Assembly: GCA_903861145.1 (NCBI GenBank)
Contig: CAIOTH010000039.1
Location: 1 to 40,764, forward strand
Direction of reading: 5' to 3'
Length of the DNA stretch: 40,764 nucleotides
From: an uncultured Bacteroidota bacterium
GTDB taxonomy: Bacteria > Bacteroidota > Bacteroidia > Chitinophagales > LD1
The translations under genes and the position numbers were made by a program. Within the stretch, counting starts at the first letter, position 1, and the number at the start of each line of letters is the position of its first letter. The notes under the pieces were generated by a model that saw nothing but the letters and a program-made list of their open reading frames with translations, ran no database searches and was not told the DNA's origin. Positions 1-40,764 of this stretch are shown here, one piece after another.

Positions 1-152
1 AAGTATAGCAAATGATTCTCTCAAAAAAATATATGTTCGGTGGTGCCGCGTTGTGGTATATGACTAAAATCATAGCAACAGCAGGCACTTTATCAGGAAA
101 AGAGATTAACCTTTTGCCTTTTTTTACGTCTATATAATTAATACGTGAAACT

Positions 153-815
153 ATGATAGCTCCAAGCCTGATATCTGACTCAATACCACCTCTACACGTA
201 GAGGATAGCGGTGAGCATGCCCTGATAACCATGCAAGAATTTAATGTAAGCCAATTGCCCGTTTTAGATGGAAACACCTATATAGGTTTGGTAACTTTAG
301 ATGAAATAATCAACCTGAAACATTTAAGCCATACTTTAAAAAGTTTTCAGTTACCGGTGCGCAAGCCTTTTGTGCGCGATACCGCTCATATTTTTGATGT
401 AATGAAGGCGGCGCTTGATTTTAATGTAAGGGTGGTGCCGGTTATTAATGACAACTTCGAATACCTGGGCCTAATATCAGCCGAAAGCTGTTTAAGGGGC
501 TTTGCAGTCTTAAACTCTGTTAAAGATGCGGGTGCGATTTTAGAGCTTGAAATTGAGCAAACCGACTACTCCCTATCGGAAGTTGCACGGATAGTTGAGG
601 ATAATGACGCCAAGATTCTTTGTTTCTATACCAATATCAGGCAGCAGGATGGCATTATTGAAATTACCCTTAAACTCAATACTACCGATGTAGCATCCAT
701 CGTTGCATCGTTCGAACGCTTTGATTATGAGGTTAAAGCGATACATAACGATGCCGAATACACCGAAGAGCTGAAAGACCGTTATGATGCCCTAATGCGT
801 TATTTGAACGTGTAG
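153..815 (+). CDS. CBS-domain protein with ACT-like C-terminus
   Basis: The 220-residue soluble protein has two CBS motifs, at about residues 1-58 and 65-125, followed by an ACT-like beta-alpha-beta-beta-alpha-beta region at about 130-215. CBS pairs usually bind adenine nucleotides and act as energy or ligand sensors; the ligand here is unknown. No catalytic domain is fused to it. The ATG at 153 is used because it starts just before the first CBS strand, with no good upstream start. In many Bacteroidota a protein of this type lies directly before nadK; here about 7.9 kb separate the two, and the next gene begins about 90 bp downstream. Family call is firm, the role is inference. Confidence 0.85.
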   Translation: MIAPSLISDSIPPLHVEDSGEHALITMQEFNVSQLPVLDGNTYIGLVTLDEIINLKHLSHTLKSFQLPVRKPFVRDTAHIFDVMKAALDFNVRVVPVINDNFEYLGLISAESCLRGFAVLNSVKDAGAILELEIEQTDYSLSEVARIVEDNDAKILCFYTNIRQQDGIIEITLKLNTTDVASIVASFERFDYEVKAIHNDAEYTEELKDRYDALMRYLNV

Positions 816-875
816 CATTGACTTTCAGGTATTTGCCGCTTAAATCCTCTTCAAATAGCAATCACTCAAATATTC

Positions 876-883
876 TATTTTTG
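876..883 (+). promoter_or_regulatory. Bacteroidota -7 box before the DUF5686 gene
   Basis: TATTTTTG fits the TAnnTTTG -7 consensus. I see no convincing -33 TTTG at the usual distance. It lies 20 nt before the preferred ATG at 904 and would put the transcription start around 888, which makes the GTG at 892 an unlikely start unless the message is leaderless. Confidence 0.4.
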
Positions 884-903
884 GCGCCGTTGTGTTGAAA
901 CCC

Positions 904-3459
904 ATGCGCCGCATAATTTATGTAATTGTTCTGAGTCATCTGCTTTTTACGAAAGTTTCGGCGCAGGCACAGTTACAAACGCTTACTACTGAAATTTCGG
1001 GTAAGGTTATTGACGCCACTACTAAAGAGCCTATACCTTATGTAAATATTAGGCTCCTCGGTTCTTTAAAAGCCGACCAAACCGACCCGAAGGGGGAATA
1101 TCTGGTTAGAACCATTGACCGGGTTGATTCAATTTCGTTTTCGTTTGTGGGTTACCGCACCCGCACCATAGGTATTAAACGCGGCAAAGCGCAGCACCTG
1201 AATATTGAGTTGGGCTCGGATGAGCTGAAGCTGGTAGAGGTAACGGTTAAGGCCGGAAAACACAAAAAGCGGGTTATTGATACTACTGCCAATTATGTAT
1301 ATCACCTGGTGGTAAAAAATAAGGCCGAAAACCGGAGCGAAAATGTAAGCACTTATAAGTACGATAGTTATGAAAAATTCCAGATTTCGCTACTAAACCC
1401 AAAGGAAAAGCTGATTAATTTTTTCCTTTTTAAGCCTTTCAAATTTGTATTTAAGAATACAGATACCACAGATGAGGGCAGCATATTTATACCGGGTATT
1501 TTAAAAGAAACTTTGAGCGAGGTTTTTTATCGCAAAAACCCGAAGCTAACCAAAAAAATAGTGCGTGCTGAAATGCTGAGCGGCATTGATAATACATCGA
1601 TAGGAAATATGGCCAATTACCATTTTGCCGAAACGGATGCTTACGATAATGTGTTTGTTATAGCTACTCATTCATTTACCTCGCCGTTTTCGCCGGCAGG
1701 GCGAAGCACTTATTTTTATTACCTGACCGACACCATGAAGATTGATGGGCGGGTATCGTATAAACTGCATTTTGTTGGAAAAGTAAAGGAAGACCTGGCA
1801 CTAAAAGGATATGCCTGGATTGATTCGGCTACATGGGCAATACGTTCTATTATATTCCGTCCCAACGAAAAAGCCAACTTTAATTTTGTAAACGATTATA
1901 CCATTAAGCAGGACTTTAAACGGGTAAACGATAAGTACTGGTTTATGCAGCGCGAAGAGATGCATACGGTTGGTTCGGTGTTTAAAAAGAAAACGGCGAC
2001 CGCGCTATTGGTTACCAAGGTATATGACCGCAGAAATATTGAAACAGATATTGAGTTTCCGGATAGTTTGAGAGGGCCCGAGGAAAAAATACTTTTAGAC
2101 AGTGCCCGCAGCCGGAGCAGAGATTGGTGGGATACTTCGCGGTTTGAACCGCTTACGCGACAAGAAAGAGAGGTATATCATATTTCGGATACGCTGCATT
2201 TTGTAAAGGCCTGGAAAGCCTACGAATGGTTTGGACGCTTTTTTACTGCAGCTTATGCCGATGCCGGCCCTGTAAGTTTTGGCCGATTGTTGAACCTTGC
2301 TAGTTTAAACAGGGTTGAAGGCCTGCGCATACGTTTTGGATTTGAAACCAACGTACGTTACCAGCACCTGGGCACACCGGCCAATACCTTTTTGCATAAG
2401 TTTTATTTTACCGGTTATGCCGCCTATGGTTTTGACGACAAGCTTTTACACTATAAAGGCGACCACGTTTTACAGTATATGGGCTCAACACGTATTAGCC
2501 TGCCCCGAAAAAATGACCGGTACCAAATGTTGGAGGCGATGTACCGGTATGACCTAAGGGTGCCGGGACAAGATGAAGACCAGGCGCTTTTAACTTTTGA
2601 CAATATAGTAACCCTGCTTAGCGGCACCGTGCTAAGCAAAATTATGCGCGTGCGCGAATTCAGGATTACTTACGAAAAGGAATGGTTAAGGGATTTTAGT
2701 AGTATAATGACGTTTAACCAGAAAACCTATTACGATATACCCGGCACTTTCAACTTTACCAGAATGGATCACGGCACGCCGGTTGCTGTACATAATTTTG
2801 GAGTAACAGAATTTGTGCTGGATAACCGTTACTCATATAACGACCAGTATTTCGCCAATTACTTTTTCCGGTTTTTTCAGCCAACAAAATACCCGGTTTT
2901 TTTATTACGCTATACTGCAGGCATAGTTGATTTACAGAATAATTATTTCAATTACCATAACCTACAGTTTACGCTAAAGCAGCGCATTTCGTCGCCTATT
3001 GGGCATACCAACTATAATTTCAGGGCGGCAAAAATATTTGGCAAGGCTCCATATACAGCATGTTATTTTACCCAAGGCAATTTGGGCGTATTGCTTGATA
3101 AGTTTAATTACAACCTGCTCAACGAATTTGAATTTATAACCGACCAGTACGTGTCGCTTTGGGTTGAGCATCATTTTGATGGTTTCTTTTTTAATAAAAT
3201 ACCCGGGGTGAGCAAATTGAAACTGCGCGAGGTAATTTTTGCAAAAAGCCTTTATGGAACCTTTAGCCAAAAAAATGCCGATGTTTTATTGGTGCCATCG
3301 CAATTAAGCGCACCCAGCAAATATCCGTATGCCGAAGTGGGTTTCGGCATAGAGAATATAGCTTACCTGTTTAGGGTAGATTTTATGTGGCGTGTTAGTT
3401 ACCGAAACACAGGTGGGCCAAATTGGGGCGTAAAATTTGCCCTATCGCCGGGCTTTTAA
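904..3459 (+). CDS. DUF5686/carboxypeptidase-regulatory-like outer-membrane protein
   Basis: Large exported protein. A signal peptide (MRRIIYVIVL...KVSAQA) is followed by a carboxypeptidase-regulatory-like beta-sandwich at about residues 30-105 (ISGKVIDATTKEPIPYVNI), as found on TonB-dependent receptors. The long DUF5686 region after it ends in many short amphipathic strands typical of an outer-membrane barrel. I start it at ATG 904, giving 851 residues, because the signal peptide begins there; an in-frame GTG at 892 would add four residues. The family is common in Bacteroidota and its substrate is unknown. It stands alone with its own -7 box and opens the block separating the CBS gene from nadK. 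Confidence 0.85.
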   Translation: MRRIIYVIVLSHLLFTKVSAQAQLQTLTTEISGKVIDATTKEPIPYVNIRLLGSLKADQTDPKGEYLVRTIDRVDSISFSFVGYRTRTIGIKRGKAQHLNIELGSDELKLVEVTVKAGKHKKRVIDTTANYVYHLVVKNKAENRSENVSTYKYDSYEKFQISLLNPKEKLINFFLFKPFKFVFKNTDTTDEGSIFIPGILKETLSEVFYRKNPKLTKKIVRAEMLSGIDNTSIGNMANYHFAETDAYDNVFVIATHSFTSPFSPAGRSTYFYYLTDTMKIDGRVSYKLHFVGKVKEDLALKGYAWIDSATWAIRSIIFRPNEKANFNFVNDYTIKQDFKRVNDKYWFMQREEMHTVGSVFKKKTATALLVTKVYDRRNIETDIEFPDSLRGPEEKILLDSARSRSRDWWDTSRFEPLTRQEREVYHISDTLHFVKAWKAYEWFGRFFTAAYADAGPVSFGRLLNLASLNRVEGLRIRFGFETNVRYQHLGTPANTFLHKFYFTGYAAYGFDDKLLHYKGDHVLQYMGSTRISLPRKNDRYQMLEAMYRYDLRVPGQDEDQALLTFDNIVTLLSGTVLSKIMRVREFRITYEKEWLRDFSSIMTFNQKTYYDIPGTFNFTRMDHGTPVAVHNFGVTEFVLDNRYSYNDQYFANYFFRFFQPTKYPVFLLRYTAGIVDLQNNYFNYHNLQFTLKQRISSPIGHTNYNFRAAKIFGKAPYTACYFTQGNLGVLLDKFNYNLLNEFEFITDQYVSLWVEHHFDGFFFNKIPGVSKLKLREVIFAKSLYGTFSQKNADVLLVPSQLSAPSKYPYAEVGFGIENIAYLFRVDFMWRVSYRNTGGPNWGVKFALSPGF

Positions 3460-3474
3460 TGCCGTTAGGCTTAA

Positions 3475-3503
3475 ATTGGCTGAATCTCATTTTTATATCT
3501 TTA
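3475..3503 (+). promoter_or_regulatory. Candidate promoter of the sulfotransferase/CotH pair
   Basis: ATTG (3475-3478), a 17-nt spacer and TATCTTTA (3496-3503) resemble the Bacteroidota -33/-7 promoter. The predicted start near 3508 leaves a leader of about 40 nt to the ATG at 3548. Both boxes deviate by one base from consensus. Confidence 0.4.
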
Positions 3504-3547
3504 GCCCTTAAAATTTTGTCTTTCTGTTTTTAAAGCAAAGCCGTTTA

Positions 3548-5053
3548 ATGCAACCTGGTTTTAGAGTTGGCCCATTAGTTTTCTTACTGGTTTTATGTTT
3601 TTGCCACGGCTTTGCCCAGAACCTTGAGCAGCTTCCGCCGGTGCTAAAGGATGTTTATACGGGACAGGATAGTGCGCTGTCGTTTGTTTTTACAGCCCTG
3701 GATTTTCGCCAACAGGAAATTAAGAAGCCGCAGAAATATGCCAACTGCGTTCAAATTTTTGATGCGGATATTTCGTGGCCACCGCGTTGGTATTATGCTA
3801 TCCCCTTTGTACGTAACGATAGTGCAAAACAAATACCGGCTATTGACGCTGTGGGTGATGCCAGGTTTCAACACGGTTACTTTACTTTTTCGAGAGTAAA
3901 AAAGGAATTGGGAAAGAATAAAGGAAACGCTGACGGCATGGCCGGGTACCTTATCTGTAACCAAAAGATGCAGCCGTTTGACACGGCAAAAAGTGTTCCT
4001 GCAAACACAATAGACCCTCACGATTTTAGAATAAACGAAAGGGGGGAACGATTGCTAATGGCTAATATGGACACCGTGCTTGATATTAGTAAGGCATCGG
4101 GAAACCCGGCCGACACTGCTGTTATAGCTTCGGTAAGCGTAATTGAGATTCTGGATTCAACTAATAAATTAATATTCAGGTGGAACTCGGCGGCCATGTT
4201 GGGTGCAAATACAGTGTACTATCCTGATTTAGGCACGCGAACCTATTTTAAGCAAAAGCATATGGATTGGTCGCATGGCACAGCTGCATTATGGGATAGC
4301 GATGGAGATATTCTTTACAGCTTAAGATATGTTGGCGTAGGAAAGATATCGCGGCAGGATGGGCACGTTATATGGCGGCTTGACAGGCGTAATATGCCCA
4401 GTGTTGCAGGAACAGATACTGTTGAGTTTTACGCGCAGCATGATTTGGAGGCAATTAGTGATACCGGTGACTACAATTACTACAGCTTGTTTTCGGATGG
4501 CCGATGGCCAGACCATTTAGCCGCTGCTGTAACGTTTAAAGTAAACAAGCTGAGCCATGAAATTAAGCCGGTTAACAAGTTGCTGCCCGATGAGCCGATG
4601 GTATCGGGTGGAGCCGGTAATTACGAGGCTTACGAAAACGGAAGTTACCTTTTGAGTTATGGTCAATATCCGCAAAAAGATTCAACCGAAAAGTATCATT
4701 ACTTTATGGAGCTAAGGGACAGGCATGAAAAAGTAAGGGTAAAATACCAATTGCCGGCTTTAGTGTTTACTTATAAAGTTCATAGGGTAACAAATGAAAG
4801 GCCACCCCGGCCGCTGATAAGCGGAAGTAAAACTACTTTGCAAGCTACCGGAGATATGAGCGACTGGACCTGGTATCGGTTAAGCGGAGCCAATAATACT
4901 ACCGTGCAAAAAGTAAGCGAAGGAGAAACATTTGCACCGAAAGAATATGGATGGTATTGTGTGGCCGGCAAGTACGGCATAGGGTGGTCGGTTTCGAAAC
5001 CATTTTTGTTTGATGACAGTTTGGGAAATAAAAAATTAAAGAATAAGAAATAG
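3548..5053 (+). CDS. Arylsulfotransferase-like exported beta-propeller protein with Ig-like tail
   Basis: 501 residues with a signal peptide ending near FAQ (residues 22-24). The body matches the arylsulfotransferase (ASST) pattern: PHDF with 'RINERGERLL' at 157-170, HMDWSHG at 238-244, SLR at 258-260, a 'KISRQDGHVIWRL' strand at 266-278, QHD at 297-299, and GNYEAYENGSYLLSYG at 357-372. Characterised ASSTs are periplasmic and move sulfate between phenolic compounds through a histidine; H158, H243 and H298 are candidates. A C-terminal region from about 420 looks like an Ig/PKD-type domain. The stop codon directly abuts the ATG of the CotH-like gene, so the two are probably co-translated. The fold call is good; substrate and activity are not known, and a non-enzymatic propeller is possible. 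Confidence 0.7.
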   Translation: MQPGFRVGPLVFLLVLCFCHGFAQNLEQLPPVLKDVYTGQDSALSFVFTALDFRQQEIKKPQKYANCVQIFDADISWPPRWYYAIPFVRNDSAKQIPAIDAVGDARFQHGYFTFSRVKKELGKNKGNADGMAGYLICNQKMQPFDTAKSVPANTIDPHDFRINERGERLLMANMDTVLDISKASGNPADTAVIASVSVIEILDSTNKLIFRWNSAAMLGANTVYYPDLGTRTYFKQKHMDWSHGTAALWDSDGDILYSLRYVGVGKISRQDGHVIWRLDRRNMPSVAGTDTVEFYAQHDLEAISDTGDYNYYSLFSDGRWPDHLAAAVTFKVNKLSHEIKPVNKLLPDEPMVSGGAGNYEAYENGSYLLSYGQYPQKDSTEKYHYFMELRDRHEKVRVKYQLPALVFTYKVHRVTNERPPRPLISGSKTTLQATGDMSDWTWYRLSGANNTTVQKVSEGETFAPKEYGWYCVAGKYGIGWSVSKPFLFDDSLGNKKLKNKK

Positions 5054-6997
5054 ATGAAGAAGCTATTAGCGATGTTGGCCTTTGTGTTGTGCCTGGTAAA
5101 TATTAAAGCCCAGGTTAAATCGAGCCACGACGGTTTTTATGAACAGGACTCGGTATTTTACCAGTTGACCGGTACTGACACTTTTAAGTTTTGCGTTAAC
5201 TGCTATAGTGCAGATTCGCTTCAAACATATCATGATGGTATATGGCTTTATAGCAGGGAACATGCCCCTAATACCTGGGAGAACACCCGGTTTTCCAATA
5301 AAAAAGATTTGGTGGACACCAGCGGCATACGGCCGGATGTGATAAAAGGAAACACCATTTGGGTTCGCGTTTTAAAAGATGGCGGATATACTGATGAACA
5401 CCATTTTGTTTTTTTAGGTAACTGGAAACCTAAAACAGCACAGGTAATATCACTGTTTTTAGATTCATCGGACTTTATGGGCCATAATGGATTTTATGGT
5501 CCGGGTGTAGGTATGAACACCAATGCCGGTAACCGGTGGAACTACCGGCTTAAGATTGAAAAGAAATGTTCGTACCAGGTTTTTGCAGGGGCGCATTGGC
5601 AAGCCGAAGCGCAACAAACCGCAGCGTTAGAAATAAGTGCACAGGAAAGCGCAGATTACCCGGATAAGGCGATGCAGTTAAATGCCAATAATGCTTTGAG
5701 CAGAAAGCACGGACTTACGTTAGGCCCTGGTATTACCGATTCGTTAGGCATGCATATTAAAACGCTGCGATTTAGATTAGGTGGTTCCAATCACCGTAGC
5801 AGCATTATAGCTAATGAAATTGCTATGGGGATTATAAGGCCCGATTTGGGTGGCATGCCATCTATACCTGTTTGCGTTTTTGTTAACGGGTCGTTTTGGA
5901 CATATGCCATGGCTGAAGAGGGAATGGGAGCAAGTCATATTGCGAACTCATTAGGCATACCTATTACGCACCTGATTACTGCAAAAGTGCCCCCGGTTTT
6001 AGCCATAGCAGATATTAAAAAAATGGGACTCACGTTTAACCCGGTAACTGCCCCAATATATTCCGTTTGCGGATTTTTAAATGCATGCCAGTTGCTTTAC
6101 ACCTACCACGATACCGTGCAGTTTCACCTGGATAGTCTAGAGTTAAGGCACGCCGCTGTATTTGAAGACCTGTGCAAAGCAGTTTATGAAGGAAGCGATT
6201 CGTTGGTTGCCGCTACTATTGACAGGGAAAGTTTTTACCGGTATGCTTTAGCCATCTGGTTTTTTCAAAATCCCGACTCGTGGGGCAATCACCTTACCAT
6301 TGCCAAGAGCAATTTAAAGCCGTGGAAACTTTTTGGTGAGCATTTTGATTTTCAGGCAGACTCGGCGCAGGCAAGTGACTGGGGTAAATACTTTACAAAA
6401 TACGCCGGTGGGCGAAGAGAGGGCCTGCCTTGGCAAGCCACCAAAAAAATGTTGCGATACGATAAAGATTATTTCTGCCTGGTGTTAGAGGATGAATTGA
6501 ATACAACTTATAACACTGAAAGAACGGTGCCCATTGCGCAGAAAAAAATATCATCTCTGCGGCCATGTGTTAATGAATGCAGCCGCGCCTGGGGCCCTAA
6601 CGACTGGACCGACTCATCAAGTTGGGAGCAGGCCGTTGGGAAAATTGTTCCGTTTTTAAAACAACGACCTGATGTGATTGCGAAAAGCCTGCCTAAAATT
6701 TTTATGAGTGGCGCCGATACTTTGCTTGATTTAAAAGACCGGAATACGGTGACCGTAAAATTTGATAAAGTGCCTGGCAAGGATGTAACCGTAAAATTGA
6801 ATTCGCTTGAAGTAAAAAAGGATTTTACCGGCCGGTATTATCCCAGGCCAAACCTGCGTGTATCGGTACAATACGACCCTAATAAATATGAGTTTGTCAG
6901 GTGGCTTGAATTTCCTGAAGAAGCTGCCAGTTTTAGTGTTTCGGCAAGTAAGCCGGTTACTTTAACACCAGTAATGAAGTTGAAGAACCAGAGGTGA
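5054..6997 (+). CDS. CotH-kinase-like exported protein
   Basis: 647 residues with a signal peptide (MKKLLAMLAF...IKAQ). A chitobiase-like N-region (about 25-125) is followed by a CotH core: LRFRLGG at 238-244, VCVFVNGSFWTYAMAEE at 273-289, a helix 'DRESFYRYALAIWFFQN' near 390-407, and WKLFGEHFDF at 424-433. The end (about 565-645) reads like a divergent InlB B-repeat (YEFVRWLEF...VTLTPVMK). CotH of Bacillus spores is an atypical secreted protein kinase. The usual WxxxxxDxD metal site appears here as GEHFDF, so one acidic ligand may be missing and kinase activity is uncertain. The gene starts at the base after the sulfotransferase-like stop codon. Confidence 0.7.
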   Translation: MKKLLAMLAFVLCLVNIKAQVKSSHDGFYEQDSVFYQLTGTDTFKFCVNCYSADSLQTYHDGIWLYSREHAPNTWENTRFSNKKDLVDTSGIRPDVIKGNTIWVRVLKDGGYTDEHHFVFLGNWKPKTAQVISLFLDSSDFMGHNGFYGPGVGMNTNAGNRWNYRLKIEKKCSYQVFAGAHWQAEAQQTAALEISAQESADYPDKAMQLNANNALSRKHGLTLGPGITDSLGMHIKTLRFRLGGSNHRSSIIANEIAMGIIRPDLGGMPSIPVCVFVNGSFWTYAMAEEGMGASHIANSLGIPITHLITAKVPPVLAIADIKKMGLTFNPVTAPIYSVCGFLNACQLLYTYHDTVQFHLDSLELRHAAVFEDLCKAVYEGSDSLVAATIDRESFYRYALAIWFFQNPDSWGNHLTIAKSNLKPWKLFGEHFDFQADSAQASDWGKYFTKYAGGRREGLPWQATKKMLRYDKDYFCLVLEDELNTTYNTERTVPIAQKKISSLRPCVNECSRAWGPNDWTDSSSWEQAVGKIVPFLKQRPDVIAKSLPKIFMSGADTLLDLKDRNTVTVKFDKVPGKDVTVKLNSLEVKKDFTGRYYPRPNLRVSVQYDPNKYEFVRWLEFPEEAASFSVSASKPVTLTPVMKLKNQR

Positions 6998-7035
6998 GAA
7001 GTTAAAGCCCGGGAAATTGGTATAATTTTATAGCC

Positions 7036-7965
7036 ATGAATACAGACAGGCTGGAAAAATTATGGAGCAAGTTTTTAAACGTAGCCGGCTGGGATAATTT
7101 CAGCATTCAGCAGATTTATCTTTTTGTGGGCATTACTGCGGCCGGCTTTATTATCGAAATGTTATTTACCGGTTGGCAGAACAGCTCGTTAAAACGGCTT
7201 TTGCACCCGGGCAAAAGCGAGCGAACCGATATTATTATGTGGTTCATTAACATGTTTAACCTTAACCGCATACTTGGTGTGTTGTTCTCGTTTGGTGTTT
7301 GCTACTATACGGTTGGCGTTTTATCGAGAGCAGTTCATTTTGACCTGATAATTAAAATACAAAACCCGGTTTTGCAGGTTATACTACTGCTGCTTATCGG
7401 CGATTTTAAAAACTATGCACGGCATTATGTGGCACATCATGTATCGCCGCTATGGATGGCTCACCAGTTTCATCATTCGGCGGAGGAGTTTACGATGATA
7501 ACGCATCACCGAAATCATTTTATTGAAAATGCAGTAGGGATGCTTTTTGATGTTATACCGTTTGTGTTGCTGGGTAGTTCGCCGCAATCCTTTTTCCTGC
7601 TACAGGCACTTCGCGACTTACACCAAATGCTGGTGCATGGACGGTGGCGCAGCAATTGGGGCCTGGTGGGTAAATACTTATTAGTATCGCCTAATGCACA
7701 TATGGTGCATCATTCGGTATCGGAAAAACATTATGGCAAAAACTACGGTAGCCTTTTTATTTTTTGGGACCAGATTTTTAAAACTTACCAGGAACCGGTA
7801 CCGGTGGCGGAAATTGGTTTACCCGGAAGCGGGTTTAACGACCGCGGTTTTTTATATGATTACTGGCATGGGTATGTAAATACTATGAAGCGTTTTGCAT
7901 TAGTGTTTAAACCTGCAAAGCAGCAAATAGGCAAAGTTGAAAAGGGAGAGTCTGCGGAGACGTAA
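7036..7965 (+). CDS. Sterol desaturase/fatty-acid hydroxylase family membrane protein
   Basis: 309 residues with several hydrophobic helices and the eight-histidine di-iron signature of the family: RHYVAHH at 129-135, HQFHHS at 143-148, THHRNH at 156-161 and HMVHHS at 222-227. Members insert oxygen or double bonds into lipids (sterols, fatty acids, carotenoids, ether lipids) at the membrane. The substrate cannot be told from the sequence. It lies 38 bp after the CotH-like gene on the same strand, so read-through is possible. The 3' end meets a short word-type repeat and then the convergent hepT-like gene. Confidence 0.88.
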   Translation: MNTDRLEKLWSKFLNVAGWDNFSIQQIYLFVGITAAGFIIEMLFTGWQNSSLKRLLHPGKSERTDIIMWFINMFNLNRILGVLFSFGVCYYTVGVLSRAVHFDLIIKIQNPVLQVILLLLIGDFKNYARHYVAHHVSPLWMAHQFHHSAEEFTMITHHRNHFIENAVGMLFDVIPFVLLGSSPQSFFLLQALRDLHQMLVHGRWRSNWGLVGKYLLVSPNAHMVHHSVSEKHYGKNYGSLFIFWDQIFKTYQEPVPVAEIGLPGSGFNDRGFLYDYWHGYVNTMKRFALVFKPAKQQIGKVEKGESAET

Positions 7966-7968
7966 AAT

Positions 7969-7997
7969 AGAGATACTAAGAAATCACAGAGCTTCTG
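7969..7997 (-). repeat. Degenerate 'cttagtg/ctctgtg' word repeat
   Basis: Read on the minus strand this is a string of short CTCTGTGATTTCTTAGTATC-type words. The same style occurs on the plus strand at 39836-39874. It sits just after the hydroxylase stop codon, between convergent genes. I read it as a decayed copy of a dispersed intergenic repeat. Confidence 0.4.
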
Positions 7998-8006
7998 CTG
8001 GACAAT

Positions 8007-8345
8007 TTAGTTATTAAGTAGTGCCTGCATTTTTATTTTCAAAGCAGGCAAGTCCTGCTTAATGGTGTTATAAATTGTATTAATGGAAACCCCAAAATAC
8101 TCGTGAATGAGTTTATTGCGCATGTCGCGCATAAGCCGCCACTCAATATTATCATGTTCACTTTTAAATTTCTCGGAAATATTTGATGCCGCTTCACCTA
8201 TAACTTCAAATCTTCGAATAATTGCATCCTGAATCAAAATATTTTGATCGAATTCATATAGGCTCGTTTCTCCTATGTGGTGCTCAATAATTTCTATTGA
8301 TTCAATAATGTCCTGAATATAAACAAGGTCGTCCCGTTCAATCAT
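8007..8345 (-). CDS. hepT: HepT-like HEPN-domain toxin (DUF86)
   Basis: 112-residue helical protein of the DUF86/HepT family. It carries the RX4HXY RNase motif as R76-NKLI-H81-E-Y83. In characterised pairs HepT is an RNase toxin, and its partner MntA silences it by adding AMP groups to the tyrosine of this motif. The ATG overlaps the end of the upstream mntA-like gene by four bases (8342-8345), so the two are translationally coupled. No truncation is seen. The pair is convergent with the hydroxylase gene. Whether it acts as a live toxin-antitoxin here is inference from the motif and partner. Confidence 0.85.
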   Translation of the reverse strand: MIERDDLVYIQDIIESIEIIEHHIGETSLYEFDQNILIQDAIIRRFEVIGEAASNISEKFKSEHDNIEWRLMRDMRNKLIHEYFGVSINTIYNTIKQDLPALKIKMQALLNN

Positions 8346-8620
8346 ATCAGAGTTATGGCCTGGCTCAAAACTTTATCCTTAATAGATGGTTTGAGAGCGG
8401 AGAACTCCACAAGATCTATCTTTCTTGAAAACTTCCGCTTTAATGACTCTTCCATTCTCAATACATCAAAAATTGATAAAGAGGGCTCTATGTCAATTAA
8501 AATGTCAATGTCGCTATCTACCCTATTATCGCCACGGGCAAATGAGCCGAACAGGGAGGCGCGTTTAATAGGAAACTCCTTTAAAGCTTTTATAAGTTCT
8601 ATTTGAAATGGCGTTTGCAC
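8342..8620 (-). CDS. mntA: MntA-like minimal nucleotidyltransferase antitoxin
   Basis: 92-residue minimal nucleotidyltransferase. The GSx10DxD signature is intact: G25-S26 followed by D37-x-D39, with a later acidic residue in KIDLVEF. Such proteins are the antitoxin of HepT/MntA pairs and AMPylate the HEPN toxin. The start is GTG at 8620; the next ATG lies inside the domain, so GTG is preferred. A -7-like TATCTTTA on the minus strand (8632-8625) ends only four bases before this GTG, so the message may be leaderless. It is divergent from nadK, with about 110 bp shared between them. Confidence 0.85.
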   Translation of the reverse strand: MQTPFQIELIKALKEFPIKRASLFGSFARGDNRVDSDIDILIDIEPSLSIFDVLRMEESLKRKFSRKIDLVEFSALKPSIKDKVLSQAITLI

Positions 8621-8624
8621 AGGT

Positions 8625-8632
8625 TAAAGATA
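8625..8632 (-). promoter_or_regulatory. -7-like box directly before the mntA start
   Basis: Minus-strand TATCTTTA fits TAnnTTTR. The transcription start would fall on or next to the GTG at 8620. No TTTG occurs at the standard distance, so this is a tentative call. Confidence 0.3.
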
Positions 8633-8687
8633 ATAATTATTCCGCTTCAATACACGGCGTTAACAGCCCAAATCGAACTAATATGAG

Positions 8688-8716
8688 TTTGATTTATCCG
8701 TTAAACCCTATCTTCG
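8688..8716 (+). promoter_or_regulatory. Promoter of nadK
   Basis: TTTG (8688-8691), 17 nt, TATCTTCG (8709-8716). Both elements match the Bacteroidota promoter pattern with one change in the -7 box. The predicted start near 8721 leaves a leader of about 12 nt to the ATG at 8733. Confidence 0.55.
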
Positions 8717-8732
8717 CAACATAATTTTTTAC

Positions 8733-9605
8733 ATGATTGTTATTTTCGGAAAAAGCTTTAGCCCTGCCAATGCAGATTTGATGAACAACTTGTTCAGTTA
8801 CCTGGATAAGAAGGGGATGAAATATGTGGTTGACAAAACATTTATGCAAATGATGAAGGGTTATGTAAGCTATAACCGGGCACCTGATGTTTTCGAAAAT
8901 TTTAATGAGGTAAAGGGACAAACCGAAGTAGTTTTTAGTATTGGCGGCGATGGAACCATACTTGACTCGGTGGTGATGGTGAAGGAATCGCAAATACCCA
9001 TTTTTGGCATCAACTTTGGCCGATTGGGTTTTTTGGCAAGTTTGGGGAAAGATAAGCTGGAAGATGCAGTTGACGCGGTTGAGCGCGGACAATACATGAT
9101 TGACAAACGCACTCTGCTTGAATTACAATGCAACAAACCCCTGTTTGAAGATAGCTTTGCCCTGAATGATATGACAATACAGCGCAAAGATCAATCAAGC
9201 ATGATAACTGTTAATGCCTATATAAACGGCGAAATGCTGAATACTTATTGGGCAGACGGGCTTATTATTTCGACCCCTACGGGTTCTACGGGCTACTCGT
9301 TAAGTTGCGGAGGGCCAATACTTTATCCTACCTCTGGTAATTTTGCCATTACGCCTATTGCACCTCATAACCTGAATGTTAGGCCTATGGTGGTAAGCGA
9401 TGATGTAGTGCTATCGTTTGAGGTAAACGGCCGAGGCGATAGCTTTCTTTGCACCCTTGATTCGCGGTTTAGATCTATAGACCATACCTACCAATTAGCC
9501 ATCAAAAAGGCCTCATTTCATGCCAATATCGTGCGCTTGACCGACCAAAGCTTCCTTTCGGCACTAAAAAGCAAGCTGAATTGGGGGATGGACCAGAGGA
9601 ATTAA
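8733..9605 (+). CDS. nadK: NAD kinase
   Basis: 290-residue ATP-NAD kinase, which makes NADP from NAD. Diagnostic motifs are in order: GGDGT at 71-75, NFGRLGFLA at 94-102, a LND motif at 144-146, and the C-terminal ADGLIISTPTGSTGYSLS stretch at about 174-191. Length is normal for the family. It has its own promoter and is divergent from the mntA/hepT pair. It heads the conserved series nadK - DUF6089 - uppS - bamA - ompH - murI, interrupted here by a methyltransferase gene. Confidence 0.97.
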   Translation: MIVIFGKSFSPANADLMNNLFSYLDKKGMKYVVDKTFMQMMKGYVSYNRAPDVFENFNEVKGQTEVVFSIGGDGTILDSVVMVKESQIPIFGINFGRLGFLASLGKDKLEDAVDAVERGQYMIDKRTLLELQCNKPLFEDSFALNDMTIQRKDQSSMITVNAYINGEMLNTYWADGLIISTPTGSTGYSLSCGGPILYPTSGNFAITPIAPHNLNVRPMVVSDDVVLSFEVNGRGDSFLCTLDSRFRSIDHTYQLAIKKASFHANIVRLTDQSFLSALKSKLNWGMDQRN

Positions 9606-9645
9606 GAGTTTCTGGTTTCGAATTTCTAGTTTCTGGTTAAATGCA
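9606..9645 (+). repeat. 'tttctggttt' word repeat
   Basis: Right after the nadK stop codon, GTTTCTGGTTTCGAATTTCT is followed by AGTTTCTGGTT. These are two imperfect copies of a word of about 10 bases with a 17-20 base offset. It looks like a low-complexity intergenic repeat of the kind seen in the other spacers of this window. Confidence 0.45.
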
Positions 9646-9744
9646 AATACCAGTCCCACATTGTAACCTACAAGGCTTTAACACGTAAAGGGTAGACAAC
9701 ATTTTGCTTATTTGGCCGTTTGTGTGTTTATTCGCAACCCTAAA

Positions 9745-10581
9745 ATGAAGAGTACCCGGAGCTTTATCTTATTACTTAGCTTACTTGTTGGCCAAACTGC
9801 GTTTTGCCAGATACACGAGTATGGAGTATTGATGGGGTTTACCAATTACTTTGGCAGCCTTAATGAGGTTGCTTCATTTAAGCAAGTCAGGCCGGCAGCC
9901 GGTATGTTTTATCGTTACAACATTAAATATCGCGGAGCATGGCGCACCTCGTTTACCTGGGGGCAAGCTCAGTTTAACGATAACTCGGTTATCAACTCGT
10001 GGAATCAACAGCGCAACCTTTCTTTCAGGTCGAACATTTTCGAGGCCTCTACAATGATAGAGTTCAACTTTTTTAAGTACGATAAGGATAGCAAGAAACA
10101 TTGGTTTACACCTTATATAGCTACCGGGCTATCCATCTTCTTTTTTAATCCGCAGACACAATACAATGGTAAGTGGTATTACCTGCAACCACTGGGTACC
10201 GAGGGTGAAACCGACCCAAGTTATTCTGGCGTAAAGCCATATCACCTTTATAGTTTTGCTATACCAATGGTAGGTGGTTTTAAATTCAGCTTTGCAAGAT
10301 TTTGGAATGTGGCTATTGAAGCCGGCCTTCGCCAAACATTTACTAAGTACTTAGATGATGCCAATGGAAGATACCCAAGTTATGTTGACCTACCGGGTGG
10401 CTCAACCGGCTTGGCTGCGGCACTTTCAAACAGAAGCGCGGGTGGTGCAGATGGGGCTCAAATTGGCTTACAGCGTGGGTTAGGGGTTTTTGATAAATAT
10501 CTTTTCTGCAGCATAACTATATCGTACACGGTTATGAAACTGCGCTGCCCTACGGTTAGTGGTGGTAATACGTATAGGTAG
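9745..10581 (+). CDS. DUF6089-type outer-membrane beta-barrel protein
   Basis: From ATG 9745 the product has 278 residues with a clear signal peptide (MKSTRSFILLLSLLVGQTAFC). Alternating aromatic and polar strands ending in YLFCSITISYTVMKLRCP suggest a small outer-membrane barrel. An open frame extends upstream to a TTG at 9712, but the added 11 residues would precede the signal peptide, so I reject that start. Position between nadK and uppS/bamA is typical of DUF6089 proteins, which have no assigned function but are thought to be envelope components. The convergent methyltransferase gene ends 12 bp downstream. Confidence 0.8.
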   Translation: MKSTRSFILLLSLLVGQTAFCQIHEYGVLMGFTNYFGSLNEVASFKQVRPAAGMFYRYNIKYRGAWRTSFTWGQAQFNDNSVINSWNQQRNLSFRSNIFEASTMIEFNFFKYDKDSKKHWFTPYIATGLSIFFFNPQTQYNGKWYYLQPLGTEGETDPSYSGVKPYHLYSFAIPMVGGFKFSFARFWNVAIEAGLRQTFTKYLDDANGRYPSYVDLPGGSTGLAAALSNRSAGGADGAQIGLQRGLGVFDKYLFCSITISYTVMKLRCPTVSGGNTYR

Positions 10582-10593
10582 TTTTTACTTTTT

Positions 10594-11496
10594 CTACTTT
10601 ACCGGCTTTTCGAAATAACCTTTTAGTGCTGAGCCTGTACCTGTAATTGTAAAAACTGAATTAGCCAGTTGTTTTAAAACAATAAGTGCCTTATTGCCTT
10701 CGATGGTTTGACGCACTTTTTCGTCTTTAGAGGCGGAGCCAACTACAGGCTCCTTTCTGTCCTTTTTCATACTGCCACTAATCCGTGAGAAGCTGATACC
10801 AGTGGTAAGTATTTTAAGGGCCTTAAGTCCGAATTTGTTGCCGAGAAATTGGAGCGTTTTTGGTGTGTAATACGACAAATGCTCGGGGTAATGAATGATG
10901 GTGTAATCGAATTTAAGATAATAACGAGAAAGAGCATTGAAGTTGGGCGTTGTGCAATAAAACAATCCGCCGGGGCGCATCAGGCTTTCAATGTTCTTCA
11001 TTTCGGGCTGAGGATTGTTAATGTGCTCTATTACCTCGAAAGAGGTAATGACATCAAACTGCAGCCCATCAAAATCGGCGGCGTTTAACACGCCTTTTTT
11101 CATTTTAATACCTTTTGCCTCGCATATTTCAATGGCTTTATCCGAATATTCGGTGCCATATACCTGCCAGCCTCGGTCGATGGCGACTTTTAAAAACAGG
11201 CCCACTCCACACCCAACATCGAGCAAAAGATTGTTTTTACGGTATTTTTCAAACTCGTCCAGCAGCTCATTATAACGGGCTATAGTGACCGGGGAAACAA
11301 AAACTTCTTTGCTATATGAGTAGTTGCGGTAATGGTCGTCAAGTTCTTTTAGCGTGGGTATTTTACGGCAGAAAACCATGGAACAATTGCCGCAGCGGCA
11401 AAGGCTTGCTTCTTCATAGCCCTTAAGGTCTTTAAGGTTTTGGTTGCCACATACTATGCAGGCCTGATGAAATGCCGGGACAGGGTTTTCTGCCAT
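10594..11496 (-). CDS. Class I SAM-dependent methyltransferase with N-terminal zinc-ribbon cysteines
   Basis: 300 residues. The N-terminus has CIVC (13-16) and CRCGNC (33-38), a zinc-ribbon arrangement common in methyltransferases acting on sugars or lipid-linked glycans. Motif I of the Rossmann fold is LLLDVGCGVGLFL at about 90-102, followed by an acidic strand end (GTEYS) and a post-motif 'ITSFEVIEHI'. The substrate is unknown. It lies on the minus strand between DUF6089 and uppS, which are often neighbours on one strand, so it is probably an inserted gene. A repeat-filled spacer lies upstream of its start. Confidence 0.85.
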   Translation of the reverse strand: MAENPVPAFHQACIVCGNQNLKDLKGYEEASLCRCGNCSMVFCRKIPTLKELDDHYRNYSYSKEVFVSPVTIARYNELLDEFEKYRKNNLLLDVGCGVGLFLKVAIDRGWQVYGTEYSDKAIEICEAKGIKMKKGVLNAADFDGLQFDVITSFEVIEHINNPQPEMKNIESLMRPGGLFYCTTPNFNALSRYYLKFDYTIIHYPEHLSYYTPKTLQFLGNKFGLKALKILTTGISFSRISGSMKKDRKEPVVGSASKDEKVRQTIEGNKALIVLKQLANSVFTITGTGSALKGYFEKPVK

Positions 11497-11562
11497 ATTA
11501 AAGGTTAGTCTACTGGTTTTGATTGTGCGGGGGCACCATAATGCCTGCCAAAAATAATATTA

Positions 11563-11705
11563 TGCGGCAAACAGCCACCCCTTACGTCGCCTAAAAGGAA
11601 AAACGAGAGGCAAAATGCGCTGCGAAATCCTCTAGCTCCCCAAAGGGGAGAACCGCTACGCCGTAATACAAACAGCCACCCTTCCGTTCCTAAAGAGGAA
11701 ACCAA
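11563..11705. repeat. Paired AAACAGCCACCC repeats around a CTCCCC/GGGGAG hairpin
   Basis: Two related stretches (about 11563-11605 and 11665-11705) flank the hairpin at 11636-11650. The layout resembles the short palindromic extragenic elements scattered in Bacteroidota genomes. A short minus-strand open frame across it has repeat-like composition and is not called. Confidence 0.45.
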
Positions 11706-11798
11706 AGCCTTTAATTCGTCTTTTCACTTCATAAACCCACCAGCATAACAATGCATTAAACGGTTTAGCGTGGTATGCCCGTCTGTGGAGTATTTTTC

Positions 11799-11806
11799 TA
11801 TCTTTG
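11799..11806 (+). promoter_or_regulatory. -7 box for uppS-bamA
   Basis: TATCTTTG matches TAnnTTTG exactly and is followed by GCCC. No TTTG is visible at the standard -33 distance. The leader to the GTG at 11857 would be about 45 nt. Confidence 0.45.
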
Positions 11807-11856
11807 CCCGCTTTTAAAAAATAAATTTTTTAAATAGCGTTTAAACTTTTCTGATT

Positions 11857-12603
11857 GTGAGCCTGAAAGGAAATATTGATCTTACCCGTTTACCTGAGCA
11901 CATTGCTATCATTATGGATGGTAACGGGCGTTGGGCGAGTAAACATGGCAAGAACAGGATTTTTGGGCATACCAACGGGGTTAGCTCTGTAAGGGAAACC
12001 TCGGAAGGATGTGCTGAGTTGGGGGTTAAATACCTGACGTTATATGCGTTTTCGACTGAAAACTGGAACAGGCCTATAACAGAGGTAAGTGCTTTAATGA
12101 CATTGTTGTTAAAAACCATAAAAGCAGAGCTTAAAACCCTTTTGAAAAATGATATTCGCCTGAAAGTTATTGGCGATATGGCCAAACTGCCGGTGGGAGT
12201 TGCCAAAGAGTTGACCGATGCTATGCAAAGAACGGCCAACAACAAAAGGATGGATTTAATACTGGCATTGAATTATAGCGGCAAAAGTGAGATTGTAAGG
12301 GCAGTTAAGGAAATTGCTACAAAGGTGCAAAAGGGCGAGGTTTCGATTGATGCGATAAATGAGCAGGTAGTAAGCGATAATTTGTATACCGCGGGTATAC
12401 CTGACCCGGAATTATTGATAAGAACAAGTGGCGAGAAACGCGTTAGTAATTTTATGCTTTGGCAATTAGCGTATGCCGAGTACTTTTTTACAGATGTGTT
12501 TTGGCCGGACTTTACCCGTGAAGAATTGTATAAGGCAATAATTGATTTTCAAAACCGTGAACGCAGGTTCGGTAAAACCAGTGAACAGTTAGTAACCAAA
12601 TGA
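11857..12603 (+). CDS. uppS: Isoprenyl (undecaprenyl diphosphate) synthase
   Basis: 248-residue cis-prenyltransferase making the C55 lipid carrier for peptidoglycan and surface glycans. Motifs: IIMDGNGRWA at 18-27 with catalytic D21, FGH at 36-38, LYAFSTENWNRP at 62-73, and a C-terminal LLIRTSGE...SNFMLWQLAYAEYFF...WPDF block. The start is GTG at 11857: the sequence MSLKGNIDLTRLPEHIA from there matches the usual family N-terminus and no ATG fits. Its stop overlaps the bamA start by four bases (12600-12603), indicating translational coupling. Confidence 0.97.
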   Translation: MSLKGNIDLTRLPEHIAIIMDGNGRWASKHGKNRIFGHTNGVSSVRETSEGCAELGVKYLTLYAFSTENWNRPITEVSALMTLLLKTIKAELKTLLKNDIRLKVIGDMAKLPVGVAKELTDAMQRTANNKRMDLILALNYSGKSEIVRAVKEIATKVQKGEVSIDAINEQVVSDNLYTAGIPDPELLIRTSGEKRVSNFMLWQLAYAEYFFTDVFWPDFTREELYKAIIDFQNRERRFGKTSEQLVTK

Positions 12604-15284
12604 AATTGACTCTTAAGCAAATTCTTCTTTTATCGTCGGTGTTTATTTCTTCTGTCATTTTCGGACAGGATTCCATCCCTTTATTTGACTATAGTAAAAG
12701 TGCAGAGTTCGAGATTGGCGATGTGCGTGTTGAAGGCGCCAAATTTCTCGATTCAAAAATACTTGTTACCCTCTCGGGTTTAACCAAAGGCGAAAAGCTA
12801 AAGGTGCCCGGCGACCAGATACCAAAAGCAATTAAGGCTTTATGGAAGCAAAAGCTTTTTACTAACGTATCTATTATAGCCGATAGAATAGTAGGCGGTA
12901 AAGTTTACCTGATTATACGGGTTGAAGAGCGTCCGCGTATATCGCGCTACTCTCTTAAGGGTATTAAAACCAGTGATGCCGACGATATCAAGAAAAAGAT
13001 TGATTTACGTGCCGGTAGCATCTTTACGGAGAATATGAAAAGCCTTACTATTAACTCGATAAAGACCTACTTTATTGATAAGGGTTTTCTTTCGGTAAAA
13101 GTTACGATAACGGAACAACGCGATACCCTGCTTGCTAATAGCGTATTGTTGCGCATAAACGTTGAGAAAGGCGTAAAGGTGCAGATTGACCAGATTAATT
13201 TTACCGGCAATAAGGTTTTCTCAGAAAAAACGCTGAGAAACAAGATGAAGGAAACCCACGAAAAACCACAGTTTGATGCCAGCGGTTTTTTCAAATTCAA
13301 AAGAAACCTGGCAATGGACTCGAATCCGCAAAAGTGGTACCAGGTATTGGGCAATATAGTGGCGCCGCTTGAGTTGTGGAACTACTGGTCGAAACATACG
13401 CACGTTAACTTAAATATCTTCAGCGCCTCGAAATTTAAGAGAGATGATTATGAAGATGATAAAAACCACGTCATCGAATTTTACAATAACAAAGGATACC
13501 GCGATGCGCATATCACTTCAGATACTTTTTACCTGGAGGATAGCAAAAACATGGTTATTAATATCAAGGTAAATGAGGGTAAGAAATATTACTTCCGCAA
13601 CATTTACTTTAATGGCAATACCAAGTACCCCGATTCGATTTTATCGCGTATTGTAAATATTAAACGCGGTGAGGTTTATAGCCAGAAACTTTTAGATGAG
13701 CGGATAAACATGAACCCACAAGGTGGCGATTTGAGTTCGTTATATATGGATGATGGTTACCTGTTTTTTAGCGTATCACCAATGGAAGTGAAAATTGAAG
13801 GCGACTCGATTGACCTTGAGTTGAGGATTAATGAGGGCGCGCAGGCTACTATTAACGAGGTTAGAATTGTAGGCAACACCAAGACAAACGAAAAGGTTAT
13901 TCGTAGAGAGCTGCGCACTTTGCCGGGTAATAAGTTCAGCCGTTCGGACTTAATCAGGTCTCAGCGTGAAATTACCAACCTGGGTTATTTTGATGCACAG
14001 CAATTAGATGTAGTGCCAATACCAAACCCTGAAAACGGAACGGTTGATATTGAATATCGTGTAGTTGAAAAGCCAAGTGACCAGTTAGAGCTTTCAGCGG
14101 GATATGGCGGGCAGGCTACCGCTACCAACACCGGTGGTTTATTTGGTACGCTGGGTGTTAACTTTACCAACTTCTCTATCAGAAATATTATTGACAGAAA
14201 GGCATGGACACCGCTACCATCGGGTGATGGGCAGAGGTTTAGTATCAGGGTTCAATCGAACGGACGTGCATTTCAATCTTACAGCGTATCGTTTACGGAG
14301 CCATGGCTGGGCGGTAAAAAACCTGAGTCGCTTAATATAGCGTTCAACCGTTTGCGCGCAAATACCCTTGACCCGAATAACTACGCTTTGATTGATGGCT
14401 CGTACTACTCAACCAGTTTGTATTTAGGTTTGGGTAGCCGTTTAAAATGGCCGGATGATTTCTTTACCGGTGAAATAGGGATGGAGTTCCAGGAGTATGT
14501 GTTGAACAATTATGCTTCGTATTTTACCTATACTACCGGTACGGCGTTGAACTTCAACTTGCAGTTAACGCTATCACGTGATTCGCGTGAAATGGCGGGG
14601 CCTACTTTCTATAACAAGGGTTTCTATTTTATGGTGCAGGGTAAGTTTACACTGCCATACAGTTATATGTTCCCGGGTAGAGAGAATATTAATTACCAGG
14701 ATCCAAACGTGCCTGATGCCGTAAAATATAAATGGGTTGAGTTTCATAAGTGGAAAATGTTGTTTGAGTGGTATGCACCGGTTTGGAAGAATATGGTATT
14801 TAAGGCTTCGGCCAACCTTTCGTTTCTTGGTTTGTATAATCCGGCTATTGGTTACGCACCGTTTGAGCGTGTTGAATTGGGTGGCGATGGTTTAAGTAAC
14901 CTGAATAGTGCTACACAGTTAGGCCGTGATATCGTTTCGTTGCGTGGTTACCCTATTGTAACACCAACCGGTGGTTCGCCTATTTATAATAAGTACTCGA
15001 TGGAGTTGCGTTATCCTATTACACTGGGACAATCTGCCACTATTTATGCGTTGATATTCCTTGATGCAGGTAACTACTGGAACACCATTAAAGATTACAA
15101 GCCTTATGACCTAGCCCGCAGTGCCGGTGCCGGCGTGCGCGTATTTTTACCAATGTTTGGTTTGCTTGGCTTTGACTACGGTTTTGGATGGGATAGGGCT
15201 AAGTTTGGTTTAGTGCCAACGGGTAACAACATTTTCTCGAAATACGGGCAGTTTAATATTATCCTGGGCCGCCAGCCTGAGTAG
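12600..15284 (+). CDS. bamA: Outer-membrane protein assembly factor BamA
   Basis: 894 residues. After a signal peptide (...SVIFG) come about five POTRA repeats (roughly residues 35-480; for example YFRNIYFNGNTKYPDSILSR and INEVRIVGNTKTNEKVI), then the 16-strand Omp85 barrel. The conserved barrel-lumen motif appears as LRGY at 781-784. BamA inserts beta-barrel proteins into the outer membrane. The chain ends FNIILGRQPE rather than with a terminal aromatic residue, so a few residues trail the last strand. It overlaps uppS by ATGA and is followed by three OmpH-type chaperones that would escort its clients. Confidence 0.96.
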   Translation: MKLTLKQILLLSSVFISSVIFGQDSIPLFDYSKSAEFEIGDVRVEGAKFLDSKILVTLSGLTKGEKLKVPGDQIPKAIKALWKQKLFTNVSIIADRIVGGKVYLIIRVEERPRISRYSLKGIKTSDADDIKKKIDLRAGSIFTENMKSLTINSIKTYFIDKGFLSVKVTITEQRDTLLANSVLLRINVEKGVKVQIDQINFTGNKVFSEKTLRNKMKETHEKPQFDASGFFKFKRNLAMDSNPQKWYQVLGNIVAPLELWNYWSKHTHVNLNIFSASKFKRDDYEDDKNHVIEFYNNKGYRDAHITSDTFYLEDSKNMVINIKVNEGKKYYFRNIYFNGNTKYPDSILSRIVNIKRGEVYSQKLLDERINMNPQGGDLSSLYMDDGYLFFSVSPMEVKIEGDSIDLELRINEGAQATINEVRIVGNTKTNEKVIRRELRTLPGNKFSRSDLIRSQREITNLGYFDAQQLDVVPIPNPENGTVDIEYRVVEKPSDQLELSAGYGGQATATNTGGLFGTLGVNFTNFSIRNIIDRKAWTPLPSGDGQRFSIRVQSNGRAFQSYSVSFTEPWLGGKKPESLNIAFNRLRANTLDPNNYALIDGSYYSTSLYLGLGSRLKWPDDFFTGEIGMEFQEYVLNNYASYFTYTTGTALNFNLQLTLSRDSREMAGPTFYNKGFYFMVQGKFTLPYSYMFPGRENINYQDPNVPDAVKYKWVEFHKWKMLFEWYAPVWKNMVFKASANLSFLGLYNPAIGYAPFERVELGGDGLSNLNSATQLGRDIVSLRGYPIVTPTGGSPIYNKYSMELRYPITLGQSATIYALIFLDAGNYWNTIKDYKPYDLARSAGAGVRVFLPMFGLLGFDYGFGWDRAKFGLVPTGNNIFSKYGQFNIILGRQPE

Positions 15285-15346
15285 TGGAGGTTTGTTAGAA
15301 ATAGTTATTGCAGCCGGTCAAAGCAACGTTTAATAGAAATTCATTA

Positions 15347-15354
15347 TAAATTTG
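15347..15354 (+). promoter_or_regulatory. -7-like box before the first ompH gene
   Basis: TAAATTTG matches TAnnTTTG and lies 23 nt before the ATG at 15378. I see no matching -33 element, so this may be an internal promoter or coincidence. Confidence 0.3.
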
Positions 15355-15377
15355 AACTTGTTAAAAATTCAAAGAGT

Positions 15378-15905
15378 ATGAAAAAGATAATGATAATAAT
15401 GGCTGCCCTGTTTATGAGTGCAACCACTTTTGCTCAAAAATTTGCTTACGTAGATATGGACTATATACTTGGCAAATTGCCCCAGTATAGCGAAGCTCAA
15501 AAGCAGTTGGATAAAACTGCCGAAAACTGGCAAAAAGACGTTGAAACCAGGATGAAAAGTGTAGATGATATGTACAAGCAGTTTCAGGCAGAGCAGGTTT
15601 TGATGACTGACCCCATGAAACAGCAAAAGATTAAAGAAATTGAAGCCAAGGAAAAGGAAGTTAAAGACTACCAAAAAACCAAATTTGGCCCCAATGGCGA
15701 GTTGTTTAAGAAACGCCAGGAGTTAATTAAACCAATACAGGATAAGATTTACGATGAAGTGCAGAAATACGCCATAGCCAAGGGTTACGATTTTGTATTT
15801 GACCGTTTGAGCGGCCCGACTATGCTATATGCCAGCGATAGGCTGAACAAGAGCGAAGACATCCTTTCGGCGCTTGGTGTTTCGTCGAAACCAGAGGGGA
15901 AATAG
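15378..15905 (+). CDS. OmpH/Skp-family periplasmic chaperone, copy 1
   Basis: 175 residues: signal peptide (MKKIMIIMAALFMSATTFAQ), then a short beta strand FAYVDMDYILGKLPQYSEAQ, a long charged coiled coil (about 40-115) and a closing strand region. This is the Skp plan, in which three chains form tentacles that hold unfolded outer-membrane proteins. It lies 93 bp after bamA and is the first of three tandem relatives. The stretch QQKIKEIEAKEKEVKDYQKT shows the coiled-coil heptads. Confidence 0.93.
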   Translation: MKKIMIIMAALFMSATTFAQKFAYVDMDYILGKLPQYSEAQKQLDKTAENWQKDVETRMKSVDDMYKQFQAEQVLMTDPMKQQKIKEIEAKEKEVKDYQKTKFGPNGELFKKRQELIKPIQDKIYDEVQKYAIAKGYDFVFDRLSGPTMLYASDRLNKSEDILSALGVSSKPEGK

Positions 15906-15932
15906 GGAATTATTACGGTAAACAGAAAAATA

Positions 15933-15940
15933 TATCTTTG
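15933..15940 (+). promoter_or_regulatory. -7 box just before the second ompH gene
   Basis: TATCTTTG is an exact TAnnTTTG match that ends nine bases before the ATG at 15950, so the transcript would have a leader of only a few bases. The TTG inside it is also an in-frame codon, which falsely extends the open frame by four residues. Confidence 0.4.
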
Positions 15941-15949
15941 CGCCCACTA

Positions 15950-16456
15950 ATGAAAAAAGCAATCATCCTTTTAGTAGCATCTTTCTTTGTTTTTAACGGA
16001 GAAATATTTGCACAGAAATACGGACATATCAATTCGAATGAAGTTGTGCAGAGTATGCCCGAGTTCAAACAAATGAGCGCTGCCGTTGAGAAGAAGAAAA
16101 AAGACGCACAAACCAAAGTGCAGGTAATGTACGAAAGCTACCAAACAAAGCTGAAGGAAGTTAACCAGTATGGCGCCAGCATGATGGAAGCCGTATTACA
16201 GGAAAGAAAGAAGGAGCTGGACAGCTTACAAAGAGGTATACAGGCTTACGAGCAAACTGCCAGTGCCGAAATACAGGATTACCAGGATAAGCTGTTGAAG
16301 CCGTTAAACGATAAGTATCTTAAAATAGTAGCATCAGTAGCTAAGGAAAACGGATATGCTTACATTTTTGATGTAGCATCGGGCAGTGTGGCTTACCACC
16401 CTGAAACCACCGGCGACATTACGGATTTGGTAAAAAAGAAAATGGGTTCTAACTAA
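15950..16456 (+). CDS. OmpH/Skp-family periplasmic chaperone, copy 2
   Basis: 168 residues from ATG 15950, with signal peptide MKKAIILLVASFFVFNGEIFA. The frame is open back to a TTG at 15938, but that codon lies inside a -7 promoter box and the signal peptide starts at 15950. The mature part begins QKYGHINSNEVVQSMPEFKQ, then a coiled coil, then a C-terminal segment AYIFDVASGSVAYHPETTGDITDLV. That C-terminal segment is nearly the same as in copy 3, so copies 2 and 3 are the closer pair. Confidence 0.93.
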   Translation: MKKAIILLVASFFVFNGEIFAQKYGHINSNEVVQSMPEFKQMSAAVEKKKKDAQTKVQVMYESYQTKLKEVNQYGASMMEAVLQERKKELDSLQRGIQAYEQTASAEIQDYQDKLLKPLNDKYLKIVASVAKENGYAYIFDVASGSVAYHPETTGDITDLVKKKMGSN

Positions 16457-16479
16457 AAACAGAATAAATCAAAAACAAA

Positions 16480-17049
16480 ATGAAGAAAACAATTGCAATA
16501 ATTATCACTGCGGTATTCGCAATTTTCGGTACTGCTAACGCTCAACAGAAAATCGGGCATATCAACTCGTTAGACATTTTGCAGGCTATGCCGGAATTTA
16601 AAACCATGAACGGCGATATTGACAAGCAAAAACAATCGTACCAAAAGGCTTTGGAGGGTATGTATGCTGATTACGAAAAGAAGCAGAAAGACTTACAGGC
16701 TTTGAGCAATGATAAAAGCACGCCAGACCCAATCATCGAATCAAAAATCCAGGAACTTCAGGATCTTCAAAAAAGAATTCAGGACTTTGAAAGCAAGGTG
16801 AATGATGACCTTCAGAAACTTCAACAAGAGAAGTTGAAACCAATCAACGAAAAATACCTGAAGGCGGTTAAAGAAGTAGCTACTACCAACGGTTACTCGT
16901 ATGTTTTAGATGTTGTTTCGGGCGCGGTTGCTTACTACCCTGAAACTGCAGATGATGTTACAGACCTGGTAATGAAAAAACTGAATATTACGCGTGTTGC
17001 CCCAGGTAGCACCGGCACAACTACACAGCCTAGAACCGGCGGAAAATAA
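16480..17049 (+). CDS. OmpH/Skp-family periplasmic chaperone, copy 3
   Basis: 189 residues: signal peptide MKKTIAIIITAVFAIFGTANA, a KIGHINSLDILQAMPEFK strand, a coiled coil of about 80 residues, and the SYVLDVVSGAVAYYPETADD segment shared with copy 2. It adds a short Gly/Thr/Pro-rich tail (PGSTGTTTQPRTGGK) that the other two lack. The gap to copy 2 is 23 bp and to murI only 6 bp, so the end of the series is tightly packed. Confidence 0.93.
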   Translation: MKKTIAIIITAVFAIFGTANAQQKIGHINSLDILQAMPEFKTMNGDIDKQKQSYQKALEGMYADYEKKQKDLQALSNDKSTPDPIIESKIQELQDLQKRIQDFESKVNDDLQKLQQEKLKPINEKYLKAVKEVATTNGYSYVLDVVSGAVAYYPETADDVTDLVMKKLNITRVAPGSTGTTTQPRTGGK

Positions 17050-17055
17050 TTAAAC

Positions 17056-17871
17056 ATGGGAAATCAGAAACATCAACCAGTTGGTGTATTTGATTCGGGC
17101 ATTGGCGGCTTAACGGTCGCCAATGCCATTTCTAAGCTATTACCAAACGAGCAGATTATCTATTTTGGAGATACCGCCCACATGCCTTATGGCGACAAAT
17201 CGAAAGGGTTAATCCGTTTATACGCCAGCCGCATAACGGATTTTTTGTTGTACGAACAAAACTGCAAAGCCATTGTAATTGCCTGTAATACTGCCAGCGC
17301 TGCGGCTTACGAATTACTGCGAGACAAGCATAAAGGCTCGGTACCGGTGATTAATGTTATTGACCCGATGATTGAGGCGGTTATTGCTGATGATAACATT
17401 AAGAAGGTGGGCATTATTGCCACCAAAACAACTATAGGCTCGGGTGTTTACCAGGAAAAGCTTACCCGGCGAAAACCGGCTTTAAAATTCTCGGCAGTGG
17501 CAACGCCTTTGTTGGCATCGATGATTGAAGAGGGTTACTATAACGACAACATTAGCCGCGCTGTGCTTGAAAGTTATTTGAGCAACGAGGAGTTAAAAGA
17601 TATTGATGCGCTGGTGCTTGCCTGTACGCATTACCCGCTTATTAAAAACGAAATCGCAGCCTTTTATAACGGCCAGGTTAAAATATTCGACTCGGCGGAA
17701 GTAGTAGCAGCCAAACTTAAATGGGTGCTTGAAAAAGAAGGCCTGAACAGCGAGCGCAAAACTGCCGATGATTTGTTTTACGTTTCGGATTTTACTGAAT
17801 CGTTTGAGCGCACTACCAAAATATTTTACGGGCAACAGATACGGTTGGAGCAGTGTAATATTTGGAGGTAA
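17056..17871 (+). CDS. murI: Glutamate racemase
   Basis: 271 residues. It converts L-glutamate to D-glutamate for peptidoglycan. The N-terminal VGVFDSGIGGLTV (9-21) carries the catalytic-site Asp and Ser. The two catalytic cysteines are C77 in IACNTASAA and C190 in ACTHYPLI. Length is normal. It is the last plus-strand gene of the envelope series and converges with an unrecognised exported-protein gene; a repeat follows its stop. Confidence 0.97.
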   Translation: MGNQKHQPVGVFDSGIGGLTVANAISKLLPNEQIIYFGDTAHMPYGDKSKGLIRLYASRITDFLLYEQNCKAIVIACNTASAAAYELLRDKHKGSVPVINVIDPMIEAVIADDNIKKVGIIATKTTIGSGVYQEKLTRRKPALKFSAVATPLLASMIEEGYYNDNISRAVLESYLSNEELKDIDALVLACTHYPLIKNEIAAFYNGQVKIFDSAEVVAAKLKWVLEKEGLNSERKTADDLFYVSDFTESFERTTKIFYGQQIRLEQCNIWR

Positions 17872-17901
17872 GTGTGTTGAGGTGCGAAGGTGTTAATGTG
17901 A
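17872..17901 (+). repeat. 'gtgcgaaggtgttaatgtg' repeat, copy A
   Basis: The 21 bases at 17880-17900 are identical to the reverse complement of 31915-31935. The core word is GTGCGAAGGTGTTAATGTG. It fills the whole gap between the murI stop and the stop of the convergent gene. Confidence 0.75.
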
Positions 17902-18861
17902 TTAGTATTGCCCATATCTATGCGATAGCCTTGGTTGCCATGCAGGTGTATTATCTTGATCCACAATCGAAATTTGGTCAATGGCAAAATTCTTGTCTTC
18001 AATTACGTACCTTAGTGAAATAGCTTTGTTCGGCACATCAGTTACAAAAACAGCGACAACATATATTTTATCAATTCTGATGAACAGGCGATAGGTCAAC
18101 AATTTATTGCTCACCTTATATTTTAACAGTTGGTTTTCCAATCTCTCCTTTCGTTTTCCAATTCTATGAACATACTCCGGAGAAAATCTCTCTTCCAATG
18201 ATTTAAAATCTGAGTGGCTAACCAACTGAATATCCTTTTGAGCAAGAGCCGTCAAAAAAATATTTCCCTGATTGCTATAAGGAGTAAATATCATTTTTGC
18301 AAGGCCAAGTTTGTTAGTTTTAGAAATCCGAAAGTATAACTCAAGAATACCCCTTGCCTTAGCAAACGCCGAGTTATAAGTAATTACAGCATAACGCTGC
18401 CGGGACGATTCAATAGACAGAATATCTTTTTCGATCAATTCATATTTTTGAAGAGTGCCTACTACACGTTTATTTATATCAAAAAATGTTCTTACCGTTT
18501 CCATTGAATCCATGTATAGAGGGTCAATGAACATATTAATATCATTGAAACGACCCGTTTCCATTAGCGCCAGAACCGAATCAATGTTTGACGAGTCCAT
18601 TTTTTCAAACAGGGCGTTCGTTTCCACTTTATAGAAACTATGATCAAAATTATTTAATATGCCTGCCGCTGTATTTTGGTCGGCCTGCAGTGCGCCAAAC
18701 TTAGGCGCGCGAATTGGCGCGAAGAATTCCATATCCAGGTTTTTTAAATTGACCAATCCCTCTTGTGCAAACAAATCAAGGATTGGTTGGTCCTCCTGGG
18801 CTTTGGAAATAAATCCAACAAAAAGTAAACTCAACAAAACGACAAATTTGAATTTGTTCAC
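17902..18861 (-). CDS. Exported protein of unknown function
   Basis: 319 residues with a signal peptide (MNKFKFVVLLSLLFVGFISKAQ). I do not recognise the family. The body is mixed alpha/beta without cysteine pairs or an obvious catalytic motif, and carries a Lys/Arg-rich stretch (HRIGKRKERLENQLLKYK). A minus-strand TATTTTCG box lies just upstream of the start (about 18885-18892). It is convergent with murI and faces a repeat-rich spacer upstream. Base composition looks like its neighbours. It could be a lineage-specific periplasmic protein. Confidence 0.75.
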   Translation of the reverse strand: MNKFKFVVLLSLLFVGFISKAQEDQPILDLFAQEGLVNLKNLDMEFFAPIRAPKFGALQADQNTAAGILNNFDHSFYKVETNALFEKMDSSNIDSVLALMETGRFNDINMFIDPLYMDSMETVRTFFDINKRVVGTLQKYELIEKDILSIESSRQRYAVITYNSAFAKARGILELYFRISKTNKLGLAKMIFTPYSNQGNIFLTALAQKDIQLVSHSDFKSLEERFSPEYVHRIGKRKERLENQLLKYKVSNKLLTYRLFIRIDKIYVVAVFVTDVPNKAISLRYVIEDKNFAIDQISIVDQDNTPAWQPRLSHRYGQY

Positions 18862-19150
18862 GTCTAGATTTATTTATATCGAAAATAATTAATTCTGCAG
18901 CAAGGGATAATTATCCGCACCCTGCCTATAAGTTTTTATTTAAGTTATTGGGAGTCTGTTTAGTTTTGTGATTGAGTTTAATTGGGACCGGTAGGACTGT
19001 TGTTCGTGGCTTGGCTTGGTTCGCATGACATGGGAGGCTTAATACGAGATTACTCATTGCTCTTTTTTTAAGAAATTGGAATTCGTGAATGCTTAAACAT
19101 TATGGGTGTATAGTCTAAGCATTTGCCTGGTCGGAGAGCCGGAACCATGA

Positions 19151-19300
19151 AAAAGGTTACAAAGGGTTACAAAAGGTTACATTTTCCATTTTCGAGTTTC
19201 AGGTTGAAAAATGCGGGGAGAGGCAAAAAGTTGACAAAACTTGACAAAACCCGACAAAATCTATTTTCCATCGTCAAAAAGTACACAAAAGTACACCGAA
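19151..19300. repeat. Three runs of 10-bp tandem units
   Basis: Units are AAAAGGTTAC-type (three copies, 19151-19180), TTGACAAAAC x2 plus CCGACAAAAT (19231-19260), and GTACACAAAA plus GTACACCGAA (19281-19300). All share a period of exactly 10 bp and an AC-AAAA core. The middle run recurs at 34137-34173. Confidence 0.7.
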
Positions 19301-19402
19301 TTAGCGGTTTAGCCTTTTTACCGTAATTCTTCGCACGCCGGATGCAAGTTTGATGCAACAGAAATTAACCAGGACCAAACCAACTTTAACGTCAAAAAGC
19401 TA

Positions 19403-19410
19403 TAAATTTG
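19403..19410 (+). promoter_or_regulatory. -7-like box before the thioredoxin gene
   Basis: TAAATTTG matches TAnnTTTG. Its TTG is in frame with the gene and would add eight residues if misread as a start. No clear -33 is present. Confidence 0.3.
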
Positions 19411-19431
19411 AAGGCTGAAAATTTATATATT

Positions 19432-20637
19432 ATGAAGAAATACGTTGCGGTGCTTGCTCTATTTTTCTCGATGGCAGTTGTAGGCCCTGGCCTGCATGCC
19501 GAAGAAGGCATTCAGTTTAATCATGATAAGAAGTTTCAGGAAGTGCTGGATATGGCTAAGGCACAGGGCAAGCTGGTTTTTATGGATTGCTATACCTCGT
19601 GGTGTGGGCCATGTAAGAGGTTAGCGGCTACTGTGTTTACGGACTCGGCAGTGGGTGTGTTTTTTAATGCCACTTTTGTAAATGCCAAGTTTGATATGGA
19701 GAAGGACGATGGCCTTACGATTTCGAACAAATACTCTATACGCGCCTACCCCACCCTGCTTTGGTTGGATGGTGATGGTAATGTAAAACATAAAATAGTG
19801 GGCGGCCTGGATGCCCCAAGCTTAATAGAAAATGGTCGCAAGGCTGTTGACCCAACGCCGGGTATTTTGGCTGGGTTACGTAAGCAGTACGCCGATGGCA
19901 GCCGCGATGTAAATGTTTTGCGTGATTATGTGAATGCACTGTACGATTCGCAGGAGAAGTATGAGGATGTTTTTAAGGAATATCTTAGTCACTTAACGGC
20001 TTCGCAAATGAGCGACCCGAAGCATACCAAAACGATTTTTAATTTGACGAATGATCTTAAATCGCCGGGATTGAGTTACCTGGTGAAGAACAAAGATTAC
20101 TACGCGCATTTAATGGGCGAACAGATTTTTGACAATAAGATTAACCAGATAGCCACTAAAGCTGTAAGCGAAGCGCCGCGTGCCGACGATAAGGATTTGT
20201 ATGAAGGCGCCATGAAATTGCTTAAGGCCAATAAGGCACCCGACCATGTAGAGAAGACCTTGAAACTATCGATGGATTATTACTACCACATGGGTGATTG
20301 GGTGAATTATGATAAAAATGCTTCGGCCTACGTTAAAAAATATGCGACAAAAAATGCTGCCGTACTAAACGACGTAGCCTGGAATTATTACATGGTGATA
20401 CATAACAACGACCAATTGGTTAAGGCCGCTAAATGGGCTTATGCAGCCATTAACATGGACAATAAATACACTTACAATTTAACCTACGCGTGGCTGCTTT
20501 ACAAGCTTGAAAACTATAAAGAAGCATCGCTGGCCTGCGATTACGCTATTATCCGCGCTAAGGAAGAAAACGTACAGCCTTCATCAGCTACTTCTTTAAA
20601 AGAATACATAGCTAATGCGATGAAGAAAACGCAATAG
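19432..20637 (+). CDS. Exported thioredoxin-domain protein with TPR-like helices
   Basis: 401 residues from ATG 19432, where a signal peptide begins (MKKYVAVLALFFSMAVVGPGLHA). The thioredoxin domain follows at about 30-140 with WCGPC at 57-61 (GKLVFMDCYTSWCGPCKRL). After it, about 250 residues are helical and TPR-like (VLNDVAWNYYMVI...AAKWAYAAINMDNKYTYNLTYAWLLYKLENYKEASLACDYAI). It probably handles disulfides in the periplasm, with the repeats binding a partner. The frame opens at a TTG at 19408, but that lies in a -7-like box and precedes the signal peptide. It converges with the DUF4173-like gene. Confidence 0.85.
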   Translation: MKKYVAVLALFFSMAVVGPGLHAEEGIQFNHDKKFQEVLDMAKAQGKLVFMDCYTSWCGPCKRLAATVFTDSAVGVFFNATFVNAKFDMEKDDGLTISNKYSIRAYPTLLWLDGDGNVKHKIVGGLDAPSLIENGRKAVDPTPGILAGLRKQYADGSRDVNVLRDYVNALYDSQEKYEDVFKEYLSHLTASQMSDPKHTKTIFNLTNDLKSPGLSYLVKNKDYYAHLMGEQIFDNKINQIATKAVSEAPRADDKDLYEGAMKLLKANKAPDHVEKTLKLSMDYYYHMGDWVNYDKNASAYVKKYATKNAAVLNDVAWNYYMVIHNNDQLVKAAKWAYAAINMDNKYTYNLTYAWLLYKLENYKEASLACDYAIIRAKEENVQPSSATSLKEYIANAMKKTQ

Positions 20638-20646
20638 GGCAACCGT

Positions 20647-22140
20647 TTAATGATAGGGCAGCTCATTGTTGGCCATCATTTTATTTATGGCATTAAGGTT
20701 TTGCTGCTTACTGAAGCAATAAGATTGCCAGCCCGCTTGGGCCTGATGCGTTTTCAGCCTCTCGTAACTTGCATACATACTGCTTACAACCTGCGGAGTA
20801 AATACCTGGATATGGTGCGTTGGCTCCTTCCTTTCGGTGGCATAGTATTTAAAAAGTGTGGCGAGAGAGGTATGGCTCAGTTGCGCCTGGTAGCCGCGGT
20901 CGATGTAGCCGAGTTCGAGTTCTTTAAAATTTTTGCAGTTGTAGTTTACAATCAACTCATCCCAGTTAATGAAGCAGGCGATGATGAATACAGCATAGAA
21001 TACCCAGGCATTTTTGCGGAAGAGAAACCAGTTGCTTTTGCGCTGCATTACCTTAATAAAAGTTGTAGTAAGGCCAACGAGGCATAAAAGTAGATAAACG
21101 TACACGCCTATTCTTCTTCGCGTTAAGCCTGATGATTCAATGATCCACCAGTTGCGATTGGCGGTGGTAATAACCAGTATTGCGTTTTGAGCAATCCATA
21201 AGTAAGCGAGTGACTTGAGCCATTTGTTGCTTTCGAAAAAGTTAAGGTAGCCGCGAAAGACAAACAGAATTACGGCGATGGCCATAATGATGGAAATGAT
21301 AAGCGTGTCGGTACCATCGTGCAGATATTTAGCAATAGTGATGCCTTCGGGCAGGCGGTTGGCTATCCACATGTAAAACACATCGATGCCGTTAACGCAG
21401 AGTAGAACAAGGTTGAGCATGGAGAATAAAATGATACCGGTTAGTAGTTCGTTGGGCACCGATAAGGTTTTACCTAAATCGGTTAGCAAGTGTTGGTCGA
21501 GCGTAATGGTTTGGAGGTTATCTGGCGAATGGCCATCGGCCTCGTTTATATTACGAATAATGTACTGTTTGAAAAGGCCGAACAACAGGAAGAACCCGAA
21601 TGCAGTGAAAATGCACCAGTCGATGCTGATGAAATCGAGGTTAATCTGGTCGACGAATTTGGCAAATATGGGATTAGCGGCACGATAGACAAACACAAAG
21701 ACAAGTGTAATAATGGCGGGTACTACAAACAACAACAGTCGCGTAAAATTGCTGGTAGAATTACCCTCACCCTGTGTAAACTTTAACGAGCCACTAAAGA
21801 ACCGTGGTATGGAAGTTGCGGTTGATATGAAGCTATTGAATGCTGCAATGAGCAAAGAAGATTCGGTATTAAAACTTAGGCTGGCAAGCATAAAAAGCGA
21901 GCATAGGTTTGCCAGCCACGGAAGCGTGGTGCCCCACCAAAAAACAAAAAATGCTGAAAGCAGATAACCAGTGGCAACTGCGAGCCAGGCTGAACGTTTA
22001 ATGAGGGTTTTGTCTTTTAAAAAAAGCAGCAGCACAATGAGCAGGCTAAACAACAGAAAGTTTAAACCGGCGCTTTGGCGGTAAAAAAGATAGCTGAAAA
22101 GGGCTGTTGCTACCAGGATAAATATGTCGTTCGTTTTCAT
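20647..22140 (-). CDS. DUF4153/DUF4173-type polytopic membrane protein
   Basis: 497 residues with roughly ten or more hydrophobic helices (for example FLLFSLLIVLLLFL and IITLVFVFVYRAANPIF). A signature RRRIGVYVYLLLCLVGLTTTF precedes a soluble C-terminal part of about 110 residues (LELGYIDRGYQAQLSHTSLA). This matches the DUF4153/DUF4173 group of inner-membrane proteins of unknown function. It is the last gene of the minus-strand membrane cluster; 29 bp separate it from the DUF1361 gene, so co-transcription is likely. The choice between the two DUF names is uncertain. Confidence 0.75.
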   Translation of the reverse strand: MKTNDIFILVATALFSYLFYRQSAGLNFLLFSLLIVLLLFLKDKTLIKRSAWLAVATGYLLSAFFVFWWGTTLPWLANLCSLFMLASLSFNTESSLLIAAFNSFISTATSIPRFFSGSLKFTQGEGNSTSNFTRLLLFVVPAIITLVFVFVYRAANPIFAKFVDQINLDFISIDWCIFTAFGFFLLFGLFKQYIIRNINEADGHSPDNLQTITLDQHLLTDLGKTLSVPNELLTGIILFSMLNLVLLCVNGIDVFYMWIANRLPEGITIAKYLHDGTDTLIISIIMAIAVILFVFRGYLNFFESNKWLKSLAYLWIAQNAILVITTANRNWWIIESSGLTRRRIGVYVYLLLCLVGLTTTFIKVMQRKSNWFLFRKNAWVFYAVFIIACFINWDELIVNYNCKNFKELELGYIDRGYQAQLSHTSLATLFKYYATERKEPTHHIQVFTPQVVSSMYASYERLKTHQAQAGWQSYCFSKQQNLNAINKMMANNELPYH

Positions 22141-22169
22141 GGTTTTAGTTTGATGGTTTTGGAAAAGAA

Positions 22170-22808
22170 CTATTCGGTAATAAATATGGATTCGAAAATG
22201 AAGAAGATGAGAGATAGCAGGGTGCCTGTTACTATTGTTACACAGTATGCACGGGGATAAATAGTTGGGTGAAGAATACGGCTCACGGTATCGGATGTTA
22301 TTTGAAAGGGATTAGTGAGTAAATCCCATGTGTTAAAGCGGAGAAACCTGCCTACGTAAATACCGTAGCCCGAAATGAGCATGGTAAATAGCATAAGGCC
22401 TTTTGCTTTCCAGGGAAGGAAGAGGGTTTTGAGCTTTTTAAAAACGATATGCGCCGATAGAATGCCTAACAGCAAACCGGTAAATGCAAAGGAGTAGAGC
22501 AAAATTGCATCGTACCAAAAAGGGAAGTTAATGCGTGGTTTTAGATGTAGAAAATCGGTGATGATGTAGGGTGCGTTTGGAAAAAAGACGAGCCATGTTG
22601 CGAGGTAAAGAAAAAGATGAACGGGCCGCGACTCGTCTTTTAATTGCATGGCGAACCAAAGGGGGACCCAGGCTAAAATCAAATTCCAGGGCAAAAAGAT
22701 GAAGGTGATGTTATGGGTAATTACAATGCGGCCGACTTCGATAAAACAGCAAAATGCAGATAACAGTGCCAGCCGAGGAATAATAGAATGGAGCTTTGAT
22801 TGTAACAT
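22170..22808 (-). CDS. DUF1361 membrane protein
   Basis: 212 residues with six or so transmembrane helices. The DUF1361 pattern is visible in FLPWNLILAWVPLWFAM and in ATWLVFFPNAPYIITDFLHL, with a conserved NAPY-x3-D segment. Function is unknown; the family is found in many bacteria as single-gene inner-membrane proteins. It stands 29 bp before the DUF4173-like gene and about 250 bp after the regulated 168-residue membrane protein, in the same orientation. Confidence 0.85.
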   Translation of the reverse strand: MLQSKLHSIIPRLALLSAFCCFIEVGRIVITHNITFIFLPWNLILAWVPLWFAMQLKDESRPVHLFLYLATWLVFFPNAPYIITDFLHLKPRINFPFWYDAILLYSFAFTGLLLGILSAHIVFKKLKTLFLPWKAKGLMLFTMLISGYGIYVGRFLRFNTWDLLTNPFQITSDTVSRILHPTIYPRAYCVTIVTGTLLSLIFFIFESIFITE

Positions 22809-22853
22809 GGTTTTTGTTTTGGGTTAGGTAGGTTTGTTTAATAGGCGGGCGCA

Positions 22854-23090
22854 TTACTCATTATAAAAAATACCTAAGGCGTGATATACCAGGCTTACCA
22901 TGGACAATTTTCGATTCAATCGCTTTTCGTTATCATCCCTTTTAACCGCTGGCGTTTCCTTTCCAGCAAGACACCGGTTGGCAAGCGCGATTGCCGCAAT
23001 AAAAGCCGCATCACCGGCTAATTTCAAAACACTGTTTTTTCGAACGCGCATTGCAAAGAGTTTAAAAAATGATGTTGAGCCGGTCTTCAT
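22854..23090 (-). CDS. Doubtful small hypothetical protein
   Basis: A 78-residue open frame starts inside the 3' end of the upstream membrane-protein gene (29-base overlap) and ends 45 bp before the DUF1361 gene. The product has one weak hydrophobic patch (LAGDAAFIAAIALA) and a basic middle, and matches nothing I know. A plus-strand frame of similar length covers the same DNA, which weakens the case. If false, 22809-23061 is a plain non-coding gap. Confidence 0.3.
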   Translation of the reverse strand: MKTGSTSFFKLFAMRVRKNSVLKLAGDAAFIAAIALANRCLAGKETPAVKRDDNEKRLNRKLSMVSLVYHALGIFYNE

Positions 23091-23568
23091 TTGTCAATTT
23101 CTCCAACGCCAGTGTTTTGGTTCGGCATATCCAAAGCGGTATAAACCCGATTACGCCGAATGAACAATCGATGAAGCGCCACCAAATTGGCAAGCCACGC
23201 AAGCCACCAACAATTAAGGCAAAGGGCAAAACCATGATGCAGGCTATCATACCAAACTCGAGCACCCAAATGTTTTTAACCGGGTCTTTTATTACTCCGA
23301 TAAAAGCAATGGCAATAACAAAGTGTGCGAAAGCCAGCCAGTCGTTACCATAAAACAGAAATGGATATCGGGCACCGGTATCCTGCACGGCGTGTAAAAC
23401 AGTTGTAAGCAGGCTGCCCATAGCTGTATCGGCAGGAATGTATTTGAGAATGAGCGTTAGTTCGGTTTCGGCGGGTATAGCAGTTGCGCCACTAAAGATT
23501 AGGGCGGCCATAAAAAAGATGATGATGTATCTTATTTGGCTTTTGAGTTTGGTTATGTTGTTGTGCAT
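23062..23568 (-). CDS. Four-helix membrane protein behind a palindromic operator
   Basis: 168 residues from the ATG at 23568. About four hydrophobic segments are visible (IIIFFMAALIFSGATAI, FAHFVIAIAFIGVI, FGMIACIMVLPFALIVGG, FGVIGFIPLWI), with a conserved-looking GLPIWWRFIDCSFGVIG. I know similar unnamed proteins beside winged-helix regulators in Bacteroidota but cannot give a function. The frame is open to 23604, but the start at 23568 is preferred because it lies exactly 10 nt from a palindrome, just as the other regulated gene does. It follows the regulator gene by 42 bp. Confidence 0.75.
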   Translation of the reverse strand: MHNNITKLKSQIRYIIIFFMAALIFSGATAIPAETELTLILKYIPADTAMGSLLTTVLHAVQDTGARYPFLFYGNDWLAFAHFVIAIAFIGVIKDPVKNIWVLEFGMIACIMVLPFALIVGGLRGLPIWWRFIDCSFGVIGFIPLWICRTKTLALEKLTNEDRLNIIF

Positions 23569-23578
23569 TTTAAAAGTG

Positions 23579-23593
23579 CTTTGAATTTCAAAG
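23579..23593 (-). promoter_or_regulatory. Palindromic operator 1 (CTTTGAATTTCAAAG)
   Basis: A perfect 15-bp palindrome (seven-base arms, one central base) lies between the regulator stop codon and the 23568 start codon. The 10 bases between it and the ATG (TTTAAAAGTG on the plus strand) differ by one base from those at operator 2. It is the likely binding site of the winged-helix protein encoded next to it. Confidence 0.65.
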
Positions 23594-23610
23594 TGAAAAG
23601 ACAAAAAAAT

Positions 23611-23913
23611 TTATTTTCTATTCTGCTTTACCAATTTTTCAAGTGCATTGAGGTGATAGTTGAATTCTTTACGGCCCAGGTTAGTTACTACGTAGGAGGT
23701 TTTGGTTTTCTTTCCTACAAACTCTTTTTTAACTGCTATATAATCCAGCTTTTCGAGCGCAGAGATATGGCTGGCGAGATTACCATCGGTAACATCCAGC
23801 AGCTCTTTAAACGAAAGAAAGTCAACGTGCTCGTTCACCATCAACGCACTCATTATACCCAACCTTATCCGATTTTCGAAAGCCTTATTCAATTTGTCAA
23901 TTACCTCTTTCAC
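23611..23913 (-). CDS. Winged-helix transcriptional regulator (HTH_34 type)
   Basis: 100 residues and a single winged-helix domain: FENRIRLGIMSALMVNEHVDF (helix 1), SFKELLDVTDGNLASHISALEKLDYI (helices 2-3, recognition helix), and a two-stranded wing VKKEFVGKKTKTSYVVTNLGRKEF. This matches the small Bacteroidota regulators of the PF13601 type, which are usually encoded beside the membrane proteins they control. No effector domain is fused. It sits between two membrane-protein genes, both of which carry a matching palindrome directly upstream, and so probably represses its own operon. The signal sensed is unknown. Confidence 0.88.
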   Translation of the reverse strand: MKEVIDKLNKAFENRIRLGIMSALMVNEHVDFLSFKELLDVTDGNLASHISALEKLDYIAVKKEFVGKKTKTSYVVTNLGRKEFNYHLNALEKLVKQNRK

Positions 23914-23945
23914 CGTAGTTTCCTCTTCCTTGCTTTATATAACTT

Positions 23946-24605
23946 TTACCAAAACCTTTTTTCCTTTGGTTGAGCCTCGTAACGCACATACATCAAAAGG
24001 CCATAAATAATATGTAAAACACCAAAACCAATCATCCAAAATGTTATACCATACCCAATGAAGAAGCAACCAACAAGACCGAGAATGATTTCGGAGAAGC
24101 CGAGCCATCTTATTTCGTCGACAGTATATTTAGATGCGTTAACCAAGGCAAGGCCGTAGAATATTAGTGTGGTTGGCGCTACCATACCAAACCAGCCATA
24201 TTTTAAAAGAACCAGGCAGTAAATGCCACCGGCTACCAAAGGTATAGCGAGGTTAACTATCAGGCGCCTACCGGCGATATCCCATATTTTCTGCCCCTTG
24301 CTTTTGGCGTTACGTGTGGTAAAGAAGACAGCGAATAATAAGGACAAAACCAACACCGCGCTGGCATCAAGAATACAAAACGTATGAAAGTCGATGCTGA
24401 TGTCAACCGGGATTTCGCGGGCAAAATGCTTGTATTCGGAATTGAGCTTTTGGTGTATATATAAATGGAAGGCAATGGCACCAGCCATGGCGAAAAAGCC
24501 CGCGAAAACACCCGCCAGCCCGCTAAGCGAGATAAAACGCGAAGAGCGTTCCATCATGCTTCTAATCTCTTTTATCTGCTCTAATTGTTCGTTTGGTTCG
24601 CTCAT
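23946..24605 (-). CDS. Polytopic membrane protein heading the regulator operon
   Basis: 219 residues. A soluble N-terminus (about 25 residues, EQLEQIKEIRSMMERSSRFI) is followed by six or so helices, including LSGLAGVFAGFFAMAGAIAF and ILGLVGCFFIGYGITFWMIGFGVLHIIYGLLMY. I do not know a function. It is the first gene of the operon, with a well-formed promoter and operator 2 upstream; the regulator follows after 32 bp. A membrane protein plus regulator pair of this kind suggests sensing of membrane or envelope state, which is inference. Confidence 0.8.
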   Translation of the reverse strand: MSEPNEQLEQIKEIRSMMERSSRFISLSGLAGVFAGFFAMAGAIAFHLYIHQKLNSEYKHFAREIPVDISIDFHTFCILDASAVLVLSLLFAVFFTTRNAKSKGQKIWDIAGRRLIVNLAIPLVAGGIYCLVLLKYGWFGMVAPTTLIFYGLALVNASKYTVDEIRWLGFSEIILGLVGCFFIGYGITFWMIGFGVLHIIYGLLMYVRYEAQPKEKRFW

Positions 24606-24615
24606 TATAAAAGTG

Positions 24616-24630
24616 CTTTGTAATGCAAAG
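24616..24630 (-). promoter_or_regulatory. Palindromic operator 2 (CTTTGTAATGCAAAG)
   Basis: A 15-bp palindrome with one mismatched pair lies exactly 10 nt upstream of the 24605 start codon. Its CAAAG half (CTTTG on the minus strand) is also the end of the -7 box, so a bound protein would block transcription. The flanking TATAAAAGTG is nearly the same as at operator 1. Confidence 0.7.
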
Positions 24631-24656
24631 TAAATTGAAAAATCTGAATTTTCAAA
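24626..24656 (-). promoter_or_regulatory. Promoter of the membrane/regulator operon
   Basis: On the minus strand: TTTG (24656-24653), a spacer of exactly 19 nt, then TTACTTTG (24633-24626). This differs from TAnnTTTG by one base. The -7 box overlaps operator 2, the arrangement expected for a repressed promoter. Confidence 0.65.
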
Positions 24657-24701
24657 CGGATTAGCGGCGTTAATAGAATTTAACGATTAAGGAAATTGGA
24701 G

Positions 24702-25409
24702 CTACATGCCTTCAGCGGGCATCGTATCGACAATGGCGGGGTTGGTATCTCTGAACAAAACTTCCACTGAACTCTTGTCTTTATAGAATTTGCCGTCAAG
24801 CCCGATGCGCCACGTGCTTTGGGCCCGGGCTATATATGTGGGTACCCTCTGCCGGTTAAGAAACCCATAGTTTCTGGTCACATCTACTATTTCAAATATG
24901 CTATCGGGACATAGACGGAAGACCTGATATGGTTGAGCAGAATAATCCATTTCCTGATACTGCAACACCGGCATTTCTTCAATTTTTTTGCCCTCATCAT
25001 TAAATGTTGCCAGGATCCTCATCGGATTTCCACTGCCGGCATCGCAGGTTTGGCCACCGTAAAGCAGGACTGTTACATTGCCTCTTTTAAACTTACCAAG
25101 TCTGAGAAAATGGACTGCCGCTATATTTCGCGGCGGATAGTTTGGGCACCAATATTCTTTCAGTAGATCGTATTTATTCATATCTACGCTGTCAAACGCG
25201 GGGTGGCCAGAAGGTTGGTAATCAAAGAAACGCTGATCGGTATCGCAAAAAACGACACACCGATGCCCAACCGTATTCTCGTTGAGGTCGGGGAACATAT
25301 CCCTACACTCTTTAAACTCCCTTTTTCGTTGTCCATGCTGACACCCGCTGGTTAAAAACAACAGCGTTAATGTTCCAAAAAGAAGCGTTGTAACTCGGCA
25401 GGTTTTCAT
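24702..25409 (-). CDS. Putative lipoprotein of unknown function
   Basis: 235 residues. The N-terminus is a lipoprotein signal with lipobox LTSGC and the acylated cysteine at 23. The mature part (about 210 residues) has several cysteines (CRDMF, HRCVVFCDTD, GGQTCDAGSG) and a strand-rich look but no family I recognise. It is separated from the regulated operon by about 100 bp and is read in the same direction, upstream of it. Divergent from the DUF962 gene. Confidence 0.75.
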   Translation of the reverse strand: MKTCRVTTLLFGTLTLLFLTSGCQHGQRKREFKECRDMFPDLNENTVGHRCVVFCDTDQRFFDYQPSGHPAFDSVDMNKYDLLKEYWCPNYPPRNIAAVHFLRLGKFKRGNVTVLLYGGQTCDAGSGNPMRILATFNDEGKKIEEMPVLQYQEMDYSAQPYQVFRLCPDSIFEIVDVTRNYGFLNRQRVPTYIARAQSTWRIGLDGKFYKDKSSVEVLFRDTNPAIVDTMPAEGM

Positions 25410-25525
25410 CTATATCAAAGTAAAGCTATTTTATAAAATTAATTGCCGCGACCATTTCAAGTTCTGCATTTTTAATCCGCGTTTTTAAACTTTCAACTAT
25501 TATATTAGCCTAAAATACAAGCACC

Positions 25526-25885
25526 ATGGGTACAGACAAAGTATACACCACCTTTTGGGATTTTTATCCGTATTACCTGACTGAGCATGCAAGGCCATTG
25601 AACCGCAGGCTGCATTTTGTAGGTACTACCCTCGTAATTGCCTGTTTTATATTGGCTATAGTGCTTCACAATGGCTGGATATTTTTGGCTATGCCATTGG
25701 CAGGTTATGGATTTGCCTGGGTGGGCCATTTTATTTTTGAGAAGAACAGGCCGGCAACTTTTAAATATCCGTTCTATAGCCTGGCCTCGGATTTTGTAAT
25801 GTATTACCACACCATTACCGGGCAAATTACCCAAAAGGTAAATGAAGCGCACGTTACGGTAGGCGTTCAGAATAAGTGGGCCTGA
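25526..25885 (+). CDS. Mpo1/DUF962-family membrane protein
   Basis: 119 residues. The pattern TFWDFYPYYLTEHARPLNRRLHF, two hydrophobic helices, GYGFAWVGHFIFEKNRPATFKYPFYSLASDF is the DUF962 family. The yeast member Mpo1 is an iron-dependent dioxygenase that shortens 2-hydroxy fatty acids; the histidines here (H18, H27, H73, H93) are in the expected places. In a Bacteroidota cell it may act on sphingolipid-derived or other hydroxy fatty acids, which is inference. It lies 52 bp before the DinB gene on the same strand. Confidence 0.88.
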   Translation: MGTDKVYTTFWDFYPYYLTEHARPLNRRLHFVGTTLVIACFILAIVLHNGWIFLAMPLAGYGFAWVGHFIFEKNRPATFKYPFYSLASDFVMYYHTITGQITQKVNEAHVTVGVQNKWA

Positions 25886-25937
25886 TATAAGAGTAGTAAG
25901 GCAATAACCTTGCGGAGATTGACTAAAACAGAAGTTT

Positions 25938-26468
25938 ATGAATTTAGAAAAGCTTGAAAGGCAAACGCATGAATCGATTGACTTCTGGATTGATACGTTT
26001 AAGCAATATGACTTTGATAAAATCCTGATGAAGCCGTCGGAGCAATCGTGGAGCCTAGGCCAGGTAGGCGTACACTTGTGGATGGCATCGAAAGGGTTTT
26101 TCTTTAAGAACGCCGAGAAGTGTCTGAGTAAAGAGGGGACCGAAAGGGGCAAAAGCAAAAAGCTTGGGGCGCACATCATTTTTACCTTGCGGATGATGCC
26201 ACCTGTGCGCTATGAAATGCCGCAACAGGTTTCGGTAGTACCAAGACAACCGGAAAGCAAGAAACAATTAATAGCCAAGCTGGAGGAAATTAAAACCCTG
26301 GCCAGCGGATATATTAAACGAATACCTCAAAGCGACCCCGAATTAAAGACCAAACACCCGTTTTTAGGTTGGCTTAATACGGCGGAGTGGATAGAGCTTT
26401 GCAGCATACACTTCAGGCACCATATGGCGCAGAAGAAACGAATAGAAAAGCACTTCGGATGGAAATAG
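25938..26468 (+). CDS. DinB-superfamily protein
   Basis: 176 residues and a four-helix DinB fold: SEQSWSLGQVGVHLWMASKGFF carries the first metal histidine, and the C-terminal ELCSIHFRHHMAQKKRIE holds the others. The family includes thiol transferases and many proteins of unknown role. The helix between has basic stretches (KRIEKHFGWK). It follows the DUF962 gene by 52 bp and precedes the TolC gene by 59 bp. Substrate cannot be told. Confidence 0.85.
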   Translation: MNLEKLERQTHESIDFWIDTFKQYDFDKILMKPSEQSWSLGQVGVHLWMASKGFFFKNAEKCLSKEGTERGKSKKLGAHIIFTLRMMPPVRYEMPQQVSVVPRQPESKKQLIAKLEEIKTLASGYIKRIPQSDPELKTKHPFLGWLNTAEWIELCSIHFRHHMAQKKRIEKHFGWK

Positions 26469-26527
26469 CTGGTGGTAACATCAGTTTTAATCAAATCTGT
26501 TACTTTAGCGCTTCCAAATATTGAAAT

Positions 26528-27904
26528 GTGAAAACTTTGCGCCACGCAGCTTTACTGATTGCCGTTTTTACCACCCAAATTTTATTTGCCCAGGTTGCCG
26601 AAAAGTGGACGCTTGAAAAGTGTATCGACTACGCGTTTAAAAATAATATTACCATCAAACAGGCAGGTCTGGCAACCAGTGTTTCATCTAACCAATTGTT
26701 GCAAAGCAGGCTCAATTTATTGCCCTCGGTAAACGCAAGTGCATCGTACGATTTTAACTTTGGCAATAGTATCAACCCCGTTACTTACACCTTTACCAAT
26801 GGTAATTCGCAAACCTCGCAGGTGGGGCTACAGGGCAACCTAACGCTGTTTAATGGTTTGCAGCAGATATATAACATTCAGAAGACTAAATACGATTTGC
26901 TGGCATCGCAATACGATTATGAGAATGCCAAAAGCAACATGGGTTTAAATATTGCCAGTGGATACCTGCAGATATTATTGAACCGCGAGATATTACAGGT
27001 TGCCAATGAACAGCGCCAAATAACGGCTGAACAAAAAGAAACGGTAAAGAAAAAGTACGATGTTGGTTCATTGCCTGAAGCTTCTTTGCTTGAAGTGGAT
27101 GCACAGCTTTCAAGAGACGAAGCCGGCGTGGTTAACGCCCAGGGGGTTTATGATCTTTCGGTACTGGCACTTAAACAAATGCTGCAATTGACGGATGAGC
27201 AGGCCTTTGATATTGACGTGCCCAACGTTAATGCTGATAACATGGGCGGCATTGCCGACATAAGCTCAGTTGGAGTTTATAATTATGCGGTAAAAAACCA
27301 ACCGGTGATAAAAAGCGCTGAGGCAAAGTGGTTGAGTTCGCAAAGTTCGGAAAAAGTAGCGAAGGGTTTTATTACACCAACTATCTCTCTTGGCTATAAT
27401 CTTTTTTCAGGTTACACCAATGCGCCCAATGAAGGCATAAACTTTCAAACCCTGCAGCTTTATAGTACACCGGCCGATCCTTTTTTCACGCAAATGAAAC
27501 ATAACCTAAAAGACATTCTTGCTTTTCAAATCACTATGCCAATTTTTGGCAAGGGGCAGATTTTTACAAACATAGCCAACGCCAAATTGCAGCAGCAAAT
27601 ACGGCAAATGGACCTTGAAAATTCGAAAGTAAAACTGAGGGCAGATATTGAACAGGCATATACTAACGCCAAGGTTGCTGCGCAAAATTATGTGGCTAAC
27701 CAAAAGAGTTATGAGTCGGCAAAAAAATCATACTATTCGTTAGAGAAAAGATTTGACTCGGGCCTGGCAACTAACTTTGATTTACAGCAATCGAAAAACA
27801 CTTTGGCCAATGCCGAATCGGAAATGATAAAGGCCAAATACACGTACGTTTTCAGGGTTAAAATTCTTGATTATTACCAGGGCAAAGCCTTAACCTTAAA
27901 TTAA
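26528..27904 (+). CDS. TolC-family outer-membrane efflux protein
   Basis: 458 residues with signal peptide (MKTLRHAALLIAVFTTQILFA). It starts at GTG 26528; an overlapping ATG at 26526 is followed by a stop. The TolC repeat pattern is seen twice: LEKCIDYAFKNNITIKQAG and, in the second half, long coiled helices (LRADIEQAYTNAKVAAQNYVANQKSYESAKKSYYSLEKRFDSG). TolC proteins form a trimeric channel across the outer membrane and periplasm. The HlyD-type adaptor gene begins 8 bp after its stop, so the pair is an operon. Confidence 0.94.
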   Translation: MKTLRHAALLIAVFTTQILFAQVAEKWTLEKCIDYAFKNNITIKQAGLATSVSSNQLLQSRLNLLPSVNASASYDFNFGNSINPVTYTFTNGNSQTSQVGLQGNLTLFNGLQQIYNIQKTKYDLLASQYDYENAKSNMGLNIASGYLQILLNREILQVANEQRQITAEQKETVKKKYDVGSLPEASLLEVDAQLSRDEAGVVNAQGVYDLSVLALKQMLQLTDEQAFDIDVPNVNADNMGGIADISSVGVYNYAVKNQPVIKSAEAKWLSSQSSEKVAKGFITPTISLGYNLFSGYTNAPNEGINFQTLQLYSTPADPFFTQMKHNLKDILAFQITMPIFGKGQIFTNIANAKLQQQIRQMDLENSKVKLRADIEQAYTNAKVAAQNYVANQKSYESAKKSYYSLEKRFDSGLATNFDLQQSKNTLANAESEMIKAKYTYVFRVKILDYYQGKALTLN

Positions 27905-27912
27905 ATACACGA

Positions 27913-29286
27913 ATGAAATCTAACAGGGTTATTATCATATTGCTTGTTGTGCTTGCTGCATTAATTGCATTTGCGGTTGTAGCCAAGAAAAAAGGCTGGG
28001 TGGGCAAAGGAGATGTATCGGAAGTTGCCGTAGAAAAAGTCATAAAAAGAAACATAGTAGAAACCGTTACTGCCAGTGGTAAAATCAATCCGCACACCGA
28101 GGTTAAATTGAGCTCGGAAGTTTCGGGGGAGATTATTGAATTGAATGCTCACGAAGGAGACTCGGTAAAGAAAGGCCAGCTGTTGTGTGTTATCAACCCG
28201 GCTATTTATGATGCATTGGTGAAGCAGTCTGCTGCGGGTGTTGACCAAATGAGGGCCAACCTTTCAAGTTCGAAGGCCAATTTAATTCAGATGAAAGCCG
28301 CTGTTGACCAGGCTAAGAGAAACTATGACCGCAGCAAGCAGCTACATGATGAGAAGGTAATTTCGGATGCCGATTATGAAGCCTCTAAACTTTCGTACGA
28401 CCAGGCTGATGCGAATTACCAAAGCGCGCAAGAGCAAGTAAACGCAAATACCTTCAGCGTTAAAAGTGCCGAAGCTCAATTAAGCCAGGCTAATGATAAC
28501 CTGAACAAGACCAAAATTTTTGCGCCTATGTCTGGTATTATTTCTTTGGTGAATGTAAAGTTGGGTGAGCGTGTGGTGGGAACCGCACAAATGGCCGGAA
28601 CTGAATTGATAAGAGTTGCCGACCTTAACTATATGCAGGCTGAGGTAGATGTAAACGAAAATGACGTTTTACGAATAACCCTTGGTGATAGTGCAGATAT
28701 TGAAGTAGATGCCTATGTAAAGAAGAAGTTTAAAGGTGTGGTAACTGAAGTTTCTTACTCTTCAACCACAGCCGCATCGGCGGTAATAAGCACCTCGCAG
28801 GCTACAAACTTTACGGTTAAGATTAAAATATTAAGAGAGTCGTATGTTGATTTAATCAAACCAAAAATTGGCAAGCTATACCCTTTCCGTCCGGGCATGT
28901 CAACAACCGTGGATGTGAAAACCGAGTCTCGCAGTGATGTGGTTTCGGTTCCTATTCAATCTGTAACCACCCGCCAGGAAAAGGATGTAAAGCAAAAGGA
29001 TGAGGATTACGCTAAAACTACGCAGGCTCAAAAATCGGCTGAGGCAGGAAAGAAGGACGCTCATGAAATTGTGTTTGTGATTGAAGGCGGCAAGGTAAAA
29101 GCGAAGGATGTAACCACCGGTATACAGGATGCCAACTACATTGAAATCAAAACCGGATTAAGCGGCAATGAAACCGTGGTGAAAGCACCATTTAAGATGA
29201 TTTCGAAAACGCTGAAAGACGGTGATGATGTAACCGTAGTTGATGAGAAGGATTTGTTTAAAGATCAGAAGGCCACTGATAAATAA
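27913..29286 (+). CDS. HlyD/MacA-type periplasmic adaptor subunit
   Basis: 457 residues with one N-terminal membrane anchor (VIIILLVVLAALIAFAVVA). A lipoyl-like half (VKLSSEVSGEIIELNAHEGDSVKKGQLLCVI) is followed by a coiled-coil hairpin (about 100-190), then the second lipoyl half (KIFAPMSGIISLVNVKLGERVV) and a membrane-proximal beta domain. It would link an inner-membrane pump to the TolC protein encoded 8 bp upstream. No transporter gene follows: the next gene, rnc, is convergent and ends 7 bp away. The partner must be encoded elsewhere. Confidence 0.93.
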   Translation: MKSNRVIIILLVVLAALIAFAVVAKKKGWVGKGDVSEVAVEKVIKRNIVETVTASGKINPHTEVKLSSEVSGEIIELNAHEGDSVKKGQLLCVINPAIYDALVKQSAAGVDQMRANLSSSKANLIQMKAAVDQAKRNYDRSKQLHDEKVISDADYEASKLSYDQADANYQSAQEQVNANTFSVKSAEAQLSQANDNLNKTKIFAPMSGIISLVNVKLGERVVGTAQMAGTELIRVADLNYMQAEVDVNENDVLRITLGDSADIEVDAYVKKKFKGVVTEVSYSSTTAASAVISTSQATNFTVKIKILRESYVDLIKPKIGKLYPFRPGMSTTVDVKTESRSDVVSVPIQSVTTRQEKDVKQKDEDYAKTTQAQKSAEAGKKDAHEIVFVIEGGKVKAKDVTTGIQDANYIEIKTGLSGNETVVKAPFKMISKTLKDGDDVTVVDEKDLFKDQKATDK

Positions 29287-29293
29287 GGAACTA

Positions 29294-30019
29294 TTAAGCC
29301 TCTACTTTATCATCTAACCCAAGTAGCTTAATGGCATTCATGGCTGCATTTTGCTCGGCTGTTTTTTTGCTATAGCCTTCGCCGGTTGCAACCGACTTTC
29401 CGTTTATTTCGAGGCTGATAATAAAATAGGCCCGGCGGTTTCTTGCCTTTTCTTCCATTACCTTAAACTCAATAGTCTTACCCTCTTTTTGTATGTAATG
29501 AAAAATTCGGCTCTTGTAATCTGAATTGGTAGTCTCTAGTTCATCCACATCAATCAGGCCTTGCAAAACACGCTTTTGAATGAACCTCTTTGTTTTATCA
29601 AAACCGGCATCCAGATAAACTGCACCTACTAATGCCTCAAAAGTATTGCCTCCCAAATCGCGACTTATATCAGTCATGCCTTTGCGGTTAAACTTCAGCT
29701 TTTCCACCAGGCCCAACCTCTCTCCTACTTCATTCAACGATTTTCGGTTCACTATTTTCGACCGCAATTCGGTGATAAACCCTTCCTCTTTATAGGGGTA
29801 TTTTCGATATAGAAACTCGCACACAATTGAGTCTAAAATGGCATCGCCTAAAAGTTCCAGCCTTTCGTTGTTATCCTTCGGTTCGTTATATTTTGAACGG
29901 TGCTTAAAAACCTGGTTATAAAGCTTGAGGTTAACGGGCATAATTCCGGTAATCCCCTTTACGTATTGGGCAATCTCCTTATCGCTTGAAAGTAATTGGT
30001 TGTAAAGCTTTTTTATCAA
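29294..30019 (-). CDS. rnc: Ribonuclease III
   Basis: 241 residues. The catalytic signature is ERLELLGDAILD at 52-63, and a second acidic patch lies in FEALVGAVYLDAGF. The C-terminal double-strand RNA-binding domain runs from about 165 (DYKSRIFHYIQKEGK...AEQNAAMNAIKLL). It processes ribosomal and other structured RNAs. It is the third gene of acpP-fabF-rnc, 75 bp after fabF; its 3' end is 7 bp from the adaptor gene's stop, without a clear terminator. Confidence 0.97.
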   Translation of the reverse strand: MIKKLYNQLLSSDKEIAQYVKGITGIMPVNLKLYNQVFKHRSKYNEPKDNNERLELLGDAILDSIVCEFLYRKYPYKEEGFITELRSKIVNRKSLNEVGERLGLVEKLKFNRKGMTDISRDLGGNTFEALVGAVYLDAGFDKTKRFIQKRVLQGLIDVDELETTNSDYKSRIFHYIQKEGKTIEFKVMEEKARNRRAYFIISLEINGKSVATGEGYSKKTAEQNAAMNAIKLLGLDDKVEA

Positions 30020-30094
30020 ACCGGCAATGCGTTTGTAGTTCGGAGGCTAAAGATATATTTTATCGAGAAATGCATCCTTAATTTACAAAGTTGC

Positions 30095-31345
30095 CTACAG
30101 CTTATACTTCTTAAATATAACAGTAGCATTATGCCCGCCAAAACCAAAGCCATTGCTTAATGCTGCGTTTACGGTTCTTTTTTGGGCCTTGTGGAAGGTA
30201 AGATTAAAGCGGGGGTCAATTTCGGGGTCGTCGGTAAAGTGGTTAATGGTTGGCGGAACAATATCTTCCTTTACAGCCATTATACTTGCAATAGCTTCTA
30301 TAGCCCCCGCAGCGCCCAACAAGTGACCAGTCATAGACTTAGTGGCCGATATATTGAGTTTATAGGCATGCTCGCCAAATACCTTTTTAATAGCGGTCAA
30401 TTCTATGGTATCGCCAAGTGGAGTTGAAGTTCCATGAACATTGATATAGTCAATTTCCTCCGGCTTCATATTCGCATCCTCCAAAGCAGCTTCCATAGCC
30501 AGTGCGGCACCTAATCCTTCGGGATGCGGGGCCGTTAAATGGTAAGCATCGGCGCTCATGCCGCCGCCTACTATTTCGCAATATATTTTTGCGCCTCGTT
30601 CAAGGGCGTGTTCCAATTCTTCTAAAATAATAGCACCGGCACCTTCGCCCACAACAAAACCATCGCGGTCTTTATCAAATGGGCGCGATGCAGTTTCGGG
30701 CGAGTCGTTTCTTTCGCTCATGGCTCGCATGGCATTAAAACCGCCTACACCGCCTGCACTTATTGGGGCTTCTGAACCACCTGCTACAACAGCGTTGCAC
30801 TTACCCAACTTGATATAAGTAAAGGCGTCGATAAGCGATATGTTACTTGTAGCACATGCAGCAACAGCCGCATAATTTGGACCACGCAAACCCCAACGCA
30901 TTGATATATGCCCGGGGGCGATATCAATAATCATTTTGGGTATAAAGAATGGGTTAAACCTTGGTATAGGGTTTAGCGCCAGGTTGGTAATTTCTTCTAT
31001 AAATACATCAAGGCCGCCTATACCCGAGCCCCAGATAACACCAACACGGTCGCGGTTAACGCCTTCTTTATCCAGCCCCGAATCCTTAATAGCTTCATCG
31101 CTGCTTACAATGGCAAACTGCGCAAAACGGTCAAGGCGGCGTGTTTCCTTTTTATCAATAAATTGGGTAGGGTCAAAATTCTTTACCTCGCAGGCAAACT
31201 TTGTTTTGTAGTTAGTAGCGTCAAAACGGGTAATGGGCCCGGCACCACTGGTGCCATTAAGCAAACCTTCCCAAAATTGTGGTGCGGTATTACCTATTGG
31301 TGTTAAAGCCCCTAAGCCTGTTACTACTACGCGTTTAAACATCAT
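30095..31345 (-). CDS. fabF: Beta-ketoacyl-ACP synthase II
   Basis: 416 residues. Active-site residues are C164 in AACATSN, H304 in NVHGTSTPLGD and H341 in SMTGHLLGAAG, the Cys-His-His triad of condensing enzymes. It extends acyl-ACP chains in fatty-acid synthesis, using the carrier encoded directly upstream. Two ATGs stand at the start (31345 and 31342) and either may be used. The gap to acpP is 55 bp. Confidence 0.97.
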   Translation of the reverse strand: MMFKRVVVTGLGALTPIGNTAPQFWEGLLNGTSGAGPITRFDATNYKTKFACEVKNFDPTQFIDKKETRRLDRFAQFAIVSSDEAIKDSGLDKEGVNRDRVGVIWGSGIGGLDVFIEEITNLALNPIPRFNPFFIPKMIIDIAPGHISMRWGLRGPNYAAVAACATSNISLIDAFTYIKLGKCNAVVAGGSEAPISAGGVGGFNAMRAMSERNDSPETASRPFDKDRDGFVVGEGAGAIILEELEHALERGAKIYCEIVGGGMSADAYHLTAPHPEGLGAALAMEAALEDANMKPEEIDYINVHGTSTPLGDTIELTAIKKVFGEHAYKLNISATKSMTGHLLGAAGAIEAIASIMAVKEDIVPPTINHFTDDPEIDPRFNLTFHKAQKRTVNAALSNGFGFGGHNATVIFKKYKL

Positions 31346-31400
31346 TAAAAGAAAGTGGCAGACTCAACATCTGCCACCCCGTATTACTTTGTTAAAGTTA

Positions 31401-31640
31401 TTACTTACTTACTGTCTTTTCAAGGTATTCTATCGCCTGGCCTACAGTGCCGATATTTTCAGCCTGCTCATCAGGTATGCTGATATTGAATTCCTTTTCG
31501 AATTCCATAATCAACTCCACTGTGTCTAACGAGTCAGCGCCAAGATCGTTGGTAAAGCTTGCCTCGGGGGTAACCTGGCTTTCTTCAACTCCCAACTTAT
31601 CAACGATAATCTTTTTTACTCTTTCTGCGATGTTTGACAT
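31401..31640 (-). CDS. acpP: Acyl carrier protein
   Basis: 79 residues, acidic and helical, with S37 in GADSLDTVE as the phosphopantetheine attachment site. It carries growing acyl chains. First gene of acpP-fabF-rnc. A well-formed promoter sits about 25 bp upstream. Length and motif are fully typical. Confidence 0.98.
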
Positions 31641-31664
31641 GTCTGTTTGGTTTTAAATGTGGTG

Positions 31665-31695
31665 CGAAAATAAAAACATCCCTCCCTTTCCCAAA
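31665..31695 (-). promoter_or_regulatory. Promoter of acpP-fabF-rnc
   Basis: On the minus strand, TTTG (31695-31692), exactly 19 nt, then TATTTTCG (31672-31665). This is the best-formed Bacteroidota promoter in the window. The predicted start near 31660 gives a leader of about 20 nt to the acpP ATG. Confidence 0.75.
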
Positions 31696-31772
31696 AATTA
31701 TTTTCTATGTTAATTTCTGCACATGGCCGGGGTGTCCTATTTACACCTCTTTTACCCTGCTATTGGGGTGTT

Positions 31773-31945
31773 AAAGTGCGCAAGTGTTAAGGTGTTAGTG
31801 TATTTTTGAGGCAGTGTGTTAATGTGTTAATATGCGAACGTGTTGACGTAAAACCCGTTCAACCAAACGCCGAAATGGTAAGCTTAATACCTTACGGCAA
31901 GCTGTTTACCTTAACACATTAACACCTTCGCACCTTAATACGCAT
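31773..31945. repeat. 'gtgttaa' repeat cluster with inverted copy B
   Basis: The plus strand reads several GTGTTAATGTGTTAA and GTGTTAAGGTGTTAG words (31773-31845). The stretch 31906-31945 is the same family inverted, and 31915-31935 equals the reverse complement of 17880-17900. Together they make an imperfect inverted repeat of about 170 bp around a centre near 31860. Confidence 0.65.
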
Positions 31946-31950
31946 TAGGC

Positions 31951-32418
31951 ATGGCCGACAAAAAAATAACCAACGAGCCCGATACCAACTACCGCCTGGT
32001 GGGCATTGCCTCGGCCTTAAAAGAGTACCAGGTTTGCCACCATTTAAACCAATTGCTGGGTTGCGACTTTCGCAAACTCGAGGCCCTGGTTTTTGAGCCC
32101 AAAGACCGCACCCGTAAAACCGAGTTCAGCGTTTTTAAAGCCGAGGACGCGCTTAAAAACACCTTTATTGTTTTTACCAACAAAAACCTGGGCGAGTATC
32201 TTTTGCCCGAAATCAGCAACTTCGACTACCTTGTTCAAATTAGGGGTAAGTTTGCCGATAATGATATTGCAGGTTTAATGGATAGCATCCGCCAGTTTCC
32301 ACAAGTGGTTATGTGCCTCGAGGTGCCATTAAAAAAGATAAAAAGTAAAGAACGATTAAGTTACGAAGAAGAGAAAGAAGTGCAACGATTGATATCACCA
32401 AAACGATTCAGAAAATAA
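31951..32418 (+). CDS. IPExxxVDY-family protein
   Basis: 155 residues. The family tag appears as LLPEISNFDYLVQIRG at about 91-106. Function is unknown; the family is confined to Bacteroidota and lies near pyruvate kinase and acp/fab genes, as here. The protein is charged, ends in a Lys/Arg-rich tail (LISPKRFRK) and has no signal peptide, so it is cytoplasmic. It is 69 bp before pyk on the same strand. Confidence 0.85.
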   Translation: MADKKITNEPDTNYRLVGIASALKEYQVCHHLNQLLGCDFRKLEALVFEPKDRTRKTEFSVFKAEDALKNTFIVFTNKNLGEYLLPEISNFDYLVQIRGKFADNDIAGLMDSIRQFPQVVMCLEVPLKKIKSKERLSYEEEKEVQRLISPKRFRK

Positions 32419-32420
32419 AG

Positions 32421-32471
32421 GGCTGTTTAACCCCTTTGTATTAATCTTTGCGTGCTTTGCGCTCTTCGCGG
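32421..32471 (+). repeat. 'ctttgcgtgctttgcg' repeat with GGCTGTTTAACCCCT
   Basis: The gap before pyk holds GGCTGTTTAACCCCT (32421-32435), found again at 34350-34364, and a run of TTTGCG words at 32446-32471. CTTTGCGTGCTTTG is repeated exactly at 34235-34248. This is a dispersed intergenic word repeat. Confidence 0.6.
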
Positions 32472-32487
32472 TAAAATGTATTAATTT

Positions 32488-33918
32488 ATGAAAGTACGAG
32501 TTAACAAAACAAAAATCATCGCCACCTTCGGCCCGGCCTGTAGCGATATTGCCGTAATGGAAGAAATGGTAGGCGCCGGTGTAGATGTATTTAGGTTTAA
32601 CATGAGCCACGGCACCCACGCCGACCACCTCGATGGCTTTAAAAAGATAAAGCAAATAAATAAAGAACACGGCCTCAACATCGCCATCCTCGCCGACTTG
32701 CAGGGCCCCAAAATCCGCATCGGCCAGGTGCGCGATAACATGGAGGTGCTCGAAAAAAACCAGATGGTTGAAATAACCAACGTGCCCTGCATCAGCACCT
32801 TCAAAAAGCTATACGTTAGTTACGATAGCCTACCCCAGGAAGTTGAACCCGGCGACGCCATATTAATCGACGACGGCAAAATAGAACTGCGCGTAGTCGA
32901 CACCAATCGCAAAGACCTCATCAATGCCCGCGTGGTCATCGGTGGCAAAATCAGCAACAACAAAGGCGTTAATTTACCCGACACCAAAACCACCGTACCC
33001 GCCCTTACCGATAAAGACCGCAACGACCTAAAATTCGCCATGCAAAACGGCGCCAACTGGATCGCCCTGTCGTTCGTGCGTTCGCCAAAAGATGTGCTCG
33101 AGCTTAAAGAAATCATCGGCAAAAAGAACTCGTACATGAAGGTGATGGCCAAGATTGAAAAGCCCGAAGCCTTGCTGGTTTTAGACGAGATTATTAAAGC
33201 CGCCGATGGCATTATGATTGCCCGCGGCGACCTGGCCGTTGAAGTGCCCCAAGAGCGCATGCCCCTTATACAAAAAGACATTATTAAGCGCTGCATTAAA
33301 CACGCCAAACCCGTGGTGGTAGCTACCCAAATGATGGATAGCATGATTGAAAACCCCAACCCCACCCGCGCCGAAATAACCGACGTAGCCAACGCCGTAA
33401 TTGACGGTGCCGACGCGGTAATGCTAAGCGGCGAAACAAGCATGGGCAAATACCCCGGCCGCGTTATACAGGTAATGGAAAAGATACTCAGCAACATCGA
33501 GCATGCCAACATTATATACGATAAAGAACTAAAAGCCGATAGCACCTCCGACTCATTTATTAGCGATGCAATTTGCTACAATGCCGCCCGCATCAGCGGC
33601 GACCTGGGTGCCAAAGCAATTGTAGGCATGACCTTTAGCGGTTACACCGGCTTTATGCTTAGCAGCTACCGCCCCAAAGCCGACATCTACATCTTTACCG
33701 AAAACCCCGACCTCCTCAACGCACTCAGCATCTGTTGGGGCGTAAGGGCTTTTCACTACAACAAATTTGTAGGCACCGACACTTCCATCCGCGACGTAAT
33801 CCGCGTCCTTAAAGACCAACACCTCATCAAAGCCGGCGACATGATAGTCAACATCGGCTCCATGCCCCTCGCCAACCGTGGAAGGGCCAACATGGTGAAG
33901 GTTACTATGATTGAATAA
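32488..33918 (+). CDS. pyk: Pyruvate kinase
   Basis: 476 residues. Motifs: TKIIATFGPACSD at the N-terminus, RFNMSHGTH, the active-site VMAKIEKPEALLVLDEI and GIMIARGDLAVEVP, and the C-terminal domain. It makes ATP and pyruvate from phosphoenolpyruvate. Length is normal. Codons here are noticeably richer in C than those of plus-strand genes before 29 kb. Opposite-strand frames in it are by-products of that bias. Confidence 0.97.
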   Translation: MKVRVNKTKIIATFGPACSDIAVMEEMVGAGVDVFRFNMSHGTHADHLDGFKKIKQINKEHGLNIAILADLQGPKIRIGQVRDNMEVLEKNQMVEITNVPCISTFKKLYVSYDSLPQEVEPGDAILIDDGKIELRVVDTNRKDLINARVVIGGKISNNKGVNLPDTKTTVPALTDKDRNDLKFAMQNGANWIALSFVRSPKDVLELKEIIGKKNSYMKVMAKIEKPEALLVLDEIIKAADGIMIARGDLAVEVPQERMPLIQKDIIKRCIKHAKPVVVATQMMDSMIENPNPTRAEITDVANAVIDGADAVMLSGETSMGKYPGRVIQVMEKILSNIEHANIIYDKELKADSTSDSFISDAICYNAARISGDLGAKAIVGMTFSGYTGFMLSSYRPKADIYIFTENPDLLNALSICWGVRAFHYNKFVGTDTSIRDVIRVLKDQHLIKAGDMIVNIGSMPLANRGRANMVKVTMIE

Positions 33919-33999
33919 ATACGGTAACCTTGTGGGGGCGCACGGCGATGTTACGAGAAGTTATCCTCACCCCTTGCAAAGAATTTTTAACTTCTCTAT

Positions 34000-34042
34000 T
34001 TTCGTATTATAATACGAAATGCGACAATTATAAGTTGTTGCA
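34000..34042. promoter_or_regulatory. Back-to-back inverted repeats of unknown role
   Basis: TTTCGTATTATAATACGAAA at 34000-34019 is a perfect 20-bp palindrome. It directly abuts TGCGACAA-TTATAAG-TTGTTGCA (34020-34042), an inverted repeat with one mismatch. No terminator-like T run follows. The pair looks like an operator, but no intact gene follows; ATGs at 34060 and 34069 open only a few codons. Confidence 0.5.
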
Positions 34043-34136
34043 TTTCAAATTATAAAATCATGGAGGCCATGGATAGATATTAGTTATGATTACTTATTAG
34101 CTCCTTTTGAAGGACAAAGACGCTTTTGCAGCCAAG

Positions 34137-34173
34137 CCGACAAAAAGTTGACAAAACCCGACAAATTCTATTT
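34137..34173 (+). repeat. 'ttgacaaaacccgacaaa' repeat, second copy
   Basis: The words CCGACAAAAA, GTTGACAAAAC and CCGACAAAT followed by TCTATTT match 19224-19266, which has one more 10-bp unit. The two loci are 15 kb apart in unrelated spacers and in the same orientation. Confidence 0.65.
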
Positions 34174-34234
34174 CAATTTGTTAATCAGTTGTGTGTAAAA
34201 GAGTATGGTTGCATGGCATTGGCTACCGGTATTT

Positions 34235-34364
34235 CTTTGCGTGCTTTGGTATTCTCTTTGCGCCCTTTGCGTGAACTGTATTTGCATTCCGCTCTGGTTT
34301 CCTCTTTTGTTTCATCCCGCCTTTCGCGGGAAGGGGACGGAAGGGGCTCGGCTGTTTAACCCCT
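34235..34364 (+). repeat. 'ctttgcg' words, CCCGC hairpin and GGCTGTTTAACCCCT
   Basis: CTTTGCGTGCTTTG (34235-34248) and further TTTGCG words to 34275, then the CCCGC-CTTTC-GCGGG hairpin (34316-34330) and GGCTGTTTAACCCCT (34350-34364). The first and last parts repeat the pair seen at 32421-32471, but in the opposite order. Confidence 0.55.
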
Positions 34365-34436
34365 CATTAACTAAACAATTCATAACTAAATTTTAACTTA
34401 GCCCGCATCATTTAATTAATAATCAAATCCATATCC

Positions 34437-35492
34437 ATGTCAATTAATGTAGCCCTGCTTAAAAGAATATGCGAAACCCCCGGCGTACCCGGCCACGAAC
34501 AAAAAGTGCGCGAACTGATTACCAAAGAACTTAAAGGCGTGGTTGACGAAATTAGTGTTGACAATATGGGCAACTTAATAGCCCTTAAAAAAGGCAAAAG
34601 CGACGCCAAAAAAGTAATGGCCGCCGCCCACATGGATGAAATTGGTTTTATAATAAGCCATATAGATGATAACGGTTTTCTCCGCTTTCACCCCCTTGGC
34701 GGCTTCGACCCTAAAACCCTAACAGCACAACGCGTAATAGTGCACGGCAAAAAAGATTTAGTAGGCGTAATGGGCACCAAACCCATACACTTAATGACCG
34801 CCGAAGAGCGCGTAAAACCCCTGCTGCTAAACGACTTTTTTATTGACCTGGGCATGAAAAAAAGCGAGGTTATAAAATTTATAGAAGTGGGCAACACCGT
34901 AACCCGCGACCGCGAGTTAATTGAAATGGGCGATTGCGTTAACTGCAAATCGATAGATAACCGCGTAGCCGTTTTTATTTTAATTGAAACCCTTAAAGAA
35001 CTGAAAGGCAAAAAAATACCGTACGATTTTTACGGCGTATTTACCGTGCAGGAAGAAGTAGGCATCCGCGGCGCCCAGGTAGCCGCCCACCACGTCGACC
35101 CTCACTTCAGTTTCTGTATCGATACCACCATTGCCTTCGATACTCCCGGCGCCAAACCCGAAGAAATGGTAACTAAACTTGGCGATGGCGTTGCCATTAA
35201 AATTATGGATAGCTCAGCCATTTGCGATTACCGGATGGTGCGCTATATGAAACAGCAAGCCGATAAAGCCAAAATAAAATGGCAAAACGAATTGCTACCC
35301 GCCGGTGGTACCGATACCGCCGGTATGCAGCGCATGGCTAAATACGGCACCATTGCAGGAGCTGTATCTATCCCCACCCGCCACATCCACTCCGTTATCG
35401 AAATGGCCGATAAACACGACATTAAAGGCAACATCGACTTACTAAATGTTTGCGTAAGCAACCTTGATAAATACGACTGGGATTTTAAATAG
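34437..35492 (+). CDS. M42-family aminopeptidase
   Basis: 351 residues of the M42 (glutamyl aminopeptidase/cellulase M) family. Metal ligands are recognisable: AAHMDEIG at 63-70 with H65 and D67, CKSIDNRVA in the middle, the EE pair in FTVQEEVGIRGAQ, an aspartate in CIDTTIAFDTPG, and a histidine in RHIHSVIEMAD near the end. M42 enzymes form dodecameric cytoplasmic tetrahedra that trim peptides. It stands alone, with repeats on both sides. Confidence 0.95.
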   Translation: MSINVALLKRICETPGVPGHEQKVRELITKELKGVVDEISVDNMGNLIALKKGKSDAKKVMAAAHMDEIGFIISHIDDNGFLRFHPLGGFDPKTLTAQRVIVHGKKDLVGVMGTKPIHLMTAEERVKPLLLNDFFIDLGMKKSEVIKFIEVGNTVTRDRELIEMGDCVNCKSIDNRVAVFILIETLKELKGKKIPYDFYGVFTVQEEVGIRGAQVAAHHVDPHFSFCIDTTIAFDTPGAKPEEMVTKLGDGVAIKIMDSSAICDYRMVRYMKQQADKAKIKWQNELLPAGGTDTAGMQRMAKYGTIAGAVSIPTRHIHSVIEMADKHDIKGNIDLLNVCVSNLDKYDWDFK

Positions 35493-35648
35493 AGTATTGA
35501 GTAGCAAGTATTTAGTATTTAGATTCGGGTGGCCATAGATTTTAGTTTTACATTCTTTCTAAACTTCCTGACTGAATTACTGTTCAATTTAAGCAGTACG
35601 GCAAGTCCCTGCATTAGTCTAAATACTCTATACTAAATACTAAAAACC
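35493..35648. repeat. 'agtatttagtatttag' element with inverted ends
   Basis: The gap between the peptidase and pterin dehydratase genes starts with AGTATTTAGTATTTAGATT-type words (about 35508-35526) and ends with the inverse words CTAAATACTCTATACTAAAT (about 35619-35640). The two ends can pair, enclosing about 90 bp of plain sequence. It resembles a small non-autonomous element. Confidence 0.55.
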
Positions 35649-35882
35649 ATGTGGACCGAAAAAAACAACTCCCTTAAAAAGACCTTTAAGTTCAAAGACT
35701 TCTCCGAAGCTTTTGCATTTATGACCAGGGTAGCCTTGATTGCCGAAAAAATGGACCACCATCCTAATTGGACAAACGTTTACAACGAATTAAAAATTAC
35801 CCTCAACACCCACAGTGCTGGCGATATAGTTACAGCCAAGGATAGAAAAATGGCTAAAGAGATTGATAAGTTAATCGCTTAA
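35649..35882 (+). CDS. 4a-hydroxytetrahydrobiopterin dehydratase
   Basis: 77 residues. The family signature is present: [32 protein letters not shown] at about 36-66, with the active-site His-His-Pro and the later TH. The enzyme recycles the pterin cofactor of aromatic amino-acid hydroxylases and can serve as a transcriptional cofactor. It is on the short side because the N-terminal segment is reduced. No hydroxylase gene is nearby. A repeat-filled spacer separates it from ligA. Confidence 0.92.
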
Positions 35883-36198
35883 AAGCTGCCAGAAAAAACC
35901 AAATTCGCAACTAATTACATTTTGTATTTTCATAACGGCCTCGTGGCAATTCCGTTAAGAAAAAATTCATGCGTGGCCAAAAGAAAGAAACGCTGTTCGA
36001 GACCTACCGGCGGTATACTATTCCGTCCGAAGAATCTACAGTAAACTATATGCGCAAAAGGTGCGTCGAGTTCGTTTCTTTCCTGCGTTGAGAATTTTTT
36101 TAGGAAGTTTGCCGCGCAGCCTTGACTTTTTTGTGTCAAGACAAAAAAGTAAAAGCTTAGTAAATCGACAACAAAGCAATTTTAAAGAGATTACCCTT
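35883..36198. other. Spacer holding a MITE-like repeat before ligA
   Basis: 316 bases without a real gene. Most of it is the element described separately (about 35940-36165). An open frame in it joins the ligA frame and would add 46 residues to LigA, but these are rich in Arg, Phe and Ser and unlike the family. Confidence 0.6.
35940..36165. repeat. Putative MITE-like inverted-repeat element
   Basis: GAAAGAAACG (35983-35992) and CGTTTCTTTC (36073-36082) are exact inverted copies. Further right, ACTTTTTTGT (36125-36134), GTCAAG and ACAAAAAAGT (36141-36150) form a perfect 10-bp stem with a 6-base loop. I recall very similar words in spacers of other Bacteroidota genomes, but have not searched. 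Confidence 0.5.
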
Positions 36199-38298
36199 AT
36201 GTATTCCGAAGAACAACAACAACACCTAAACCATCTTACTCAACAACTAGTTAAGCACACCGGTCATCAATCTGCCAAACAAAAAACAGAAGAGCTCCGT
36301 CAGGTAATTAACTACCACGATTGGCGCTACTACGCCCTCAGCCAACCTGTAATTTTAGATGTTGATTACGATAAGCTCTTCAAAGAACTTAAAGACCTCG
36401 AAAAAGAACACCCCGAATTAATCAGCCCCGACTCCCCAACCCAACGCGTAGCCCGCGGCCTTACCGATGATTTCAAACAGGTAAGCCACCTGGTATCCAT
36501 GCTCTCGCTCGATAACTCGTATAACGCCGAAGATGTTTTGGCCTTTGATAAAAGCGTAAAAAAACTAACCGGTGCCGAGCATGTGGCATATTGCGTTGAG
36601 CCCAAGTTCGATGGCTCAAGCATTGCACTGGTGTACGAAAACGACATGCTCATCCGCGCCGCCACCCGAGGTGATGGTGCCGTTGGCGAAGACATAACCA
36701 ACAACGCAAAAGCGCTGGCATCCATTCCGCTATCGGCAAAGTTTTCAGCTTTCGGCATTCATAAAATCGAAATACGCGGCGAGGTTATTATTCAAAAAGA
36801 AGTATTTGAGCGCATCAATAACGAGCGCAAAGCAAAGGGCGAAAAGCTTTTCCAAAATTCGCGCAACACGGCCTCCGGTTCACTGCGATTAAAAGACCCC
36901 AACGAATCTGCCACCCGTGGCCTCGAAGCAGTTTTATACCACGTAAGCCTTGCCGAAGATAAAGACGGCAAAGACCTTCTGCGCGAACAGCTTCACACCC
37001 ATTATCACACCATCGAAGTTCTTTATAAATGCGGCTTTAAAACCCCCATTCACGAGTTGAAAGTTTGCAAGGGTGCCGACGAAGCAACTGAGTTTATTAA
37101 CCTCTGGGAAACCAAACGCAACACCTTCAGCATCGAAACCGATGGCATGGTAATAAAGGTGAACGATTTAAAGCTACAGCAAAAATGTGGCTCAACTACC
37201 CACCACCCACGCTGGGCTATGGCATATAAATTTCAGGCCAAACAAGCACAAAGCAAACTGATTGATGTTGAATACCAGGTAGGCCGCACCGGTGCCGTTA
37301 CACCGGTAGCCAAAATAGAACCGGTGGCCCTGGCAGGTGTAACTATCTCATCTATCTCTTTACATAACGAAGAATTCATTAAAGAAAAAGACATCCACCT
37401 TGGCGATACCGTTATTGTTGAACGCGCCGGCGAGGTAATTCCCTACATCATGGGCGTAGTGCCCGAGTTACGGGATGGTTCGCAGCGCGATATTCATTTT
37501 CCAAGGCATTGCCCGTCTTGCAAATCCGAGTTAATCAAAACTGAAGAAGAAGCCATCTGGCGCTGCGATAACGCCGATTGCCCCGCCCAAACCGAAGAAC
37601 GTGCCATCCACTTTGTATCAAAAGACGCATTGGACATTGACGGCCTCGGCCGCAGCATCGTTATTGATTTTATCGAACGCGGCTTCATCAAAAACCTTGA
37701 AGATATTTACCGCCTGCCCTACGATGAAATTTTAAAACTTGAAGGCTGGGGAGAAAAGTCTGTCGAAAATTTGAAGAAGGGTATTGAAGATGCAAAAGGC
37801 CGCCCCATCTGGCGATTGATAAACGCATTTGGTATCCGCCTGGTGGGCGTTACCACATCAAAAGATATTGCCGGCCACATTAAAGAAGTTTTAGACCTCC
37901 AAAAACTTTCGTTAGAAGACCTTACTAATATCGAGGGCATAGGCCCAAAAGTGGCCCAAAGCATTTACGATTTCTTTCAAACCGAAAGCAACATACACCT
38001 GATAAAAGAGCTTGAACGACTGGGCGTAAACACCAAAAACCGTCCCGAAGATTCCCTGGCCAAAAACAACAAGTTGGAAGGAAAAACATTCCTCTTCACC
38101 GGTTCCCTTCAACAATTCAACCGCGACCGCGCTAAGCAACTGGTTGAAGAAAACGGAGGCAAACTATTAAGCAGCGTAAGCGCCAACCTCAATTACCTGG
38201 TAGTAGGCGAAGACGCCGGCAGCAAGCTAACCAAAGCCAAAAAAATACCAAGCATTACTGTTTTGACTGAGGATGAGTTTTTGAATTTAATAGGATAG
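36199..38298 (+). CDS. ligA: NAD-dependent DNA ligase
   Basis: 699 residues from ATG 36199. The adenylation lysine is K136 in EPKFDGSS, preceded by the Ia domain (VINYHDWRYYALSQPVILDVDYDKLF). Then come the OB fold, a four-cysteine zinc finger (CPSC...CDNADC), helix-hairpin-helix repeats (LEGWGEKSVENLKKGI; IEGIGPKVAQSIYDFF) and a C-terminal BRCT domain (LEGKTFLFTGSL). It seals nicks in replication and repair. An upstream in-frame ATG at 36061 lies in a repeat, so I reject it. Even so, about 25 residues precede the usual start of domain Ia. Confidence 0.97.
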   Translation: MYSEEQQQHLNHLTQQLVKHTGHQSAKQKTEELRQVINYHDWRYYALSQPVILDVDYDKLFKELKDLEKEHPELISPDSPTQRVARGLTDDFKQVSHLVSMLSLDNSYNAEDVLAFDKSVKKLTGAEHVAYCVEPKFDGSSIALVYENDMLIRAATRGDGAVGEDITNNAKALASIPLSAKFSAFGIHKIEIRGEVIIQKEVFERINNERKAKGEKLFQNSRNTASGSLRLKDPNESATRGLEAVLYHVSLAEDKDGKDLLREQLHTHYHTIEVLYKCGFKTPIHELKVCKGADEATEFINLWETKRNTFSIETDGMVIKVNDLKLQQKCGSTTHHPRWAMAYKFQAKQAQSKLIDVEYQVGRTGAVTPVAKIEPVALAGVTISSISLHNEEFIKEKDIHLGDTVIVERAGEVIPYIMGVVPELRDGSQRDIHFPRHCPSCKSELIKTEEEAIWRCDNADCPAQTEERAIHFVSKDALDIDGLGRSIVIDFIERGFIKNLEDIYRLPYDEILKLEGWGEKSVENLKKGIEDAKGRPIWRLINAFGIRLVGVTTSKDIAGHIKEVLDLQKLSLEDLTNIEGIGPKVAQSIYDFFQTESNIHLIKELERLGVNTKNRPEDSLAKNNKLEGKTFLFTGSLQQFNRDRAKQLVEENGGKLLSSVSANLNYLVVGEDAGSKLTKAKKIPSITVLTEDEFLNLIG

Positions 38299-38335
38299 CG
38301 CGTGCCAGGCAGTTTTATAAAACTATTCTGTACTA

Positions 38336-38890
38336 TTACTCCGGCGTTGAAATTTCGGGATGATTCGCTATTACCTTATTCATCCGGGCCCATTTAACAG
38401 CACCGGCAATTAACATCGGTATCCCCGCCAAATCCAAAACAAAGCCCACGGCAGCCACATTATGAAAGGTAACACCAGCATTGCCTCTGCCGCTATAGGT
38501 TGTTGTGTTAGCCGGGTTAGCAATTATCATGATAGTACCTACAGTAGTAAGCACCGCACCGGTTATCGTCAATCCCATGCCAACCCTGCGTTTACGCAAC
38601 AAAAACTCATTGTACCTGGTACTTGGCGGCGCACTACCAACCGTTACTTTAACGTTTGCAATATTCTCTCCGTACTTAACGTTCCTGATTTCAGTATATG
38701 GAAAATAATGTAACAGGCTATCCTTGGTTAAAAGCGTTACGGTATCGCCTTCAACATCCCTCATAATTCTACCTTCCCACAAAACACCTTTCTTGGTAAT
38801 CACATAATCATGCTTCACTTCTTTTTGCGCGTTTACACAAAAGGCAACTGCGCATAGCAGAATCATCATCAACCCCCTCAACCCCATCAT
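38336..38890 (-). CDS. Exported protein with two C-terminal membrane helices
   Basis: 184 residues with signal peptide (MMGLRGLMMILLCAVAFCVNAQ). A small beta region (DYVITKKGVLWEGRIMRDVEGDTVTLLTKDSLLHYFPYTEIRNVKY, written here in part: VLWEGRIMRDVEGDTVTL) looks SH3/LSm-like. Two hydrophobic helices follow at about 103-125 and 145-168, and the end is charged. I do not recognise the family. Similar layouts occur in Bacteroidota envelope proteins of unknown role. Lies convergent with ligA, about 40 bp after it. Confidence 0.7.
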   Translation of the reverse strand: MMGLRGLMMILLCAVAFCVNAQKEVKHDYVITKKGVLWEGRIMRDVEGDTVTLLTKDSLLHYFPYTEIRNVKYGENIANVKVTVGSAPPSTRYNEFLLRKRRVGMGLTITGAVLTTVGTIMIIANPANTTTYSGRGNAGVTFHNVAAVGFVLDLAGIPMLIAGAVKWARMNKVIANHPEISTPE

Positions 38891-38952
38891 CGTTATTTTT
38901 TACAATGATATAGGTTTTATTCTATTCAAAAAAACGGTTACTGTGTTCGTTT

Positions 38953-39804
38953 CTATGCCTCTTTATAAAACTCCACCGTCTCCCTCAACACATCCTCCAT
39001 ATCCTCATTCAGGCTTGTTTCATTCCAGGGGTGCTTGCCACCAAAATTATGGTTGCCGCCCTCTAACAAAAACAACCGCGAGCCTTTATACCAACTATGC
39101 ATTTCCATAGCATTACTAACCGGCACCGTTTCATCCTGCGTACCATGTATAATAAGCATTGGTATTTGAAGCTGCTTTACCGCTTTAGGAATTGACAATC
39201 GCTCCTGGTTATTATTGTAATCCTCATACATCTGCCAGCGTATAGGCATCATTTGGTTAGTGCGTTTGTTGGGCAGGTAAATAACCCCATCGCGCTTAAT
39301 TTGCTCCAGTTGTTCGGCGGTCCAATACTTACCCACTTCATTCAAACTGGCCCAGGTGCAAAGTTTCTTAACCCGGCTATCCTCGTTCGCTTTCAATATC
39401 GAAATGCCAGCGCCTCTACTGTGCCCCAACAAATACAAGCGCTCTTTATCCATATCATTTGCGCTCACTACAAACCTATCCGAAAACACCCAGTCAACTA
39501 CTACACCCAAATCATCCAGTTCAATGGTAATGTTATCGTTACCAAAAGCCTCCAAATCCACAAACTCCATCGGGTTATCAATAGTGGTGCCGTTATGCGA
39601 GAAACTGAACTTCACAAATACAAAGCCGCTTTCGGCAAACTTATGGGCTATCAAATTAAAAGGGCCCCAATCTTTAAACCCCCGGTAGCCATGACTGAAA
39701 ATAACCACCGGCTTCTTTACCCCATCCTTTCTATAAAATACATCCGCCAAAAATTGCCGGCCATGTTTGCCCTGTAGTATAATATTTTGCTCCCTCGTAA
39801 TCAT
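38953..39804 (-). CDS. Alpha/beta-hydrolase
   Basis: 283 residues of the alpha/beta-hydrolase fold. The oxyanion region is FSHGYRGFKDWGPFN, the nucleophile elbow is GHSRG, the acid lies in IHGTQDETVP and the histidine in GGNHNFGGKHPW. The set is that of a serine hydrolase or carboxylic-ester hydrolase without a signal peptide, so it is cytoplasmic. The substrate is unknown. It is divergent from the polyprenyl synthetase gene. Confidence 0.9.
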   Translation of the reverse strand: MITREQNIILQGKHGRQFLADVFYRKDGVKKPVVIFSHGYRGFKDWGPFNLIAHKFAESGFVFVKFSFSHNGTTIDNPMEFVDLEAFGNDNITIELDDLGVVVDWVFSDRFVVSANDMDKERLYLLGHSRGAGISILKANEDSRVKKLCTWASLNEVGKYWTAEQLEQIKRDGVIYLPNKRTNQMMPIRWQMYEDYNNNQERLSIPKAVKQLQIPMLIIHGTQDETVPVSNAMEMHSWYKGSRLFLLEGGNHNFGGKHPWNETSLNEDMEDVLRETVEFYKEA

Positions 39805-39835
39805 GCGCGAAATATACCGAGTTTATAAATTGCAT

Positions 39836-39874
39836 TCTTAGTGATTCTTAGTGCGCTTGGTGTCTTAGTGGTTA
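39836..39874 (+). repeat. 'cttagtg' word repeat
   Basis: TTCTTAGTGATTCTTAGTGC is followed by GCTTGGTGTCTTAGTGGTT: four related words between divergent genes. The style matches the inverted copy at 7969-7997. It lies directly upstream of a -7-like TACTTTCG (39882-39889). Confidence 0.5.
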
Positions 39875-39881
39875 ATTTCTT

Positions 39882-39889
39882 TACTTTCG
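39882..39889 (+). promoter_or_regulatory. -7-like box for the polyprenyl synthetase gene
   Basis: TACTTTCG matches the TAnnTTCG form seen at acpP and nadK. A TTGG lies at 39857-39860, but the spacing of 21 nt is longer than usual. Leader to the ATG at 39914 is about 20 nt. Confidence 0.35.
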
Positions 39890-39913
39890 TGCCTGCCGAA
39901 GGCCGGTGATAAA

Positions 39914-40764
39914 ATGGAACTGAGTTTAGACGACATAAAGAAGCCAATAGAAAAGGAGCTGGACGAATTTGAACATCGCTTCAAAAAGTCCATGCAAAGC
40001 AAAGCTCCTTTGCTCGATCGCATTACGCATTACATTGTAAGTCGCAAAGGCAAACAAATGCGTCCTATGTTTGTGTTCCTCTCTGCCAAACTTTGTGGCG
40101 ATATTACCGAAGGCACCTATACCGCCGCCTCACTGGTTGAAATTCTACATACCGCAACTTTGGTGCATGATGATGTGGTAGACGATTCATACAAACGCCG
40201 CGGCTTCTTCTCTATCAACGCACTCTGGAAAAACAAGATTGCCGTTTTAGTTGGCGATTACCTGCTTGCCAAAGGCCTTGAACTTTCCATCGAAAACGGA
40301 CATTACAAATTATTGCACATCCTCTCAAGCACCATTCTCGAAATGGCCGAAGGCGAATTATTGCAATTAGAAAAAGCCAGAAGGTTGGATATTAAAGAGG
40401 ATATCTATTTCGAAATCATTCGCCAAAAAACCGCTTCGCTAATTTCATCGGCGTGTGCCTGTGGAGCAACTACCACTACGCAGGATGACGCTTTAATAAG
40501 CCGGGTAAAACTGATGGGCGAAAAAATTGGTATCGCCTTTCAAATTAAAGATGACCTGTTTGATTACGAAGAAGCCGAAATTGGCAAGCCCCGGGGCATA
40601 GATATTAAAGAGCGCAAACTAACCCTGCCCCTTATTTACACCCTCAACAAAGTAAGCAGCGCCGATAAAAAGAAAATAATCAATATCGTAAAAAACGAAA
40701 ACCAGGACATGGATAAAGTGCGCTGGGTTATTGATTTAGTACGCACCAACGGCGGCATGGACTA
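39914..40764 (+). CDS. Polyprenyl diphosphate synthase, truncated by window end
   Basis: 283 codons are visible before the sequence ends; the gene has no stop in the window. The trans-prenyltransferase motifs are KGKQMRP at 45-51, the first Asp-rich motif DDVVD at 86-90, and the second DDLFD at 213-217, with GEKIGIAFQIKDD around it. Such enzymes make the polyprenyl tail of menaquinone or related carriers in Bacteroidota. The opening MELSLDDIKKPIEKELDEFE is the usual N-terminus in this phylum. Chain length cannot be told. Confidence 0.95.
   Translation, partial: MELSLDDIKKPIEKELDEFEHRFKKSMQSKAPLLDRITHYIVSRKGKQMRPMFVFLSAKLCGDITEGTYTAASLVEILHTATLVHDDVVDDSYKRRGFFSINALWKNKIAVLVGDYLLAKGLELSIENGHYKLLHILSSTILEMAEGELLQLEKARRLDIKEDIYFEIIRQKTASLISSACACGATTTTQDDALISRVKLMGEKIGIAFQIKDDLFDYEEAEIGKPRGIDIKERKLTLPLIYTLNKVSSADKKKIINIVKNENQDMDKVRWVIDLVRTNGGMD

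Follow-up and report, generated by a model that had tools for sequence, protein, structure and literature searches.

The site under study lies in the window, by which we mean the whole stretch of 40,764 nucleotides that was analyzed, inside a 518-bp gap between pyk (32488 to 33918, + strand) and an M42 peptidase gene (34437 to 35492, + strand), both names being assigned by reading the translations. The initial annotation had described here a perfect 20-bp palindrome joined to a 23-base inverted repeat with one mismatch between its arms, followed by stub frames only, and we confirmed both repeats at their positions and the presence of nothing but short frames between the palindrome and the next long gene, which starts at 34437 on the + strand. 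The features recognized at the site are the following:

33958 to 33976, + strand: lead motif (AAGTTATCCTCACCCCTTG), aligned in 25 of the 27 palindrome places of the genome, one of them with a 1-base insertion; its last three bases are TTG, a candidate -33 element
33997 to 34004, + strand: candidate -7 box (TATTTTCG), 20 bp after the TTG, to be compared with the Bacteroidota consensus TAnnTTTG
34000 to 34019, exact match on the + strand: 20-bp palindrome (TTTCGTATTATAATACGAAA), overlapping the -7 box and the presumed start site, possible operator of a repressor
34020 to 34042, no strand assigned: adjoining inverted repeat (TGCGACAA-TTATAAG-TTGTTGCA), candidate second operator or transcript-start hairpin
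34143 to 34170, + strand: module B2, 10-bp direct repeats (AAAAGTTGAC AAAACCCGAC AAATTCTA), exact copy, candidate site of a terminase-small-subunit-like protein

This copy carries neither the boxA-like motif nor arrays A and B1 described below, and it is a gene-less member of its family, made up of the promoter module, the second inverted repeat and array B2. Moreover, a second element of the same family, with a different class of promoter and with modules B1, B2 and C on the + strand, occupies positions 18911 to 19302 of the window:

18911 to 18932, + strand: second-class promoter lead and start (TTATCCGCACCCTGCCTATAAG)
19151 to 19181, + strand: module B1 (AAAAGGTTACAAAGGGTTACAAAAGGTTACA)
19236 to 19263, + strand: module B2, with 2 mismatches
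19277 to 19302, + strand: module C (AAAAGTACACAAAAGTACACCGAATT)

A repeat resembling CCCCTTCCGTCCCCTAAAGGGGAA was also noticed beside several elements (L013, L028/L033 and, in the window, near 34310 to 34360).

The palindrome TTTCGTATTATAATACGAAA is the sole even palindrome with arms of at least 9 bp in the window, and no match to it arose in 100 dinucleotide shuffles of the window. The adjoining inverted repeat recurs in part of the family, with arm sequences that differ between copies: its mean score over 25 copies is 2.28 versus 0.22 in shuffles, none of 300 shuffles scored as high, and a score of at least 6 is reached by 6 of the 25 copies against 0.47 expected. A score of 5 was obtained for the copy at 34000 in the window, and such a repeat is missing from several members of the family.

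On searching the genome (a draft of 4.7 Mb in 174 contigs), as the initial annotation had suggested, we found the palindrome at 27 places when up to 3 mismatches were allowed, versus 1 place for the reversed control, so that further instances of it do exist. Twenty-five of these places align over a module of 76 bp, composed of a lead with the consensus AAGTTATCCNCACCCCTTG, a stretch of 20 bp, TAnnTTCG and the palindrome; L010 and the second place in L016, where the lead is absent, were left out of the alignment, and L022 has one extra base within the module. Of the 25 aligned copies, 18 have and 7 lack the TTG at the end of the lead, a candidate for the Bacteroidota -33 element. The TA of the -7 box is found in 23 copies and TTCG in 24, the exception being L025 with TTTG, the form that occurs in the -7 consensus TAnnTTTG described for Bacteroidota in PMC6414381. 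Furthermore, almost no variation is seen in the left arm of the palindrome, the one overlapping the -7 box, and the right arm is variable (CGAAA, CCAAA, TGAAA, CTAAA). The module may thus be read, from its sequence, as a Bacteroidota promoter with the -7 box inside the palindrome.

A sequence model of the promoter module gave 34 matches at an E value of 1e-3 or lower in its own genome. No match was obtained in 59 relatives (17 of the same genus) under a stricter filter with which weak matches are lost, nor in 394 other genomes of the class, where the stricter filter recovered only 12 of the 34 own-genome matches. The lead by itself is not diagnostic, since its pattern with 2 mismatches occurs at 58 places versus 20 for the reversed control. 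In many loci devoid of the palindrome module, a second class of promoter with a comparable lead (TTATNCNCACCCTGCCTATAAG), or a palindrome resembling TACGCAAATACATTGCGCA, was recognized by eye. In addition, GTTCTTTGACAT, which in our judgment resembles the boxA antitermination signal, recurs with up to 2 mismatches in many copies (L007, L015, L019 and others), about 27 to 70 bp after the palindrome.

Downstream of the promoter module, and always on its strand where the module is present, we identified arrays of 10-bp direct repeats. In array A, AAAAGTATACA is followed, 92 bp on, by two copies placed 10 bp apart; the corresponding model gave 39 matches in the genome at an E value of 1e-3 or lower, 28 of them below 1e-13 and the others partial or weak. 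Array B2, with up to 3 mismatches, occurs at 22 places in the genome versus 0 for the control, and two of these are in the window (34143 to 34170 and 19236 to 19263). Further arrays are represented by B1, C and D. The 65 merged loci contain 30 promoter modules, 28 A, 16 B1 (one of which, in L105, overlaps an A array), 22 B2, 2 D and 9 clear C, A repeats being caught as well by the C pattern when up to 4 mismatches are allowed (18 matches, of which 9 agree at no fewer than 24 of the 26 bases). At least one module is present in 58 loci, including the upstream regions of six genes for helix-turn-helix (HTH) proteins. Among the 25 aligned promoter copies, array A accompanies 15, B1 and/or B2 accompany 8, and neither is found with 2.

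The repeats within an A array agree with one another. In the 28 A arrays scoring at least 45 bits, to which this analysis was restricted, 17 are of the GTATAC type and 11 of the GTTTAC type, with no mixed array; all three repeats are of one type in 27 of them, the third repeat of L218 being degenerate, and the exact 92/10-bp spacing is kept in 26. On a tree of the A-array spacers, the repeat type would have switched about nine times, and at least nine, even though this tree is poorly resolved, with 1 starred branch among 25 inner ones; the starred pair consists of the two adjacent arrays of L098, which differ in type at all three repeats. The persistence of unmixed types through about nine switches suggests that the arrays are live protein-binding sites, and selection by one binding protein would be the simplest account of the agreement within each array.

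A small HTH gene follows the element in L030 (C105) and in L033 (C123). Thus, an intact gene is found after the palindrome elsewhere in the genome, as the initial annotation had thought worth checking, with a weaker copy of the module at C23; these three are the HTH genes, out of 12 matches to the HTH protein in the own genome, that have a promoter-module match at an E value of 1e-3 or lower upstream. Two more upstream matches, both at C133, are weak (E values of 0.05 and 0.28). The HTH protein was found in 6 of the 99 genomes searched, own genome included, and all six belong to the same genus. As regards its identity, the L030 protein matches phrog_24579, a family of terminase small subunits (TerS), with an E value of 4.8e-8. 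One of the 12 paralogues (C135) lies directly before a gene for a terminase large subunit (TerL; Terminase_3, E value of 1.5e-40), the neighbors of the other paralogues being read by eye; this paralogue matches solely PHROG families of unknown function. Nothing exceeded the cut-off in NCBIfam for the HTH proteins, and Pfam returned generic HTH families, mostly below the cut-off. The resemblance to TerS, as judged from these matches, can therefore be considered modest.

Direct repeats of 10 or 11 bp end 19 to 34 bp before the start codon in 5 of the 8 short HTH genes, with a fraction of shuffles not exceeding 0.008; the shuffles keep the single-base content, and the start of L041 was taken one codon late. 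The repeats near the start were not convincing in the short genes L032, L036 and L037, in the four longer paralogues (0 of 4) and in L124, a 95-amino-acid open frame. In L031, 19 bp separate the end of a module C repeat from the start codon of the HTH paralogue, and no HTH gene with GTATAC-type repeats before its start was found. A copy of the HTH gene in phages or other viruses was not confirmed from viral contigs, and the L036 protein was unmatched in the phage collection; the single palindrome match in a viral contig falls within another frame and has no lead.

It is possible to hypothesize, with about equal chances of being right or wrong, that the window site belongs to a lineage-specific, dispersed family in which an operator-promoter is joined to binding sites of a terminase-like protein, the window copy lacking the corresponding gene. 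The palindrome would be the operator of a repressor, overlapping the -7 box and the start site of a Bacteroidota-type promoter. In its complete form, the element would consist of this promoter, a leader, the 10-bp direct repeats and then the small TerS-type HTH gene, the product of which would bind the repeats just upstream. Most copies, including that of the window, are composed of promoter and repeats without the HTH gene and would persist as dispersed elements. Promoter activity, the binding of a repressor, the binding of the HTH protein to the repeats and the mode of spread of the copies are what we infer in this scheme.

The dispersed family itself is well supported; its many copies, the order and strand of the modules, the within-copy uniformity of the repeats and the HTH gene that comes after a few copies were all observed. 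The initial annotation had proposed the operator of a lost toxin-antitoxin or regulator gene. Since the module precedes an intact HTH gene elsewhere, the window copy can be read as a copy without such a gene, and the proposal of a lost regulator comes close and is partly supported; as for the toxin-antitoxin alternative, no such pair was seen after the copies when the frames were read by eye. A search for remnants of HTH pseudogenes in the 65 merged loci (tblastn, E value of 0.05) returned only the already known HTH loci.

According to the description in PMC4737164, the pac site of phage SPP1 extends over promoters, direct repeats and the beginning of the gene for the small terminase, and the SF6 domain shows little repeat specificity. 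As in SPP1/SF6, a complete element of the present family would unite in one stretch promoters, direct-repeat sets and the beginning of a gene for a small HTH protein of terminase type (PMC4737164). However, different from SPP1/SF6, the copies are chromosomal, number dozens and are mostly gene-less, the repeats are 10 bp apart, and the likeness to TerS is modest. A bolder proposal, which we put forward as speculative and rather unlikely, is that one lineage has domesticated and diversified a phage system for packaging recognition, giving several TerS-like proteins of differing specificity together with dozens of co-evolving, gene-less pac-like sites with repressible promoters, arranged in a chromosome-wide network. 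Such a network may represent packaging marks or a regulatory network built from phage parts, and no description of one was found in the titles and abstracts of the open-access literature. If our main hypothesis is correct, sites that stand by themselves all across the chromosome would be following the DNA preference of phage-derived HTH proteins, the use of terminase-like recognition by bacteria would become directly testable, and a repeat family without terminal inverted repeats would be added to those of Bacteroidota (cf. PMC4596501). The absence of mixing in the 28 A arrays provides paired specificities ready for assay.

Among the other explanations, the one that survives best, although we think it has only a minor share of the probability, is that of a MITE-like mobile element, non-autonomous and dispersed either through a transposase or through HTH-directed machinery that would recognize the repeats. 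An element of this kind would be expected to be short, intergenic and non-coding, as is the present one, which occupies 58 loci, mostly without a gene of its own, and which occurs in its own genome alone among the genomes searched. The gap between pyk and the M42 peptidase gene points in the same direction, as it measures 518 bp here, whereas the two closest relatives have 216 and 238 bp; this is consistent with an insertion, the gaps being too diverged to reveal its ends. However, pyk adjoins the M42 match in 7 of the 20 relatives with such a match, with gaps of 4 to 637 bp, and the longest of them, in G012, exceeds that of the window without containing the element. The orientation of the neighbors also fits mobility: the downstream gene is codirected with the element in 35 of 57 loci and opposed in 22 (29 versus 22 without the six HTH genes), so that the element is not a fixed promoter of its neighbor, and no fixed neighbor gene was found across the elements. 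Furthermore, an IS200-like Y1_Tnp gene (E value of 2.7e-7; L013, about 270 to 870, - strand) lies about 90 bp upstream of the C105 element.

Against the MITE-like reading, neither terminal inverted repeats nor target site duplications rise above the shuffled level in 13 full copies (mean longest inverted word of 5.5 versus 5.4, mean longest direct word of 5.5 versus 5.3). The right end is variable, and the best pairs of elements are about 80 to 85% identical over long stretches, which gives no sign of recent movement. A Y1-type motif was present in just 2 of 50 flanking stretches, on which ground a REP/RAYT system was rejected too; REP palindromes are short sequences of 20 to 40 bp, in high copy number and tagged at one end, whereas this element features promoter anatomy and a repeat array. 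As a repeat-bearing MITE, the closest term of comparison is BrickBuilt of Porphyromonas gingivalis, described in PMC4596501 as having 19 intergenic copies, with a leader and a tail around direct repeats and with promoter activity in reporter assays. A Bacteroidota host, intergenic copies and direct repeats are common to the two (PMC4596501). However, BrickBuilt is characterized by terminal inverted repeats and by tandem repeats of 23 nt (PMC4596501), whereas the present element lacks terminal repeats and combines a putative palindromic operator with repeats that are linked to a family of HTH genes.

Another possibility, which we judge improbable, is that the copies constitute the promoters of a regulon, each driving a neighboring host gene or a non-coding RNA. 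The promoter-like anatomy would suit this function, as would the slight excess of codirected genes (35 of 57; 29 of 51 without the six HTH genes) and the 894-amino-acid frame of L016, which begins 9 bases after the palindrome. It is countered by the 22 of 57 downstream genes that are opposed, by gaps of tens to hundreds of bases and by Rfam, in which no match over the elements reached the gathering score. A structured RNA was discarded as a candidate on the same search, with 0 matches in the window and, in 20 loci, a sole match at that score, to a tRNA beside the L013 element.

We also doubt, quite strongly, that the copies are dispersed pac-like sites, at which TerS-like proteins would label chromosomal DNA to be packaged by a phage or a gene transfer agent. 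The likeness to TerS, the TerS-TerL pair and the closeness of the repeats to the gene, comparable to that in SPP1 pac, speak for it. However, the genome yields one Terminase_3 match only. It belongs to the group formed by a small frame, the HTH gene and the TerL gene beside a Schlafen-group-3 helicase (C135; L201, 1125 to 5773), and no capsid or portal gene occurs among the frames scanned on this 7.1-kb contig, where the remaining long frames are those of a secreted protein, of the Schlafen-type helicase and of a protein in which a phage-antirepressor domain is weakly recognized. Moreover, the copies carry promoter-like modules, which packaging would not need.

A site for a recombinase or a chromosome-organizing protein, as also raised by the initial annotation and considered here in dif-, KOPS- and parS-like forms, is very improbable. 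It would fit the many dispersed copies and a GC skew that is positive on the element strand in 47 of 55 3-kb loci; when larger stretches were taken, the skew was positive for 48 of 55 elements and for 45 of 55 near flanks. However, among the 10-kb flanks only 36 of 55 are positive, copies of both orientations occur in a single contig, and the promoter anatomy is left unexplained. In particular, a XerCD dif site is found once per chromosome, at the terminus, and the 27 places over many contigs led us to reject it; likewise, the rule of orientation along the replication strand, suggested by the 3-kb loci, was not upheld by the 10-kb flanks. The window copy at 34000 sits in a stretch of negative GC skew. 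The cumulative skew of the window peaks at about 28 to 29 kb, followed by negative 1-kb bins (range viewed, 22000 to 30000), which may be a terminus-like flip or an effect of gene orientation.

Palindromic operators are known in the same phylum from the Bacteroidetes LexA/SOS system, but the window palindrome fits neither of the main motifs given in PMC8565304, CTAA-N5-TTAG and GGA-N5-TCC, and was discarded as a LexA box. The second palindrome, TACGCAAATACATTGCGCA, is also different from these two main published motifs (PMC8565304). It could be the SOS operator of the genus. With gene names assigned by eye, it precedes recA-like genes (L152, L156, L158 and L174) in four genomes of the genus, own genome included, as well as HTH genes (L154, L157, L159, L162, L167, L168, L170, L175 and L176) and topoisomerase-, exonuclease- and transposase-like frames.
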